From positions 1 to 64,000 of the forward strand of contig CAJJBO010000006.1 of NCBI GenBank assembly GCA_905182485.1: a stretch of 64,000 nucleotides of DNA, given 5' to 3'. The translations under genes were made by a program, and so were the position numbers. Under the pieces are notes generated by a model. The model had not been told where the DNA came from, ran no database searches, and was given only the letters and a program-made list of their open reading frames with translations. Numbering within the stretch: position 1 is the first letter of the stretch; every line of letters begins with the position of its first letter. Shown piece by piece: positions 1 through 64,000 of this stretch. Source of the stretch: an uncultured Luminiphilus sp. (GTDB taxonomy: Bacteria; Pseudomonadota; Gammaproteobacteria; Pseudomonadales; Halieaceae).

Positions 1-367
1 TGGCATTACCTTGCCAACGGGCGTTGCCTTCGCCCACAACGTCTCCCGCAGTGCCAATGTAGCGTTGCGCTCCGTCAGGCGTCAGCGTCCAAATGCGGAC
101 CTGTTGCTCGCCGTCATCGAACACAAACGCCTCATCCAGCGTACCCACACCCTCTTGCCAACAGGCGGTGATGTCCGCGTTGAAGTGGCGTGTTGCAGCG
201 CCGGAATAGTCTCGGACGACCCCGTGTGCCGTCAGTACCCCGTTAAAAAAATCTTCGGGGGAAAATGATGGCTCCGCCATCTGATGATCATCGATAGAGG
301 CGGTACCGCAGGCGCTCAACATCCCGATAAGGCCGGATAACAGCCCCATTCTCAGCAGGCCTCTCAT
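1..367 (-). CDS. DUF3833 family lipoprotein (partial, cut by window edge)
   Basis: The gene starts at the ATG at 367 and runs off the left edge, so only about 122 N-terminal residues are visible. They begin with a short hydrophobic signal ending in a lipobox (LSAC, Cys20), so the product should be a lipid-anchored envelope protein. After the signal come FFNGVLTAHGVVRDYSG and VGTLDEAFVFDDGEQQ, then a GTAGDVVGEG stretch; this pattern is typical of DUF3833, a beta-rich family of unknown function. No frameshift is seen in the visible part. Function is unknown; family assignment is from remembered sequence pattern only. Confidence 0.75.
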   Translation of the reverse strand, partial: MRGLLRMGLLSGLIGMLSACGTASIDDHQMAEPSFSPEDFFNGVLTAHGVVRDYSGAATRHFNADITACWQEGVGTLDEAFVFDDGEQQVRIWTLTPDGAQRYIGTAGDVVGEGNARWQGNA

Positions 368-712
368 GATATGGGCAAATCGACCATCGCTGTGACGAGG
401 GTCGTTTGGAGGGGAAGTCGTGAACATGGCAGTGGCCTCAGTATCTGTATTAAGCGATACGGGTGCCCGCAGAGCTCGGATCTGCTCAGCGTCACCCAGC
501 TCTGAGTGACGCGCCGCTTTTAAAAAAAATGCGCCAGAGAGCAGTGCGCCTCAGCAGCCCTGAGGGTGGGCTCGCGTCAATGCGGACAGCGCATCAAAAC
601 GAAGGATGTCATCGCGGGCGAGGTGTTATCGCCACCTGAGGAGGGGCGATCGCCCCCCATTGTGACTCGTATGCTCAATAGGGGGCGAGTGCTTTATGAA
701 AAGCGCTTTCGT
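368..712. other. Intergenic region with inverted repeats, no gene seen
   Basis: This 345-base gap lies between the start of the DUF3833 gene and the stop of the HlyD-like gene, both on the minus strand. I see no convincing reading frame in it. It holds a perfect 14-base palindrome GGGGCGATCGCCCC at 643-656 and, just before it, an AGGTG/CACCT inverted repeat at about 621-637. They could act as a terminator for the HlyD-like operon or as a protein-binding site, but no T-run follows, so the role is open. Confidence 0.4.
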
Positions 713-1952
713 TTAGTGCCCACCAAAGACCAGCATCTGCACGGGCAGCAACAATGCCTGCATTCTGAGAATAATGGCATGGATCAGGCCAACGGCATCG
801 ACCATGTGCAAAAACACGGTCTCTCCCAAGCCCAAATCGCCCTGTTCCAATTGCTCGTGATTACTGGTGTAGGCATTCGCAATGCACTTGCTCCCGGGAA
901 TGACGTCGGCCAGGCCTCCGGAATAGAGGGGCTCCATGACAACGGTCAAGGTGCCCGGCCGCGCGCGTTGCTGCGCATCAATGAGCACGTCTGCCGGCTT
1001 TAATTGCCCGGCGGCAACGACCGGCTGCACTCGCGTGACGATCATGGGAATCACCGTAAAGGGATTCGATAGGCAGACCACTTCAGCCAGCGTACCTGCT
1101 TTAATGACTTGCGCTGAGAGTTGGTTAAAGCCCGCGGCGATGGAGGTTTGCCCCGATTCTGGTCCTGCCGTGGGGATCAATACGCCGGCTGGTCGTAAAA
1201 TCGGATTGACGTAGTCGCCGCGCTGAAGAAAAAACACTGGATTGGCCATTCACACCGGCATAGATGACGGTCTTATCGAGCTCTACCTGAGCCTGTTCCA
1301 GCTGCTTCTGGGCGCTTTTTTGCTGCGCGGGGAGTACTTCGTTGATCTGCGTTTCCACTGCTAAAACATTGGCTTTTGCGGCTTGCACGCCGCCTTTTTT
1401 CTGGGCGAGCGATATCTCTAGGCGATCGAGTTCTATCTGACTCACCAATTGCTGGCCTCGTGAAGCTAACGCCTGTTTTTTAGCGAGCTCATTTTCTGTC
1501 TGCGCCAGGGCACTCTCGGCTTGCACCTGTTGTGCCCTCGCACCGTCTAATTGTGCTTGCGCTTGCACAACAGCAGAGGCGATTTGACCGAGCTGACTCT
1601 CAGCGATACTGACAGTGGCAGCCTGAGAGCTATCGAGTAAGCTGAATAATGGCGCTCCCGCTTCGACCGCCTCGCCATTTTTGACAAACACCTCCTCCAC
1701 CAAGCCGCCGCCTTGTGGGAGCAAGGGTATGGTTCGGAAGTAGGGGCCCGCGTTAGTCGTCGAGGGGTGAAAATAGAAAACCACCGTGATGAAGCTGATC
1801 GTTAATATAAAGCAGGCGGTGATCCCGATACGAAGCTCGTACCAGACCGTAAAGAAGGTGATCTCTTTACCCCAACGTTTACCGTGACGGTAGCGGCGGT
1901 AAAGGTAGTCAGGTAGGACCGTGAACAGTGAACACAAGATAAGTTCTAGCAT
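713..1952 (-). CDS. HlyD-family membrane fusion protein, frameshifted
   Basis: Periplasmic adaptor protein anchored in the inner membrane, probably an efflux or secretion accessory. The N-terminus is short and cytoplasmic, followed by one membrane segment (about residues 41-61), a lipoyl-like half motif (GGGLVEEVFVKNGEAVEAG, about 81-99), a long Ala/Gln-rich coiled coil (about 115-230) and the second lipoyl half plus beta barrel (GDYVNPILRPAGVLIP). The reading frame breaks near 1229-1234, at a run of six A on the plus strand; the 275-codon N-terminal and 178-codon C-terminal parts continue each other perfectly, so a one-base indel is the likely cause. Intact length would be about 413 residues. 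It lies 3 bases downstream of a small membrane-protein gene and probably forms an operon with it. Substrate unknown. Confidence 0.8.
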
Positions 1953-1955
1953 GAC

Positions 1956-2348
1956 TTAACGCGCCTCTTCGTGGTGATCGAGTTGCGGCGGCGTGGCATC
2001 CGTATCTGCTGTCGTCATTTTTTTTAATGAGTCTGAGATGCTGTTAATCGGGGTGAGAAAGTCGGGCAGTTTCATCACAGCAAGGATCAATGCGACCACC
2101 CAGAAGATATTATTGTGGGTAAACAATGCCAGCAGTGCGAGCACCATAATCAGTTGAGACTGTGTATTGCCGTGTTTGTGAGCCAATCGCTCTGGAATGG
2201 CATGAAGCGACAGATAGCCAATGCCGATACCCAGTACTGCCAGTACTAAAATGACAGTGATGGCGGAAAAAAGCGGATCGCTGCCATCGGCGGCACCGAT
2301 AAAGCTGGGCAGTGTATGAGGTGCTAGCGGATGGAGCTCTGCAGACAT
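1956..2348 (-). CDS. Small inner-membrane protein, partner of the HlyD-like gene
   Basis: A 130-residue protein with one hydrophobic segment at about residues 26-48 and a second hydrophobic block at about 65-95 that could span the membrane once or twice. ATG start with a GAGAGG Shine-Dalgarno about 8 bases upstream. The stop is 3 bases before the HlyD-like start, so the two are almost surely co-transcribed. The pairing recalls E. coli YibH/YibI, where a HlyD-type protein is next to a small membrane protein, but I cannot show homology to YibI (DUF3302). Function unknown. Confidence 0.65.
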   Translation of the reverse strand: MSAELHPLAPHTLPSFIGAADGSDPLFSAITVILVLAVLGIGIGYLSLHAIPERLAHKHGNTQSQLIMVLALLALFTHNNIFWVVALILAVMKLPDFLTPINSISDSLKKMTTADTDATPPQLDHHEEAR

Positions 2349-2386
2349 GGTGTCGACCTCTCAGAAGTGATGATGACTCAAGTTTA

Positions 2387-2854
2387 TTAGGCAGCGGCCG
2401 GGGTGTTTTGTTTTAGCAATGCGTGACGTAAATGATCGGTTGTGAGTGTGCGCAGAATATTGCCCTCTTGGTCGAGCTGATCAGTCAGTTGGCCATCGGG
2501 TGCATAAAGTTCAAATAAGACGAGGGCACCATCGGCACCGCCTTGCTCCATATGAATATCGCCGGGCGGTTTTTTGGCATAGTCACCGGTGGTTCTAACA
2601 GTTGTCGCAGTCAGCTCATGACCTTCGTACGTACTGACATGGAGCTCTCCGGAGAGGACTATTGATGTGGTCGAGCAGAGGTGTCGGTGAAAGTGGCAAT
2701 AGCAATGAGGGTCCCAGCGATAGAGCACGCTGATATGTCCTGAGGTATCGATATCCAGAATCGTACCCCAGTAGCTGATGGGCATATCGGCAGTGCTGTC
2801 ATCACTGTAGTGAGTCCAATGCAACGCCCTGTGATCGAGCAAATTACCGTTCAC
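2387..2854 (-). CDS. Cupin-domain protein
   Basis: A 155-residue single-domain protein of the ChrR-like / acetylacetone-dioxygenase-like cupin type. Metal-ligand candidates are clear: HFHRH at about residue 54, a Glu in SGELHVS, and a His in GDIHMEQGG near residue 98, matching the two-motif cupin layout. The start is a GTG at 2854 with only a weak ribosome site. It lies 38 bases upstream of the small membrane-protein gene on the same strand and may be in the same operon. Cupins of this kind can be dioxygenases, isomerases or sensors; the substrate cannot be told from sequence. Confidence 0.75.
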   Translation of the reverse strand: MNGNLLDHRALHWTHYSDDSTADMPISYWGTILDIDTSGHISVLYRWDPHCYCHFHRHLCSTTSIVLSGELHVSTYEGHELTATTVRTTGDYAKKPPGDIHMEQGGADGALVLFELYAPDGQLTDQLDQEGNILRTLTTDHLRHALLKQNTPAAA

Positions 2855-2986
2855 GTCTCGGTGCCACTTGTTGTCGACGAATGGCCTTCGATAATGGCAA
2901 CATTTCCAGCCTAGTCAACTGGCAAGACGAAAGCTGTCACTAATAGAGCGGTTTTTGGCTGAGACAGTGAGAAGACGACAGGTGGG

Positions 2987-4624
2987 TTACTCAGCGGTAA
3001 TAAAGGGTCCGTCGACGCAAATTCGGCGACCATCTGGCGACGCACAGGCGCCACAAATCCCCACGCCACACTTCGTCAAATAATCGATGGCGCTGAAAAT
3101 GCGATCTGCCGGGACAAATTGTTGTTGTACCGCTTCGCTGGCATGAATCATGGGTGCCGGCCCACAGTTATAGAAAATCATCTTCTCCAGTGCGGCGGCT
3201 GATTGCTCGGCTAAAAAGGCGGCCAACGCATCGCTGACGCGGCCTTCGAATCCTGCGCTGCCATCGTCTGTCGCAATTGTGACCCGAGCTGCATTTTCGC
3301 ACTCCTCACGGAAGTACAGTCGGTTAGCAGTTCGCGCACCGACAAAGATGTCAGCGGGTTGTTCCGCTGAACCAAAATCTTCAGCAATTTGCAGTACCGC
3401 AGCCAGACCCGTGCCGCCCGCGACACAGACGATATGCGCATCATCAGGAGGGGAGACGGCAACCCCATGGGGGCCTCTCAAGTAAATCGTCTCGCCTGGT
3501 GAGACTTGGTAACAGGCATCGGTAAACGGCCCGACATTGATCACTGCCAATCTGACTGGGTTTGCGGTAAGGCAAGAGAATGGCTTTTCGCCCACGCCGG
3601 GTATCCAGACAAAGACATATTCTCCTGCGCGGATATCGAGGCTGCCATCTAAAGTAACCACACTGATGTCGTCACAGACGGGCTTATTGTCTGTCACCTG
3701 ATACGGATTAAAGCTCATATCAAGGTCGAAGCGAACCTGCTCGGCGGCTCGATCTGTTTGCTGGTTCATATCGTGCGCGAGATCAGTAAAGTAATGACCC
3801 AATGCCTGGGTATCGAGCCCGGTAAGCCCTGATCCAATGCCAAAAATGGTGGCGCCACAGTGCGCTACTGCGCGGCAGTCCGCGGCAGAAGAAAGACCAC
3901 CACAACCGATTAAGGGTAAATCGGTCACAGCGCGCAGTGCCGCTAGTGCCTTCAAGGTCACGGGTAAAACGCCTTTCCCCGACATCCCACCCAGCCCGTT
4001 ACTGAGTATGGGGTGACCATGACTCTCGGTGTAGCCGGGTCCTGTGGTGTTAATCGCGCACAGCCCCGCAGCGCCGCCCGCTAGTGCGGCTTTTCCAATT
4101 ACGGCGATATCGTCCACGTTGGGCGTGAGTTTGGCGATAACCGGTATCTCCACCGCGTCACAGACCGCGGCAACGATGTCGCGCACCATATCCGGATCTT
4201 GTCCCATGGCCATGCCATAGCCTTTGGCGTGGGGGCAGGAGAGATTAAGCTCCAGACCGTCTGCGACGGGGGCTAGCTGCCGGGCCACAGCGACAAATTC
4301 TTCAATGGAGCCTCCAAATATGGAGACGAGTAAAAATCGGTCTTCTGGCACTGTCAGCGTGCGGAGACCCTCAAGGGCGTCTTCTACGCCTGGGTTGGTT
4401 AAGCCGATAGCGTTGACGAAACAACCCGGCGCATACTGGCTGTAGACGGGTTCTCGATATCCCAGCCGAGGCTCAAAACCGATACTTTTTGTTGTGATCA
4501 CGCCAATCTCAGGGATCGTATCGATCACGCGCTGAATAATGGAAGGCGCGGTGGTAACAATCCCCGATGGAATCGTAAAGGGACCGGATAGCTGCTTTCC
4601 GAGAAACTCGGTGGTCAAGGTCAT
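2987..4624 (-). CDS. Dihydroorotate dehydrogenase / PyrK-like reductase fusion
   Basis: One continuous 545-residue frame joins two proteins that are usually separate. Residues 1 to about 300 are a class 1 dihydroorotate dehydrogenase: NAIGLTN (71-77) for orotate, NLSCPH with the catalytic-type Cys130, and AKLTPN with Lys165 for FMN. Residues from about 310 resemble PyrK, the electron-transfer subunit: flavin site GEYVFVWIPGVGEKPFSC, a nucleotide-binding VAGGTGLAA, and a C-terminal 2Fe-2S cluster site with Cys519, 524, 527 and 536. The expected role is oxidation of dihydroorotate to orotate in pyrimidine synthesis with NAD-type acceptors, with both subunits in one chain. In the orotate loop His replaces the usual second Asn (NLSCPN), so a related substrate is possible. 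No frameshift is seen. Confidence 0.85.
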   Translation of the reverse strand: MTLTTEFLGKQLSGPFTIPSGIVTTAPSIIQRVIDTIPEIGVITTKSIGFEPRLGYREPVYSQYAPGCFVNAIGLTNPGVEDALEGLRTLTVPEDRFLLVSIFGGSIEEFVAVARQLAPVADGLELNLSCPHAKGYGMAMGQDPDMVRDIVAAVCDAVEIPVIAKLTPNVDDIAVIGKAALAGGAAGLCAINTTGPGYTESHGHPILSNGLGGMSGKGVLPVTLKALAALRAVTDLPLIGCGGLSSAADCRAVAHCGATIFGIGSGLTGLDTQALGHYFTDLAHDMNQQTDRAAEQVRFDLDMSFNPYQVTDNKPVCDDISVVTLDGSLDIRAGEYVFVWIPGVGEKPFSCLTANPVRLAVINVGPFTDACYQVSPGETIYLRGPHGVAVSPPDDAHIVCVAGGTGLAAVLQIAEDFGSAEQPADIFVGARTANRLYFREECENAARVTIATDDGSAGFEGRVSDALAAFLAEQSAAALEKMIFYNCGPAPMIHASEAVQQQFVPADRIFSAIDYLTKCGVGICGACASPDGRRICVDGPFITAE

Positions 4625-4710
4625 ATCTCCATGTTGAAGCGGCGATTATACGTTGCCTGGCCGCAGGGCGTCATTCAAAGACTGGCGCTGACCCGCCAGC
4701 AAAAGCGATC

Positions 4711-6180
4711 TTAGGTGCCGCAGAAGGTTTGACTGACCCGTTCTCCCTCGCTCGGGGGGCGGGCCCACTCGAGATCATTGCTGTCCCAGGTAAACGGGGT
4801 TCGGGCGCGTGCAGCCCAGGCGCGTATCCAGTCGGTTTCACCCGTCTCCGCCAGTTCAATGGCGCGCTGCACCAGATGATTTCTCGGAATCACGACGGGG
4901 TTGGCGGATTGCATGTCGGTATTCAGCGTCTCGGTATCGCCCGTGTTGTCTTTGCGCCGCGCTGCCCATTGCTGCGCCCACTCCGTCAACGCTTCGGGTG
5001 CGGCAAATAGCTCGGGTAGGGGGGAATGCGCCAGTGTGTCGTTGGCGCATTCCGTTAGCCATCGAAACGCCAAGGTAAAATCCAGGCGCTCTGCCGCCAA
5101 GATATCGTGGAAAGCCTGCAGCAGTGGGCCGTCGGTCTCTTTCATGCCATCGAGCCCTAGTTTCGTTGCTAAGCGGGCTTGATGTACGTGATGGAAGCGC
5201 TGCGGGTAACGGTCAACGACGGCCTGCGCTTGCTGTTGTGCCACCGTGGGATCCGTGTCGATCAGGGGCAGCAAACACTCTGCTAATACGGCGAGATTCC
5301 AATGCATGATGCCCGGCTGGTTGGGCCAAGCGTAGCGACCTTGGCGATCAATGGAACTGAAGGAAGCGGTCGGGTCAAAATGGTCCATAAAGGCGCAAGG
5401 GCCATAATCGATGGTTTCACCACACAGTAAGGCATTGTCGGTATTGAGAACGCCGTGGACGAAGCCGAGTACTTGCCAGCGCGCCACCAAATTAGCGAAA
5501 TGAGCGCAAACGCCATCGAGCAGCACTAAAGCTGCGTTCTGTTCTCCTGAGTGGTTGGGAAAATGGCGCTGCACAACATAGTCGACCAACTCTGCCAAAC
5601 CCTCACCGCCGCGCGTCATGGCAAAGTACTGCACGGTGCCGACGCGGAGGTGGCTACTCGCCACTCTTGTCAGGACGGCGCCGGGTTCGAGGCGATTGCG
5701 ATAGACCGGGTCACCGCTGCTAATGGCTGCCAGCGCCCGCGTCGTGGGCACACCGAGGGCGTTCATCGCTTCGGACAACAAATACTCTCTGATCACCGGT
5801 CCTACAGGAGAGCGGCCGTCACCACCACGAGAATAGGGCGTTGGGCCCGCACCTTTTAACTGAATGTCAAAACGATCGCCAGCAGAGGTGACCCATTCGC
5901 CGAGCAAGGTGGCACGGCCATCACCGAGTTGCGGATTATATTGTCCGAATTGATGCCCGGCATAGGCAGTGGCGATGGGTTGTGTGCCCTGAAGAATCTC
6001 ATTCCCTGCCAGCGCGCTCAGTTGCGCCGGGTCGGACAGCGGGTCACTCGGCCACTCGAGCGCGGCCGCGAGCGTCGAGTTCCACAGCAACAGCTTGGGC
6101 GCCGAAACAGGATCGAGTTGCTGTACTGAACTGAAAGAGCGCCCGAGGCGCGCATAGGAATGATCAAATCCTGCTGTCAT
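4711..6180 (-). CDS. selO: Protein adenylyltransferase SelO (YdiU family)
   Basis: A 489-residue pseudokinase-fold enzyme of the SelO/YdiU family, which transfers AMP to Ser, Thr or Tyr of target proteins and is linked to redox stress. Visible hallmarks are YAGHQFGQYNPQLGDGRA, KGAGPTPYSRGGDGR, the active-site loop HGVLNTDN, and a Cys three residues from the end (FCGT), where eukaryotic SelO carries selenocysteine. Length equals the family norm. It lies upstream of the PyrD-PyrK gene on the same strand with an 86-base gap. Start ATG at 6180. Confidence 0.93.
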   Translation of the reverse strand: MTAGFDHSYARLGRSFSSVQQLDPVSAPKLLLWNSTLAAALEWPSDPLSDPAQLSALAGNEILQGTQPIATAYAGHQFGQYNPQLGDGRATLLGEWVTSAGDRFDIQLKGAGPTPYSRGGDGRSPVGPVIREYLLSEAMNALGVPTTRALAAISSGDPVYRNRLEPGAVLTRVASSHLRVGTVQYFAMTRGGEGLAELVDYVVQRHFPNHSGEQNAALVLLDGVCAHFANLVARWQVLGFVHGVLNTDNALLCGETIDYGPCAFMDHFDPTASFSSIDRQGRYAWPNQPGIMHWNLAVLAECLLPLIDTDPTVAQQQAQAVVDRYPQRFHHVHQARLATKLGLDGMKETDGPLLQAFHDILAAERLDFTLAFRWLTECANDTLAHSPLPELFAAPEALTEWAQQWAARRKDNTGDTETLNTDMQSANPVVIPRNHLVQRAIELAETGETDWIRAWAARARTPFTWDSNDLEWARPPSEGERVSQTFCGT

Positions 6181-6207
6181 CGTCTCGCTACCGTATCGGG
6201 AAATAGT

Positions 6208-8128
6208 TTAATCACCGAACAGTTTCTTCATAAAGGCGCCGGCTTTTTCCTCGATCACATCTTGAAGCTGCTGTTGTGCCTCATTCTTCAGGATCTGTTC
6301 TGCCACCGACGCAATATCAATCTGGCAGGCTGTGCCCGCTTCCGATGATAAATTGCCTTGGCAGTCGACAGGCCAGTCGACGCCGGCGTAACGTTGGTCA
6401 ATGACGCACAGCGGACTGACCTGCATGATGTCATTATTGACTTGGCCTTCCAGCCGAAAGCGGTAGTCAAGGGTATCCAACGCAATATCACCCGAGCCCT
6501 TCATAACCACGCCGGGTGTCGCAAAGCGCAGTGTCTCAATGTCGCCTGCGCCATCATCAAAATCGAGCGCCAATCTGAGCTCACTAATCGATGTGTTGGT
6601 GGGAAGGCCTGCGATCGGCGGGATTTTATTTACCGTTGCAACGGCCGTGCAGATTAATCCTTGCACGGCAATTTTATTGAACACAAGGTCCTGACCCTCG
6701 GCACTGAGATCACCGTTCAGCCCGGTGAGGAGGTCGTTGCTGCTTGCGCCTTCGGTGTCGAGATCCCAGGCCAGTTCGATGCGTCCTGTGGCTGCATCAG
6801 TGTTGCCCATACTCGCCAGCAACGAATCCATATTGACCCCTTTTAGTCCGCCCTCTATGTCGGCCTCCACGATCGGTCTGCGTGCATTCAGTGTAATGCG
6901 GGTGTCGAGTTGCCCCTCGTGGAGGACCCCTCGGACGTAGTCAATATCCGTGACGCCATCTCGCACTACCATAGAGACTTGAGCGGTGTTGATGGATTGT
7001 CCACTGACAATTAGGTGGTCAGCCGCCACGCGCAGCGCTAAGTCCAGATCGCGCAGGGGGCACGGGCAGCGGTGCCGGCACGGGCAGCGGTGCCGGCACG
7101 GGCAGCGGTGCCGTTGCGGTCTCCTTTGGCGCGACCTCCTTCGCTATTGCGTTTGTCTGAGCCGGTGTTGCCGGGTGAATTTGATCCAGATCGAGTCGCT
7201 CAGTTGTGATGTCCAGTTTGATCTCTGGGCTCTCGAGCGGCGACCACACCAGCTGACCGCTGACATCGCCGCCCGGGAGTCTTGTATCAATGGCGAAGTC
7301 GGCCTTAGCGGGGGTCATCGTGAAGTTGCCACTGAGTGTGTTGATTACGGGTTCAGTGAGCGCCCCCTCCACTGTTGTTTGTAACTGGTCCAGCCGGAGC
7401 CTGCTCAGATCAGAAGCGAGTCGGATACTACCGTCGAGGGTGATCTCCAACGGCACGGCGCTGCCATCACCCAGTACGGTGACTGCGCCATCGAGGCGCA
7501 TCGGTTCATCTTGGGTATTCACGTCGGCGAGAGACAGGGTTTTCACCACGATGTGGTTGGTGAGATCACCCTCCCAAGATCGGATCTTCACGGTGACATC
7601 GTCTATTCGAATGGCCTCAGCGAGTATGCCGATTCCCGAGAAACGGCCGCCCTCGTCCAACTGGCGCTGACGTTCTTGCGCTTTGGTACGCCGAATGAGC
7701 TTGCCTCGCTGTTCCCATTCTCGGTCACTCATACTTGGCATTGGTTCGGGTGCTGGCGGGAGTGCCTTTGCTTCGGTGATGTCCGCGGCGATCCCCGCAA
7801 TGATTATGGTGCCGACATCGACAGTGCCACTCAATAGCGGCAATAGAGAAAGGCCCACCTCTACTTCATCCACCGACGCTGCTATCGCGACGTCATACTC
7901 AGTTTGCGCGGGCAGATCCAGTTCGACGTCTTCGAGTCGCAACCCAAAGCGTGGAAAGAAACTGATGTCGGTCTGCCCGTTGATGACCAACTCACCCCCT
8001 GTGTTGGCGCGCACTTGCTCTGCTGCCAACTCAGTCAGCGCTTGCTCGTCAATAAAGATGGGGAGGAGCACCGCGGCCAATACGGCCAGTGCGAGTAGCG
8101 CTCCAAGAATCCAGAGGATGATCAGCAT
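6208..8128 (-). CDS. AsmA family protein, frameshifted
   Basis: AsmA-type protein, anchored by an N-terminal membrane helix with a large periplasmic part; the family is implicated in phospholipid transport and outer-membrane assembly. I place the start at the ATG at 8128 (MLIILWILGALLALAVL), inside a longer open frame. The N-terminal part carries INGQTDISFFPRFGLRLEDV, a typical AsmA signature, and the C-terminal part is in another frame from about 7050 downward. The frames join at DLDLALRVAADHL if one base is added near the GGGGG run at 7056-7060, so an indel error is likely. Just before the break is a Pro-rich repeat (APLPVP three times) encoded by an 18-base tandem repeat. Intact length would be about 640 residues. 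Confidence 0.82.
7063..7112. repeat. 18-base tandem repeat inside asmA
   Basis: Unit cgggcagcggtgccggca repeats twice in full (7063-7080, 7081-7098) and partly a third time (to 7112). On the minus strand it encodes the linker PLPVPAPLPVPAPLPVP between the two halves of the AsmA protein. Because 18 is a multiple of 3, copy-number change would lengthen or shorten the linker in frame. Confidence 0.85.
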
Positions 8129-8174
8129 AATGGTCTCTCTACGGTTTCTAATGGCATCCAGCATAACAAAGGAT

Positions 8175-9644
8175 TTAGGCGGAGGAAGCGCTCTTCGCCT
8201 GGCTGACGCGCCGTTCAATATGACGACTGAGAATACGCTCCCGCTCGCGTTTGACGCCCTCGCTGGATTTGAGACGCCACAACTGCTCTTTAGCATGCTG
8301 ATAAGACGTTTTGAGGTCCACGATAGGCTCAGGGTAGTCGATGGGGTGCATCTGGCGCTCAAGGGGTGATCGCAGCCAAGGTTGATGCAACAGCGGGGTG
8401 GGTAGGCCAGCCAGCTCTGGTACCCACCGTAAGATAAAAGCCCCCTCTGGGTCGTGATCCAGTGATTGCTTGACGGGGTTATAAATCCGGATGGTATTGA
8501 TGCCTGTGACCCCCGCCTGCATCTGCATTTGTGGGTAATGAATGCCCGGCTCAAAATCGAGGAAGAGCGACCCCAACCAAGCGGCACCGGTGCGCCAGTC
8601 TTGCCACAAATGATGCGTGAGAAAGGACACCAGCATAGCCCGTGATCTGAAATTGATGTAACCCGTTTGCAGCAAGCATCGCATCGACGCATCAATTAGC
8701 GGGTAGCCGGTGCGACCCTCTCGCCAGGCATCGAGCCGCTCTGGGTCACTGCGACGCGGAAAATCCAGATACCCCCGATTTAAGTCCTCACACTCCATCC
8801 GGCATTCCATTTCAAACTTTTGAATAAAATGGCAGTGCCAGTGCAGTCGGGACTCAAATGCGCCGAGTGCGCGTCCCCATTCGCCATCAATTTGTCGGTG
8901 TTTCAGTGCGTGGTAAGTCTGGCGCAGGCTCAGATTGCCCCACGCCAAATGAGGCGACAGCCGAGAACAATGATGTCGAGCGGCCTCAGGTTTAGAAATA
9001 CTCATTTGATAACGCTGAGCGCGTGCGTCGAGAAAGCTTGCTAAGACTGACGATGCCGCTTGGGTGCCACCGCGCTGAAAGTCGGGTTTGTGTGTGTCCC
9101 AACGAGTCAATCGGCGTGTTTGTGCTCCCAATAACGCTTCGGGTAGCGGCTGATGCAGTGTCGTGAGGCGATTCAGGTTGGCCGAAATGAGGGGTTGCCT
9201 CATCACCTGATGCCAGGCGCGGTTCCAGCCTCGACGATCAGTACGACCACGCTGCACACCGTTACTCTGGAATTCCTGCCAGCGAATCCCCTCGGTAGTG
9301 CAAAAGCGCATGATGCGCTGATCGCGATCAAAAGTGAGGCCCAGCCCTGTCTCCGCGTGGCTGAAAAGTTGCTTAATGGCAAGGTGATGGTGGAGCGTTT
9401 TCAGCACTGTTTCTGCCTCCCCTTCGAGCACCTGAATGGTGGTGCCGTGCGGCTGCAGTTGCCTATTGAGTTCATTGAGCGATTGAGCGATGAAATGCCA
9501 ATGACGGCCTCGGTAGTGAGCGTCGTGGAGGAGCATCGGTTCAATGATATAGAGCAGCAGCAGCGGCTCTCCTTGATCGATGGCTGCTGCGAGTGGCCCA
9601 TGATCGATGAGCCGAAGATCACGCTTGAACCAGACAATATTCAT
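8175..9644 (-). CDS. Cryptochrome/photolyase family protein
   Basis: A 489-residue flavoprotein of the photolyase/cryptochrome family, expected to bind FAD and use light to repair UV lesions in DNA, or to sense light. The true start is the ATG at 9644 ([18 protein letters not shown]), as this is where the N-terminal photolyase homology domain begins. The C-terminal FAD domain has [28 protein letters not shown] and [19 protein letters not shown]. The last pattern differs from E. coli PhrB, so it may belong to another photolyase subgroup. It overlaps the upstream cho-like gene by ATGA, implying translational coupling and a shared DNA-repair operon. Confidence 0.88.
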
Positions 9645-10561
9645 GTGCTGTGTGGCTTTTGTGATAACAGGACGTTCATGATGGGGTGACCGGTTGTCAC
9701 GTTTTGTAAGTTCACCCGGCCGCGATGCATCGCGCTGTAGATCAGGCGGTAAGCATCGCGATCGAAGGCGGGCGTTTGTTCGGTTAATAAGGCGTCTTGT
9801 GCTGCTGTCAGCGTGTCGAAGCAGCCGTACCACGCCCACTGATCGATCAGGTGAAATTGACGCTCGGGTTGTTTTTCGATGGGTTTAATCGTGTGCTCTG
9901 CCAATAGTAAAGGACCGTCGAATGGCCATGCTGCAATGCGTTGTCGCGCGAGTTGATCAAGCAAACGCGCATTGTGTGCCGTCGTAGATTCCTCACCGGC
10001 GCAGGCACCATCGCATCGCCCTAGTTGGTGCTGAAAACAAGGGCCATGGCCTCGGTCTAGCCCCATCATGCGAAGACACAGGGCGTGATCTCTGGCCAGG
10101 TTTTGCAGTGAGCTGATCACTTGGCTTTTATTAGCATAGAGTCCAAATGTATCGATGTTCCTCGTGGCTACGGGTAGAAAGTCGATGGCGGTGGGCTGCA
10201 AAATCCCATCAGGCGAGGGCATCAGCGTAATCGTCCACAAGCGCCGTAGTCGCCTTTGGCGACGATTAAACAGGGGCACCTCCCGTTTGATCGCCTCATT
10301 CTCGATCAGCAAGGCACCGACCTCCCCAGCGGTCATCTGACAATCCACTTGGCGGACTTGTGCCATCAGACGTTGATGGCGACCGGGCTTACGACCTTCA
10401 TTGATATGCTGAGCCACCCGGCTGCGGATATCGACACTTTTTCCGATGTACAAAAGCGCGCCGGCCGCATCGAAAAATCGATACACACCACTGCACCGTG
10501 GCAGCGTCTTCGCGGGCGTGCCGGCTCGGGTAATCGTGAGGGGCTCAGTCGTTATGGCCAT
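9641..10561 (-). CDS. cho: GIY-YIG nuclease similar to excinuclease Cho
   Basis: About 306 residues with an N-terminal GIY-YIG nuclease domain like the first domain of Uvr[19 protein letters not shown], then DIRSRVAQH. It continues to the Cys-rich region ([23 protein letters not shown]) but lacks the UvrC C-terminal half. This is the architecture of Cho, which makes the 3-prime-side incision in nucleotide excision repair. I chose the ATG at 10561; a GTG ten codons earlier (10591) is possible, and neither has a strong ribosome site. The stop overlaps the photolyase start by four bases. Confidence 0.82.
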
Positions 10562-10584
10562 GGCGTCGTTGTCATGCTTTGCTG

Positions 10585-10597
10585 GACACACTGTGTC
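10585..10597. promoter_or_regulatory. Inverted repeat upstream of cho-photolyase
   Basis: GACACA-C-TGTGTC is a perfect inverted repeat 24 bases upstream of the chosen cho start. It does not match the E. coli LexA box. It may be an operator for the repair operon, or chance; it also overlaps the alternative GTG start at 10591. Confidence 0.2.
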
Positions 10598-10729
10598 TGG
10601 CTCGTCCTCGTTTGGTGTGTGGGTAGACGGTCTGCTGCACCGTCAGCCTTAGGGTGCGGTCAGCCTAGTAGGGCGATGAGCAAACCGAATCAGCCGCTGG
10701 GTCGTAGGTCACTCAGGAGGGACAGTGTA

Positions 10730-11044
10730 ATGAAAATAGCCTTAAGCGATCTCGGTAGTGCCGAACTCACGGATGTTGTCATCGAATCAGTGGATTTGAG
10801 CCTGTATATCGCACACGCTAGGCTCGGTGAAGAGGAGCGGCTGATTGCCGATCGCAACGGCAAGGTGCTCAAGACCCGTAATCTTTTAGAGATGCAGCGC
10901 ACCATCCGCAAAGCAGTCACCTGCGAGCTTTTCTTGCGACAACGCAGCGCCTACGATGAAATGGTGGGTCATAGCTACCAGGCCGCGGATAACGTGATGG
11001 AGTTGCCGCTGGGCCGGGAGCCGCTGCCGGAGTGGTTAAATTAA
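10730..11044 (+). CDS. DUF6482-like small protein
   Basis: A 104-residue soluble protein with a strong AGGAGG ribosome site at 10715-10720, nine bases before the ATG. A longer frame opens upstream at 10256, but that part is the antisense of cho. The sequence (IESVDLSLYIAHA, DRNGKVLKTRNLLEMQ, YDEMVGH near the end) resembles DUF6482, small proteins common in Pseudomonas and relatives with no known role. It converges with ribA, with 10 bases between stops. Confidence 0.65.
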   Translation: MKIALSDLGSAELTDVVIESVDLSLYIAHARLGEEERLIADRNGKVLKTRNLLEMQRTIRKAVTCELFLRQRSAYDEMVGHSYQAADNVMELPLGREPLPEWLN

Positions 11045-11054
11045 CTTGACGATA

Positions 11055-11909
11055 CTAAGCCGGGGTATCCAAGTCGTCGTCGGCTAGCTTGTGTCCCCAA
11101 TCGCGTTTGGCCTTGAGGTACTGCAAGTTGAAATTGTCGACGCCGACAACGTGCTTCACTTGCTCAATCCCTTGAACGCCCATCGCGGCTAGATCATCCA
11201 GTTTTTTCGGATTGTTGGTGAGCAGCCGGATGCCGCGGCCTTGGCAAAAATGTTTGAGCAAAATGGCCGCATCGGAAAAATCTCTGGAATCATCGGGCAA
11301 ACCTAATGACTGGTTCGCCTGATAGGTATCCTCGCCTGCATCTTGCAGCAGATAGGTCGCCGCTTTCGCCCAGAGCCCGATCCCTCGGCCTTCGTGACCT
11401 GCCATATAAATCAGATAGCCGCCATGGGAGTCCTCTGAAATGCGGTCAATCGCTGATTCTAATTGTGGTCCGCATTCACATCGCCGCGAGCCAAAAATAT
11501 CGCCCGTCAGGCAGTTTGAATGCACTCTGACTAGGGGGTTATCGCTCTCTTCAGGCTTGCCGATGACCAATATGCTGTTCACTGCCATGCTGGAGGCCAA
11601 ATGAGAGAACAAGTGCTGGCCGCCTTGCTCACGCAGGGTGCTGGCCAAATGCTCAACCTCACTCAGCTCGGTGCTTCTGACACAGGCATACCATCTGACT
11701 GTGGGATGCTGCGTGCCTCTAGCGAGCGGCATGGGGATGGGGCCCAGAAGATTAAGGTGTTGTCCGGGACTCGCTGTGCTGTCTGTCTCGACTGGCTCAC
11801 CGTCGCTATTGATACGGCGTAGCTTTCCGTCACGAATCAGGCGCTCACGAATCTCCGGGTTGATATAAGTAAACATATCGGTTCCTACGTTCGCCTCTGG
11901 GCGCGTCAA
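11055..11909 (-). CDS. GTP cyclohydrolase II homologue with long N-terminus
   Basis: The C-terminal 200 residues are GTP cyclohydrolase II, the enzyme that opens the GTP ring to begin riboflavin synthesis. Zinc ligands are visible as HSNCLTGDIFGSRRCECG (Cys-x10-Cys-x-Cys) and the catalytic segment is HEGRGIGLWAKA, then LLTNNPKKLDDL. Canonical RibA is about 200 residues; this one is 284, with an extra N-terminal region of about 75 residues containing MFTYINPEIRERL. The GHEGRGIGL in place of QEGRGIGL and the extension point to a divergent paralogue, possibly with a secondary-metabolite or flavin-related role. Start is ATG at 11909, with an internal ATG at 11876 as alternative. Confidence 0.8.
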   Translation of the reverse strand: MTRPEANVGTDMFTYINPEIRERLIRDGKLRRINSDGEPVETDSTASPGQHLNLLGPIPMPLARGTQHPTVRWYACVRSTELSEVEHLASTLREQGGQHLFSHLASSMAVNSILVIGKPEESDNPLVRVHSNCLTGDIFGSRRCECGPQLESAIDRISEDSHGGYLIYMAGHEGRGIGLWAKAATYLLQDAGEDTYQANQSLGLPDDSRDFSDAAILLKHFCQGRGIRLLTNNPKKLDDLAAMGVQGIEQVKHVVGVDNFNLQYLKAKRDWGHKLADDDLDTPA

Positions 11910-12140
11910 TCAGCGCGTCAATTAGCGCGTCGCTCAGCGGATAGTATAAATCGCTTCAGGGTCCCTGGCGCAGCTGATCGCTGAAAGCAGGTCACTTTTC
12001 CCGCAGCGTCTAGCGCTGACTCGCGTGAGTGAGACGATGAGCGCCTTCATACGGTGGGGTCAGACAGAGTGGGCATTCCCCCGCAAAACCCCGCTTTTAA
12101 ATCAGTCTTCTTTCAATCGACCTGCAGTAAGCGCCCTAAA

Positions 12141-12752
12141 TCAGGGAGCGGGGGGTGCACTTTGCGTGGGCGGGAACCCCCGCAGCACTCGGTCGGCCGC
12201 ACTGTCGAGGGCCGCCTGATCACGAATGGTTTCTTCCTTCAGTTTAGACTGCGTCACGCTCCGCCATACTGAGGCTTTTTCCTCGGGGTCGATCATATCG
12301 ATAATGAAAGTGCCCTGGGTATACTCAGTCACGCGAACGTCTGTCTGTCCCATGCAGTTATAGCAGTTGTACATCGAGTAGCGGTTGTAACGGCTGTAAC
12401 CCATAGAGGCACCGTAGGAGGGATTGTTGTAGCTTTTGACGTCCGTCTTTTCCATGAGGTTCAAATGCCAGCTCAACAGTAAATCGGCATCGCTCGTATT
12501 CTGGACAAACACCAGACCCTTCGCTTCCAGTGAGCCTCGTAGTGCGCTGTCGATACGATCTCGTTGAAAGTCAGTGAGTTCAGAGGGGTTATTACCGGTA
12601 ACAGAGCCACTCAACGCATAGAAGGCGATGGTTTTGGGCTGGCTAAAATCATAGTCAGGTGCGAAATCAACTACCGGCTCGGGTAGCTTAGTGGCGCAGG
12701 CCGCCAGTGTCGCTATGACAATCCCAGCGCAGGCTAAACGGATTATGTGCAT
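12141..12752 (-). CDS. DUF4136 family lipoprotein
   Basis: A 203-residue outer-envelope lipoprotein. Start is the ATG at 12752, preceded by GGAGAG; the longer open frame adds 15 implausible residues. Signal peptide ends in LAAC with Cys19. The mature part (DYDFSQPKTIAFYAL, DADLLLSWHLNL, GTFIIDMIDPEEKASVWR) fits DUF4136, periplasm-facing lipoproteins of unknown function. A Tyr/Asn/Ser-rich insert (SRYNRYSMYNCYNCMG) around residues 117-132 has two Cys residues, which could form a disulfide or bind metal. Confidence 0.8.
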   Translation of the reverse strand: MHIIRLACAGIVIATLAACATKLPEPVVDFAPDYDFSQPKTIAFYALSGSVTGNNPSELTDFQRDRIDSALRGSLEAKGLVFVQNTSDADLLLSWHLNLMEKTDVKSYNNPSYGASMGYSRYNRYSMYNCYNCMGQTDVRVTEYTQGTFIIDMIDPEEKASVWRSVTQSKLKEETIRDQAALDSAADRVLRGFPPTQSAPPAP

Positions 12753-13004
12753 CGAATCTCTCCACAAATCATCAAAAATAAAAAACCAATGTACCAAAGT
12801 GTGCTGATCATCCCGTTTCGGCGGTGCCGCTGTCGTCCTCGACAGTCAAGCAACGACATTGAGTTGCCGAGCCTCTAGCAGGCCCGAGGGATATCGCTCA
12901 GCGTCTGGGCGGCCCCTCACCTTGGATTATCACAGCCCGTGGATCACGATCAAAGTGCCATCTGACACATTGTCGCAATAAGAGGCCTTTTAGTCGCCGG
13001 TCAT

Positions 13005-14015
13005 TTAATCCGGTTGGCAGCTTGTGAGCGTGGCTTGAACGGCTTGAACATGTTGTCGCGTCATTCGAGTCAGTTGCAATAGCAGTGTGTCACGCGCCAT
13101 CACCCAATCTTGGTAGGGCTGCGTTACTGAATCGGCGAGAACTGTTTCAAGGCGCTGAGTGGGCTCATGGATGAGCTCCGCTCGCCGACGAAGGCTGACC
13201 ACCCAAGGCTGAACGTTGCCCACGAAAAACTGTTGCACGACCCGTTTCAAGGCTCTAGATCGCTCGGTGGATTGTCCAAAGGGACAGAGGGGACGCTCTG
13301 ATCGGGTTTTCGTCAGTAGGGCATTGGCCCTCTCGAGTGCCCATACTAGCTGAGACGTTGCGAGGAGTAACTCGCCCCCATCACCTGCACGCACGTCACT
13401 CAGTAACAGCTCAAAGGCACGATTGTCAGCGGACCAATTTCCGTTGAGCCAAGGAGCAGTCATGGCCGACAATGAGGTAACGGTTTGTTCAACGAGACTA
13501 CTTGTTTGTTGTGGGTAATCCCCCAAGGTTGAGTCGGCATGCCAAAACGCGCGCCACTCGGCACCAAGCAGTACCGCGTCAAAAATAGCGCTTGGCAGTG
13601 CCTGTTTGCGGTGGTCACTGGCAACCCTGATGGTGGCTGCCAGCTCGGTATCGCCACGCGTTTCCAATAGCTCGATACACGCCGGCGCCAGGTCGAGAAA
13701 TTCGAGATCCAACAGCAGCCGCTGTGAAGGAGAGGCTGTTCTTCCCAGCTGAGTATTGCGCCGTCCGAGATTGACCTGCAGTGAACAGCCGGTCAAGGAC
13801 AGGAAGTCGATCAGATCGATCTGCTGATTGGTCGTGGGCCCTACTTTACCGGGCAGCGGTGGTGCTAGATCGAACCGCGGTAGCGCCCGGGACTCGAGCG
13901 CGGTGCCGGTGACGGTGGATAACCGACTCAGGTACTCATCGAGATGCGCGAGTCCTGAATCAGACTGACCACAGCCGGTTAAGAGCAGCAGGGATAGGAG
14001 AATGACACGAGTCAT
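13005..14015 (-). CDS. DUF3080 family lipoprotein
   Basis: A 336-residue protein with a short lipoprotein signal (LLLLTGCGQ, lipid-modified Cys15). The mature part has LDEYLSRL, TNQQIDLIDFLSLTGC, the segment LGRRNTQLG and several helix-rich stretches, a pattern I associate with DUF3080, found in gammaproteobacteria and functionally unknown. It begins 2 bases after the GST gene on the same strand, so the pair likely forms an operon. Confidence 0.75.
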   Translation of the reverse strand: MTRVILLSLLLLTGCGQSDSGLAHLDEYLSRLSTVTGTALESRALPRFDLAPPLPGKVGPTTNQQIDLIDFLSLTGCSLQVNLGRRNTQLGRTASPSQRLLLDLEFLDLAPACIELLETRGDTELAATIRVASDHRKQALPSAIFDAVLLGAEWRAFWHADSTLGDYPQQTSSLVEQTVTSLSAMTAPWLNGNWSADNRAFELLLSDVRAGDGGELLLATSQLVWALERANALLTKTRSERPLCPFGQSTERSRALKRVVQQFFVGNVQPWVVSLRRRAELIHEPTQRLETVLADSVTQPYQDWVMARDTLLLQLTRMTRQHVQAVQATLTSCQPD

Positions 14016-14017
14016 AC

Positions 14018-14647
14018 TTAGCCACTCAGTGCTGCATGACGGGCCTCATCACGCCAGCGGCTGAGGTGTTGTAAGGCCGCGTCAGGCGTAACGCGTGCAG
14101 CCCACTTAGCGAAATCGAGCGCCACTAATAAATCGATATCAGCGAAGGAAAAGTCTGGTCCTGCAAGGTACCGGCGTTGTGCTAATTCTCGGTTCAGCAT
14201 GTCAAACCCCTCAGCGAGCCGGAGCTGTCCTCGCTCAGCCAGTGCTGGGAGCTGTATGACTGGCGCGACGCCGGGCAGTGCTCGATCTTTGTATTTTGGA
14301 TGCGCATTTCTGAAGGCGTCCGCGATGGGACTGAAAATCTCAGTGAACAGTCGGTGGTTCCAGTTAAGCGTATTGGCTCGAGCCTCCGGTGTGCGGCCCA
14401 GTAAGGGTCGGTCGGGAAAGCGCTCCTCTAGGTAATGCACGATGGCAATGACAGCACTCAATACCGTGCCATCATCAAGCACCAATGCGGGAACGGTCGC
14501 CTCCGGCACGATGGCTTGATACGCATCACCAAGTTGTTCGTCAGCCCCTAAATCGATTTGAGTGGTGTCTAACTCAATCTGCTTGAAATCCATAAAGAGC
14601 TTCAATCGAGCGGGATTTGGGGCAGCATCAAAGGAGTAAAGCTTCAT
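14018..14647 (-). CDS. Glutathione S-transferase family protein
   Basis: A 209-residue cytosolic GST. The N-terminal thioredoxin-fold domain begins MKLYSFDAAPNPARLKLF and contains the cis-Pro region ATVPALVLDDGTVLS, with the Ser that contacts glutathione (ESXAI type, here LSAVIAIVHYLEE). The C-terminal helical domain carries the N-capping motif region FADIDLLVALDF. The expected role is conjugation or reduction with glutathione; the substrate is unknown. Directly upstream of the DUF3080 gene. Confidence 0.88.
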   Translation of the reverse strand: MKLYSFDAAPNPARLKLFMDFKQIELDTTQIDLGADEQLGDAYQAIVPEATVPALVLDDGTVLSAVIAIVHYLEERFPDRPLLGRTPEARANTLNWNHRLFTEIFSPIADAFRNAHPKYKDRALPGVAPVIQLPALAERGQLRLAEGFDMLNRELAQRRYLAGPDFSFADIDLLVALDFAKWAARVTPDAALQHLSRWRDEARHAALSG

Positions 14648-14772
14648 CGCTACGTCATCTTGGCTTCGGTGACGCCATTATAACCGGGCGGCCACATAGT
14701 GAGTGCGTTACGCCAGTTTTAGATCTTTTCCGCAACCGCTATACTCCCGATCCCTGAGACGGAGAATCCATC

Positions 14773-15186
14773 ATGCGCGGACTACTTATTATTCTGTTGC
14801 TGGCCCCAATGGCGGCGCTGGCACTTGATTTAACGGATCGACAACGAACCGACATTGAAGCACGGATACAGCCCTTTTCCGCAGTCTGTGTGCAGGGAGA
14901 AGCTTGTGGCGGCGGGGTTGTTATGGCTGAAGGCGCTGCGCGGTCAGGAGAGGATGTCTACAACGCGGCTTGCATGGCATGTCATTCCGCTGGTATTGCG
15001 GGTGCGCCGAAAGTCGGTGAGCAGGTGGCCTGGGCCAGTCGTATCGCAAAAGGGATGGATGCCCTATACGACAGCGGTATCAATGGCGTCGCGGGCACTA
15101 GCATGATCGCGCGAGGAGGTTGTGCCGATTGCTCCGATGATGAGATTAGATTGGCCGTTGATTTTATGGTCGAAGGCAGCCGCTAA
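14773..15186 (+). CDS. Cytochrome c5-like periplasmic cytochrome
   Basis: A 137-residue secreted protein: signal peptide (residues 1-17), then an N-terminal segment with an extra Cys pair (CVQGEAC), a single haem-c site CMACH at about residue 73, and a C-terminal GTSMIARGGCADCSDDEIR motif with the Met ligand and a CxxC. This layout is that of cytochrome c5, a soluble electron carrier in respiration. The gene converges with comM; the stops overlap by four bases (15183-15186). Confidence 0.88.
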   Translation: MRGLLIILLLAPMAALALDLTDRQRTDIEARIQPFSAVCVQGEACGGGVVMAEGAARSGEDVYNAACMACHSAGIAGAPKVGEQVAWASRIAKGMDALYDSGINGVAGTSMIARGGCADCSDDEIRLAVDFMVEGSR

Positions 15187-16691
15187 GCGCTCTTAGCAGC
15201 GGACCGGCTGTCGATTTCTCTGAAAGACAGCGCGGTCTCGAGATGAGTGATCGAGACTGCGTCATCACCTCCCAAGTCAGCGAGCGTGCGAGCAACCCGT
15301 AGCCGGCGGTGAGCGCTACGAGCCGATAATGACAGTGCCTTGATTGCTGCGACGAACCAAGCATGCGTTTTGGGCGCGAGTCCGCAAACGCTGATTAATT
15401 GATCACCCTCCAACGCGCTGTTTAAGCAATCTTGACGGTCGAGCTGTTGCTCACGAAGTTGGGTCACATTTTCCCTCACGGTCTGAGAGTGGAGCTTCGT
15501 GGGACGTTTGCTCAGCAGGGCGTCGGGCGGCGGTCGGTCGATCGTAATGTGAAGGTCGATGCGATCTAGTAACGGCCCAGACACCCCGTGCCAGTAACGT
15601 TGAATGGCAACAGGTGTGCAACGGCAGGTGCTTTCTGGTCTGCCTGTCATACCACAAGGGCATGGGTTCATTGCCGCAACGAGCTGAAACCGCGCGGGGT
15701 AGGTATGCTGATGAGCCGCACGAGAGACAGTGATTGCACCTGTTTCTAGTGGTTGGCGGAGCTGGTTCAGCACAGCCCGCGGAAACTCGGCGAGTTCGTC
15801 TAAAAACAAGACGCCAGCATGGGCCATCGAGATTTCACCGGGAATCGCTCGCGATGTGCCACCCATCAGCGCGGCAATACTGCTCGAGTGATGCGGCGCT
15901 CTGAAGGGCGGTCCTTCGCAATGGGGCAGTCCTGCCAGATCACGAAGCAAACCAACTTCGCGCCGCTGCGCTGGGGTGACGGGTGGTAAGAGCCCCGGGA
16001 GTACCGAGGCAGCCAGTGTTTTGCCGATCCCCGGTGGCCCCGAGATCAACAAATGGTGGCCGCCGGTAGCGGCTAACTCGAGCGCACGGCACAGCAGCGG
16101 TTGTCCACGTATCGCAGATAAGTCTGGGTAGGTGATGGGTGCACTACCTTGGGACTGACTCGTTACGGTGAGCGTTGGGTTGGGTTGCTGAAGCTGTCCA
16201 CAGAGAGACAGCAGGTCGGGCGCCGCAATGATGCGACTATGGGTAACTGAGGCCAGTTCTGACGCGCCGTCGATCGCAACGCCGCAGGCGCACCCGGCCT
16301 GCGTGGCCGCTACCACTGCGCTCAACAAACCGCGGCACTGTCGGATACTGCCATCCAAGCCCAATTCACCGAAAAATTCTCGATTATGAGCAATCGCCTT
16401 GGGTAGCTGCTGTGACGCGATCAGTAGCCCCAATGCCACTGGTAAGTCGTAACGAGCGCTCTGTTGGAGCGACTCTGCAGGGGCTAGGTTCACGGTAATG
16501 TGGTAGTCGGGCCATTTAAGGTGTGAGCTGATAATGGCACTGCGAATACGACCTCGCATGGCGCGACATGCCGTATCGGACAGACCAACGACTTGGAATC
16601 CAGGTAGGCCTGCGCTCAGGTGGATTTCGGCGGTAACGCTGGGTGCGTCGAGCCCCGCTTGGCCACGCGTTCTGATAAATGCGAGGTGCAT
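15183..16691 (-). CDS. comM: YifB/ComM family AAA ATPase
   Basis: A 502-residue Mg-chelatase-like protein with an N-terminal Lon-protease-like fold (MHLAFIRTRGQAGLDAPSV, SDTACRAMRGRIRSA), a central AAA+ ATPase with Walker A GPPGIGKT and Walker B VLFLDELAEF, a zinc-type cysteine set (CPCGMTGRPESTCRC), and the C-terminal Mg-chelatase domain. ComM is a helicase that helps branch migration during natural transformation. Complete and in frame. Just upstream lies ubiK on the same strand. Confidence 0.93.
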   Translation of the reverse strand: MHLAFIRTRGQAGLDAPSVTAEIHLSAGLPGFQVVGLSDTACRAMRGRIRSAIISSHLKWPDYHITVNLAPAESLQQSARYDLPVALGLLIASQQLPKAIAHNREFFGELGLDGSIRQCRGLLSAVVAATQAGCACGVAIDGASELASVTHSRIIAAPDLLSLCGQLQQPNPTLTVTSQSQGSAPITYPDLSAIRGQPLLCRALELAATGGHHLLISGPPGIGKTLAASVLPGLLPPVTPAQRREVGLLRDLAGLPHCEGPPFRAPHHSSSIAALMGGTSRAIPGEISMAHAGVLFLDELAEFPRAVLNQLRQPLETGAITVSRAAHQHTYPARFQLVAAMNPCPCGMTGRPESTCRCTPVAIQRYWHGVSGPLLDRIDLHITIDRPPPDALLSKRPTKLHSQTVRENVTQLREQQLDRQDCLNSALEGDQLISVCGLAPKTHAWFVAAIKALSLSARSAHRRLRVARTLADLGGDDAVSITHLETALSFREIDSRSAAKSA

Positions 16692-16768
16692 AGATCGTCC
16701 TTGATCTCATGAGGGAAGGCGGTCACATCAGTTGGGTTGTCAGCGTATTTGACAACCGTTTATCCGCC

Positions 16769-17029
16769 CTAGGGCTCTATTGGTTGTTCTAGGACGTTGC
16801 CCAGCGCTTCAATTTGCTGTTCCAGTGTTTCTAGGCGCTGGCGTGTTCGCTGTAACACGGCAGTTTGCGCGTCAAACTCCTCTCGGCTGACAACATCTAA
16901 CTTACCTAGGGCGGATTGCAGTAATGATTTGGCATTACGATCGATCTGTCCCAGCAAGGGATCGTTGCTTTGAATCAATCGCTCGAAAAGTGATTGGGTA
17001 CGACCCGAATTAGCGTCCTCGTGACTCAT
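16769..17029 (-). CDS. ubiK: Ubiquinone biosynthesis accessory factor UbiK
   Basis: An 86-residue coiled-coil protein of the BMFP/YqiC family. UbiK binds the UbiJ partner and the Ubi complex in aerobic ubiquinone synthesis. The sequence has two predicted amphipathic helices: residues 13-40 (LFERLIQSNDPLLGQ) and a heptad-rich C-terminal helix (VLQRTRQRLETLEQQIEALG). Length is normal. ATG start at 17029. The neighbour comM is the usual genomic neighbour in this group. Confidence 0.85.
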   Translation of the reverse strand: MSHEDANSGRTQSLFERLIQSNDPLLGQIDRNAKSLLQSALGKLDVVSREEFDAQTAVLQRTRQRLETLEQQIEALGNVLEQPIEP

Positions 17030-17192
17030 GATGTGTCCCTGTTTGCAGCTAATGGTGTGTGTTTTTTCAAACAGTGCGTGTTCTCACCAATAGTCTCGGT
17101 TCTGACCAACAGTGCCGGCCTTTTGCTGGGTGCGGCGGGGAGAGTGGCACTTAGGTGTCTCGCAGCGCCCGCTGACATGCTGCAAATGTAGC

Positions 17193-17207
17193 GCACTATT
17201 TTCTGCA
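17193..17207 (+). promoter_or_regulatory. Candidate NtrC-binding site 1 (weaker)
   Basis: GCACTATTTTCTGCA matches the NtrC pattern GCAC-N6-GGTGC in the left half but only partly in the right half. Its centre (17200) is 53 bases, about five helical turns, from the stronger site at 17246-17260, consistent with cooperative binding on one face of the DNA. Confidence 0.4.
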
Positions 17208-17245
17208 CTGACAGACCAGAAGTCGCCAAAACTGGTGCAAGCCTC

Positions 17246-17260
17246 GCACTAACTTGGTGC
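17246..17260 (+). promoter_or_regulatory. Candidate NtrC-binding site 2 (strong)
   Basis: GCACTAACTTGGTGC is a full match to the enteric NtrC enhancer pattern GCAC-N6-GGTGC (compare GCACTATATTGGTGC of E. coli glnA). It lies about 95 bases upstream of the -24 element of the candidate sigma-54 promoter, a normal enhancer distance. Confidence 0.65.
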
Positions 17261-17347
17261 GCATAGGCCATGTCGAAGGGGTTGTATGCCTCCACTCCAG
17301 CCCGCCTAAATAACATTAACTAATTGAAAATATTCAATAAAAATAAA

Positions 17348-17364
17348 TTGGCTCGATTGTCGCT
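17348..17364 (+). promoter_or_regulatory. Candidate sigma-54 promoter for the porin-ammonium module
   Basis: TTGGCTCGATTGTCGCT fits the RpoN consensus YTGGCACGRNNNTTGCW with two mismatches and the exact GG-N10-GC spacing. It is 95 bases upstream of the porin ATG. With NtrC-like sites upstream, it predicts nitrogen-starvation control of the porin and, by readthrough of the weak terminator, glnK-amtB. Confidence 0.6.
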
Positions 17365-17458
17365 AACTCTTGATCGGGGGCACCGGTTCCAACCACATTG
17401 GTCCACGGTTTATTAACAGATCGACACGCAACGCTTTCACCCACTCAGGAGATATGAG

Positions 17459-18184
17459 ATGAAATTAGTTAAGTATGCAGTTCCCGCACTGGCACTTGCC
17501 GGTAGTTTAAGTTTCACCGCCCCCCTGGCACAGGCCGCTGAAGTCAGTGGCAATGTGGCGTTGGTGACTGACTATAAGTTTCGCGGTATTTCGCAGTCCG
17601 ATAGCAAGCCGTCCGTCCAGGGCGGATTCGATATTGCCTTTGATTCTGGCTTCTACCTCGGGACATGGGGCGCGGCGGTCGACTTTGACTGCGCAATCGA
17701 TACCTGCGGCGGGGCAAACGGTGGCCTAGAGCTCGACTATTACGGTGGCTTCTCGCATAGCACCGATGGTGGATTTGGCATTGATGTGGGCTACATCTAT
17801 TACGACTACCCCCAGGATGAGGGCGTGCTCGGTGATTACGAGGAAGTCTATTTAAACGTGAGTTTCGGGGGCTTCTCAGCCGGCGTTGCTTTTTCAGATG
17901 AGTATTGGTTCGAAACGGGAGAGATTGTTTACACAAAAGCGGGTTACGACATGACCCTGCCCGGTGACTGGGGGTTGAGTTTCTTGGTCGGTCAGGTCGA
18001 TTACGACGTGGCCAGCTATGTTGAGACCGATAAGCATGTCCATTGGCTAGTGGGTTTGAGCAAGTCCTGGCAGGGCATCGACTGGAGCCTGACCTACGAG
18101 GACACCGATATCGATGACAACGAGTGCTACGGCTACGACTGGTGCGATGCAGCCCTCATTTTTGGAATGGCTAAGAGCCTATAA
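17459..18184 (+). CDS. TorF-family putative outer-membrane porin
   Basis: A 241-residue secreted protein with a Sec signal peptide (cleavage after AQA, residue 25) and a mature region rich in alternating beta-strand patterns: VALVTDYKFRGISQSDSKPS at the start, then GGLELDYYGGFSH and a C-terminal LTYEDTD... strand ending in aromatic-poor MAKSL. This is the TIGR02001 (Gcw_chp/TorF) pattern, a predicted barrel protein often encoded beside glnK-amtB. The setting suggests a role in uptake of a small nitrogenous solute, but this is inference. AGGAG lies 7 bases before the ATG. Confidence 0.85.
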   Translation: MKLVKYAVPALALAGSLSFTAPLAQAAEVSGNVALVTDYKFRGISQSDSKPSVQGGFDIAFDSGFYLGTWGAAVDFDCAIDTCGGANGGLELDYYGGFSHSTDGGFGIDVGYIYYDYPQDEGVLGDYEEVYLNVSFGGFSAGVAFSDEYWFETGEIVYTKAGYDMTLPGDWGLSFLVGQVDYDVASYVETDKHVHWLVGLSKSWQGIDWSLTYEDTDIDDNECYGYDWCDAALIFGMAKSL

Positions 18185-18565
<381 letters not shown>

Positions 18566-18589
18566 ATCTGAGTTTTGGAGAACATTGTC

Positions 18590-19825
18590 ATGGAAAACGA
18601 AATTTTTCAGTTGCAGTACGCGCTGGACACGTTCTATTTTCTCGTGTGCGGCGCGCTCGTCATGTGGATGGCAGCGGGTTTCGCAATGCTCGAGGCTGGC
18701 TTAGTACGATCTAAAAACACAACGGAAATTCTGACCAAAAATGTCGCTTTGTTTGCGGTCGCCAGCATCATGTACATGGTGTGTGGTTACAGCATCATGT
18801 ACGGCGGTGATGTATTGCTGAGCACGATTACGGGCTCAGGGGTCGTGGAAGGCGGAGACTCTGCCAGTTATGCCCCCTCGGCAGACTTCTTTTTCCAGGT
18901 GGTCTTCGTTGCCACCGCGATGTCCATCGTGTCCGGTGCCGTCGCGGAGCGGATGAAGTTATTCGCCTTTTTAGCCTTCGCTGTTGTTATGACGGGCTTC
19001 ATTTATCCACTGGAAGGCAGTTGGACCTGGGGCGGTAATCCTGTTTTTGGACTGTATACCCTGGGTGACTTAGGTTTCCTCGACTTTGCAGGAAGCGGCA
19101 TTGTCCACATGTCCGGCGCAGCCGCTGCACTGGCGGGCGTCATATTAGTGGGTGCTCGCAAAGGAAAGTATGGTCCGAACGGTGAAGTCAACGCGATACC
19201 CGGCGCCAACTTGCCTTTAGCGACGTTGGGCACGTTTATCCTCTGGTTAGGCTGGTTTGGCTTCAACGGTGGCTCGGTACTGGCGACTGCTTCGGTCGAT
19301 AGCGCCAACGCGGTTGCGGTGGTCTTCATGAACACCAATCTTGCGGCGGCAGGAGGTTGTATTGCGGCGCTGCTGGTGGCGAGGGCGTTGTTTGGCAAAG
19401 CCGATTTAACAATGGCACTCAACGGGTGCTTAGCGGGACTCGTGGCGATTACCGCAGGCCCTGACACCCCCTCTGCACTGCAGGCCACTATTTTTGGCGC
19501 CGTAGGTGGTGCATTGGTAGTCTTTTCAATCACCACACTGGACAAGCTGAAGATTGATGATCCGGTGGGGGCAATATCGGTCCACGGTGTCGTTGGTTTG
19601 CTGGGTCTGCTGCTGGTCCCATTGACCAATGGTGACGCGAGTTTTTCCGGTCAAATCATTGGCGCACTGACTATTTTTGGTTGGGTGTTTGGTGCCTCCC
19701 TGGTTACGTTCTTGGTGATCAAGCTAGTGATGGGACTCCGCGTCTCGGAAGAAGAGGAATACGAAGGTTCTGACTTGAGCGAGTGTGGATTGGAGGCCTA
19801 TCCAGAGTTTGCTGGCAATCGATGA
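18590..19825 (+). CDS. amtB: Ammonium transporter AmtB
   Basis: A 411-residue inner-membrane channel with about 11 helices. Conserved parts include MAAGFAMLEAGLVRSKN (helix 1), SGIVHMSGAAAALAG with the first pore His, NGSLAG-like NGCLAGLVAITAG, and VHGVVGLLGLL with the second pore His. It moves ammonium/ammonia into the cytoplasm and is gated by GlnK, encoded just upstream. ATG at 18590 with GGAG 9 bases before. The C-terminal tail (VSEEEEYEGSDLSECGLEAY) is the cytoplasmic GlnK-contact region. Confidence 0.95.
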   Translation: MENEIFQLQYALDTFYFLVCGALVMWMAAGFAMLEAGLVRSKNTTEILTKNVALFAVASIMYMVCGYSIMYGGDVLLSTITGSGVVEGGDSASYAPSADFFFQVVFVATAMSIVSGAVAERMKLFAFLAFAVVMTGFIYPLEGSWTWGGNPVFGLYTLGDLGFLDFAGSGIVHMSGAAAALAGVILVGARKGKYGPNGEVNAIPGANLPLATLGTFILWLGWFGFNGGSVLATASVDSANAVAVVFMNTNLAAAGGCIAALLVARALFGKADLTMALNGCLAGLVAITAGPDTPSALQATIFGAVGGALVVFSITTLDKLKIDDPVGAISVHGVVGLLGLLLVPLTNGDASFSGQIIGALTIFGWVFGASLVTFLVIKLVMGLRVSEEEEYEGSDLSECGLEAYPEFAGNR

Positions 19826-19850
19826 CTACCCTTTTCGCTTGTGACAGCCT

Positions 19851-19874
19851 GGGCTCTTCGGAGCCCTTTTTTTT
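19851..19874 (+). terminator. Rho-independent terminator after amtB
   Basis: GGGCTC-TTCG-GAGCCC (19851-19866) followed by eight T. The very stable UUCG tetraloop closes a six-pair stem. It ends the amtB message and separates it from the second P-II gene. Confidence 0.9.
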
Positions 19875-19960
19875 GTCCTTTTATTGACCTTTTGACCCGG
19901 CTTTCTTGCCTCTGCTGTCAGCCACTATAGGGTTGAGCATCTTATTCCGGTCCTTAGGCA

Positions 19961-19988
19961 TTGCGAAAACTGCTAGGGGCTTCATAAT
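19961..19988 (+). promoter_or_regulatory. Possible sigma-70 promoter for second P-II gene
   Basis: TTGCGA (19961-19966), 16 bases, CATAAT (19983-19988), 27 bases before the ATG. I found no GG-N10-GC sigma-54 pattern here, so this P-II copy may be expressed regardless of nitrogen state, unlike the first. Weak -35 element. Confidence 0.35.
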
Positions 19989-20006
19989 ATCTTCTCTCCT
20001 AACTGA

Positions 20007-20354
<348 letters not shown>

Positions 20355-20364
20355 CAGATTTGTC

Positions 20365-21078
20365 TTAGCGTGGTTTCGTGCGTGCCAGCGCCTCAATGGC
20401 ACTCGGCAAATCCGCTAGGCGAGTAACGATTGCATCCGCTATGTCACTGGTGCCACCATCAGGGCTGAACCAGACGGCCTTCGCCCCTGCGGCTACCGCG
20501 CCAGCTACGTCATTGTTGTGGCAGTCCCCCACGTGAATGACTTCGTTGGCAGAGACGCCCGCTTGATCGAAAACGCGGTGAAAGAGCAGGGTATCGGGTT
20601 TGCTGATCCCAAATTCCTCTGCACGCCAAGCGTAGCTGAAGTAGCTGGCGATCGGGGTTTTACGGACGTCAGCATTGCCATTGGTTAGCGCGCCGAGTAG
20701 GTACTCTTGGCTTAAGGTGCTGAGCGCAGTGGCGGCATCCTCGAATAGCGCCACTTTATGCCGTTCGGCATAAAAGGCCGCGAACGCTTTAGATGCCGCT
20801 TCGGCAGCGGTCGTCTTTGACTGGCCACTGCGTAGCAGTAGTCGATAGATAAAAGCCTCACGGAATTGGCTGATATGGTGGGCGAGCATCGGTTGCTCGG
20901 CCAGTATTTCGGCTCGTAGCGTGCCCGCTTGTTGATCTGCCAGCTCGCGCAGGGGTTCCTTGGGAAATCGGGCGGTCAGGTAGCGCCACTGCGCTGCATC
21001 AGCTGCCACTAAAGCGGGTTTGACGTCCCACAGCGTGTCGTCAAGGTCGAAGGTAATGAGGCGGACGGACACGGTCAT
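20365..21078 (-). CDS. HAD-superfamily hydrolase (YigB-like)
   Basis: A 237-residue phosphatase with all HAD motifs: DLDDTLWD (nucleophile Asp near residue 10), a motif II Thr/Ser (GALTNGNAD), Lys in motif III (GISKPDTLLF) and acidic motif IV (HVGDCHNNDVAGA). In Gammaproteobacteria the HAD gene next to DUF484/dapF is often yigB, an FMN phosphatase in riboflavin synthesis. It lies 52 bases downstream of the DUF484 gene; xerC, commonly between them, is absent. Confidence 0.85.
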   Translation of the reverse strand: MTVSVRLITFDLDDTLWDVKPALVAADAAQWRYLTARFPKEPLRELADQQAGTLRAEILAEQPMLAHHISQFREAFIYRLLLRSGQSKTTAAEAASKAFAAFYAERHKVALFEDAATALSTLSQEYLLGALTNGNADVRKTPIASYFSYAWRAEEFGISKPDTLLFHRVFDQAGVSANEVIHVGDCHNNDVAGAVAAGAKAVWFSPDGGTSDIADAIVTRLADLPSAIEALARTKPR

Positions 21079-21130
21079 TTGTCGGCCTGGGGTGAGGCGT
21101 TGATCGTGTGGTCGTGCTCCAATGAGCGTG

Positions 21131-21763
21131 TTAGGCCCATACAGGGAGCTGTCCGATTACCTCGGCGAGGTAATCAAGGAACAGCGTTCCATCCTCTGCC
21201 TGATACCGCTGGGTATTCGTCGCGCCAACGGCAATGACGCCTACGATCCCTTGTTGCCGACGAATACAGGACATGGCAACCGATCCCTCGCAAGTCACCG
21301 ACGGAAACAGCGCAGCCATTTCCTCGGGCCGCAAAACGCCCGAAACAGTATCCCCCCCCGCTAATAACTTTTGAGCAACCGATTGCCGTGGATCGTCCTG
21401 CTTGTCAGGGTCAAACCAGACGAGTGAGCCAAGCTCTGCAGCAAACGCATTGACGACCTGCTGTTGCCAAATTGTCTCAACATCGGCTTTTGTCTCTGCC
21501 GGCAGTAGCGCCAAAATAGTGTCCCGAGTTGCTTTGAGTAGCCGCTCATTTTCTTTCCCGATATCCGAAAGCTCGGCGAGTTTTTGCCGCGATGTGATAG
21601 AGCGTTCTCGTAAGACCGCTACCTGCCGCTCTACCAGCGAAACTGCACCTTGGCCGCCGTGGGGCAAGTTCAACGCGGCCAATAAGGCAGGTCTATTTTG
21701 TAAAAAATCGGGGTGGGCTCGTAAGAAGGTTTCGACATCATCTGGATTCATTGTTTCAGCCAT
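21131..21763 (-). CDS. DUF484 family protein (YigA-like)
   Basis: A 210-residue GAF-like protein: an N-terminal helix region starting MNPDDVETFLRAHPDFLQNRP, a coiled-coil around residues 40-75 (LVERQVAVLRERSITSRQKL), and a C-terminal GAF-type domain (SVAMSCIRRQQGIVGVIAVG). Role unknown, though it is nearly always downstream of dapF. I prefer the ATG at 21763 to a GTG one codon earlier. Confidence 0.88.
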   Translation of the reverse strand: MAETMNPDDVETFLRAHPDFLQNRPALLAALNLPHGGQGAVSLVERQVAVLRERSITSRQKLAELSDIGKENERLLKATRDTILALLPAETKADVETIWQQQVVNAFAAELGSLVWFDPDKQDDPRQSVAQKLLAGGDTVSGVLRPEEMAALFPSVTCEGSVAMSCIRRQQGIVGVIAVGATNTQRYQAEDGTLFLDYLAEVIGQLPVWA

Positions 21764-21811
21764 CACTTTTATCTCAGGTAGAACACTGTGGGATGCAGCA
21801 TTGCAGTGTCG

Positions 21812-22645
21812 TTAGTTTCGCAGGGATATCGTGCCATTGAAGACCGTCGTTGCGGGACCCCCCAGCCAGACCCGCTCTTGAGCGCCTTGCCAAGACACGG
21901 TGAGTTTGCCGCCCGGTAGGTGAACCGTAACGTCGGGGGCTAAAAGACCCAGTTGCACGCCATGCGCGACTGCGGCGCAAGCTCCCGATCCACAAGCTTC
22001 TGTTTCACCCACACCCCGCTCAAAGACGCGCAGCTGTATCTCTTCACGCGAGACGATCTGCATAAAGCCAACATTGGCCTTATCAGGAAAGTCAGCGTGA
22101 CTCTCCAGCAGCGGTCCTAAGGTACTGACTGGCGCGCCGCGGCAGTCATCGACTACTAATACAACATGCGGGTTGCCCATTGAGACGGCGCCAACAGACA
22201 GCTGTTGTCCTTGAACATCAATCACGTATTGCTGAGCAACGGCGGCGGCGGAGAAGGGAATCTCGGAGGGGAGGAAACGGGGAGCGGCGAGTCCGGCGGT
22301 GACGCGATTGTCTTCGCTGATGGAGAGTAAGATCGGTTCACCGTCAGTGATCAGTCTGACCTCTCGCTTGCGCGTGAGCCGCTGTTCCCTCAGGAAGCGG
22401 CCGACACAGCGAGCCCCATTTCCACATTGCCCGGCACGCGAGCCATCTGCATTGAAAATGGTATACCGAAAGTCTGCGTCGGGCTCATCGGGAGGCGTAA
22501 TAATCAGAATCTGATCGCAACCAATGCCCCGATGACGATCGGCAACGCGTCTTAGCTGCGCAGCAGTGAGATCAACAGCCTGTGTCACACCGTCAATGAC
22601 GACAAAGTCATTCCCGGCACCCTGCATTTTTGTAAAGGCCAGCAT
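21812..22645 (-). CDS. dapF: Diaminopimelate epimerase
   Basis: A 277-residue enzyme converting LL- to meso-diaminopimelate for lysine and peptidoglycan synthesis. Both catalytic cysteines are present: CGNGARCVGRF (Cys about 75) and EACGSGACAAV (Cys about 220). It starts at an ATG at 22645 that overlaps the lysA stop by one base (TGATG); a GTG one codon earlier is possible. Operon lptM-lysA-dapF-DUF484-HAD. Confidence 0.96.
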   Translation of the reverse strand: MLAFTKMQGAGNDFVVIDGVTQAVDLTAAQLRRVADRHRGIGCDQILIITPPDEPDADFRYTIFNADGSRAGQCGNGARCVGRFLREQRLTRKREVRLITDGEPILLSISEDNRVTAGLAAPRFLPSEIPFSAAAVAQQYVIDVQGQQLSVGAVSMGNPHVVLVVDDCRGAPVSTLGPLLESHADFPDKANVGFMQIVSREEIQLRVFERGVGETEACGSGACAAVAHGVQLGLLAPDVTVHLPGGKLTVSWQGAQERVWLGGPATTVFNGTISLRN

Positions 22646-23901
22646 CACGACGTTTCACCCGAGGGAATCACCTCTCGCTGCCACAAGTCAGACAGGTTTT
22701 CTCTTTTGCCAATAAGGTGTGTGGTCTTCCCTTGTACCATGATTTCGGCAACACGCGGCCGGCTATTGTAGTTAGAGGCCATACCAAACCCATAGGCGCC
22801 TGCACCCATGATAGAGAGGAGATCACCTTGCGATAGCGCCATGGCCCTATCTTTTCCTAAAAAGTCGCCGGTCTCACAAATGGGCCCCACCACGTCCCAA
22901 ACATGGGTTTCACCGTCCTGCAGCGTCACCGGCTGTATGTCCTGCCAGGCGCTGTATAAAGCGGGTCGCAGTAAATCGTTCATCGCAGCATCAACGATCG
23001 CAAAGTGTTTATCGTCAGTGGGTTTAAGGTAGAGCACTTCAGTAATCAGTGCGCCCGCCTCTGCCACGATGGAACGACCCGGTTCCAGCACCAGTTCTAG
23101 CGCTTGATCCTGTAATCGTTCTTTCAACACAGCGACATAGTCGTGGATGGAGGGGGGCGTTTCTGTATGGTAATTGACCCCTAATCCTCCTCCAAGATCG
23201 ATATGTTGGAGCCGGATACCGAGCGTACGTAAATCATGAACGAGATCCAGTAAACACTCTAGCGATTGGATAAATGGGGCGACTTCCTCAATTTGACTCC
23301 CGATATGGCAATCCACGCCCACCGGGCTCAGCGCCGGATGCTCATCGGCTATTTGATAGAGCTGGCGCGCGCGCGTAACGTCCACACCAAATTTATTTTC
23401 CCGTAAGCCGGTAGAAATATAAGGATGAGTGCCTGCATCGACGTCGGGATTCACCCGGATCGAAATGGGCGCAACGCAGCCGGCGTCGTTGGCGAGTTCG
23501 GCTAACGACAAGAGTTCTGCCTCAGATTCGATATTGAAGCATCTGATTTTCAGATCCAGCGCACGCTGCATCTCGATGGCTGTCTTGCCCACGCCCGAAA
23601 AAACGACCTTACTGGGGTCACCGCCAGCTGCGACAACCCTCTCTAACTCGCCAAGACTGACCACATCAAATCCTGCGCCTAACTGCGCCAACACATTGAG
23701 GATGGCAAGGTTAGAATTGGCTTTCACCGCGTAGCAAATGAGGTGGGGGATATCGGATAGCGCCGATTGATAGTCTAGGAAGGCGGTTTCGATTGCCGAG
23801 CGAGAATAAAGGTAAGTGGGGGTGCCATAGGTTGCGGCAATCGCCTCAAGCGAGACATCCTCGCAGTGCAGGGTGCCATCATGTCGTGAAAAGGGAGCCA
23901 T
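22645..23901 (-). CDS. lysA: Diaminopimelate decarboxylase
   Basis: A 418-residue PLP enzyme of fold type III that makes lysine from meso-diaminopimelate. PLP-Lys is in CYAVKANSN (about residue 61), phosphate-binding GGGLGVNY and active-site residues of CETGDFLG are visible. Start ATG at 23901, overlapping the lptM stop by one base; it continues straight into dapF. Confidence 0.96.
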   Translation of the reverse strand: MAPFSRHDGTLHCEDVSLEAIAATYGTPTYLYSRSAIETAFLDYQSALSDIPHLICYAVKANSNLAILNVLAQLGAGFDVVSLGELERVVAAGGDPSKVVFSGVGKTAIEMQRALDLKIRCFNIESEAELLSLAELANDAGCVAPISIRVNPDVDAGTHPYISTGLRENKFGVDVTRARQLYQIADEHPALSPVGVDCHIGSQIEEVAPFIQSLECLLDLVHDLRTLGIRLQHIDLGGGLGVNYHTETPPSIHDYVAVLKERLQDQALELVLEPGRSIVAEAGALITEVLYLKPTDDKHFAIVDAAMNDLLRPALYSAWQDIQPVTLQDGETHVWDVVGPICETGDFLGKDRAMALSQGDLLSIMGAGAYGFGMASNYNSRPRVAEIMVQGKTTHLIGKRENLSDLWQREVIPSGETS

Positions 23902-24008
23902 CAGGTCGTTGTCGCTTCAGCGGTTTCTGGATCGGCAGGACGCAGCGGTCCCTGCTGTCCACAGCCGGCGGCACAGATTAAGATCAGTGCGATAATAGCA
24001 GCCTTCAC
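23901..24008 (-). CDS. lptM: LptM (YifL/LppL-type) small lipoprotein
   Basis: A 35-residue lipoprotein, start GTG at 24008, signal AALIL-type helix ending in AAGC (Cys16), then GQQGPLRPADPE. The CGQQGPLYxP-like start is the mark of LptM, which helps mature the LptD lipopolysaccharide translocon. Too short for normal ORF thresholds; it is buried at the end of a longer frame. Classic placement upstream of lysA. Confidence 0.85.
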   Translation of the reverse strand: MKAAIIALILICAAGCGQQGPLRPADPETAEATTT

Positions 24009-24120
24009 AGTTTGACCTCGACAAAACTCACAGTATAACAGTGAGTGAAAGTGCTCATCGACCAATGGCGATAATGCCGAAGGGTAATAGTCGCGCAATG
24101 ACGGCATAAGGAATCGACAC

Positions 24121-24438
24121 ATGGCAGGTAATACGTACTTTGAACGGATCGAAGTTATTTTTGAGCAGGTGGAAACCGGACTAGAGGAACTTCCCGATGA
24201 TCTCGATATCCGCACCGCCGAGGGTGTGATTAACGTAACTTTTGGCAATGGCGTGGTGTTTGTCTTCAGTCGGCAGCCACCTACTGAACAGCTCTGGCTC
24301 GCAACGCCGGGTGGTGGTTTCCACTATCAGTGGGACGACGCTCAGGAAATGTGGCGCGATACGAAAACCGGGGAGTCGTTTCACCAGGTGTTGGTGTCAG
24401 AGTTGGCGCAACATGTTGGTCTCACGCTCGACTGGTAG
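24121..24438 (+). CDS. cyaY: Frataxin-like iron-sulfur regulator CyaY
   Basis: A 105-residue frataxin. It carries the acidic first helix (FERIEVIFEQVETGLEELPD), the strand INVTFGNGVVFVFSRQPPTEQLWLA-type region with QLWLA, and the C-terminal WRDTKTGESF. CyaY binds iron and tunes IscS in iron-sulfur assembly. Divergent from lptM-lysA, as in Pseudomonas and E. coli. Complete, start ATG at 24121. Confidence 0.93.
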   Translation: MAGNTYFERIEVIFEQVETGLEELPDDLDIRTAEGVINVTFGNGVVFVFSRQPPTEQLWLATPGGGFHYQWDDAQEMWRDTKTGESFHQVLVSELAQHVGLTLDW

Positions 24439-24442
24439 GCAC

Positions 24443-25401
24443 ATGCTCGTTCGGACCATTAGCTTGCTCAGTGGCGCTTTGCTGATGGCGCCAGTAGTGG
24501 CTTTGGACTAGCAGCACCTCAGATCGCGAGGAGTATACGCCTTTTTATAGTGGATGCCAGTCCTTTTGCAGATGAGGAAGAAGAGGATTTCGAATTATTA
24601 AAAGGTTTTAAGAAGACTTTTATTAACCCAATAATAGTTGAGGAATCTGGCGATGAGTGGGAAATGGAAGAAGGTTGCTTAAGTATTCCGGATGTACGTG
24701 AGATGGTATATCGCCCAGAGCAAGTAGCTTGGGTGCAACACGCGCGGGGCTTCATGGACCCACTGATTTCAGACTGGCATGCTTTTTTTGGTCTGCCAAA
24801 TGGAAATCGGGAAGGCTATCCCGTCAACGAGCTTCAGTATCGTTTAGATCAACCCCGCCATGAAGTGGCACTCAACAATAAAGTATCGGGTTTGGGCGAC
24901 GTGCAAGTGGCACTGAGTCGCAACATGAGTCTGAAAGAAGGGCCTCAGGTGGCACTCAGCGTCGGCATGAAAGCAGCCACCGGAGAAGAAGCCGATTGGC
25001 TCGGTAGTGGGGCCACGGATTACTGGGCGCTAGCGCGGGTATCGGGAGATTATTCAGGCCGCTTGCCGCTTGTCTGGCATGGGCAAATCGGGATGACTCG
25101 CGCTGGCGTCAGCGACCTGATGGGCCCAAATCAAAAGCGTTCACTGTGGTTTGGCGGCGTATCGCTAGCGTGGCCGTTTCGAGACAAGTGGTCACTATTG
25201 GCGCAAATTGATGCGCATAGTGCATTAGGCGATGGCAACCTGAACGCCCTGACCCGGCCCGCAGGGATATTGAGTATGGCGCTGCGTTGGCATACCTCAC
25301 CAAAATGGACGTGGGACTTGGGGTTTAGCGAGGACCTGGTGGTGGAGTCGGCGCCCGATATCACGTTTATGCTGACAGCGCGTTATGTCGCGAGCCCTTA
25401 G
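24443..25401 (+). pseudogene. DUF3187 outer-membrane protein gene disrupted by a peptide deformylase fragment
   Basis: Three pieces lie in order. (1) ATG 24443 encodes a signal peptide (MLVRTISLLSGALLMAPVVA) that meets a stop at 24509-24511. (2) In another frame, about 24500-24725 encodes the core of a peptide deformylase: GLAAPQ, FINPIIVEESGDEW and EEGCLSIPD, but not the later HExxH metal site. (3) In frame with piece 2, from QHARGFMDPLISDWHAFFGL onward, is the C-terminal two-thirds of a DUF3187 protein. The deformylase part is about 39 percent G+C and Bacteroidetes-like in sequence (DEEEEDFELLKGFKKTF), unlike the neighbours. The normal DUF3187 N-terminal part is missing. Either real illegitimate recombination or a chimeric assembly. 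Confidence 0.8.
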
Positions 25402-26798
25402 CGATTCAGTTTCGTTTGCGCCAATGTGATCGCTGCCCGCACTTGGTTCGGTGCAGTGCCCCCAATATGATCTCGGGCCGCTACCGAGCCTTCCAGTGTG
25501 AGGACTTGGTAGACGTCATGTTCGATACCAGCATGAAATGTTTTCAGGGTCTCCAGCGAACAGTCCGCCAGATCGCACTCCGCGTCGATGCAGTGAGCAA
25601 CCGCTTTACCGACCACTTCGTGGGCATCGCGAAAGGCCACGCCGGCACGCACCAGGTAATCGGCCAAATCAGTCGCAGTCGCAAAGCCCTTCAGCGCCGC
25701 ATTGCGCATCGCCGCCGAGTGCGCTTCGATCGTAGGCACCATGTCTGCGAAAGCTTTGAGACAGTCGTTGAGCGTGTTGACGCTGTCAAATAGCGCCTCT
25801 TTGTCTTCCTGATTATCTTTGTTGTAAGCCAGCGGCTGCGCTTTCATCAGTGTCAGTAATGCGACGAGATTACCGGTGGTTCGTCCCGATTTACCACGCA
25901 CCAGCTCAGGTACATCAGGATTTTTTTTCTGCGGCATGATGGAAGAGCCGGTACAGAAACGGTCGGGCAGACTGATAAAGCCGAACTGGGCAGACGTCCA
26001 CAAAATGAGTTCTTCAGACATCCGCGAAAGGTGATTGAGTATTAGCGCTGCAGCGGCGCAGAACTCGATAGCAAAGTCTCGATCGGCGACGCTGTCGAGT
26101 GAGTTGTTAGTCGGCCCTGTAAAACCTAATGCGATGGCTGTCTGCTCCCTGTCAATCGGAAAGGTCGTGCCTGCTAATGCCGCGGCACCCAGCGGTGATT
26201 GATTTAACCGCTGTCGACAATCCAGTAGTCGGCCGTGATCACGATCCAGCATTTCGTACCACGCCATTAGGTGGTGGCCAAAAGTAACAGGTTGCGCCAC
26301 TTGAAGGTGGGTGAAGCCTGGCATGACGGTCTCTGTATGTTGCGCAGCCAGTCCGACAATGCCGGATTGGAGGCGGGCGAGCTGTCCGCAAATGATATCG
26401 ATCTCAGTGCGCAGATAGAGCCTCATATCGGTCGCCACTTGATCGTTGCGGGAGCGCCCGGTGTGCAATTTTTTGCCGACATCGCCAATTAACTCGGTCA
26501 GGCGTGCCTCAATGTTCATATGAACGTCTTCTCGTTCCACGGACCACTGAAACGCACCCGCTTCGATTTCGGCGAGCACCCGCGCTAACCCTTCTTGAAT
26601 CGCGATATTTTCAGCGGCTGTCAGCACACCAACGGCTTCTAACATGCTGGCGTGCGCACGCGACCCTGCAATGTCATAGCTGGCCAGCTCTCGATCGAAG
26701 GCCTCTGAGGCTGTAAATCGCTGAACAAAACGGTCGGTCGGCTCGCTAAATCTGCCGCCCCATAGCTCCTGTCCGACTTTTGATTTTTCGTCACTCAT
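25398..26798 (-). CDS. argH: Argininosuccinate lyase
   Basis: A 466-residue lyase that splits argininosuccinate into arginine and fumarate, the last step of arginine synthesis. The fumarase-superfamily signature [12 protein letters not shown] is clear, with [12 protein letters not shown] and the His in [14 protein letters not shown]. Complete. It converges with the DUF3187 gene (four-base overlap of stops) and is divergent from hemC, the common arrangement in this group. Confidence 0.96.
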
Positions 26799-26924
26799 GA
26801 TGCATCGTCATTTCAGTTGGTGTCGAAATGAAAGTCTACCAGTGGATCCACCACTTCCGCCCGGTTTCAGAGCGGTGAAATGTCGCCTCGTGCTAAACTG
26901 ATGGGGAAAAAAAGAGGATGTAAT

Positions 26925-27836
26925 GTGTCAGAACGTATCGTGATTGCTACCCGAGAGAGCCCCTTGGCCTTGTGGCAGGCGGAGTATGTTAAATCTCGCC
27001 TTGAGGCGGTGCACTCGGGCCTTGAGGTTCAATTGTTGGGAATGACCTCCCGCGGAGATCAATTGTTAGACCAGCCGTTATTTAAAGTGGGTGGCAAGGG
27101 GCTGTTTGTCAAAGAACTCGAAACTGCGCTGCTCGACGGTCGTGCTGATATTGCTGTGCACTCAATGAAAGATGTGCCCATGATGATGCCAGATGAACTC
27201 ACACTCGGCGTGATTTGCGAGCGAGAGGATCCTCGCGATGCGCTTGTCGGCGTTTCCAGCTTTGAAGATCTACCCCAAGGGGGTCGGCTGGGAACCTCAA
27301 GTCTTCGCCGTAGTTGCCAAATTAACCGCCATCGACCTGATTTGGAAATCGGGTTCCTGCGCGGCAACGTGAATACGCGGCTGGCCAAGTTAGAGGCAGG
27401 GGAGTTCGATGCCATCATGCTTGCCTGTGCCGGGCTGATTAGGCTCGGATTCGAGGCGCGGATTGGTTGCTCGATTGAACCTGAACTTTCTCTCCCCGCT
27501 GCGGGGCAAGGCGCTGTCGGCATAGAATTTAGAGCCTCGGATGAACGTATTAAAAACTTGCTGGCGCCGTTACACCATTCGCCTACGGCAACCCGAGTGT
27601 TGGCCGAGCGAGCGGTAGTCCGCAGACTGGATGGAGGGTGTGATGTGCCCATCGCCGCCTACGCGGAATTAGACGGCGATACCCTGTGGTTGCGGGCTCG
27701 AGTGGGCGCAACCGATGGTGCGACACTATTGGAGGCAGAGGCGCGGGGCGATGATCCGGAAGCGCTGGGACAGGGCGTCGCCGACATGCTCTTGGCTCAG
27801 GGTGCTGAGGATCTTATTCGCGCCGCGAGGGGATGA
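26925..27836 (+). CDS. hemC: Hydroxymethylbilane synthase (porphobilinogen deaminase)
   Basis: A 303-residue enzyme joining four porphobilinogens into hydroxymethylbilane in haem synthesis. I choose the GTG at 26925 ([20 protein letters not shown]) because it fits the family N-terminus and follows AAAGAGG. Key parts: [16 protein letters not shown], and the cofactor-bearing Cys in [14 protein letters not shown]. It overlaps hemD by ATGA. Confidence 0.95.
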
Positions 27837-28576
27837 CGACAGTCGTACTGACTCGGCCCGAGGCGCACAGCCAAAGGCTAGCGCGGGCACTGTCACGGCA
27901 AGGTTTTGAGTCGTTGGTTATGCCACTCATGACCGTGCAGCCCATCGCGGACAGTGAGCGCTCGCCGGTACCCGATTTGACCGAAGGGGCCGTGTGTATT
28001 TTCATCAGTGCTAACGCGGTCCAGTACGGGCTCCCTCACATTGCGAGTGCTTTAGCGCAACGAGACAGCTCGGTGTTGATCGCCGTCGGGCAGCAGACGC
28101 AATTAGCATTGCAAGCAGCTGGCTTCACAGCGATTGCCCCCGACCAAGCCGATACCGAGGGACTATTGGCTTTACCAGCACTGTCGGCAGGCGCGCTGCA
28201 ACAGGCTCTGATCGTTAAGGGAGAGGGAGGACGGGCGTTATTGGCTAGTGAGTTGAGCAGGCGAGGTGTCGCTGTCAATGAATGGTCCTGCTACCGCCGT
28301 TGCTGGCCCTCAGTTGACTTAAGCCCGCTATCAGAGGCTGGGCGACATTGGGTGTTTCAGGCCAGTAGCGGAGAGATTTTATCGCGTTTAGTGGTGTTAA
28401 TCAGCGAGGCGTCTCGATTAGATCTCTTACAACATCCTGTGATCGTGCCCTCCAAACGCATTGCAGTATTGGCCACGGAGTTGGGTTGGCATACTGTTTT
28501 GTGTTCGGATAATGCCAGCGATGAAGCCGTGATAGCGAGTTTGCATCAACAACTGACGCACGAGACGACCCCATGA
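27833..28576 (+). CDS. hemD: Uroporphyrinogen-III synthase
   Basis: A 247-residue enzyme that closes the tetrapyrrole ring. Family sequence identity is always low; visible are [11 protein letters not shown] at the start, [10 protein letters not shown], and [12 protein letters not shown]. It overlaps hemC (27833-27836) and hemX (28573-28576), so hemCDX form a tightly coupled operon. Confidence 0.9.
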
Positions 28577-29704
28577 CGGAAAAGACAGCCGATTCACCCG
28601 CGCTAACCCCCCAGCCGGTGGCGAAGTCCGCGTCAGGCGCTCGTGGGATCGTGTTGGCCTTATTGATGACCACAGTCCTTTTGGCCGCACTGGCTGCTGT
28701 GATTTATGTGTTTGGCTGGCCTTGGCTCAACGATCAATGGCAGCGTTTGGCGCATATCGAACAGCAGGTCGCAGACATCTCGCTGCAGGAGCAGCAGGCC
28801 GTCAACAGGCAGGGCCAGTTGCTTGAGAGGGTTGAGGGCGACGTGCAAACCGCTATTGCGGTGGGAAGGCAGGAGTGGGAGCGCAAACTCACCACCAGCG
28901 AAACGCGGCAACGCGTCGAGCACGCTGCTTCCGAGCGTCAGTTTGCGGATCGAATGGGCCGCTTAGAGGGCCAGGTCGACCGGTTATTGGAGGTCGATAG
29001 GCGGGCATGGTTGGGTCAGGAGGCGATTTTCCTAATCCGCTTGGCAGCCCAACGGCTGCTGATTGCACGGGATGTGGCGGCAGCCATCAATTTACTCACA
29101 CAGGCCGATGCATTATTGCGCGATACCGGTGAGCCAACATTAGAGGGCGTTCGCGCTGATATTGCGCGAGATCGCGCCGCGCTGGCGGCACTACCCAAGG
29201 TCGATCAAGTGGGATTGTATGCGCGGCTGTCGGGTTTGATTGATCAAGCCGATCAGTTGCAGCTTGCTTATGACATACCCATTGTTAGCGAAGAGGCTGA
29301 ACCGGTTCCATCGGACTGGTGGGGTCGTGCTGCAGCGGGTTGGCCAGCCGCCTTAACAACGTTATCAGATCATCTTGTGATACGTCGACGCAGTGACGAC
29401 ATTGCGCAGCTGATGACGCCAGAATGGGCCTCATTGGCTCGACAAAATATGCGGATGCTGCTCGAGCAGGCGCAAATCGCGATGTTGTCTGCGAACCAGT
29501 CTTTATTTGAAACGGCATTGGAGCGTGCAACGCGTTTTGCTAGGTTATTTACTGATCAAGATCCGGATGGCACTCCTTGCTTTTGTATGGAGAAAACCGA
29601 TGGCGGGCGAAAACATCGCGCCTAAGCTGCCTGACCTTGCGCCCACTCGTAGTCGGCTGGAGACAGCGATAGCGCGTCTCGCCGGATCAACGGGATCTCA
29701 GTGA
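28573..29704 (+). CDS. hemX: HemX-like membrane protein, frameshifted near the end
   Basis: An inner-membrane protein with a proline/serine-rich cytoplasmic start, one transmembrane helix (GIVLALLMTTVLLAALAAVIY, about residues 27-48) and a periplasmic coiled-coil domain. The family was once called uroporphyrinogen-III C-methyltransferase but no catalytic motif is present here. The frame breaks near 29568 (GATCCGGATGG); with one base removed it continues as MALLAFVWRKPMAGENIAPK to a stop at 29702-29704, which overlaps the hemY start. Intact length about 377. Confidence 0.85.
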
Positions 29705-30882
29705 TGGCACGTTTTAGTGTGTATTTAGTGCTGTTATTGGTATCAGGTGCCGCATTAGTCAACGGCGTGGCGCGCGATCCGGGTTATGTATTAGTGGCGT
29801 GGGGGAGCTGGCAGGTTGAGACATCGGTATGGCTTGCGCTGGGAACGCTTTGCATCAGTATGGGTTTGGTGTGGCTACTGCAGCGCGCACTGAGCTCGAC
29901 ATTGCACGTACCGGCGGCTCTGACTCGTTGGCTGGGAGGCCGCTCTGAACGGGGCGCTCAGCAGTATGCTGAAAAAGGACTGGTGGCTTTTTTTGAAGGT
30001 CGGTGGGAGGTCGCTGAGAAGTCGTTGCGAAAGAGTTTACCGGCGGATCAACGTAGCTTATTGCAATCTCTTTTTGCGGTGCTCGCAACACATCGGCACG
30101 GGCAGCGACAACGCGCATTAGCGCTGTTGGATCATTTGGAAGGTGATAGCAAGATGCCTCAACACTTGGTGTCGATCGTGCGGGCTGAGTGCCATATTGA
30201 GGCAAATGAGTGGTCATTAGCCGCGCGATCACTCGACGCGTTGAGCCCTGCGGCGACCGCCACCCCTCGGGTAAAAAAGCTGCGCGCGGAGCTGGCTTAT
30301 GTCCGGGGTGATTGGCCCACAGTGATTGAACTACTGCCTGCCTTGAGAGCCGCTTATCTGCTTCCGGAAGCGGTCTTAGCTGCGTGGGAGCAAGCTGCTT
30401 GGGCGGGGGCCATGACACAAGATGATCTCTCCGCATCAGCGCTGGCGTCGCTCTGGAAGCGAGCGCCGGAGGCACAAAAATCGTCAGATAGCGGGCTATG
30501 GACGAGCCTGATTGAACAGTTGCGGCTGCGGTCAGAGTGGGGCGCCTTGACTAAGGCCTTGCAAGGACGATTCGATCAGTATTGTGAGCCAGCCTCCTTG
30601 GCCGCGATCGCAGTATTGCCGGGTGATCACGCCAAGAAGCTAAAAAAATCGCTGAAGCGACGGGTGAGCGAGGATCCGCAGAGTGGCGGTTACGCGGCAC
30701 TGGCGATGATTGCACACCACGACAATGACCCGGGAGAGTCAGAGGCGATGTGGCGGAAAGCTTGCGAATGCAGGCCTTCAGTGGAATTTATGTTGGGATG
30801 GGCAACGTGGTGTCGCGATCACGGCAATAACGATCAAGCAGCGGTGCTAGAAGTGGATGCGGTCGCCTTGTTGAGACAATAA
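29704..30882 (+). CDS. hemY: HemY (porphyrin-associated TPR membrane protein)
   Basis: A 392-residue protein with two N-terminal membrane helices (about 5-23 and 40-63), then TPR-like helical repeats (QYAEKGLVAFFEGRWEVAEK, ELAYVRGDWPTVIELL). Gammaproteobacterial HemY is needed for normal haem synthesis by an undefined mechanism. It starts at ATG 29704 in a TGATG overlap with hemX; a GTG at 29701 is the alternative. Confidence 0.9.
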   Translation: MARFSVYLVLLLVSGAALVNGVARDPGYVLVAWGSWQVETSVWLALGTLCISMGLVWLLQRALSSTLHVPAALTRWLGGRSERGAQQYAEKGLVAFFEGRWEVAEKSLRKSLPADQRSLLQSLFAVLATHRHGQRQRALALLDHLEGDSKMPQHLVSIVRAECHIEANEWSLAARSLDALSPAATATPRVKKLRAELAYVRGDWPTVIELLPALRAAYLLPEAVLAAWEQAAWAGAMTQDDLSASALASLWKRAPEAQKSSDSGLWTSLIEQLRLRSEWGALTKALQGRFDQYCEPASLAAIAVLPGDHAKKLKKSLKRRVSEDPQSGGYAALAMIAHHDNDPGESEAMWRKACECRPSVEFMLGWATWCRDHGNNDQAAVLEVDAVALLRQ

Positions 30883-30907
30883 TGGGAGCAGCAGCGACCG
30901 TGTTGCG

Positions 30908-32412
30908 TCACTCCGTTGACTGACCCGGCAGGTGAATATTGAGGGAGTCCCACAAGAGATCAATACGAGACTGTGTGGCTGCATCCATTTGAATGGTTCG
31001 ACCCCACTCTCTATCGGTTTCACCTTCCCATTTGTGCGTGGCATCCATCCCCATCTTTGAGCCCAGCCCCGCAACGGGAGAGGCGAAATCGAGATAGTCG
31101 ATCGGGGTGTTTTCCACCAAGGTGGTATCTCGGGCAGGGTCCATGCGAGTCGTTATGGCCCACATCACGTCTTCCCAGGAGCGGGCGTTAATATCATCGT
31201 CGGTCACGATAATAAATTTTGTGTACATGAACTGACGCAAGAAAGACCACACACCAAACATCACCCTTTTGGCATGTCCGGGATATTCCTTGCGTATCGT
31301 CACCACGGCCATGCGGTAAGAGCACCCTTCAGGGGGTAGATAGAAGTCGCTGATTTCGGGGTACTGTTTCTTCAGTAAGGGGACAAACACCTCATTCAGT
31401 GCAACGCCTAAAATAGCGGGCTCATCAGGTGGGCGGCCCGTGTAAGTGCTGTGGTAGATCGGCTTCTCTCGCGTTGTGATGGCGGTGACGGTGAAGACGG
31501 GGAAAGACTCTACTTCGTTGTAGTAGCCAGTATGATCACCGAAAGGACCTTCATCCGCGAGCTCGTCAGGGTCGATATGGCCTTCTAAAATAATCTCACT
31601 GTGCGCTGGGACCATTAGATTATTGTCACGGCACAGATCAGTGACGCACTTGGCGAGGTCTGTTTTCTTGCCCCGTAATAGTCCCGCAAACGCGTACTCT
31701 GACAGGCTGTCGGGCACGGGGGTTACGGCACCCAGTGTGGTGGCTGGATCGGCACCTAGCGCGATAGCCACTGGGTAAGGCTCACCGGGCCGCTTTAATT
31801 GCCAGTCTCTAAAGTCGAGGGCGCCGCCGCGATGCGAGAGCCAGCGCATGATCAGTTTGTTGCGGCCCAGCAACTGCATGCGGTAGATGCCTAAGTTCAT
31901 CCGCTCTTTTTCAGGGCCACGGGTTACCACCAGTGGCCAAGTGACCAGTGGGCCTACGTCATCGGGCCAGCAGGTTTGAATGGGAAGCTGGTGTAGGTCG
32001 ACGGCTTCGCCGGTGGTGATGGTTTGTTGGCAAGGGGCGTTTTTCACCACATTCGGGCCCATGGTGAGCAACTTTTTCAGCAAGGGCGCCTTGTCGACCA
32101 GATCTTTAACCCCTTAGGGGGATCAGGTTGACGCAGATACGCAAGTAGTTCGCCGACCTCTCGCAAAGCGGCTACCGACTCCTCTCCCATACCCAAAGCC
32201 ACTCGATTGGGTGTGCCAAATAGATTGGCCAGTACCGGTACGTCGAAGCCCTTAGGGTTCTCAAAAAGCAGTGCCGGGCCGCCACCACGCAGCGTCCGGT
32301 CAGCGATCTCAGTCATTTCAAGATTGGGGTCCACTTCTACCGCAATGCGGACCAAGTCTCCGCGCCGCTCTAACTCGGCAATGAACTCTCGAAGATCCAT
32401 AAAGCTCGGCAT
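30908..32412 (-). CDS. ubiD: UbiD decarboxylase, frameshifted
   Basis: 3-octaprenyl-4-hydroxybenzoate carboxy-lyase of ubiquinone synthesis, a prenylated-FMN enzyme. The N-terminal piece (32077-32412: [20 protein letters not shown]) and the larger C-terminal piece (30908-32083) join at [17 protein letters not shown] if one base is added near 32101, where the read has AAAGATC instead of AAAGGATC. The catalytic region is intact ([20 protein letters not shown]). Essential for ubiquinone in most relatives, so a sequencing error is more likely than loss. Confidence 0.92.
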
Positions 32413-32421
32413 AGCAGGTGG

Positions 32422-34051
32422 CTACTTACGCTTCATAGACTTGAAGAATTCCTCGTTAGACTTGGTGCCCTTGAGCTTATCGAGCAGGAACTCAACCGCT
32501 GGTAGGTCTTCCATGCCATGGAGGAGCTTGCGCAAGATCCACATCCGGTGAAGCTCTTCATCACCCGTCAATAACTCCTCTCGACGAGTACCTGATCGAC
32601 GAATATTGATCGCCGGGTAGACGCGTTTCTCAGCGATTTTACGATCGAGAATTAATTCCATATTACCGGTGCCTTTGAATTCCTCGTAGATCACTTCGTC
32701 CATCTTCGATCCGGTATCGATCAGTGCCGTGGCAATAATCGACAGACTGCCGCCTTCCTCGATATTACGTGCGGCACCGAAGAATCGCTTGGGTCGCTCG
32801 AGCGCGTGTGCATCGACACCCCCAGTCAGTACTTTTCCTGAAGCTCGGGATGACGGTGTTGTAAGCCCGCGCTAAACGAGTGATTGAGTCGAGCAGAATA
32901 ACTACATCCTTCTTGTGTTCTACTAAACGCTTAGCCTTCTCGATGACCATGTCGGCGACTTGAACGTGTCGCGATGGCGGCTCATCAAAAGTGGATGCGA
33001 CAACCTCAGCACCGCGAGCTCCCACCGATCGCTGCATCTCGGTCACTTCTTCGGGACGCTCATCGATTAATAAGACCAGCACATAGCACTCTGGGTTATT
33101 AGAGATAATGGCTTGAGCAATACTCTGCATCATGATGGTTTTGCCCGCTTTGGGCGGCGCAACTAGCAGTCCTCGTTGACCCTTGCCAATCGGCGCAACC
33201 AAATCAATGATCCTTCCGGTCAGATCCTCGGATGATCCATTGCCTTTTTCTAAGGTCAGTCGCTCATTTGGAAAGAGGGGAGTCAGGTTTTCAAAAAGCA
33301 CCTTGCTCTTTGCGCTTTCAGGCGACTCAAAATTAACGTCCTTGACCTTCAAGAGCGCAAAATAACGCTCGGAATCCTTGGGTGGACGAATCATACCGGT
33401 GACGCTGTCGCCAGTCCGAAGGTTGAATCGACGGATTTGACTCGGACTGACATAGATATCGTCAGGGCCGGCCAAAAAGGAACTATCAGCCGATCTTAAG
33501 AATCCAAAACCATCTTGGAGAATCTCGAGAACGCCGTCGCCCCAAATATCTTCTCCGCTTTTAGCGTGCCGCTTTAGGAGCGCAAAAATAATATCTTGCT
33601 TGCGCGAGCGCGCCATATTTTCTAGGCCCATCTCGCGAGCCATGTCAATGAGCTCCTGCGTTGACTTACCTTTAAGGTCAGTCAGGCTCATGGGATTAGC
33701 GCTAGGCGTATTGGGGTCTCGTTTGGGCCGCCGCTGCCGACCGCGACGCGAACGCCCTGGTTGACCGTCCTCTTCACTATTGGCTCGCGGCTCCGACGAT
33801 TTTGCCTCGGAGGGCGGCTCTGCGCTCGACTCCGGCTTTTCGTCTGTCGGTGCATCTGGCGTTGAGGGGCTGTCGCTGACATCCATCGCAGTAGACTCGG
33901 CTGGGTCAGATTGCTCTTCTGAGGCCTTGAGTTTCAGTGTTCGTCCATTGCCTTTAGTGGACTCTGCACTGTCGGCTTCGCCTGAGAGGGCGGCGGGTTC
34001 ATTAGTAAGGGTTGCCGATTCTTCGGCGTTGGCGCTGTTTTGCTCTTCCAC
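32422..34051 (-). CDS. rho: Transcription termination factor Rho with long N-terminal extension, frameshifted
   Basis: Hexameric RNA helicase/ATPase that ends transcription. From residue about 121 the sequence is canonical ([14 protein letters not shown], then [19 protein letters not shown]-binding, Walker [21 protein letters not shown]). Before it, about 120 residues are low complexity: Glu/Ser/Pro/Ala-rich, then the basic [13 protein letters not shown]. The start is a GTG at 34051 with GGAAG upstream. The frame breaks near 32840, where one extra base lies before GGAAAAGTACTGACTGG; with it removed, the chain runs on through KRFFGAARN and [12 protein letters not shown] to the stop. Intact length about 543, against about 419 in E. 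coli. Confidence 0.92.
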
Positions 34052-34327
34052 GAATCACTTCCGGGTTACAGTCAAAAAGGAGAAAAATTGGAACCGACGT
34101 TTTGCTAGGCGTTTTGTGCTGACGCGAATCGGTCTAGGGGTTGTGCCCTCGCAGTCTCGCTACACTGACGTTGCCACAGATTACTTTTCTACCCTGTGGG
34201 AGTCGTTATAAGGGGATGCTGCTGGACGTGGTAGGCCTCTCGCGAGACCTCGATTGCGCAAAAGTAGCACCCGAAGATGAGCGCGTCCAGCAAAATATTG
34301 TAGGGTTTTTCGGGCGCGTGTTGACGG

Positions 34328-34654
34328 TTAGAGGACGGAGTCGACAAACTCTCCCATCTGGGTTTTTGATAAAGCCCCGACTTTCGTGTCAACCGCATTG
34401 CCGCCTTTGAAGACAATCAATGTGGGGATGCCTCGGATGTTGAATTTTCCTGGCATGTCAGGATTCGCATCGACATCGACCTTACAGACTTTGACCTTTC
34501 CCGCATATTCTGTGGCAATCTCTTCAAGGATAGGCGCAATCATTTTACAAGGGCCACACCACTCTGCCCAAAAGTCCACCAGCACCGGTAAGTCGCTCGA
34601 GAGGACCTCAGTATCAAAGTTGTCGTCAGTAACGTGTAGGATTTCAGCGCTCAT
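34328..34654 (-). CDS. trxA: Thioredoxin 1
   Basis: A 108-residue thiol-disulfide oxidoreductase with the active site WCGPC (Cys32/Cys35 in E. coli numbering) and the cis-Pro region GIPTLIVF. It reduces ribonucleotide reductase, peroxiredoxins and others. Placed upstream of rho on the same strand with a 276-base gap, the classical trxA-rho order. Confidence 0.96.
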
Positions 34655-34709
34655 AAGGGCTCCATAGTGTGGTCAGCATCTGACCATGGCTCGTAGGGGG
34701 AATTTGCTC

Positions 34710-35042
34710 ATGTCAGACGGAAAATATATCACTGCTTGCCAACCGGCAAGCGCTTCGAGCAGTTCAGTTGAAAAAGAATGGCAGGTGTACCTGCTGCAAT
34801 GCAGCGATGACACACTGTATTCTGGAGTCACCACTGACCTGGCTCGCCGTTTACGTCAACATAATGGCGAAATTGTGGGCGGTGCCCGGTATACCCAGGG
34901 GAGGCGACCAGTCGCGGTGATGTGGTGGGCGAGTTGTGACTCGAGATCTGCTGCTCAGCAGCGAGAGGCGGCCTTACGGCGGTTGAGTCGTCAGCAAAAA
35001 TGGGATTTGATCGCCGCTGCGAGAGGAGTTGATACGACATGA
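34710..35042 (+). CDS. GIY-YIG domain nuclease (YhbQ-like)
   Basis: A 110-residue single-domain GIY-YIG protein: VYLLQCSDDTLYSGVTTDLARR holds the two Tyr/Gly motifs, followed by HNGEIVGGARYTQGRRP with the catalytic Arg context. Members cut or repair branched DNA, though the biological role is unclear. ATG at 34710 follows AGGGGG; an upstream ATG at 34686 gives eight extra residues. It overlaps the next gene by ATGA (35039-35042). Confidence 0.85.
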   Translation: MSDGKYITACQPASASSSSVEKEWQVYLLQCSDDTLYSGVTTDLARRLRQHNGEIVGGARYTQGRRPVAVMWWASCDSRSAAQQREAALRRLSRQQKWDLIAAARGVDTT

Positions 35043-35536
35043 CCGTCGACGCTTTCTGGGATTGGGCCGTTGCTTGCTATCGTCGTGCTGGGGTTCAACA
35101 ACACCTGCTGCTATTACAAGACACGCAGGATCTCGTCATTCTAGAAGCGTTGTTTGCCTGTTGGTTGGCGAGTCACGATCGGCAATGGCAGCTTGATGAC
35201 GTGCGGGCGATGGCTGTCTCGACGCGCACATGGATTGATGAAGTGGTTTTGCCGCTCCGAGCTACCCGAACGCGATGGACGGGCGATGCGGACCTGAGTG
35301 ACTCTCGGCAACACTTACTCGCACTCGAAGTGACGGCAGAGCGCCATCTCGCTGAGCTAATGTGGTTAGGCGTGATGAAAGACCGAAGCCCCTCAAAAGG
35401 AGTCGTTTCGCCAGTCGAAAAGGGGACGTCTTCGACATTAATGTCATCAAATCTCAGTCTTCTGCCGACTTTTTTTGATGGTAAATGTGCGTCTGAGCGC
35501 CTCCAATTGGTGGCACTGCTGGAAAAGGGCACGTAA
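35039..35536 (+). CDS. TIGR02444 family protein
   Basis: A 165-residue soluble protein, mostly helical, beginning MTVDAFWDWAVACYRRAGVQ, with QDTQDLVILEALFACWLA and WIDEVVLPLRATR. This matches the TIGR02444 family, found next to small nuclease or ABC genes in Gammaproteobacteria, without assigned function. Translationally coupled to the GIY-YIG gene by ATGA. Confidence 0.75.
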   Translation: MTVDAFWDWAVACYRRAGVQQHLLLLQDTQDLVILEALFACWLASHDRQWQLDDVRAMAVSTRTWIDEVVLPLRATRTRWTGDADLSDSRQHLLALEVTAERHLAELMWLGVMKDRSPSKGVVSPVEKGTSSTLMSSNLSLLPTFFDGKCASERLQLVALLEKGT

Positions 35537-35578
35537 TATCGGCCTTCTTTTTCAGCACGATTAAGGAGTAGCAATACG

Positions 35579-36282
35579 ATGAGTATCTCAATTTCGAGAA
35601 TGAGTCGAATCGCCGGCGCAGCGACACTGCTGGCAGTGATGGGGTGCGATAGCACTGCGCAGGAGCAACCGGTTAACTTGGAGTCAACCGAGGCGCGATT
35701 AAGCTACGGCATTGGTTTACGGATGGGGCAGAGGATGGCAGCCGATGGGATGGCCATTGATGTGAATGCCTACGCCGCAGGACTTGCTGACGCTATCGAG
35801 GGTGCCGAAGCACGCCTGACAGAAGAGGAAATTAACACGGATATTGAAAAATATGCAGGTACTCGTCAGGCTGAAGTAGAAGCTGATTGGGATAAGCAAG
35901 TTGTTAGCAATTACAAACAAGCGAAACAAAAGAAGTACAAACGACAGAGTCGGGACTGCAATACATTGTGGTTGCAGCAGGTGAGGGCGATAGCCCCGTA
36001 TTGGCAGATTCTGTCGAAGTCCATTACGAAGGTCGCCTAATCGACGGTGCGGTATTTGATAGCAGTTATGAGCGCGGGCAGACGGTGACCTTTGGCGTGA
36101 CACAGGTCATTCCCGGCTGGACTGAGGGGCTGCAGTTAATGAAGCCCGGTGGTAAATTCAAATTTATTATTCCGCCAGAGTTAGGCTACGGCGAGGGTGG
36201 TGCAGGGCAGATGATTGGACCCAATGCCACGTTGTTGTTTGATGTCGAGCTCATCTCAGTCACTAACGCCGACAGCGAGTAA
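35579..36282 (+). CDS. FKBP-type peptidyl-prolyl isomerase lipoprotein, frameshifted
   Basis: An FkpA/Mip-like periplasmic folding factor. A lipoprotein signal ends at VMGC (Cys25); an N-terminal dimerisation domain (LSYGIGLRMGQRM, then helices) is followed by the FKBP core in another frame: HYEGRLIDGAVFDSSYERG, VIPGWTEGLQLM, GYGEGGAG and LLFDVELI. The frame break is near 35935, within A-rich sequence; in the shifted frame the missing TTESGLQYIVV appears. One-base indel likely. Intact length about 235. Confidence 0.88.
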
Positions 36283-36340
36283 CGTTGGTTGTAACGCTTG
36301 GGCAGGTGCAGTCTCCGAGGCTGTACCCCCATGACTGAAG

Positions 36341-36360
36341 CGCCCTAAGGGGCGTTTTTT
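36341..36360 (+). terminator. Rho-independent terminator after FKBP gene
   Basis: CGCCC-TAAG-GGGCG (36341-36354) followed by six T. It lies 58 bases after the FKBP stop and 30 before the end of gshA, which comes from the other strand. Confidence 0.8.
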
Positions 36361-36389
36361 GTTGGGCGGTTAACCCGGTATCAGCGTGC

Positions 36390-37973
36390 TCAGGCCTCGT
36401 TGCTCTGATATTGCTGGTAGAACAGGCTGAGGTAATCCTCAAAAGGCTCGCTATCCTGTGCCTCAATAGCGTGTTGCCGCTGGATGGACTGCTCAGCCTC
36501 AATTGTCAGTTGAGTAGACGCTGCTTCCGAGAGGGGATCACTGACATGTTGAGCGTGCCATTGGCGGGAGTAACGTAACGCCAGTTGTGAATAACTGAGT
36601 CCGCTCTCTTCCATTTCACGCAGCATTCGAGCCGAGAGTGTTCGATCTGGGTCAATGAATTTTTGCTGGGCCTCGGCTGCGACCCGGCGATAGTCATCTG
36701 CTGAGTCCTCACTCGTAAACCATTCGGCAATTTCTGCCATTCGCTCGAGCACCGGTTGCGCCAGCGATTGCATAGGCGTTTCGGCGCCACTCTCTGATAG
36801 CAGCGTCAAATCGGGTTCTCGTCCGCGATTAATCATTCTCTGCAGGTTGATTTCATTTCTTTTTTGGCCTGCCTCATCGCACAGTGGGCTGTCGTCAAGG
36901 ACTGGAAGATCGGCGTCGACGCGCCGCGCAACGGCATCGATGCCATAAGGAATGAAAGGGTTGATATCGACACATCGTACTTCGATGTACTCGATGCCGC
37001 TGCGCTCAAGGGCGGCAATCGGTGCCTCACCACTTTGGGTAACCCGTTTTGGTCGGATCGGACTGTAATATTCGTTTTCAATTTGAAGCAGTGCGTCATT
37101 GAGCTGCGCAGATTCACCATTGTCCATGACGGTAAACCCCTGATAAGCCTGGTGCGGCGTCAGGATGGCATTGCGTAACGTAGAAATATACTGATCTAGA
37201 TCGTTGTAGCAAACATTTAAACCTGCCTGAGCGTTACTCGTATAGCCAAGGTCCCCCATCCTCAGTGAAGTGGCATGGGGGAGATAATAACTGTGGTGGT
37301 CGTCGCCCATCGGCTTGAGGGGATGGTTGCGATTGCCCTGCACAAAGCTGGCGCACACAGTGGGCGATGCGCCCAGTAGATAGAGCAGTACCCAAGCACG
37401 CGAAAAAAAGTTACGAATAAGGCCCAAATACCCATCGGTTTGCAGGTGCATGGAATCGCGACCCGGCTCAACATGTTCTTGTACCGTGGACCAAAAGTTG
37501 AGCGGTAGAGAAAAGTTGTAATGGAGCCCGGCAATAGCCTGCATCTTGCGACCGTATCGCACGCTCAAACCATTGCGGTAAATGCGTTTCATCTGCCCGA
37601 CATTGGACTGCCCAAATTGGGCGATGGGAATTTCTGCATCGCCACTGACAATGCAAGGCATGCTGGCACCCCAGAGCAGCTCCTTGTTGAGTTGCCGAGC
37701 TGTAAATCGGTGTAAATCTGCCAGCGACTGTTCTGTTGCTTCGATAGACGATTCTGCTGGGGTAATAAACTCGAGTAACGCTTCCGAGTAATCGGTCGTA
37801 ATAGCGGGGTGTGTCAGTGCTGAGCCCAGCGCCGGTGGATGTCGAGTTTGGGCAAGCGTCGCATGATCTTCAGTGACACGCAGGCTCTCTTTCTCAACAC
37901 CACGTCGAATCTGAGTAAGCAGCTCCGGGTGCTCATTCAGCACCTGGCGAAAGACTGAAGCGTAATTCGACAC
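36390..37973 (-). CDS. gshA: Glutamate-cysteine ligase
   Basis: A 527-residue enzyme making gamma-glutamylcysteine, first step of glutathione synthesis. It contains GVEKESLRV (Mg/ATP-binding Glu), SEALLEFITP, MPCIV and GLHYNFSLP, all typical of the class I (E. coli type) ligase. I choose the GTG at 37973, preceded by AGGAGA; the longer TTG start adds 10 residues without a ribosome site. No frame break. Confidence 0.94.
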   Translation of the reverse strand: MSNYASVFRQVLNEHPELLTQIRRGVEKESLRVTEDHATLAQTRHPPALGSALTHPAITTDYSEALLEFITPAESSIEATEQSLADLHRFTARQLNKELLWGASMPCIVSGDAEIPIAQFGQSNVGQMKRIYRNGLSVRYGRKMQAIAGLHYNFSLPLNFWSTVQEHVEPGRDSMHLQTDGYLGLIRNFFSRAWVLLYLLGASPTVCASFVQGNRNHPLKPMGDDHHSYYLPHATSLRMGDLGYTSNAQAGLNVCYNDLDQYISTLRNAILTPHQAYQGFTVMDNGESAQLNDALLQIENEYYSPIRPKRVTQSGEAPIAALERSGIEYIEVRCVDINPFIPYGIDAVARRVDADLPVLDDSPLCDEAGQKRNEINLQRMINRGREPDLTLLSESGAETPMQSLAQPVLERMAEIAEWFTSEDSADDYRRVAAEAQQKFIDPDRTLSARMLREMEESGLSYSQLALRYSRQWHAQHVSDPLSEAASTQLTIEAEQSIQRQHAIEAQDSEPFEDYLSLFYQQYQSNEA

Positions 37974-38143
37974 GGTCTCTCCTGTGTGATGAATTGACGA
38001 CAATAGGACTGGGCTAAGTACGGCAGTCGGCGTTAAATTGGACCGGAGTGTACGGTGCCAGCGAGGCCTCGTACAGAGGCGATACCATTAAGTTGGTGGG
38101 AGCCACTCAGCCCCAGACGTGAACACAAGGAGAAGTGTCAGTC

Positions 38144-38392
38144 ATGCGAATCTATGGATGGTTAAAAGAGTTGGCAGACCGCCGAGGATCAGACCTTTAT
38201 TTGGCAACCGGTGCACCGGCTTGCGCCAAGTTCGATGGGGCGCTATTTGACTTGTGTCAGGCAGGCCTGATTTCGGAAAAAGAAGCCCTGCACAACGCGG
38301 ATTCCGAAAATAACTTGCGCTTAAAGTTCAAGCTTGAGGGTGATCAAACGCAACCCGAGGTGTCCCGTTTTACGATGGCGTCAGATGCTTAA
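38144..38392 (+). pseudogene. Internally deleted pilU (type IV pilus retraction ATPase remnant)
   Basis: An 82-residue frame that joins two ends of PilU. Residues 1-33 equal the PilU/PilT N-terminus (GSDLYLATGAPACAKFDG); residues 34-82 equal its extreme C-terminus (LFDLCQAGLISEKEAL, NADSENNLRLKFKLEG). The nearly 300 residues between, with the ATPase domain, are missing in frame. The junction falls at codons for FDGAL, which could occur at both original ends (KFDG.L and TFDGALF), suggesting recombination or assembly collapse at a short direct repeat. AGGAG is 11 bases before the ATG. No full pilT or pilU is in the window. Confidence 0.72.
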
Positions 38393-38477
38393 GATGGGCC
38401 AAGGCAGTACGGAATTGAAAGGCCTACCCATCCACGTTTGATGCTGAGCAAGTGCTCAGATAGCAGCATGCTCAAAA

Positions 38478-38527
38478 AATAGATCAGCGTAATAGATCAG
38501 CGTAATAGATCAGCGTAATAGATCAGT
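38478..38527. repeat. 13-base tandem repeat and G-run
   Basis: Unit AATAGATCAGCGT is repeated three times exactly (38478-38490, 38491-38503, 38504-38516) plus ten bases of a fourth. A run of ten G follows at 38530-38539, then CACCCC. It lies in the 171-base gap between the pilU remnant and the VWA gene stop. Short tandem repeats and G-runs here may be unstable. Confidence 0.9.
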
Positions 38528-38563
38528 GAGGGGGGGGGGCACCCCATTGATTTGCTGAGGGCG

Positions 38564-40011
38564 TTAACGTCTGTCGGAGAGCAACTTATCAATAATGCGC
38601 TCAAGCTGTTTGAGGTTATTGCACTCGCGCGCGAGATGGCAATGTCTTTTCACGCGCAACATTTCAGAGTCACCGGTACCCCATAGTCGAATGGATTCTG
38701 GGTTCAGCCATATCAACTGTTTGGCGCGCGCTTTCATTTCTGCCAGCAGGTCGAGCCTGGGGTCGGCTTGATTATTGCGTGCGTCGCCTAGGATGATGAT
38801 GGTGGTGGCGTTATTGACCTCTGCTAATGCGGACTCCGAAAACTCGTGCAGCGCTCGTCCGTAGTCTGTGGCACCGCCATATTTGAGATTGACCCGTTCA
38901 ATCGCCTCGGCTACGGGCAAATCAGCGAACAGGTCGCTCACCTCCCCCAGCGCAGCTGAAAAAGCGAAAGTCCGTGTTCTCGGCAGCACGTCTTGCAATG
39001 CGTAGAGAAACATCAGTAAAAACCTGGCGTAGGCTGCGACTGAGCCGCTCACATCACAAATTGCCATTACTTGAGGGCGCTTCCGTTCAGATTTACGCCA
39101 ACGGGGTGAAAAGGGCACGCCGTCGGTGGGAATCGCGCGCCGCACGGTTTCTCCCTACGTTCAACTTCCCTCGGCGGTAGCGTCGACGGCGTCTGCCATG
39201 TCGTCGCAGCCAGCTTACGTGCCATGCGATCCATCAAGCGCTTCAGGCGTGCCATTTGACTGTGGTCAACATTGCCCAGTTTTATCTTCGAGAGTGATTC
39301 ATCCAACAGATCTTCTGTTTCGGCTTTAGCGTGAATGAGATAGGCGCGCTCGACACGGTCTCTCACGCGCTCGCGCAGTTGCTCTCGCAACGCCTGTACC
39401 GCTTCAAAGGCAGCGGGTTCGCTTTGCTCAAGCTCGATAGCGGCATCCCTCAGCGCCTCATCGCCCAGGGCGTCCAGTATTTTTCGAACATACTGTCCAC
39501 GCTGCGTAAACAGCGAAATATCATCCACTTTGGCCTCTGCCGCAGCCGTTTCAATGGCAACAGACAGGGCACTGTCATCCCTGTTTTCTAGCGCATCAAA
39601 TAGGCTATTGCCACGCAGACCGTCCAGTGGGTCCTCATTGCCTTGCTCCGGTGTCGAGGCGGGCATAGGACCCTCTGCTTCCGAGGGTTCTGTTGCGCTG
39701 GCGTCATCATCATTAGCTGCGGTAGGCGCGCCAGGTCTTCGCATGGTGGGTTGAAAGTACTGGTCGAATGCGGTCTCAAATACGGCGAGTTCGTGCGCAG
39801 ATTTAGCCAGTGTCGAAGCCAGACCGTTGCGCAGCAATGAGCGATTGTCATAGCCCAATAATTCGGCGACGGCGACGGCATCGAGCGTGTCGGCCGGAGA
39901 CACCGCTATCTTTTGACCTCTTAAATACTGCATGAAAGCGAGCAGTTGATCGCTACTGACGGCGCCGTGATTGGCGCCGTCAGTGGTCTTTTCTTGTTCT
40001 CGCTGCTTCAT
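38564..40011 (-). CDS. VWA-domain (CoxE-like) protein, frameshifted
   Basis: A protein with a long helical N-terminal domain (LLAFMQYLRGQKIAVSPADT) and a C-terminal von Willebrand A domain with the metal-site start CDVSGSVAAYARFLL and DARNNQADPR. It is split at two places, near 39172 and 39152: the pieces read through RRGKLNVG and ETVRRAIPTDGVPF when both shifts are corrected, giving about 482 residues. It lies 5 bases downstream of a MoxR ATPase, the common pair of a MoxR/VWA chaperone module for metal-enzyme or complex maturation. Target unknown; a molybdenum-related role is suggested only by the neighbouring moaA. Confidence 0.85.
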
Positions 40012-40016
40012 TGGTG

Positions 40017-40950
40017 CTAAGACTCTGCTGCAGCGACCATGAGTTTTGAGAGCTGCCCCTGAGCTATTTGGATATCGTCCTCATACTTCAGTAGGACGTT
40101 GAGCGTGTCCTGAACAAGCGCGCTGTCTAGGTCTTTGGCGTGCAGTAGCAAAAGACTTTTCGCCCAATCGACCGTCTCTGAAATGGCGGGCGCCTTTTTA
40201 AGATCCAGTGACCGCACAGCGTGAACAAATTGGACCAGCTTTTTTGTCATTGACTGCGCCAGCTCAGGCACGCGACTGGCAACTATTTTTGCTTCTAATT
40301 CGACAGACGGAAAGGGGATGTGAAGGTGCAGACAACGGCGTTTCAGCGCGTCGGAGAGGTCCCTCGTATCGTTACTGGTGAGGAACACTAATGGTTTGGA
40401 GCGAGCACCCAGTTTCATAGACGTGGAATTCCATCTTATCGAGTTCCTGTAAAAGGTCATTTGGAAATTCTATATCGGCTTTATCGATTTCATCAATCAA
40501 CAACACAACCTGCTCGTCTGCGTCCATTGCCTTAAGTAAGGGGCGTGATTCGAGGAAAGCCTCCGAATAAAATACGTCACCAAACTCGTGTAACCGTGCC
40601 ATGGACTCGTCGAGCCCCTTGGCGCCATCCAGTACGTCACCCAACTGCTCTTTCAGTAGCTGCGTGTAAAGGAGTTGCTTGCCGTATTTCCATTCGTAGA
40701 GTGCTTTGCTTTCGTCGAGTCCCTCATAACATTGCAAGCGAACCAGTGGGCGATTGACCACCGTGGCGCAGGTTTTGGCGAGTTCCGTTTTACCAACGCC
40801 GGGCGGTCCTTCAATCAGTACTGGTTTTTCTAGGGCTGCCGCAAGGCGAACCACGGTGGCGATGCGGGTCGTACAAATATAGCCGGCCGCTTCAAACGCA
40901 TTTTGAATGGCTTCAACCTGATGTAATGCAGGATAGTGATCAGTAGACAC
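40017..40950 (-). CDS. MoxR-family AAA+ ATPase, frameshifted
   Basis: AAA+ chaperone with Walker A GPPGVGKTELAK (about residue 50), Walker B LLIDEIDKAD and the sensor region LLQELDKMEFHVYETG. The frame breaks near 40408 in a C-run; it resumes with RSKPLVFLTSNDTRDLSDALKRRC, an AAA+ second half. About 311 residues intact. It precedes the VWA gene and likely acts with it on a partner enzyme. Confidence 0.9.
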
Positions 40951-40974
40951 GGGCTCTCTCTCGATGGGCTTAAG

Positions 40975-41979
40975 TTAACCGCCGGTCGCATTCATGAACC
41001 GCATAATTTGCGGCTCATTGGGACGGTCGAAAACATGTCGCTCTGGTTTCAGTGACAAGCTATCAATGATAGCGGTCTTGATGCCCTGGTCACTCTCGCC
41101 ATCGCGCATCAGCTGCCTAAGGTCGATCGATTCCTCATTGCCAAGGCACATCAGTAAGCGGCCTTCAGCACTGATCCTCAATCGATTACAGGATCCACAA
41201 AAGTTGTTGCTATGTGGCGAGATAAAACCCACCTGAGTTTGCGTCCCCGGGATTGAGAAATTGCGGGACGGGCCGGCTGTTTGACCACTGCTGACGGGCT
41301 CAAGCGCGAAATGGGTACTCAACTCTTCGATCAGTTCGTCTGATGAGACATAGCTCAGGGACTTACTCCCTAAGTTGACTTGCCCCAAGGGCATTTCTTC
41401 AATAAACGCGATGCCAATTTTTTTTTCGAGGGCAAATTGAGTCAGTGGTAAGACTTCGTCTCGGTTGAGTCCCTCTAAAATGACAGCGTTTAATCTGATG
41501 TTGTCGAAGCCAGCTTGCACGGCCGCGTCGATACCCGTCAGTACCGTGTCTAGCTTGCCGATCCGAGTGATATCCCGGAATCGGTCCGCATATAGGCTGT
41601 CTAAGCTAATGTTGACCGAGTTCACACCGGCTTGTCGCAGTATCGGGGCAAACTCAGCCAAATGACTGGCATTGGTAGTGAGTGCAAGGGTTTCTATCCC
41701 CGGGAGCTGTCCAATCCCTTGAAACAGGGTATCGACGCCGCGGCGAATAAGGGGTTCACCACCGGTGACGCGGATTTTTTTGACCCCCAATTCAGTGAAC
41801 AGTCGCGCTGTCCGGAGGAGCTCTTCTATGGACAATACCTCGGCACGGGGGAGAAACTGCATGGTTTCCGCCATGCAGTACTGACATCGAAAGTCGCAAC
41901 GATCGGTAACCGATAATCTCAGGTACGAAATCGTGCGATCGAAGCCATCGATCAACTGTGTCGTGTTGCCTAATGTCAT
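40975..41979 (-). CDS. moaA: GTP 3',8-cyclase MoaA
   Basis: A 334-residue radical SAM enzyme of molybdenum cofactor synthesis. The first 4Fe-4S is bound by CDFRCQYC, and the second by CGSCNRLR plus a Cys in LLMCLGNEESIDLR. Start is the ATG at 41979; the TTG-started longer frame is less likely. It lies 24 bases upstream of moxR on the same strand, so the three genes may be one operon. No other moa/mob genes are in the window. Confidence 0.95.
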   Translation of the reverse strand: MTLGNTTQLIDGFDRTISYLRLSVTDRCDFRCQYCMAETMQFLPRAEVLSIEELLRTARLFTELGVKKIRVTGGEPLIRRGVDTLFQGIGQLPGIETLALTTNASHLAEFAPILRQAGVNSVNISLDSLYADRFRDITRIGKLDTVLTGIDAAVQAGFDNIRLNAVILEGLNRDEVLPLTQFALEKKIGIAFIEEMPLGQVNLGSKSLSYVSSDELIEELSTHFALEPVSSGQTAGPSRNFSIPGTQTQVGFISPHSNNFCGSCNRLRISAEGRLLMCLGNEESIDLRQLMRDGESDQGIKTAIIDSLSLKPERHVFDRPNEPQIMRFMNATGG

Positions 41980-42103
41980 GCGGGGGAGTGTACACAAGGA
42001 CGCGGGTGGGGGAGCATACAGCAGATGAAGATTATGACCTACTTAGATCCACGACAGACAGTCTGGCCCGGCGTGCTCCTCAGCCGCCTGCCTCGCCGCG
42101 GTT

Positions 42104-43407
42104 TTGATGACGGTAGGCCAAAGCAACGCGATTGTCGTGACAGCTGTGGTGGCTTGGCTCTGCATGATTTGGTGGATTTTTGAGCCTATTCCGATACCCG
42201 TGACCTCACTCCTTCCCTTATCAGTGTTGCCTATGGCGGGAGTCTTAACGGTCGATTATTTCTGGCATGAGGCATACACTGATTATCCTGTTGTTGGCGT
42301 TTCTTGGCTCGGGGTATGGAAAGCTCGGGGGCGCACCATCGGGTGGCTCTGTCGGTGGTAAGGCTCGTTGGCGGGCATCGTCCTCGACAACTGGTGATGG
42401 GCTTCATGCTGGCGGGTGCAGGTCTCAGTATGTGGATCTCCAATACGGCATCGGCACTGATGCTAATGCCCGTTGCGATGGCCGTGCTGGCATCTTGTGA
42501 TGATCGTGAGCGCTTAGCGGTGCCGTTACTGCTCGGGCTGGCGTGGTCTTGCAGTATTGGCGGCCTGGGCACGCCCATTGGCACCCCTCCTAACCTCATC
42601 TTCGTTCAAGTTTTCGAGGAAACCACCGGCCAAACGATTAGTTTTGGCCAGTGGATGTCGTGGGGCATACCGGTCATTGCGGTGCTGTTGCCAGCCGCCT
42701 GGTGGTGGGTGACGCGGAATCTGCCGACGGAGTTAGGGATTACATTGCCGGCAGTGGGCCCGTGGCGCAGTGCTGAGCGACGCGTGATGACCATTTTCGC
42801 GCTTACTGCGCTCGCTTGGATTACCCGCGCTGAGCCTTTTGGCGGTTGGCAAGCATGGCTGGGTCTACCTTTTACCAACGATGCCTCAGTGGCGCTGCTG
42901 GCGGTCATCGCGCTATTCGTCGTCCGTGATAAGACGGGAGCGCCGCTTATTGAATGGCAGCAAGCGAATCAAATCCCTTGGGGCGTATTGCTGTTATTTG
43001 CTGGAGGTATTTGTTTGGCACGGGGCTTTGTCGCGTCGGGACTCAGTGCGCAAGTTGGTGATGCGTTGACCCTGCTTGCTGTATTGCCTGTTTTCTTGAT
43101 GATGCTGCTATTGGCGTTAGTGGTGACCTTCTTGACCGAAGCGACCTCTAACACCGCGACTACTGCCCTTCTGATGCCCGTGTTAGCAGCGGTCGCATTG
43201 GCTGTCGATATTGATCCGTTATGGCTCATGGTGCCCGCGGCAATGAGCGCAAGCTGCGCCTTCATGCTTCCGGTCGCCACGGCGCCCAATGCAGTCGTGT
43301 TTGGCAGTGGAGAGCTGCCGATCCAGCGGATGGTGCGAGAAGGACTGGTGCTCAACCTGTTTGGGGCGATCGTGATTGCCGGCCTCATGGCGCTGATCTT
43401 GCGGTAG
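42104..43407 (+). CDS. DASS/SLC13-type sodium-coupled transporter, frameshifted
   Basis: A polytopic transporter of the divalent-anion:Na+ symporter family. Both sodium/substrate SNT motifs are seen: MWISNTASALMLMPVA and EATSNTATTALLMPVL, plus GTPIGTPPNLIF and LPVATAPNAVVFGSG. Two frame breaks, near 42270 and 42335, split the N-terminal part; piece by piece it reads ...YFWHEAYT, LIILLLAFLG and MESSGAHHRVALSVVRL. Substrate probably a dicarboxylate or sulfate; not resolvable. The intact protein would be about 435 residues. Confidence 0.87.
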
Positions 43408-43443
43408 CATCATTGGCGTGCACGACATAAGCGTGTTGAGAGA

Positions 43444-43469
43444 GGCCGCCAAGACGGATCCCGGCGGCC
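43444..43469 (+). terminator. Hairpin after transporter gene
   Basis: GGCCGCC (43444-43450) and GGCGGCC (43463-43469) with a 12-base loop, followed by TAATTTC rather than a T-run. Plausible weak terminator for the transporter or the convergent peroxiredoxin gene. Confidence 0.4.
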
Positions 43470-43568
43470 TAATTTCAGTCCTGCTCCGATTGAACTGAAA
43501 TCACTCTTGTCTAAACATGACGCCCTGCTGGAAAGCGCGTCGGTGGGAGCGTGTTGCCGTTAGACCCT

Positions 43569-44048
43569 CTATAGAAGCGCCATCATGGTTTCGGCAGAAC
43601 TGACGTCTATCCCAGGACCTTCCTCAACATTGAGGTGGGTCACTTTGCCATCTTCGACAATCATGGCAAAGCGCTGACTGCGAGTGCCGAGCCCAAAGCC
43701 TGAACCATCGAGCTCAAGTCCCAGTGCCGCCGTGAGTTCGCCATTGCCATCGGCGAGCATAATAATGTGCTCTGCATTCTGAGCTTGTCCCCACGCGCCC
43801 ATGACAAAAGCGTCATTCACCGACATGCAAATAATACTGTCTACACCGTGACTTTTAATGGTGTCTGCGTTGGCGACATAGCCGGGTAAGTGGGTCATCG
43901 AACAGCCTGGTGTAAAGGCTCCGGGTACGGCAAAAAGCAGTGCCTTTTTGCCATTGAACAGCTCGGCAGTGGTCACAGGTGCGGGGCCTTCTCCCCCCAT
44001 CACCGCGAGGGTGCAATTAGGAATGCAATCTCCTACAGAAATGGTCAT
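43569..44048 (-). CDS. Prx5-type peroxiredoxin
   Basis: A 159-residue thiol peroxidase. The peroxidatic Cys sits in PGAFTPGCSMTHLPGY, equivalent to PGAFTPTCS of the type 5/atypical 2-Cys peroxiredoxins, with the Arg in GTRSQRFAMIV. It removes peroxides with glutaredoxin/glutathione or thioredoxin. Complete, ATG at 44048. Confidence 0.92.
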   Translation of the reverse strand: MTISVGDCIPNCTLAVMGGEGPAPVTTAELFNGKKALLFAVPGAFTPGCSMTHLPGYVANADTIKSHGVDSIICMSVNDAFVMGAWGQAQNAEHIIMLADGNGELTAALGLELDGSGFGLGTRSQRFAMIVEDGKVTHLNVEEGPGIDVSSAETMMALL

Positions 44049-44137
44049 GTTTGATACTCCATATAGTGAACAGTGAATGGGTTTCGCTCCACAAGGAGCG
44101 ATCTACCAAGGAAAGGGTAGCCAAACGCAATAATAAC

Positions 44138-44800
44138 TCATGCAGAACCGACATCGAGCAGTCTGGCGTTGATTAATTCGCACTCGTGGTAAAAATCCGA
44201 CGCTTGGTCGCCCAGATACGGGGCGCAATGAGACAAAATCTGCAAAACGCCGCGATGAATGACTTGCTGCGGGTGCTGAGACGGGGTCATCCAGTGATCA
44301 AAGCTGAGCCAATAGCTCAAGGTCATCGTCATACTGTCCGCAATATGGTCCAGTCGCTGAGGCTGTGCAGTGATGCCAACAGGGGCGAGTAATTCAGCTG
44401 CTAGTGTGCGCGATGCGCGCTGTTTGAGTGATATCAGCCGTCGCATTCCCCGGTCGATATCTGGGTAGCGTTGCATCAAATCTGTCATGTTGAGGTAAAT
44501 AAACCGATGTGCGTACATTGCCTCCATGATGACGGTTAAAAACAACCAGCTTCGCTCAAGCGGCGCGTTCGTTTCGAGAAAGTCGGTGTCCGCAATGGGT
44601 GTCGCAAGCATTCCTGCGATGTCACGATAAAAGTGGAGAAACAGCGCGGAGAGTATCCCGTCCTTACCCTTAAAATGGTAATACAGGTTGCCCGGACTGA
44701 TATCCAGTTCTAGGGCAATATCACTCGCAGACACGTTGCGCTCTCCGCGTTCATTGAAGAGATCAGCGGCAGTGTCGAGAATACGTTGCGCAGTTTTCAT
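44138..44800 (-). CDS. TetR-family transcriptional regulator
   Basis: A 220-residue repressor. The N-terminal helix-turn-helix is clear: RILDTAADLFNERGERNVSASDIALELDISPGNLYYHFKGKDGI. The C-terminal two-thirds is helical and ligand-binding. It may control the adjacent phasin-like gene (same strand, 203 bases upstream) or the peroxiredoxin gene downstream, but no operator was identified. Confidence 0.9.
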   Translation of the reverse strand: MKTAQRILDTAADLFNERGERNVSASDIALELDISPGNLYYHFKGKDGILSALFLHFYRDIAGMLATPIADTDFLETNAPLERSWLFLTVIMEAMYAHRFIYLNMTDLMQRYPDIDRGMRRLISLKQRASRTLAAELLAPVGITAQPQRLDHIADSMTMTLSYWLSFDHWMTPSQHPQQVIHRGVLQILSHCAPYLGDQASDFYHECELINARLLDVGSA

Positions 44801-45003
44801 GACTTAAAGTGTAACCGATGGGACTAATCAACGGTTTGCTTCGACACGTCCATTAGATCGAGCTTGCTACTCCAGTGCCCCACATTAATCCCGGCCTGAC
44901 GTGCAGCCGCTTCAAGCAGGAGTTTGAGCAGTGCAACTCGAGCGCGTTCTCCTCCAGAGAGTGGAGCCGGAGCTCCCCCAAAAAAAAACGGACCGGTGTT
45001 GCT

Positions 45004-45528
45004 TCACTTGCCTTTGTTAAACTTCGCTTTCAATTGATCAAAGCGCGCCTTTGCCTTTTTCATTTGCGCTTCCAGCTTTGTGCGGTCAGCCAATGAATCG
45101 AGCTCAAGGTCTGCCAGTGCTCTGAGAGCGTCTTTCTCGACTGCGCTGCCGCGCTTAACGAGTGATTGATAAATGGCTTCTGCCTGTTTGCGGCTGGCGC
45201 TAAGCCGATTTTGTGCGTCGTCGACTTGCTCTTGCATCCCCGCAAATTGCTCTAACACTTGGTCATAAGCCTTGCCGTAAACGCCTAGGCCAGCCAACAG
45301 CGCTTTACGTCCCGTATCAACCGCAGCCGGTCGTGCGCGCTTCTTGCTACTCGCTTTAGCTTTGGCTTGTGCTTGTGCTTTGGCTTTGGGCTGTGCTTTG
45401 GCCTTGGTTTTTACAGCGGTCTTTTTCGCCACGGTCTTTTTGGCGGCCACCCTTTTAGTCGCAGCCTTTTTGGCGGTCGCCTTCTTCGGCGCCCTTTTTG
45501 CTTTTGCCTTTACCTTTGCTTCAGCCAT
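45004..45528 (-). CDS. Phasin-like protein with Lys/Ala-rich histone-like N-terminus
   Basis: A 174-residue protein starting at ATG 45528 after GAGGAG. Residues 1-65 are a Lys/Ala repeat (AKRAPKKATAKKAATKRV, KAKAQPKAKAQAQAKAKA) like histone H1 tails; residues 75-170 form a long amphipathic coiled coil (YGKAYDQVLEQFAGMQEQVD). This combines the two parts of PhaF, which binds PHA granules and the nucleoid, but in reversed order (PhaF has the phasin domain first). Granule binding is inferred; a PHA-granule family gene exists at 52.8 kb. Confidence 0.65.
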   Translation of the reverse strand: MAEAKVKAKAKRAPKKATAKKAATKRVAAKKTVAKKTAVKTKAKAQPKAKAQAQAKAKASSKKRARPAAVDTGRKALLAGLGVYGKAYDQVLEQFAGMQEQVDDAQNRLSASRKQAEAIYQSLVKRGSAVEKDALRALADLELDSLADRTKLEAQMKKAKARFDQLKAKFNKGK

Positions 45529-45783
45529 CTTTTTCTCCTCTGGTTTGATGTCAACGGGCCTCAGTGTGGTCTTTAAAATTAGAATCCGCCCTCTAACGAC
45601 ATAGTCGGACATGGTAATACTGCGCAACGGGTTCGATGGGGCATGGGTAACATAGATGACATCTGAAAGAACGCCTCTGTCGTAACATTCATCTGTCCCA
45701 CGTTCAGCGGGGACTGATATAGATGAAGGCTTGGAAATTGCTCATTTGCCCCCATTTGAGATAGGAAGGTGGGATACCAGATA

Positions 45784-46984
45784 ATGGCTGATCACAGTAA
45801 TAGCACCGCTCGCTTTGCTCGCCGCCGTTTGGCGGGGGCAATCGCGTTTACGATCGTCGGTCTGGTGGTCTGCTTTTGGGTGCTTGTGGGGAAGCCTGAG
45901 GCTGAGTCGTCTCAACAGGTTGAGCACGCAGGCCCCTCGTCGATGTGATGATCGCCGTCCCCGCCGAGCACGCTATCTGGGTGCAGACCCAAGGCACGGT
46001 GGAGCCGGTGACCCGAGTCAGTTTGATGGCACAAGTCGGCGGTAAAGTGGAAGCGGTGAGCGAGGCTTTTCTAGAAGGCAGGTTCTTCAGAAAAGACGAC
46101 GCGCTGTTGCAATTAGAAACGGCAGACTATGACTTTGCCATAGCGCGAGCAGCCGCTCAGGAAGCGGCAGCGGCACAGCGTCTCGCTGAGGAGCGAGGAC
46201 GGAATTTACAAGCGAAGCGAGAGTGGCGTGATCTGGGTTCGAACGCAGCTAACGATTTGTTTTTGAGAAAACCGCAGCTCTACGCCGCCGAAACTGCGCT
46301 TGTAGCCGCTCAAGCGGATGTGGAAGCGGCCAAATTAGCGCTGGCACGAACCACGCTTAAGGCGCCCTTTGACGGACGATTGGAAAAAAAGTTGGTTGAC
46401 GTCGGGCAGTTTGTGGCACCCGGTGCCTCGTTGGCCCAAGTTTATGCAACTGACCGAGTTGAAGTACTCCTTCCGATCAGTGAGTCGCAACTTGCTTTGT
46501 TGGCTTTGCCCTTATTTGAGACGGGCATTGATACTTATCCTGACGTGACGTTGACGGCTCGTTTTGGTGGGGAGCGCTGGCAATGGCAGGGCCAGATCAC
46601 GCGAATGCAGGCGAGCATTGACCGCGAAAGCCGGGCTACTTTTGCCATTGCCGAGGTCAACGATCCGTTCAGTGAAGGGGTTCAGCGTCGGCCGCCACTG
46701 ACACCAGGGCTGTTTGTGGAGGCAAGCATCCGGGGGTAAGCCGATCCAGCAGTCTATTGAACTGCCCGCAACCGCGCTGCGAGGCGACAACACTGTGCTG
46801 CGTCTGGGAGCAGGGGATCGCCTTGAACGACTTGCCGGTTGAGTTATTACGCAGAGCGCAGGAACGGGTCTGGGTGCGAGGAGTTGCAGCAGGGGAGCGC
46901 ATCGTACTAGAACAGAGCAGTTTGTTGTCATCAGGCACTGCAGTCGAGGTGGCCGAGGTGCTTCGCAATGGCAGTGAACAGTAG
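45784..46984 (+). CDS. RND efflux membrane fusion protein, frameshifted
   Basis: Periplasmic adaptor of an RND pump. The start (MADHSNSTARFARRRLAGAI, ATG 45784) has one membrane helix, then a hairpin/lipoyl adaptor: VQTQGTVEPVTRVSLMAQVG, LLQLETADYDFAIARAAAQE, TTLKAPFDGRLEKKLVDVG. At least three frame breaks are seen, near 45932, 46735 and 46835; read across them the protein reaches the stop at 46982-46984, giving about 400 residues. It overlaps the permease start by one base. Confidence 0.85.
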
Positions 46985-49900
46985 TGGCAGCTGAAAAAAA
47001 CGGCTTGTTGGGTTGGTTTATTGGCAACCCCATCGCCGCCAATTATTCATGTTGGTGCTAGTGGTGGGCGGGCTTTACAACATTCCCGGTCTCGACAAAC
47101 AGTTTTTTCCCAACTCCTGTGATTGACCGGGTGAGCATCGCCATGCCGTTTCCGGGAGCTAGCCCTAAGGAAGTGGAGGAGCAGATTTGCGTCCGCGTTG
47201 AAGAGGCTATTCACGATCTAGATGGTATCAAAGAAATTCGATCGACCGCTTTAGACGGCCTGGGTCAGGTGGTAGTCGAAGCACTCCCGGGTTATCCGAC
47301 GCAGCGACTAACCAACGAAATCAAAACCCGCATCGATGCAATTACGACCTTCCCACCGATGCTGAGCGTCCTGTGGTCACTGAATTGGTGTATCGCCATT
47401 TGCTCGGTATTGTCGAGTTGGCGGGCGATTTAGACGAATGGGAGCTGAAAGAGCTCGGAGAGTCGCTTCGCGATGACTTGGCTAGGCAACCTTGGATATC
47501 AGTGGTCGATTTGGTGTCGCCGCGTCGGTACGAAGTGTCCGTTAATGTCTCTGAAGTTGATTTACGCCGCCACAAGCTGTCTTTCGACGACGTGGTTCGC
47601 GCCATTCAATCGGCCTCTCTTAATTTACCGGCGGGTGCCATCAAAGGAGACGACGGTGACATTCGCGTGCAGACGCGGGGACAAGCCTACTACCGAGAAG
47701 ATTTCGAAAAAATTGTGCTGATTACCGCGCGAGATGGGACACAGATTTATCTCGGTGAGGTGGCAACAATCGAAGATGGATTTGAGGATGTCGATACGAT
47801 CAGTCGCTTCGATGGCATGCCTGATCATGGTTTGTACGCCTACGTGACGACAAACCCCGATGTCGTAAAGTCTTCTCGTGTGATTACTGAGTGGGTGGGC
47901 GCACAAACGCCAAACCTACCCGAGGGCGCGTCATTATCATTTTGGCGAGACGCGGCGGTGCCATTCAAGGATCGGGTTGAAACACTGTTGAAGAAACGGC
48001 TTGGGTGGATTGGCGTTGGTCTTTTTGGTGCTCGTACTATTTTTGCGGCCGGTAGTCGCCGTCTGGGTTTCTGTTGGTATTGCAGTGGCTTTTCTCGGGA
48101 CGTTTTTTTTACTGCCATATACCGGAGTGGGCTTGAACATGATCTCCTTGTTCGCCTTCTTACTGGTGCTCGGTATTGTCGTGGACGATGCCATTATTGT
48201 CGGAGGAATCGATTCATACCGCTCAGTGCAGGGGCCTCGATAGCGGTGACGCTTCCTTATGGGGCGTGCGAGAGGTGGTCAAGCCGGTTCTGTTCGCGGT
48301 GATCAGCACGATGGTGTTTTTTGCACCAATGATGTTTATGCCGGGCGAATGGGCACATGCCGCGAAGGGTATCCCGATTGTCGTATTATTAGCGCTGACG
48401 TTCTCCCTCGCCGAGTGCCTGCTGATTTTGCCGGCTCACCTATCAAAAATCGGACCCGAAAAGCCGCCCACAACGCCTTTGCTCAAGCAGTTGACGTTGT
48501 GGCGTCACGCTTGCGCCGACTGGTTAATGTCAGTGGCGAAAAATCGTTATCGGCCATTATTACGATGGGCCTTGCAGCACCATGTTTTGGTGGCCGGCTT
48601 TTTTCTGGTGATGTTGAGCTTGAGCCTAGCGTTTTATGGTGGTGGGTGGCTGCGCTCGGCCTTTTTTCCCCGCATTAACTCTGACTTTGTTGAGGCGCGC
48701 ATTACCATGCCAGAAGGGGGCGCATTCCTGCAATCTGAGCAGGTGATGCAGCGGGTCGTTGAGACCGCTGAGACGCTCAAGAGCGAATGGAACCAACGTT
48801 CAGAATACGAGGGCGCACCCGCCATCGGCAGTATTTTGGGCCGAGCACGCGATAACGAGGTCGAGGTATTTGTGCAAGCTCTGGGTCAAGGCGTGGATAC
48901 GGAAGCCTTCGCTAAGGCGTTGCGTGCTGCGTCTGGTTCGTTGAATGAGGCGAAGGAGGTCCGCATGGATTACACCATTCGCGACCCTGGCAAGCCCATT
49001 AGATTGGTACTGGCATCGCGCAACATTGAGGATCTGGAAGCGTTGGCCGCTGATGTCAGGGCCGCCCTGCTGTCTTATCCCGGTGTCTTTGATGTATCTG
49101 ACAGTTTTGATAGCCCTCGTGATGAATTGGTACTCGAACTCAAGCCAGCAGCGGAAACGCTGGGCATTGGGCTCGCCGATGTCGCGCGGCAAGTGCGACA
49201 GGCATTTTATGGCGCCGAGGCGCAACGCATTCCTCGTGGTCGTGAAGATGTGAAAGTGATGGTGCGCTACCCCGAGAAGGAGCGGCTGGCGATTGCCAAT
49301 CTGAATGATATGTATATTCGTGTTCCGGGGCGGGGGGAGGTGCCCTTTGAATCCGTTGCCAGTTATCGAGTAGAGGCGGGTTACCAAAAATTGGAGCGCC
49401 TCGACAGGCTTCGAACACTCGAGATTGATGCTGACGTTGAGACTAATGGCCCACCTCCCAGAGAAATTGTCGATGCGGTATTTCGAGATTATCTGCCCAC
49501 TTGGTTGCAGCAATACCCCGATTTATATGTGAATTTGGATGGTGAGCTGCAGGAAGAAATTGAATTTCGGGATGCCACAGTCAGGCTCATGGCGCTCGCT
49601 ATGATGATTATCTATGCGCTGATGGCCGTTGCATTTCGGTCCTATTGGCAGCCGATGTTGATTCTCACCGCCGTCCCGTTTGGTTTGATGGGCGCTATAT
49701 TCGGACACATGATCCTTGGCTGGCAGGTCAGTCTGTTTTCCATCATGGGCGTGACCGCGTGTGCCGGCGTTGTTGTGAACGACAATCTGGTTTTGATCGA
49801 TCGTATCAATCGGCTCCGAGGGGAGGGGCAAGAGGTTGTCAGTGCGTTGCTGCAGGCCGGTGAGGACCGCTTTCGCCCCATCATATTGACGTCTTTGACG

Positions 49901-50122
49901 ACCTTTGTGGGCCTGCTCCCGATCATGTCAGAGACAAGCGTTCAGGCACAGTTTCTGATTCCTATGGTGACCTCATTGTCGTTCGGTGTGCTGTTCGCCA
50001 CAGGTGTTACGCTAATACTGGTCCCTGCGCTGTACCTGATCGCGGAGGATCTGAGCGCCTTCAAATCTCGCTTCTTGGATCGCGATCAACGCCACCAACG
50101 GGAAACCCCTAGCCCGTCGTAG
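46984..50122 (+). CDS. RND efflux permease, frameshifted
   Basis: AcrB-type inner-membrane pump, about 1045 residues when repaired. It opens LLGWFIGNPIAAN and has porter segments (MPFPGASPKEVEEQICVRVE). TM4 carries GIVVDDAIIVGG with the Asp-Asp proton pair, but TM10 has VVVNDNLVLIDRI, lacking the usual Lys of AcrB. Frame breaks lie near 47044, 47110, 47365, 48000 and 48235; the 3-prime half from 48250 is a single long frame. Translationally coupled to the adaptor gene (TAG/GTG overlap at 46984). No outer-membrane factor is nearby. Confidence 0.87.
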
Positions 50123-50179
50123 GCCGAGGGCCTGTCCCGGTGGGACATTCGCCAGACATCCCGATGACTGATTATCGCA

Positions 50180-51744
50180 TCAGAGCGGCTGTGGGCCGGC
50201 GGCAATGATGGCGTCACTCACATCAAACTTTTTAATGTTCTCTGTAAAGAGCGTCGCCAATTGATGGGCCTGTTCTTCATAGGCACCATCGTTCTTCCAG
50301 CCCGCTTTGGGGTTCGTTGTACTGCGGATCAACGCCCGTTATGTGGGTGGGATAATAAAGATTGAGGCTCTCGATGTGCTGAGTCTCGGTGCCAATGAGC
50401 GCGCCTTCTTGCGCTGCTTTGACCACTGCGCGGGTAACGGGGATGGGAAAGCGTGCGCCACTTCCGCCAGGTGCGCCAGATCCTCCAGCCCATCCGGTAT
50501 TGATCAAGTAAACTTGACTGCCAAAATCTTCAATGCGCTTGATCAGCAGCTCTGCGTAGTCGCCTGCCGGTCTTGGCATGAAAGGTGCGCCAAAACAGGT
50601 CGAAAACGTGGGGTTGATACCAGCCTCTGCGCCCACTTCGGTAGAACCCACTCGGGCGGTATAACCGGAGAGAAAATGAAATGCCGCAGCCTCTTTGGAT
50701 AAGATCGAAACGGGAGGTAAGACACCAAATACGTCACAGGTTAGAAAAATGACGCAACCGGGTTCTCCGCCCGCATTACTGGATGAGCGTTTTTGAACAT
50801 GCTCAAGGGGGGTAGCAGCAGCGACCATTTTCGGTCAGCTTGGTATCGCAGTAGTCGGCATGTCCTTGCTCGTCGAGCACCACGTTTTCTATGATCGCAC
50901 CGGTACGGATCGCATCCCAAATGACGGGCTCATTTTTCTGACTTAAATCAATAGTTTTCGCGTAACAACCGCCTTCGATATTAAAGACTGACCCTTTAGA
51001 CCAGCCATGCTCGTCATCGCCAATGAGGTAACGATTGGGATCCGCTGACAGCGTCGTTTTGCCGGTACCCGAAAGGCCAAAGAATAAGGTGGTGTCGCCG
51101 GCCTCGCCAATATTGGCGGAACAGTGCATCGGCATGACGTCCTTCTCTGGCAGTAAGAAATTCTGCACTGAGAACATCGCTTTTTTCATTTCTCCGGCGT
51201 AGCGCATGCCGGCGATTAGGACTTTGCGTTGCCCGAAATGAATGATGACGGTGCCATCAGAGTGCGTGCCGTCGCGCTCAGGGTCACAGACAAAGTCGGC
51301 GACATTGAGTATTTTCCATTCGGGTTTATGCGATGGGTTATAGGTTTCAGGCCGGATGAACATGTTGCGCCCAAACAAGGATTGCCAAGCGGTGGCAGTG
51401 ATCACTTTTACCGGCAGGTAGTGATCACTGTGCTCCCCAACATGCATGTATTGCACCCATGTCTCGGACTGACTGGCGTGGGATTTAACGCGCTCCCAAA
51501 GCGCGTCAAAGCGATCTGCGTCAAACGGTCGATTAACGCCCCCCCAGTCGATCGCTTCCTCGCTGGAGGGCTCTTTAACGACAAAGCGATCCGCGGGCGA
51601 TCGACCGGTGCGCGGTCCGGTTTCGATTCGCAAGGCGCCGGTGTCAGATAAAATGCCCTCACCCCGTTCAAGTGCCATTTCAATGAGCGCGGCAGGCAAT
51701 AGTTCGGTGTGAGTTTTAGGAGGAGTGGGGACTGCGTCGGTCAT
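50180..51744 (-). CDS. pckA: Phosphoenolpyruvate carboxykinase (ATP), frameshifted
   Basis: Gluconeogenic enzyme making PEP from oxaloacetate. The N-terminal 300 residues are intact: [12 protein letters not shown], the kinase-type loop [15 protein letters not shown] and [21 protein letters not shown]. Frame breaks lie near 50815 and 50310; the middle piece has [17 protein letters not shown] and the last piece ends [10 protein letters not shown] at a stop at 50180-50182. Intact length about 521. It follows hslO, the usual gammaproteobacterial order. Confidence 0.93.
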
Positions 51745-51837
51745 TTTGGGTTCCGTGATGAATGCATAATGGCAATGGGTTTGTGTGAGTGGCTCGTCGT
51801 TCCGCTATTGATTCGTTCGTCGTTCCTTCGTCAGATT

Positions 51838-52725
51838 CTAATGAAGCGTCCTAGTCTCTTCGCCAGTGGGTTCACTGTTGCTAGCGGCTGTATCCATCAC
51901 CTCTTGGCCAAAACGATATGATGTACCGCATAGTTCACAAGTCAACGTGATCTCACCCTGTTCAGCGAGAATGTCCGCTTTTTCTGATTCCGGCAGTAAG
52001 GCAATGGTATCGGCACTTCGCTCGCGACTGCACCGACATTTAAACAAAATGGGGGTGGGTGGGTACAGCGTTACGGTTTCCTCATGATAAAGCTTGAATA
52101 ATAGTGTCTCTGGAGGTAGGTCCAGCAACTCAGCCGAGCTGATGGTTTCAGCCAGCGTGCAGAGGTGGTGCCACTGATCTTCACGCGCAGTCCCTTGGGA
52201 TAGCTGTGCGGGGAGCTGTTGCAGCATCAAGCCTGAGCTGGTTTGGCCGTCACTGGCAAGCCAAAATTTGGCCCCCAGTTGTTCACTCTGAGCAAAATAG
52301 GCTTCTAGGACCTCAGCGAGAGAGCCGTTTTCCAAGGCGACGATCCCTTGATATCGCTGTCCTTGATCCCGTTCTATCGTTAGCGCTAGCTGCCCACCCT
52401 TGAGCAGCGACATGGGGTCTGTGCTCTCTTGTTCTATGTCGCCTTGGGCAATGCCGCGAATATGGCCTTTGCTCGAACACTCCACCATCGCAAGGGTAAT
52501 CGCTTGGCTACTTTTTGCTTGCAGAATTATCCTGCCTTCATATTTCAAATTGTTGCTGATCAGCACGGCGGCGGAGGCAAACTCGCCGAGTAAGCGAGTG
52601 ACCGTCTTGCTATAAGGTTGTTGCCCTAGCATATCAACTAGGGCTGAGCCTAGCTTGACGGTCTCTCCACGCACATCAATGCCGTCAAATAGGAAGCGGA
52701 TGCTAGTATCAGTGAGCATTTTCAT
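51838..52725 (-). CDS. hslO: Redox-activated chaperone Hsp33
   Basis: A 295-residue chaperone that unfolds and becomes active when its zinc is lost under oxidative stress. Zinc cysteines are CRC near residue 230 and CELC near 263 (KCRCSRERS, LTCELCGTSYRFG). Start ATG 52725; nine more upstream codons are open but lack support. Upstream of pckA on the same strand. Confidence 0.93.
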   Translation of the reverse strand: MKMLTDTSIRFLFDGIDVRGETVKLGSALVDMLGQQPYSKTVTRLLGEFASAAVLISNNLKYEGRIILQAKSSQAITLAMVECSSKGHIRGIAQGDIEQESTDPMSLLKGGQLALTIERDQGQRYQGIVALENGSLAEVLEAYFAQSEQLGAKFWLASDGQTSSGLMLQQLPAQLSQGTAREDQWHHLCTLAETISSAELLDLPPETLLFKLYHEETVTLYPPTPILFKCRCSRERSADTIALLPESEKADILAEQGEITLTCELCGTSYRFGQEVMDTAASNSEPTGEETRTLH

Positions 52726-52795
52726 GGGGCCGCAGTGTACCATTGGGAGCACACAGCATAACCGGGTGTCAGCCGCATCCCAATCGGATTACTGT

Positions 52796-53077
52796 ATGTC
52801 TGCCATTTATTTATCAGAGTCTCATCACCTTGACGCCGATGCCCAGGAGCGGGCCCTGCAGGCGCTGCATGACTACCTGTCACAGAACTTAGGCGCCAAC
52901 GTGATGAGGCATGACGCCGAACTCGTATTCAGTGGAACGGGCTATTCAGGCACCGTCTCGTTAGACGAAGAAAAAGTTCACGGTGAGTTGAAGCTGGGCC
53001 TCCTGATGAGGCCAATGAAGGGCACCATTACGCGGGAAATAAAAGCGGTATTGGCGACTTACCTCGAGGGCAAGTGA
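52796..53077 (+). CDS. Polyhydroxyalkanoate-system family protein
   Basis: A 93-residue protein starting at ATG 52796 (MSAIYLSESHHLDADAQERA). The C-terminal VHGELKLGLLMRPMKGTITREI matches the PHA_gran_rgn family (Pfam PF09650, TIGR02610), whose members are linked with PHA granule biogenesis in other bacteria. Divergent from hslO. Whether this organism stores PHA is not shown here; the phasin-like protein at 45 kb is consistent. Confidence 0.78.
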   Translation: MSAIYLSESHHLDADAQERALQALHDYLSQNLGANVMRHDAELVFSGTGYSGTVSLDEEKVHGELKLGLLMRPMKGTITREIKAVLATYLEGK

Positions 53078-53096
53078 GCCCTCTAGGTAAGGGGTT

Positions 53097-53363
53097 TTAA
53101 TTGCTGAGTGCTTTCACTCTCGCGTTCAGACGGCTCTTATGCCGTGCCGCCTTATTCTTTTTGATGATGCCCCGATTCGCCATTCGGTCAATCACAGGGA
53201 CCGCTGAGTCGTAGGCCGCTTGCGCTTCCTGCGCATTGTCGGCATCGATTGCCGCAACGACTTGCTTAATTTTGGTGCGCACCAACGATCGCAAGCCGGC
53301 GTTATGTGCCCGACGCTTGTCATTTTGTCGAGCACGCTTTTGTGCTTGGGGGGAATTAGCCAC
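53097..53363 (-). CDS. rpsT: 30S ribosomal protein S20
   Basis: An 88-residue ribosomal protein with the GTG start at 53363 (ANSPQAQKRARQNDKRRAHN) after TTGGAGA; GTG/TTG starts are usual for rpsT and linked with its autoregulation. Basic helices and the motif AARHKSRLNARVKAL are typical. Complete; 19 bases after the PHA-family stop, convergent. Confidence 0.95.
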   Translation of the reverse strand: MANSPQAQKRARQNDKRRAHNAGLRSLVRTKIKQVVAAIDADNAQEAQAAYDSAVPVIDRMANRGIIKKNKAARHKSRLNARVKALSN

Positions 53364-53470
53364 CAGTAATCTCCAAGGGACTATCAAACGGGCGCGAATG
53401 ATCAGAGATACACGATTCAATGTCAACTAGCAGGATCACGACAACGCGGCTAATAGGGCTTATTAACTGT

Positions 53471-53695
53471 TTACCACCCTAATCCGATCAGTAACCAGCC
53501 CAGCGCCGCAAAAGCGACCGAAGAGCCCGCCTGGTCTAAGCGAAACAGGGCGTAGCCATAGCTGATGGGGGGTAACAATAGGGTAACCATCCCCCAAGTA
53601 AATTCTGCGCGCCAGGATGTAATCATGAGCAGCACCCAGCTGACTAGCAAGCACGCGGCCCCTAGGGTCATTAAAAACGAACTTGAAGCTTCCAT
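53471..53695 (-). CDS. Small hypothetical membrane protein
   Basis: A 74-residue protein, ATG 53695 with GAGAGGAC upstream. Two to three hydrophobic segments are visible: FLMTLGAACLLVSWVLLMI, GMVTLLLPPISYGYALF and FAALGWLLIGLGW. I do not recognise a family. It lies between rpsT and the acyltransferase start and is likely real because of the ribosome site and composition. Confidence 0.6.
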   Translation of the reverse strand: MEASSSFLMTLGAACLLVSWVLLMITSWRAEFTWGMVTLLLPPISYGYALFRLDQAGSSVAFAALGWLLIGLGW

Positions 53696-53792
53696 TTGTC
53701 CTCTCTGAAAGGTAGGTTGCGATGCGCCGCGAAGGGTACCAGAAAGCCGCAAGCAAGGGCACAATGACGTGGTGCTTGATCACAGGAATCGC

Positions 53793-54953
53793 ATGACAGA
53801 GATCGAACCGCTGCACGACGATGATCCCTTCGCAGAGATCAGGCCTTATTCCAACCGTGAGGCCCCCGATATCCTGCGCCGATTGGCCCTCGATGCTGAG
53901 CTGATAGAGACCCTTGCCCAGTGGCGGCTGTCTCGGTTTAACCGTATTTGGCCTACCTTCGCCCAAGCCCTCGCGAGACTGTGGTTACAGAGGACCGTGC
54001 GTCGGTTGTCGTCAATCGAAGATCTCCAAAACCTCATCGCGCCAGCCTTGTCGCGCATGATCAAGAAAACGTCACGGTTCTCGGTCAGCGGTATTGAGCA
54101 TCTCGACCTGACGCAGGCCCGTGTGTATCTGAGTAATCACCGCGATATTATTCTGGATGCCGCGTATGCGAATTACGCGTTGCATCGTATGGGGGCGCTG
54201 ACGATGTCGCTTGCGATCGGCGACAACTTGCTATCCAAACAGTGGGTGGCTGACTTAATGCGCCTCAATAAAAGCTTTGTGGTGAAGCGAAATCTCGGCG
54301 GCCCTAGGGCGTTATTTGCGGCGACTAAGCTATTAGCGAGATTCATACGACAGTCTGTTACCCAAGACCACAACCCCATTTGGATCGCGCAGCGAGAGGG
54401 GCGGGCAAAGGATGGCTGTGATGTGACAGAACCCGCGGTGATCAAAATGCTGACGCTGTCTCGGGGTCCGAATGAAACACGAGAGTCTGTGCTGAAAAGC
54501 CTTAATATCGTCCCGCTCGTGATTGCTTACGAGCTGGATCCCTGCGATGTATTGAAAGCAGCCGAGCTGTCTGCTGGGGCGGCCTACACCAAGGCTGAAT
54601 TTGAGGATGTGGCATCAATGTCCCTCGGGATTATGGGTCAAAAGGGCTGCGTACATCTGCATTTTGGAGATCCGCTTGACCCTGAGCTAGACGTCGCCGG
54701 TGTTGTGCGTGCCATCGATCAGCAGATGGTCGCCTATTATCGTTTGTATCGAACCAATGTCTGGGCTTGGGAGTGGCTTCATGGCCAGAAGGTGCCCGAT
54801 TTTGTGACCTCTCATGAGGGGGACATTTCCGAGTCAGCGTTCCGGTTGCGAATCGAAGCCGCCCCGATGCAATACCGAGACCAAATATTGGCAATGTACG
54901 CCAATCCAGTCAGTCGCTTATTGAGCGAAACGGTCGCCACAGAGGGCGCTTAA
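53793..54953 (+). CDS. Acyltransferase (PlsC/PlsB superfamily, long form)
   Basis: A 386-residue cytoplasmic or membrane-associated acyltransferase. Motif I is VYLSNHRDIILDAAYANY with the catalytic-type His-Asp pair, then RLNKSFVVKRNLGG and IWIAQREGRAKDG, which is the acceptor-binding motif II/III of the glycerol-phosphate acyltransferase family. No signal peptide. Its product likely acylates glycerol-3-phosphate or a lyso-lipid. ATG at 53793 after AGGAA; its stop is 1 base before the dinG start. Confidence 0.85.
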   Translation: MTEIEPLHDDDPFAEIRPYSNREAPDILRRLALDAELIETLAQWRLSRFNRIWPTFAQALARLWLQRTVRRLSSIEDLQNLIAPALSRMIKKTSRFSVSGIEHLDLTQARVYLSNHRDIILDAAYANYALHRMGALTMSLAIGDNLLSKQWVADLMRLNKSFVVKRNLGGPRALFAATKLLARFIRQSVTQDHNPIWIAQREGRAKDGCDVTEPAVIKMLTLSRGPNETRESVLKSLNIVPLVIAYELDPCDVLKAAELSAGAAYTKAEFEDVASMSLGIMGQKGCVHLHFGDPLDPELDVAGVVRAIDQQMVAYYRLYRTNVWAWEWLHGQKVPDFVTSHEGDISESAFRLRIEAAPMQYRDQILAMYANPVSRLLSETVATEGA

Positions 54954-54954
54954 T

Positions 54955-57075
54955 GTGATCGATGAAGCGCTACAGGACGAGATCCGCGTGGCTTATCAGA
55001 CGCTCACTGAGGCACTGAAACTCAACCCGCGTTGGGGGCAGCGTCAAATGATCGCTGAGGTAGCTAATGCCTTGGGTGATCCCGAGGCTGACCCCCCCAT
55101 TGCAGTAGTAGAGGCGGGGACGGGTACCGGAAAGACCGTGGCTTATTTAGTCGCCGCCCTACCGATAGCCCGAAAGCGAGGGAAAAAAGTGGTGGTGGCT
55201 TCGGCCACGATTGCGCTGCAGGAACAGCTTTTATTTCGCGATTTGCCCGATGTGATGCGCAACAGTGGTCTTGAGTATGAGACAGCCCTTGCCAAGGGGC
55301 GAGGTCGCTATATTTGCCTGCTGAAACTTGACCACCAACTGTCCGAGCAAGTTATCGACCCTGTTATCCCCCTTTACCCCGACGAGTTCGCAGCCCCCGA
55401 CAGGGCGCTAGCGGGACCCATTTTTGATGAGATGGTAGCTGCGCTGGGTTCTGGTCGTTGGGATGGCGACTTCGATGCTTGGCCTGGCAGTCTTGATGTG
55501 GGAATTAAGCGATTGGTGTCGACTGAGCAGAGTCAGTGCATTGGTCGCCGCTGTCCACACGTGAGCCAATGCAGTTTTTTTCGTGCGCGTGAGGGCTTGG
55601 AAAATGCCGATATTGTGGTCACTAATCATGATTTAGTGCTGTCAGATTTGCGTCTTGGCGGTGGGGTCATCCTGCCAGCACCTGAAGATTGTTTTTATAT
55701 CTTTGATGAGGGGCATCAGCTGCCCAGTAAATGTCTGAATCACTTTGCACTCCGCTTTCACAGTGGCTCTACTCTGCAGGGGTTACGGGACAGTGAACGC
55801 TGGATAGAGAGCTCAAGCGCTGGATGGATCACGCGCGGACTCGATGAGAGGATGATGCCGACACTCGCGGCACTCTTTGACGATCTCCTAGAGCGCACCC
55901 TCCAGATTGCCGAGACAGTCTGGACATTGTTTCCAGATGAGGGGGTGGAGCGAGCGGAATATCGTTTACCTCATGGTCGAGTTCCTGCTGATTTTGCCGA
56001 ACAAGCCGCCATGCTTTTATTGCAATGGGAGAAGTTGTATCGAGAAGCTGGCCGCCTAGAGGCAATGCTCGAAAATAGAACGAACGAGACGGCCTTTGTG
56101 CCAGAGGCGCAAGGCGAGCCTGCCAGTGATCCCGATCTCGACTTGATTAATGCGCAAGGAATGGTGGCCCGCGCGGAGCAGCAAGTTGCCGTCTGGAAGG
56201 CTTTTGCTCAAGCCCCAGGTACTGACCAGCCCGGTGACGGCTGGGCGCGTTGGTGTCTGCATCGAGGCAATCTGCAGTCGGTAGAATGTCGGGCTAGCCC
56301 TATATTGCCCGGCGAGCTGCTGAAGGACGCGCTGTGGGACAGGGCGGCTGGAGCGGTAGTGACGTCCGCCACCCTGTCCGCACTGGGTACTTTTGATCGT
56401 TTTAGAGAGCGTTCGGGAATACCGAGTTCTGCGCGGTGGAAACAAGTCGCAAGTCCTTTTAATCCGAAGAAAGCCACGTTTTCGGTACCGATCATGGCAA
56501 CTGAGCCGAGCCAAACTGATGCCCATACTGAGGAACTTATTGCGCTGATACCGGATCTCATACGAGACGACCTCGGTGTCTTGATGTTGTTCACCTCACG
56601 TCGCCAGCTTGAGGCAGTACTGGCGGGTATCGCCACCGTGATCTCGCATCATCGGTTGGTGCAAGACCAATTGAGTAAGAATGCCTTGCTCACGGAGCAT
56701 CGCCGAAATATTGACAAGGGCGAGCCGTCGGCAATATTTGGATTGGCGAGTTTTTTCGAAGGTATCGATCTGCCGGGCGATTACTGCCGGCATGTGGTCA
56801 TTGCTAAGTTACCCTTTGCAGTGCCCGATGATCCGATTTCCTCGGCTCACGCGGAATTACTCGATGCACAGGGTCGGGATCCCTTCATGGAAATCAATGT
56901 CCCGGATGCCGCACAGAAGTTGATTCAGGCGAGCGGCAGACTGCAACGCACTGAAGACGATGAGGGCCGTATTACACTCCTCGACAAGCGCTTATTGAGT
57001 CGCCGTTATGGGCGAGCGATGTTGGATACACTGCCAGCCTTCACCTTTGAGTTGGCGGGAAGAACGTCACGGTAA
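54955..57075 (+). CDS. dinG: ATP-dependent helicase DinG
   Basis: A 706-residue superfamily 2 helicase with an iron-sulfur domain. Walker A GTGTGKTVAYL (about residue 55), four cysteines of the XPD-like cluster (LAKGRGRYIC, then CIGRRCPHVSQC), Walker B DEGH in FDEGHQL and a C-terminal motif VI QASGRLQRTEDD are present. It unwinds DNA/RNA hybrids and G-quadruplex-like structures. GTG start directly after the acyltransferase stop. Confidence 0.94.
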   Translation: MIDEALQDEIRVAYQTLTEALKLNPRWGQRQMIAEVANALGDPEADPPIAVVEAGTGTGKTVAYLVAALPIARKRGKKVVVASATIALQEQLLFRDLPDVMRNSGLEYETALAKGRGRYICLLKLDHQLSEQVIDPVIPLYPDEFAAPDRALAGPIFDEMVAALGSGRWDGDFDAWPGSLDVGIKRLVSTEQSQCIGRRCPHVSQCSFFRAREGLENADIVVTNHDLVLSDLRLGGGVILPAPEDCFYIFDEGHQLPSKCLNHFALRFHSGSTLQGLRDSERWIESSSAGWITRGLDERMMPTLAALFDDLLERTLQIAETVWTLFPDEGVERAEYRLPHGRVPADFAEQAAMLLLQWEKLYREAGRLEAMLENRTNETAFVPEAQGEPASDPDLDLINAQGMVARAEQQVAVWKAFAQAPGTDQPGDGWARWCLHRGNLQSVECRASPILPGELLKDALWDRAAGAVVTSATLSALGTFDRFRERSGIPSSARWKQVASPFNPKKATFSVPIMATEPSQTDAHTEELIALIPDLIRDDLGVLMLFTSRRQLEAVLAGIATVISHHRLVQDQLSKNALLTEHRRNIDKGEPSAIFGLASFFEGIDLPGDYCRHVVIAKLPFAVPDDPISSAHAELLDAQGRDPFMEINVPDAAQKLIQASGRLQRTEDDEGRITLLDKRLLSRRYGRAMLDTLPAFTFELAGRTSR

Positions 57076-57091
57076 AGTAGGGGGTAAAAAG

Positions 57092-57436
57092 ATGGCGCTA
57101 ACATCGCAAGAAGCTGCGCGAAATGCCATTGCGGCGCAATTGATTGAGCTGGAGGCTGGCTTAAGGCAGTTGGGCCTATGGTCTGCAGAAGCGCGCTCAC
57201 CAGAATCCTTGGCGTCGGACCAACCTTTTGCTGTCGATGTACTTGAAATGGAGCAGTGGCTACAGTACGTATTTTTACCCACGCTGTATGACCTGTTAAA
57301 ACAGGATGCCCCTATGCCTGAACAATGCGCTGTCGCGCCCATGGCTGAGGAAACATTGGGTAAGAAGCGCATTCCTTGCAGAGCGTTGATTGCGACGCTA
57401 CGTGACCTCGATCGTCTCATTACCGAGACGCACTAA
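57092..57436 (+). CDS. YqcC family protein
   Basis: A 114-residue soluble protein, ATG 57092 after AGGGGG. It has the YqcC pattern: IAAQLIELEAGLRQLGLW, PFAVDVLEMEQWLQYVFLP, then LIATLRDLDRLI. The family is of unknown role and often sits near truC or translation genes. It begins 16 bases after the dinG stop and may be co-transcribed. Confidence 0.85.
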   Translation: MALTSQEAARNAIAAQLIELEAGLRQLGLWSAEARSPESLASDQPFAVDVLEMEQWLQYVFLPTLYDLLKQDAPMPEQCAVAPMAEETLGKKRIPCRALIATLRDLDRLITETH

Positions 57437-57475
57437 GGCACCAAGACACTGGCGCACTGATCCCGATTAACAGGC

Positions 57476-57505
57476 AAAAAAAACCCCAGATACCTCTGGG
57501 GTTCT
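57476..57505 (-). terminator. Rho-independent terminator downstream of SDR gene
   Basis: AACCCCAGA (57482-57490), TACC loop, TCTGGGGTT (57495-57503), with eight A on the plus-strand left side, which are T on the minus strand. It thus ends the minus-strand SDR operon and partly the plus-strand yqcC message. Confidence 0.8.
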
Positions 57506-57522
57506 TGATCAGGCAGCGACGG

Positions 57523-58284
57523 TTAGAACTGAACGCGTTTGGTAAAGCCGCCATCAACCACCACATTGGTGCCTGTTGTCCAGGCCGAGCGGGGGCTTGC
57601 TAAGAAAGCCACGGTGTCTGCTATTTCGTAATTATCGCCCATTCGTCCCATGGGAATGTTAGCAATGGTCGCATCGTAAAAATCCGTCATATGCGTTTTG
57701 ATTTGCTCCCAAGCGCCGCCTTCAAAGTAGACGGGTCCGGGACTCACTGAATTCACGCGGATCCCGGATCCTGCGAGGGCTTGCGCTAAATTGCTCGCAT
57801 AATTCAAAAGTCCGGCTTTGATCGCGCCGTAAGGACTGGCGCCAGCGAAGGCTTCTACAGCCGCAGTAGTTGAAATCACCACAATGGCGCCTGCATCAGA
57901 TTTTTCGAGATACGGCTGCGTTAATTCTACGCCACGCCACGTTCCCAGCATGTCCGCTTCAAAGTTGGCGCGCCAGCCCGCTTCGCCACGCTACCCCAGC
58001 CAACTGCCGCGAGCAGCACCACCGCCTGCGTCTCCGCCGCTTCGTCGTCCCCCGCCTCCGACCCACGCTTCAAGAGAAGCCGCGTCGGTGACGTCGACAA
58101 CGCTACCGCAGGCCTTAACGCCTTTACTGGTAAGGGAGGCAACCGTTTCGTCAACCTCGGCCTGGTTGCGCGCACAGACACCGACGTGGCAGCCCTCAGC
58201 CGCTAGCGTTTCTGCGATTGCACGGCCAATGCCTTTGGTGGACCCAGTAATCAGGGCTACCTTATCTTTTAGTTGTAAGTCCAT
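57523..58284 (-). CDS. Short-chain dehydrogenase/reductase, frameshifted
   Basis: NAD(P)-dependent oxidoreductase of the classical SDR type. The cofactor glycine motif is TGSTKGIG at about residue 13, the catalytic Tyr-Lys is in SPYGAIKAGLLNY, and the tail DGGFTKRVQF is typical. The frame fails around 57975-58070, a G+C-rich stretch; the two halves join through SEAGWRANFEADMLG. Follows two acyl-CoA dehydrogenase genes on the same strand and probably belongs to the same catabolic operon. Confidence 0.82.
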
Positions 58285-58302
58285 TACTTTTCTCCTTAGT
58301 AG

Positions 58303-59433
58303 TTAGTGTCGTGATGCGGAATTCGCTGAGGCGACCTTTTTGGCATCCAGGGCTATGAATTCTTGAAGTGCTTCTCCCTTCGAGCAAACCCAGGTTTCTA
58401 ATGCGGTGACGCGCTTAAAGAAATGTCCCACGATGTATTCATCGGTGGTGGCGATGCCGCCATGCAGCTGAATCGCTTCCTGCGTCACCTTTCTACCCAC
58501 AGCGGCAGATTTGACTTTGGCTGCCCGCGCGAAACGTCCTCGATCTGGGGAGTCGTGGTCTGCCGCGTCACACGCAGAATAGACAAGGGATCGAGTGAGC
58601 TCTGTTTGGATGAGCATATTGGCCATGCGATGTTGCAACGCCTGAAACGACGCCAGTGGTTGCCCAAATTGCTCTCGCTGTTTGGTGTAATCCACGGTGG
58701 TATCTAATGCTGCCTGCGCTGCGCCTAGGGTCTCTGCGCTACTGAGTATCATCGCGCACTCGCGGAAGGCCGACAGCGCTTCTGCCGCAGCATCTCCCAT
58801 GAGTAATATTTGGTCGTCGCTGATGGGGAGGTCAAAATGGCAATTGGCGCCGCCTTTTCCGTCATGCGTTGGAAAGGTTTCGCAGCTGAGGCCTGCTGCA
58901 TTTTTTGCCACCAGCACCCACGCGAGTCCGTTGCTGCTATCTGCCAACACAGCAAAGTGTGTGGCGGATGCGCCGGCACTGATCCAGTATTTTTTCCCCT
59001 GCAAGCGCCAGCCAGAGTCCGTCTGCGACAGGGTGCAAGAGGGAGAAAGTCGACTCCCGGCCGTCGGCTCATCAATGGCCGCTATCGCAATCAGATCGCC
59101 GGAGATAACCCCTGGAACGAGTGTGGCAGCTTGCTCACTGCGGATCAAAACGGTACTTGCGACGGCGAGCGCATCGATTAAAGGTTCAGTGACAAGATAT
59201 TGGCCGCACAGCTCAGCGAGAATGGCGATTTCGCGTAGGCCAAAGTTCAGCCCGTCTAGCGACTCTGGAAAGGGCATTGCCAACCAGCCCATTTCAGCAA
59301 AGGCCTGCCATTTCTCGGGCTGGTTATAAATTGCCTCGGCGATCTGATCACGACGCTGATTAAAATCGGTATGGTCGCGCAAGTATCGATCTGCGGTATC
59401 CCATAGCATGGTTTGTTCTTCGGTCATTGTCAC
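58303..59433 (-). CDS. Acyl-CoA dehydrogenase (subunit type A)
   Basis: A 376-residue flavoprotein with the usual N-terminal helical, beta and C-terminal helical domains. The C-terminal helix has IQLHGGIATTDEYIVGHFFKR, an FAD-contact pattern. The first gene of the pair (59443-60642) ends 9 bases upstream. Paired acyl-CoA dehydrogenase genes of this size often encode heterotetramers in steroid or terpene side-chain breakdown; this is inference. Substrate unknown. Confidence 0.87.
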   Translation of the reverse strand: MTMTEEQTMLWDTADRYLRDHTDFNQRRDQIAEAIYNQPEKWQAFAEMGWLAMPFPESLDGLNFGLREIAILAELCGQYLVTEPLIDALAVASTVLIRSEQAATLVPGVISGDLIAIAAIDEPTAGSRLSPSCTLSQTDSGWRLQGKKYWISAGASATHFAVLADSSNGLAWVLVAKNAAGLSCETFPTHDGKGGANCHFDLPISDDQILLMGDAAAEALSAFRECAMILSSAETLGAAQAALDTTVDYTKQREQFGQPLASFQALQHRMANMLIQTELTRSLVYSACDAADHDSPDRGRFARAAKVKSAAVGRKVTQEAIQLHGGIATTDEYIVGHFFKRVTALETWVCSKGEALQEFIALDAKKVASANSASRH

Positions 59434-59442
59434 GCTAGTACC

Positions 59443-60642
59443 TCAGAGCCCAAGCACGTGTTTGGCGATGATGCTGCGTTGAATTTCTGCTGTGCCACCA
59501 TAAATAGTAGTGGCTCGGCTGTTGATATATTCCGCCATGGTGGTGACCGATTCGCTGGCGGCCGCGGTGCTGCCGCTATAAGACGGCGCTAACACCTCGC
59601 TTTGCCACGGTATTGCACTCTGGCCAGCCGCTTCAATGAGCAGCTCAGCGCAGCATTGTCCCAGCTCTGTGCCCGACACTTTCACCAGCGACGACAGGGC
59701 ACCAGGATTATCTCCGGCGGTCAGGCTGCCTTTAATGCGCAGCTCGGTTTGTTCCAGTGCCATAACGTCAATCTGTGTCTCAGCAACGCGGTACGCAAAG
59801 GTGGGGTCGCCCGAAACGCGGCATGTCTCCGTCGACATCATGCGCTGTATCTTGCTGAGCTGCTTTTTCAGGTCGATAGTAAAGTGCTGCCCACCGCGTT
59901 CAAACTCAAGCAGTGACTTGGCAACGGTCCAACCTTGGTTTTCTTGCCCTAGTAGATTGTCCGCGGGCACTCGCACGTCCTCAAAGAAAACCTGACATTG
60001 TTCTATTTCACCATCGAGGCTCGTGAAGGGTTTCACAGTGATGCCAGGTGTCGCCATATCGACCAAGAGAAAGCTGATGCCGGCTTGCGGTTTGACCGCC
60101 TTATCGGTGCGTACTAAGCAAAAAATCCAGTCTGAGTAATGGGCCATGCTGGTCCAGATTTTGGTGCCATTGACAATGAAATCGTCGCCATCATGGTCAG
60201 CTGTCGTTTTGAGGGAGGCGAGATCTGATCCGGAACCAGGCTCAGAGTAGCCCTGACACCAGACGTTTTCGCCCGAGATGATGCCGGGTAAAAAACGCTC
60301 TTTTTGGCTTGGCGTGCCAAAGTGCATCAGCATTGGCCCCAGCATTTGAATGCCCATCATGACCGGGGTAGGCGCATTAGCCTGTCGACACTCCTCTTGA
60401 AAAATATAGCGTTGCTGAATATCCCAGCCTGTACCGCCGTACTCTAGAGGCCAATCGGGTGCTCCCCATCCGCGCTGATGCAGGATGGATTGCCACTGCC
60501 GACCTGCCTCGAAGTCTGAGAAGACACTGGTGGTGCGCTCACCTGCCCGAATCAATTCAGGTGTCAGTGCTTCACTCAAAAAATCTCTCACAGCGGTGCG
60601 AAAGGCGTCAGAGTCTGTTGGTAGGGGGCTGGAAGCGTTCAC
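59443..60642 (-). CDS. Acyl-CoA dehydrogenase (subunit type B)
   Basis: A 399-residue acyl-CoA dehydrogenase: GYSEPGSGSDLASLKTTA, GTKIWTSMAHYSDWIFCLVRT and a C-terminal IYGGTAEIQRSIIAKHVLGL. At the site where the medium-chain enzyme has its catalytic Glu (YEGTAQ), this protein has Gly (YGGTAE), so the base must come from elsewhere or from the partner. Upstream gene of the pair, divergent from the gene at 60883. Confidence 0.87.
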   Translation of the reverse strand: MNASSPLPTDSDAFRTAVRDFLSEALTPELIRAGERTTSVFSDFEAGRQWQSILHQRGWGAPDWPLEYGGTGWDIQQRYIFQEECRQANAPTPVMMGIQMLGPMLMHFGTPSQKERFLPGIISGENVWCQGYSEPGSGSDLASLKTTADHDGDDFIVNGTKIWTSMAHYSDWIFCLVRTDKAVKPQAGISFLLVDMATPGITVKPFTSLDGEIEQCQVFFEDVRVPADNLLGQENQGWTVAKSLLEFERGGQHFTIDLKKQLSKIQRMMSTETCRVSGDPTFAYRVAETQIDVMALEQTELRIKGSLTAGDNPGALSSLVKVSGTELGQCCAELLIEAAGQSAIPWQSEVLAPSYSGSTAAASESVTTMAEYINSRATTIYGGTAEIQRSIIAKHVLGL

Positions 60643-60882
60643 ATTGGGTCCTCTACTGAGATCAGGTTGGGTAAGGATACACCTTGTCTGCTGAATTACT
60701 CGTGCGCCAACGACACTGGGTGAGTACCCGAGGGTGTTTGTCAGCGGTCGATAACTATATAGTAGGGGTTACGGTTAAAACAAACCAGCCTGCTTGTTTA
60801 TCCCCTTTGCTTTCGCGCGTTTGCAGTTGTGGATTGGGCGCCATCCAGCGGGTACTTTTATCTATTCAGAATGAGGTAGGAC

Positions 60883-62110
60883 ATGCTCAACCCCAGCGAA
60901 AAAAGCACGCATATATTGGCTCAGTTGAAAGCGTTTATGTCTGAGCACATTTACCCTAATGAAGTGCCCTATCGCACTGCTTTGCATGAGGCTGAGGATC
61001 GTTTTGCGTCGATGCCGCTGATGGATGCGCTAAAGGACAAAGCTAAGGCTGCGGGGTTATGGAATCTCTTCGTGCCGCCCGAATTTGCCCAATACAGCGA
61101 TCACGGCGGCATGAGCTTTCTAGATTACGCCCCGCTGGCAGAGGAAATGGGACGGGTAATCTGGTCGCCAGAAGCCTTTAACTGCAACGCGCCAGACACG
61201 GGCAATATGGAAGTGTTCATGAAGTTTGGCACCGAAGCGCAAAAGCGCGCTTGGTTAGAACCGCTGTTATCGGGCGATATCCGTTCCTCCTACGCGATGA
61301 CGGAGCCGCAAGTCGCCTCAAGCGACGCCACTAATATTGAGCTTCAGATTCGTCGCGACGGTGACGAGTGGGTGCTCAATGGTCACAAGTGGTTCATTAC
61401 CGGTGCCCCTTACGAGCGCTGCAAGATCTTTATCGTCATGGGTAAAAGTGACCCTAACAATGCCAATCGTCACCTGCAGCAGTCGCAGATTCTGGTGCCG
61501 AAAGAGACCCCAGGGGTAGATATTCTCCGTCCGCTGACGACGCTGGGGTATGACGATGCACCCATTGGCCATGCGGAGGTCACTTTTACCGATGTGCGGG
61601 TGCCCGTCGACAATTTGTTACTCGGGGAAGGCAGAGGGTTTGATATTGCACAAAGTCGCCTGGCGCCGGGCAGAATGCATCATTGCATGAGGCTGATTGG
61701 CGCGGGACAGCGGTCTCTTGGAACTGGCTTGCCAGCGGGTTGAAGCGCGTGAGACGTTTGGCAAAAAATTGAGCGAGCACCAATCGATTCGCGAGAACAT
61801 TGCTCGCAGCTACGCAGAACTCGAAATGGCCCGTTTGCTGGTGCATAAGACTTGTTGGCACATTGACACCCATGGTGTGAAGCCGTCGATCGAGCTTATT
61901 TCGGCCACTAAAATTACCATCCCAAAATTAATTCAGTACCTTATCGATCGATGCATGCAGATGTACGGAGCGGGTGGCCTCACTGAAGACTGGTGTATGG
62001 CGGAGCAGTTCAACTACGCGCGATGGTGTCGTCAAGCAGATGGTCCCGATGAGGTTCACGAGATGGCCTTGGGCAAGCGAGTGATCCGGCAATATGCGGA
62101 ACTGAATTGA
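60883..62110 (+). CDS. Acyl-CoA dehydrogenase, frameshifted
   Basis: A third acyl-CoA dehydrogenase, about 408 residues when repaired. GAGGTAGG lies just before the ATG. It has [30 protein letters not shown] and, in the second frame, [19 protein letters not shown] and [13 protein letters not shown]. The break lies near 61720. Start and orientation show a separate message toward the NTF2-like gene. It resembles the human ACAD10/11 branch (MYGAGGL) and may act on 4- or 2-substituted acyl-CoAs. Confidence 0.87.
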
Positions 62111-62195
62111 CCTTCTGCGCTGAGTTCGCTTCGTTGCCCGGCTGCAACCGGCCCACCACAGGATTAATCGATAGCAATCAGAGGAGACCTTAACC

Positions 62196-62603
62196 ATGAC
62201 AGATGATGAAAAGCTGGCCATTGTTGCCAAGCTCTACGCGAGCACGGGTGCGGGAGATTTTGATACTGCCGAAATGCTGCTGACCGACGATTTTTTTATC
62301 ATAGAAGCTGAAGGGCTTCCTATGGCCGGGGAGTATCGCGGTAAGACAGCGCTTAGGGGCCTGTACGCGCATGTTTTTGGAACCTTGAAGGTCGCCGATT
62401 TGGAACCTGAAGGTATGTCTGTGGGGGGGGACTATGTGGTAAATCTGATCTCTTTTCGGTTTGAAAACCCTGATTTGGCCTCTGCTCAGCTGGCAGAGGT
62501 TTTCCGGTTCCGCGACGACAAAGTGTGCGAGATTCGTCCCTATTACTTCGACCCTAAGCCGATCGTTGATGCGTGGGCTTATTACAGCAGCGCCGCCGAC
62601 TAA
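62196..62603 (+). CDS. NTF2-fold/SnoaL-like protein
   Basis: A 135-residue cone-shaped NTF2-like protein, ATG after GAGGAGAC. The family pattern KLYASTGAGDFDTAEMLLTDDF, GEYRGKTALRGLYAHVFG and ENPDLASAQLAEVFRFRDDKVCEIRPYYFDP is typical of ketosteroid-isomerase-like or SnoaL-like enzymes. Many are isomerases or hydrolases on ring compounds. It follows the acyl-CoA dehydrogenase by 85 bases, likely same operon. Confidence 0.82.
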   Translation: MTDDEKLAIVAKLYASTGAGDFDTAEMLLTDDFFIIEAEGLPMAGEYRGKTALRGLYAHVFGTLKVADLEPEGMSVGGDYVVNLISFRFENPDLASAQLAEVFRFRDDKVCEIRPYYFDPKPIVDAWAYYSSAAD

Positions 62604-62779
62604 CTAGCCATTGTGGCTTTGGCGCGGCCTCGGGCTGGCGTGCTATCGATTAGGCGCGGGTTGTAACACCCGCTGCTGAGCTTGGATCTCCTGCGATGCG
62701 CTGCTAAGGCCCCCCTCGGGGGGGCGGGGTTACGCCGGCCTGACATCTGGGGATATCAGGTCAGGGGGGGAGACAGATC
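62604..62779. other. Convergent intergenic region with strong hairpins
   Basis: Two inverted repeats lie between the NTF2-like gene and the Rieske gene: GCCCCCC/GGGGGGC at 62709-62725, with a two- or three-base loop, and CCTGAC...GTCAGG at 62739-62765. Neither has a T-run. Together they probably stop convergent transcription. Confidence 0.5.
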
Positions 62780-64000
62780 TCAGGCGTTCAAATACTTATC
62801 AATGGTTTGATGTAAGTGTCGTATCCGGCTCTCCTGATAGCTCGCTAGTATGACTTTGCCCGTGGCCGAGTTCTTCATGCCTTTTTGTACCGCCGGCAAA
62901 TTCGCATCATCTTGATCAAAGACCGGGCCCAGAGAGCCCAGCGCCTCGCAAGATGCGAAGGGCTCGTCCGCGGGTAGCACCGTGCAGAGGGCCGGCGGCG
63001 GGGCGCTCAGTGCCCTCTGGGTGGCGCAGCAGGATCATGACCTCAAAAATACAGCTGTCGGGATCGTTGCCGTTTGGCAAAAACTTATAAACGATGTTGC
63101 CGCCGTAGCCTATCCACACCTGCAAGTTAGGAAACAAGCTGTAAAGAATAGCGTCCTGTAGCTCAGCCATCGTGGGATCATCAAATTGTTCACCCGCGGC
63201 TTCTTCAAACATTTCACGATTCATCTTGGCAACGTACTCGCGCGCCGACTGGCCAGTGGGCATGTCGACATTGGCGTCACTGTCGGTGGCCATGCGGCCT
63301 GAGAGCTTTAAGATATCCCGCGTGATGGTCTCTTCGCTCACCTCACTGAGGTGGGGACTTGCAACCCCCATGGGCGTCGCTGATCGGCTGACATTATCGC
63401 CAAAGGTATCGTATTGAGAGTTCGCATCGCCCGTGAAGGTCAGAATTTGTCTTGTGCGTCTCACGGTGTGCCAGGACTCCATAATGCCTCGGCCCCGACT
63501 CTTCCAATTACAGTTCATGACACGTTGCACTGATACGCCTTGAAGTACTTCTCTAAGGGAACCGTCAAATGCTGTGGCAATACATCCAAGATAGTCTCAA
63601 GGGCTGGCAATCTAGGTCAAAGTTAATAAACGAAGCCTCCCCAAGTGGCGACTTTGACCTGTGGCAAACTCATGTCGCGATCGGCGATGTGCTCAAAGTC
63701 CCAGTCATTGGGGATGCCTTTGAACTGGCCATCGAGGTCCCAAGTCGCGCCATGGAAGGGCAGCGGAACTTATCGACCGAGCCAGATTCATCGCGCAAAC
63801 ACCGCCCTCGGTGCCGACAGGAATTGATAAACCCTTTAATCTCGCCCGAGGGCGTTCGCGTGACGATCACGCTGCGGTCGATAATCCAGTAGACAAAGTG
63901 GTCACCAGACTCTGGGATGTCCTCCTCTCGGCAGGCCATTTGCCACGTCTTAGGCCACAGTTTCTCTTTCTCTTCCTTGAAAAACTCGGGGCTGACATAC
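62780..64000 (-). CDS. Rieske-type aromatic-ring/steroid oxygenase alpha subunit (partial, frameshifted)
   Basis: The N-terminus is beyond the right edge. The Rieske 2Fe-2S site is Cys-x-His at SCRHRGRC and, in the next frame, CPFHGATWDLDG; one T is missing near 63757. The mononuclear iron site is at ESWHTV, with the second His lost in the printed frame but present in the neighbouring frame (HTVETH, near 63454-63470). Later TFTGDANSQYDTFGDNVSRS and the C-terminal QTIDKYLNA match the catalytic domain. Further breaks lie near 63625, 63540 and 62990. The expected role is hydroxylation of an aromatic or steroid ring. It converges on the acyl-CoA dehydrogenase/NTF2 operon. Confidence 0.85.

Follow-up and report, generated by a model that had tools for sequence, protein, structure and literature searches.

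A Cryomorphaceae-type deformylase fragment in place of part of a DUF3187 gene in an uncultured Luminiphilus sp.

The DUF3187 gene as assembled

The window, i.e., the whole stretch of 64,000 nucleotides analysed here, represents nearly all of contig C6 (64,613 bp) of an uncultured Luminiphilus sp. The host genome is a 2.17 Mb draft of 42 contigs, with a completeness of 69.6% and a contamination of 3%. The DUF3187 gene (24443–25401) is located between cyaY (24121–24438; Pfam Frataxin_Cyay) and a minus-strand ORF (25398–26798), which is presumably argH. As assembled, the gene was found to consist of three parts, all on the plus strand. The 5′ remnant (24443–24511) is a signal-peptide-like ORF of 22 codons, MLVRTISLLSGALLMAPVVALD, which ends at a TAG codon (24509–24511) and is made of host DNA up to position 24506. 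It is followed by a foreign patch of 221 bp (24507–24727), an internal fragment of a Cryomorphaceae-type peptide deformylase gene (pdf) that stands for 246 bp of host DNA. The 3′ remnant (24728–25401) is open and has the reading frame of the patch, the two forming a single open frame of 312 codons. The left joint (24503–24506) is marked by TTGG, a 4-bp microhomology between host flank and donor gene, and at the right joint (24727–24728) zero bases are in common.

In Pfam, one open frame (24466–25398) was matched by Pep_deformylase (PF01327; profile positions 40–111 of 156; 65.8 bits against a cut-off of 22.8) and then by DUF3187, confirming the original prediction, made from the letters of this stretch, of a deformylase core in a DUF3187 gene. 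The DUF3187 match in the tail (PF11383, 75.1 bits) covers profile positions 99–318 of 320 only, and the predicted loss of the N-terminal region is thus borne out. All parts had been taken to be in frame; this holds for the patch and the tail, but not for the signal peptide, which is out of frame with both because of the 25-bp difference between the foreign (221 bp) and lost (246 bp) segments. The earliest ATG, GTG or TTG codon of the chimeric frame is a GTG at 24550, within the patch. With the profile match beginning at 99 and the TAG at 24509, no full-length DUF3187 protein with an in-frame signal peptide is encoded; since the signal-peptide ORF ends at this TAG, the gene is broken as assembled. 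Judging from its sequence, the assembled gene would be a null allele with an inert deformylase core, and no function is expected for the chimeric ORF. Loss of DUF3187 is probably tolerable, because, of the 58 genomes searched, the host among them, 29 were found to have the domain; the figure was 15 of 31 among those with a completeness of at least 90% and a contamination of at most 5%.

Source of the patch, the lost host segment and a shared 22-bp word

Over 24503–24727, the window was found to be identical at 216 of 225 bases (96%), without gaps, to the pdf at locus L033. This pdf is part of a 197-codon ORF on contig CAJJCK010000023.1, from a MAG titled "uncultured Cryomorphaceae bacterium FRAM18_bin126", in agreement with the Bacteroidetes-type deformylase proposed originally. 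The MAG title makes a marine flavobacterium the likely donor type. The 225 bp that can be aligned to L033 include the 4 bp common to the host flank, beyond which the foreign extent is 221 bp; the earlier bounds of 24500–24725 are corrected to 24507–24727 (24503–24727 as aligned). The G+C content was computed to be 0.389 over 24541–24720, matching a previous hand count of about 39%, and 0.416 over 24507–24727, compared with 0.547 for the window, 0.565 for the DUF3187 tail and 0.401 for the L033 contig.

Peptide deformylases are characterised by motif 1 (GxGLAAxQ), motif 2 (EGCLS) and motif 3, the HExxH metal site. The translated patch contains GLAAPQ, INPIIVEESGDEW and EEGCLSIPD, all as listed before, so that motifs 1 and 2 are present as GFGLAAPQ and EEGCLSIP; the first residues of GFGLAAPQ are encoded by the host flank. 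HExxH is absent from the chimeric frame, as had also been noted, and the Pfam match stops at 111 of 156. Unlike the L033 gene, the patch is an internal fragment only, without start codon, HExxH or stop codon.

A closer donor was sought in 88 genomes of the G078 family (G078 included), of which 48 gave matches; the best match after L033 was that of G150, at 88%, and the true donor was not found among them. Phage carriage of the pdf piece was considered and rejected, a 38-mer of the patch being present in 0 IMG/VR contigs and blastn (E 1e-5) giving 0 matches among 50,697 phage records. The joint words (a left 22-mer and a right 24-mer), searched as exact matches, were also present in 0 IMG/VR contigs. 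Movement of the host's own pdf into the site was rejected, since that gene is complete at C3:152787–153236.

What was lost at the site? The flanks were compared with the DUF3187 genes of close relatives, as suggested with the original prediction. Three genomes of the same genus, G012, G023 and G004, carry a DUF3187 gene that is intact across the site, and they align without gaps on both sides of it. Identities to the window in these three genomes were 95%, 96% and 85% over 24001–24506, 95%, 96% and 83% over 24121–24506, and 95%, 94% and 88% in the DUF3187 tail, the gapless alignment resuming over 24728–25600. Exactly 246 bp lie between the joint points in all three relatives (loci L020, L024 and L025), against 221 bp in the window. 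The event is a substitution of 246 bp, and not the insertion that was originally described. Displacement of the lost segment to another place in the host assembly was looked for and not found. Among 20,000 random host/donor joints, at least 4 shared bases were observed in 1.6%. A search with the patch alone in 57 genomes of the genus, counting the host, gave only the patch itself and one 22-mer of G012 (C8:24848–24869), which falls within the 246 bp missing from the window. The remaining 56 genomes did not contain the patch, a result defined by this patch-alone search, in which every candidate was scored; a search with the patch and the gene together scored 7 candidates per genome.

The 22-bp word (24637–24658, plus strand), hereafter called the anchor, is the main clue to the mechanism. 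The foreign piece and the G012 version of the lost segment agree in it at 22/22 positions, and G023 and G004 have 21/22 and 20/22. When the patch was compared with 484 off-site 246-bp segments from both strands of a 30-kb G012 contig, the highest score over 22 bases was 18 in 2 segments, 17 in 2 and at most 16 in 480. The L033 pdf, used in place of the patch, scored 20 at the G012 site against an off-site maximum of 17 (6 of 484), and the G150 pdf also scored 20 at the G012 site. In an exact-match control, 4 of 1008 overlapping segments reached 22, which are taken to be those over the site, and all others reached at most 11; in the reverse control, 2838 overlapping segments from flavobacterial loci were compared with the lost segment as it stands in G012, and no exact match exceeded 16 bases, a length reached by 4 of them. 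Because the anchor scores 22/22 against at most 18 off-site, sequence determined the choice of site, be the process a biological or a computational one. The joints, with 4 bp of homology on the left and 0 on the right, are 130 and 69 bp away from the anchor, and of the arms around it the left one measures 137 bases in the host versus 130 in the patch, the right one 87 versus 69.

The 9 differences between the patch and L033 comprise 8 synonymous changes and 1 Ile/Val exchange; being mostly synonymous, they suggest drift in a working pdf prior to transfer, with no decay visible since. Two of the 9, at 24637 and 24648, fall inside the anchor; L033 has A at both, and the patch agrees with G012 there. 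The donor family contains such bases as well, with T at 24648 in G150 (L048) and G at 24637 in L052 and L053 (2 of 17 aligned pdf loci), so that donor variants and host-derived bases are indistinguishable at these positions. The dN/dS of the DUF3187 tail was 0.16 and 0.23 relative to the two sisters and 0.18 between the sisters, the low values indicating that the gene was disrupted only recently, or else remains intact in cells. Old pseudogenisation was sought as a raised nonsynonymous rate in the tail, where private nonsynonymous/synonymous changes numbered 4/5 in the window versus 13/27 in the two sisters together; the Fisher P of 0.70 is uninformative. The lysA comparison with G023 was left out of the rate analysis because of a frame difference. 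In G023 (L078, contig C9), lysA apparently has this frame difference relative to both the window and G012.

Recombination event or assembly artefact

At about an even chance, we favour a real and very recent patch substitution in this bacterium. A short single-stranded DNA from a Cryomorphaceae-like flavobacterium would have entered the cell, and the middle of the strand would have annealed to the host DUF3187 gene through 22 bases of identity or near-identity. The ends would then have been joined without homologous recombination, on TTGG at the left and on zero homology at the right, possibly by lagging-strand integration at replication. As the outcome, 246 host bases would have given way to 221 foreign bases by short-patch double illegitimate recombination, and a null allele would have resulted, the frameshift severing the signal peptide and the deformylase core being inert. 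We infer uptake, strand annealing and ligation, as well as the presence of the chimeric DNA in cells at all. A real event is favoured because the substitution has exact ends and flanks that are colinear in three relatives, and because one would expect a template switch or k-mer crossover to fall on the anchor itself. ComEC was detected in 38 of 57 genus genomes, the sister G012 among them, which counts for a real event, but it gave no match in the host (69.6% complete) or in the sister G023, which counts against it. This reading is weakened by the draft state of the genome, with its 42 contigs, and by the confinement of the patch to one of the genus genomes searched. We know of no natural patch of such size.

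A more specific version is held tentatively, at somewhat under an even chance. It proposes a natural cross-phylum, anchor-guided short-patch substitution, in which single-stranded DNA from a member of Bacteroidota would have overwritten a quarter kilobase through one internal 22-base match, the host-like bases at 24637 and 24648 being traces of heteroduplex repair. If this holds, similar patches should be findable in ocean genomes by comparing close relatives. A real event would provide a wild, between-phyla example in which donor type, recipient, both joints and annealing anchor are readable, and would suggest searching for substitutions with an internal word of at least 20 bases common to the lost segment.

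The original prediction had named both an assembly chimera and illegitimate transfer, and both have been kept as leading readings. An artefact of assembly, gap filling or read correction, which we consider a serious contender falling a little short of an even chance, would mean that the common 22-mer drew reads from a co-occurring Cryomorphaceae member onto the host contig, where they overwrote about 246 bp of thinly covered host DNA, and that the gene is really intact. We read the host record as a draft metagenomic assembly, and its fragmentation is consistent with such a fault. A k of 21 is used by common assemblers and seeders, and the 22-bp word is longer than this. The purifying selection on the DUF3187 tail is as for an intact gene; a second odd joint on the contig points the same way, as does the fact that none of the other 56 genomes searched in the genus carries the patch. 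In addition, the title of the donor-type MAG bears FRAM18, the sample prefix of a Fram Strait metagenome study (PMC8254474), making a Cryomorphaceae member a plausible neighbour. However, a k-mer tangle would be expected to switch at the shared word, while the joints lie at distances of 130 and 69 bp and overlap by 4 and 0 bp. L033 itself matches exactly over only 10 bp at the anchor, too short to seed a k-mer for an L033-like donor. Beyond the patch, no Cryomorphaceae DNA was detected in a comparison of 381 kb of the host (window included) with 120 kb of the 1.6 Mb of the donor MAG, the whole host genome gave no match to the remainder of the donor contig, and the missing host segment does not recur in the assembly. 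About 183 kb of the host was aligned to the sister G023, and no further foreign coding patch was recognised there by G+C content, translation and blastn against the collected loci. If it is an artefact, the locus is a gene-breaking chimera with 225 bases of another phylum that is not expected to shift whole-contig contamination scores.

The second gene-breaking joint on the contig may mean poor assembly. It lies near 38238 in a T2SSE-family gene (38144–38392), presumably pilU-like, which has 368 codons in G023 but only 82 in the window, 858 bp having been lost in frame at a short imperfect repeat. The G023 copy scores 142 bits with the T2SSE profile of Pfam, the remnant in the window has no Pfam match, and G004 also has about 858 bp of extra DNA at this site. 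The loss may be genuine or may be another fault of the assembly. Just after the remnant, at 38421–38551, identity to G023 was observed to be 0.27–0.58 in the 60-bp windows listed, with 36 bp extra in the window. In the alignment to G023, five other breaks between blocks were found, including the deletion at 38.2 kb, together with a few gaps of 28–36 bp and some spots of low identity. The four further breaks span 179–325 bp in the host (4359–4567 and 5550–5874 of C10 (L105), 56702–56880 of C3 (16702–16880 of L095) and 9772–10040 of C5 (L099)), and blastn against the loci collected here gave no match for them except themselves.

An in-vitro chimera, arising by template switching in library PCR or whole-genome amplification and retained in a contig of low coverage, is improbable: amplification chimeras carry short microhomology at their joints, which the left joint resembles, but a polymerase switch would leave one joint, and a colinear return 246 bp further on without homology would need ligation. 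Least credible is a functional fusion of the outer-membrane DUF3187 protein with a deformylase-derived domain, for which the common open frame of patch and tail speaks, but against which stand the out-of-frame signal peptide, the first start codon inside the patch, the truncated Pfam match lacking HExxH and the absence of the patch from the other genus genomes searched.

Comparison with known recombination modes

Which known mode does a real patch substitution resemble? Homology-facilitated illegitimate recombination was reportedly described by de Vries and Wackernagel in 2002. In this mode, an anchor is present on one side and a microhomology joint at the opposite end (PMC4437187). The DUF3187 locus is similar in combining a short homologous donor anchor with a microhomology joint, but it has its anchor in the interior and no more than 4 bp of homology at either end, so that a one-sided anchor is lacking.

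Short-patch double illegitimate recombination is said to have been reported by Harms et al. in PNAS in 2016, and to our knowledge the mode is known only from the laboratory. In this mode, short heterologous DNA replaces host bases at joints of low homology with microhomology-aided annealing, as would be the case in the DUF3187 gene; the published patches are reportedly shorter than the present one, a case read from sequence in which 221 bp occupy the place of 246 bp and the 22-bp anchor is central. A literature search for the full name of the mode gave no match. The mode has been described as supposedly insignificant in natural populations (PMC7192050). At the present locus, a short host segment was swapped for a foreign one (246 to 221 bp) between colinear flanks, with microhomology of 4 bp at the left, 0 bp at the right and 22 bp internally. 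Overall, an internal anchor with distant joints fits strand annealing with double illegitimate recombination better than the known k-mer crossovers.
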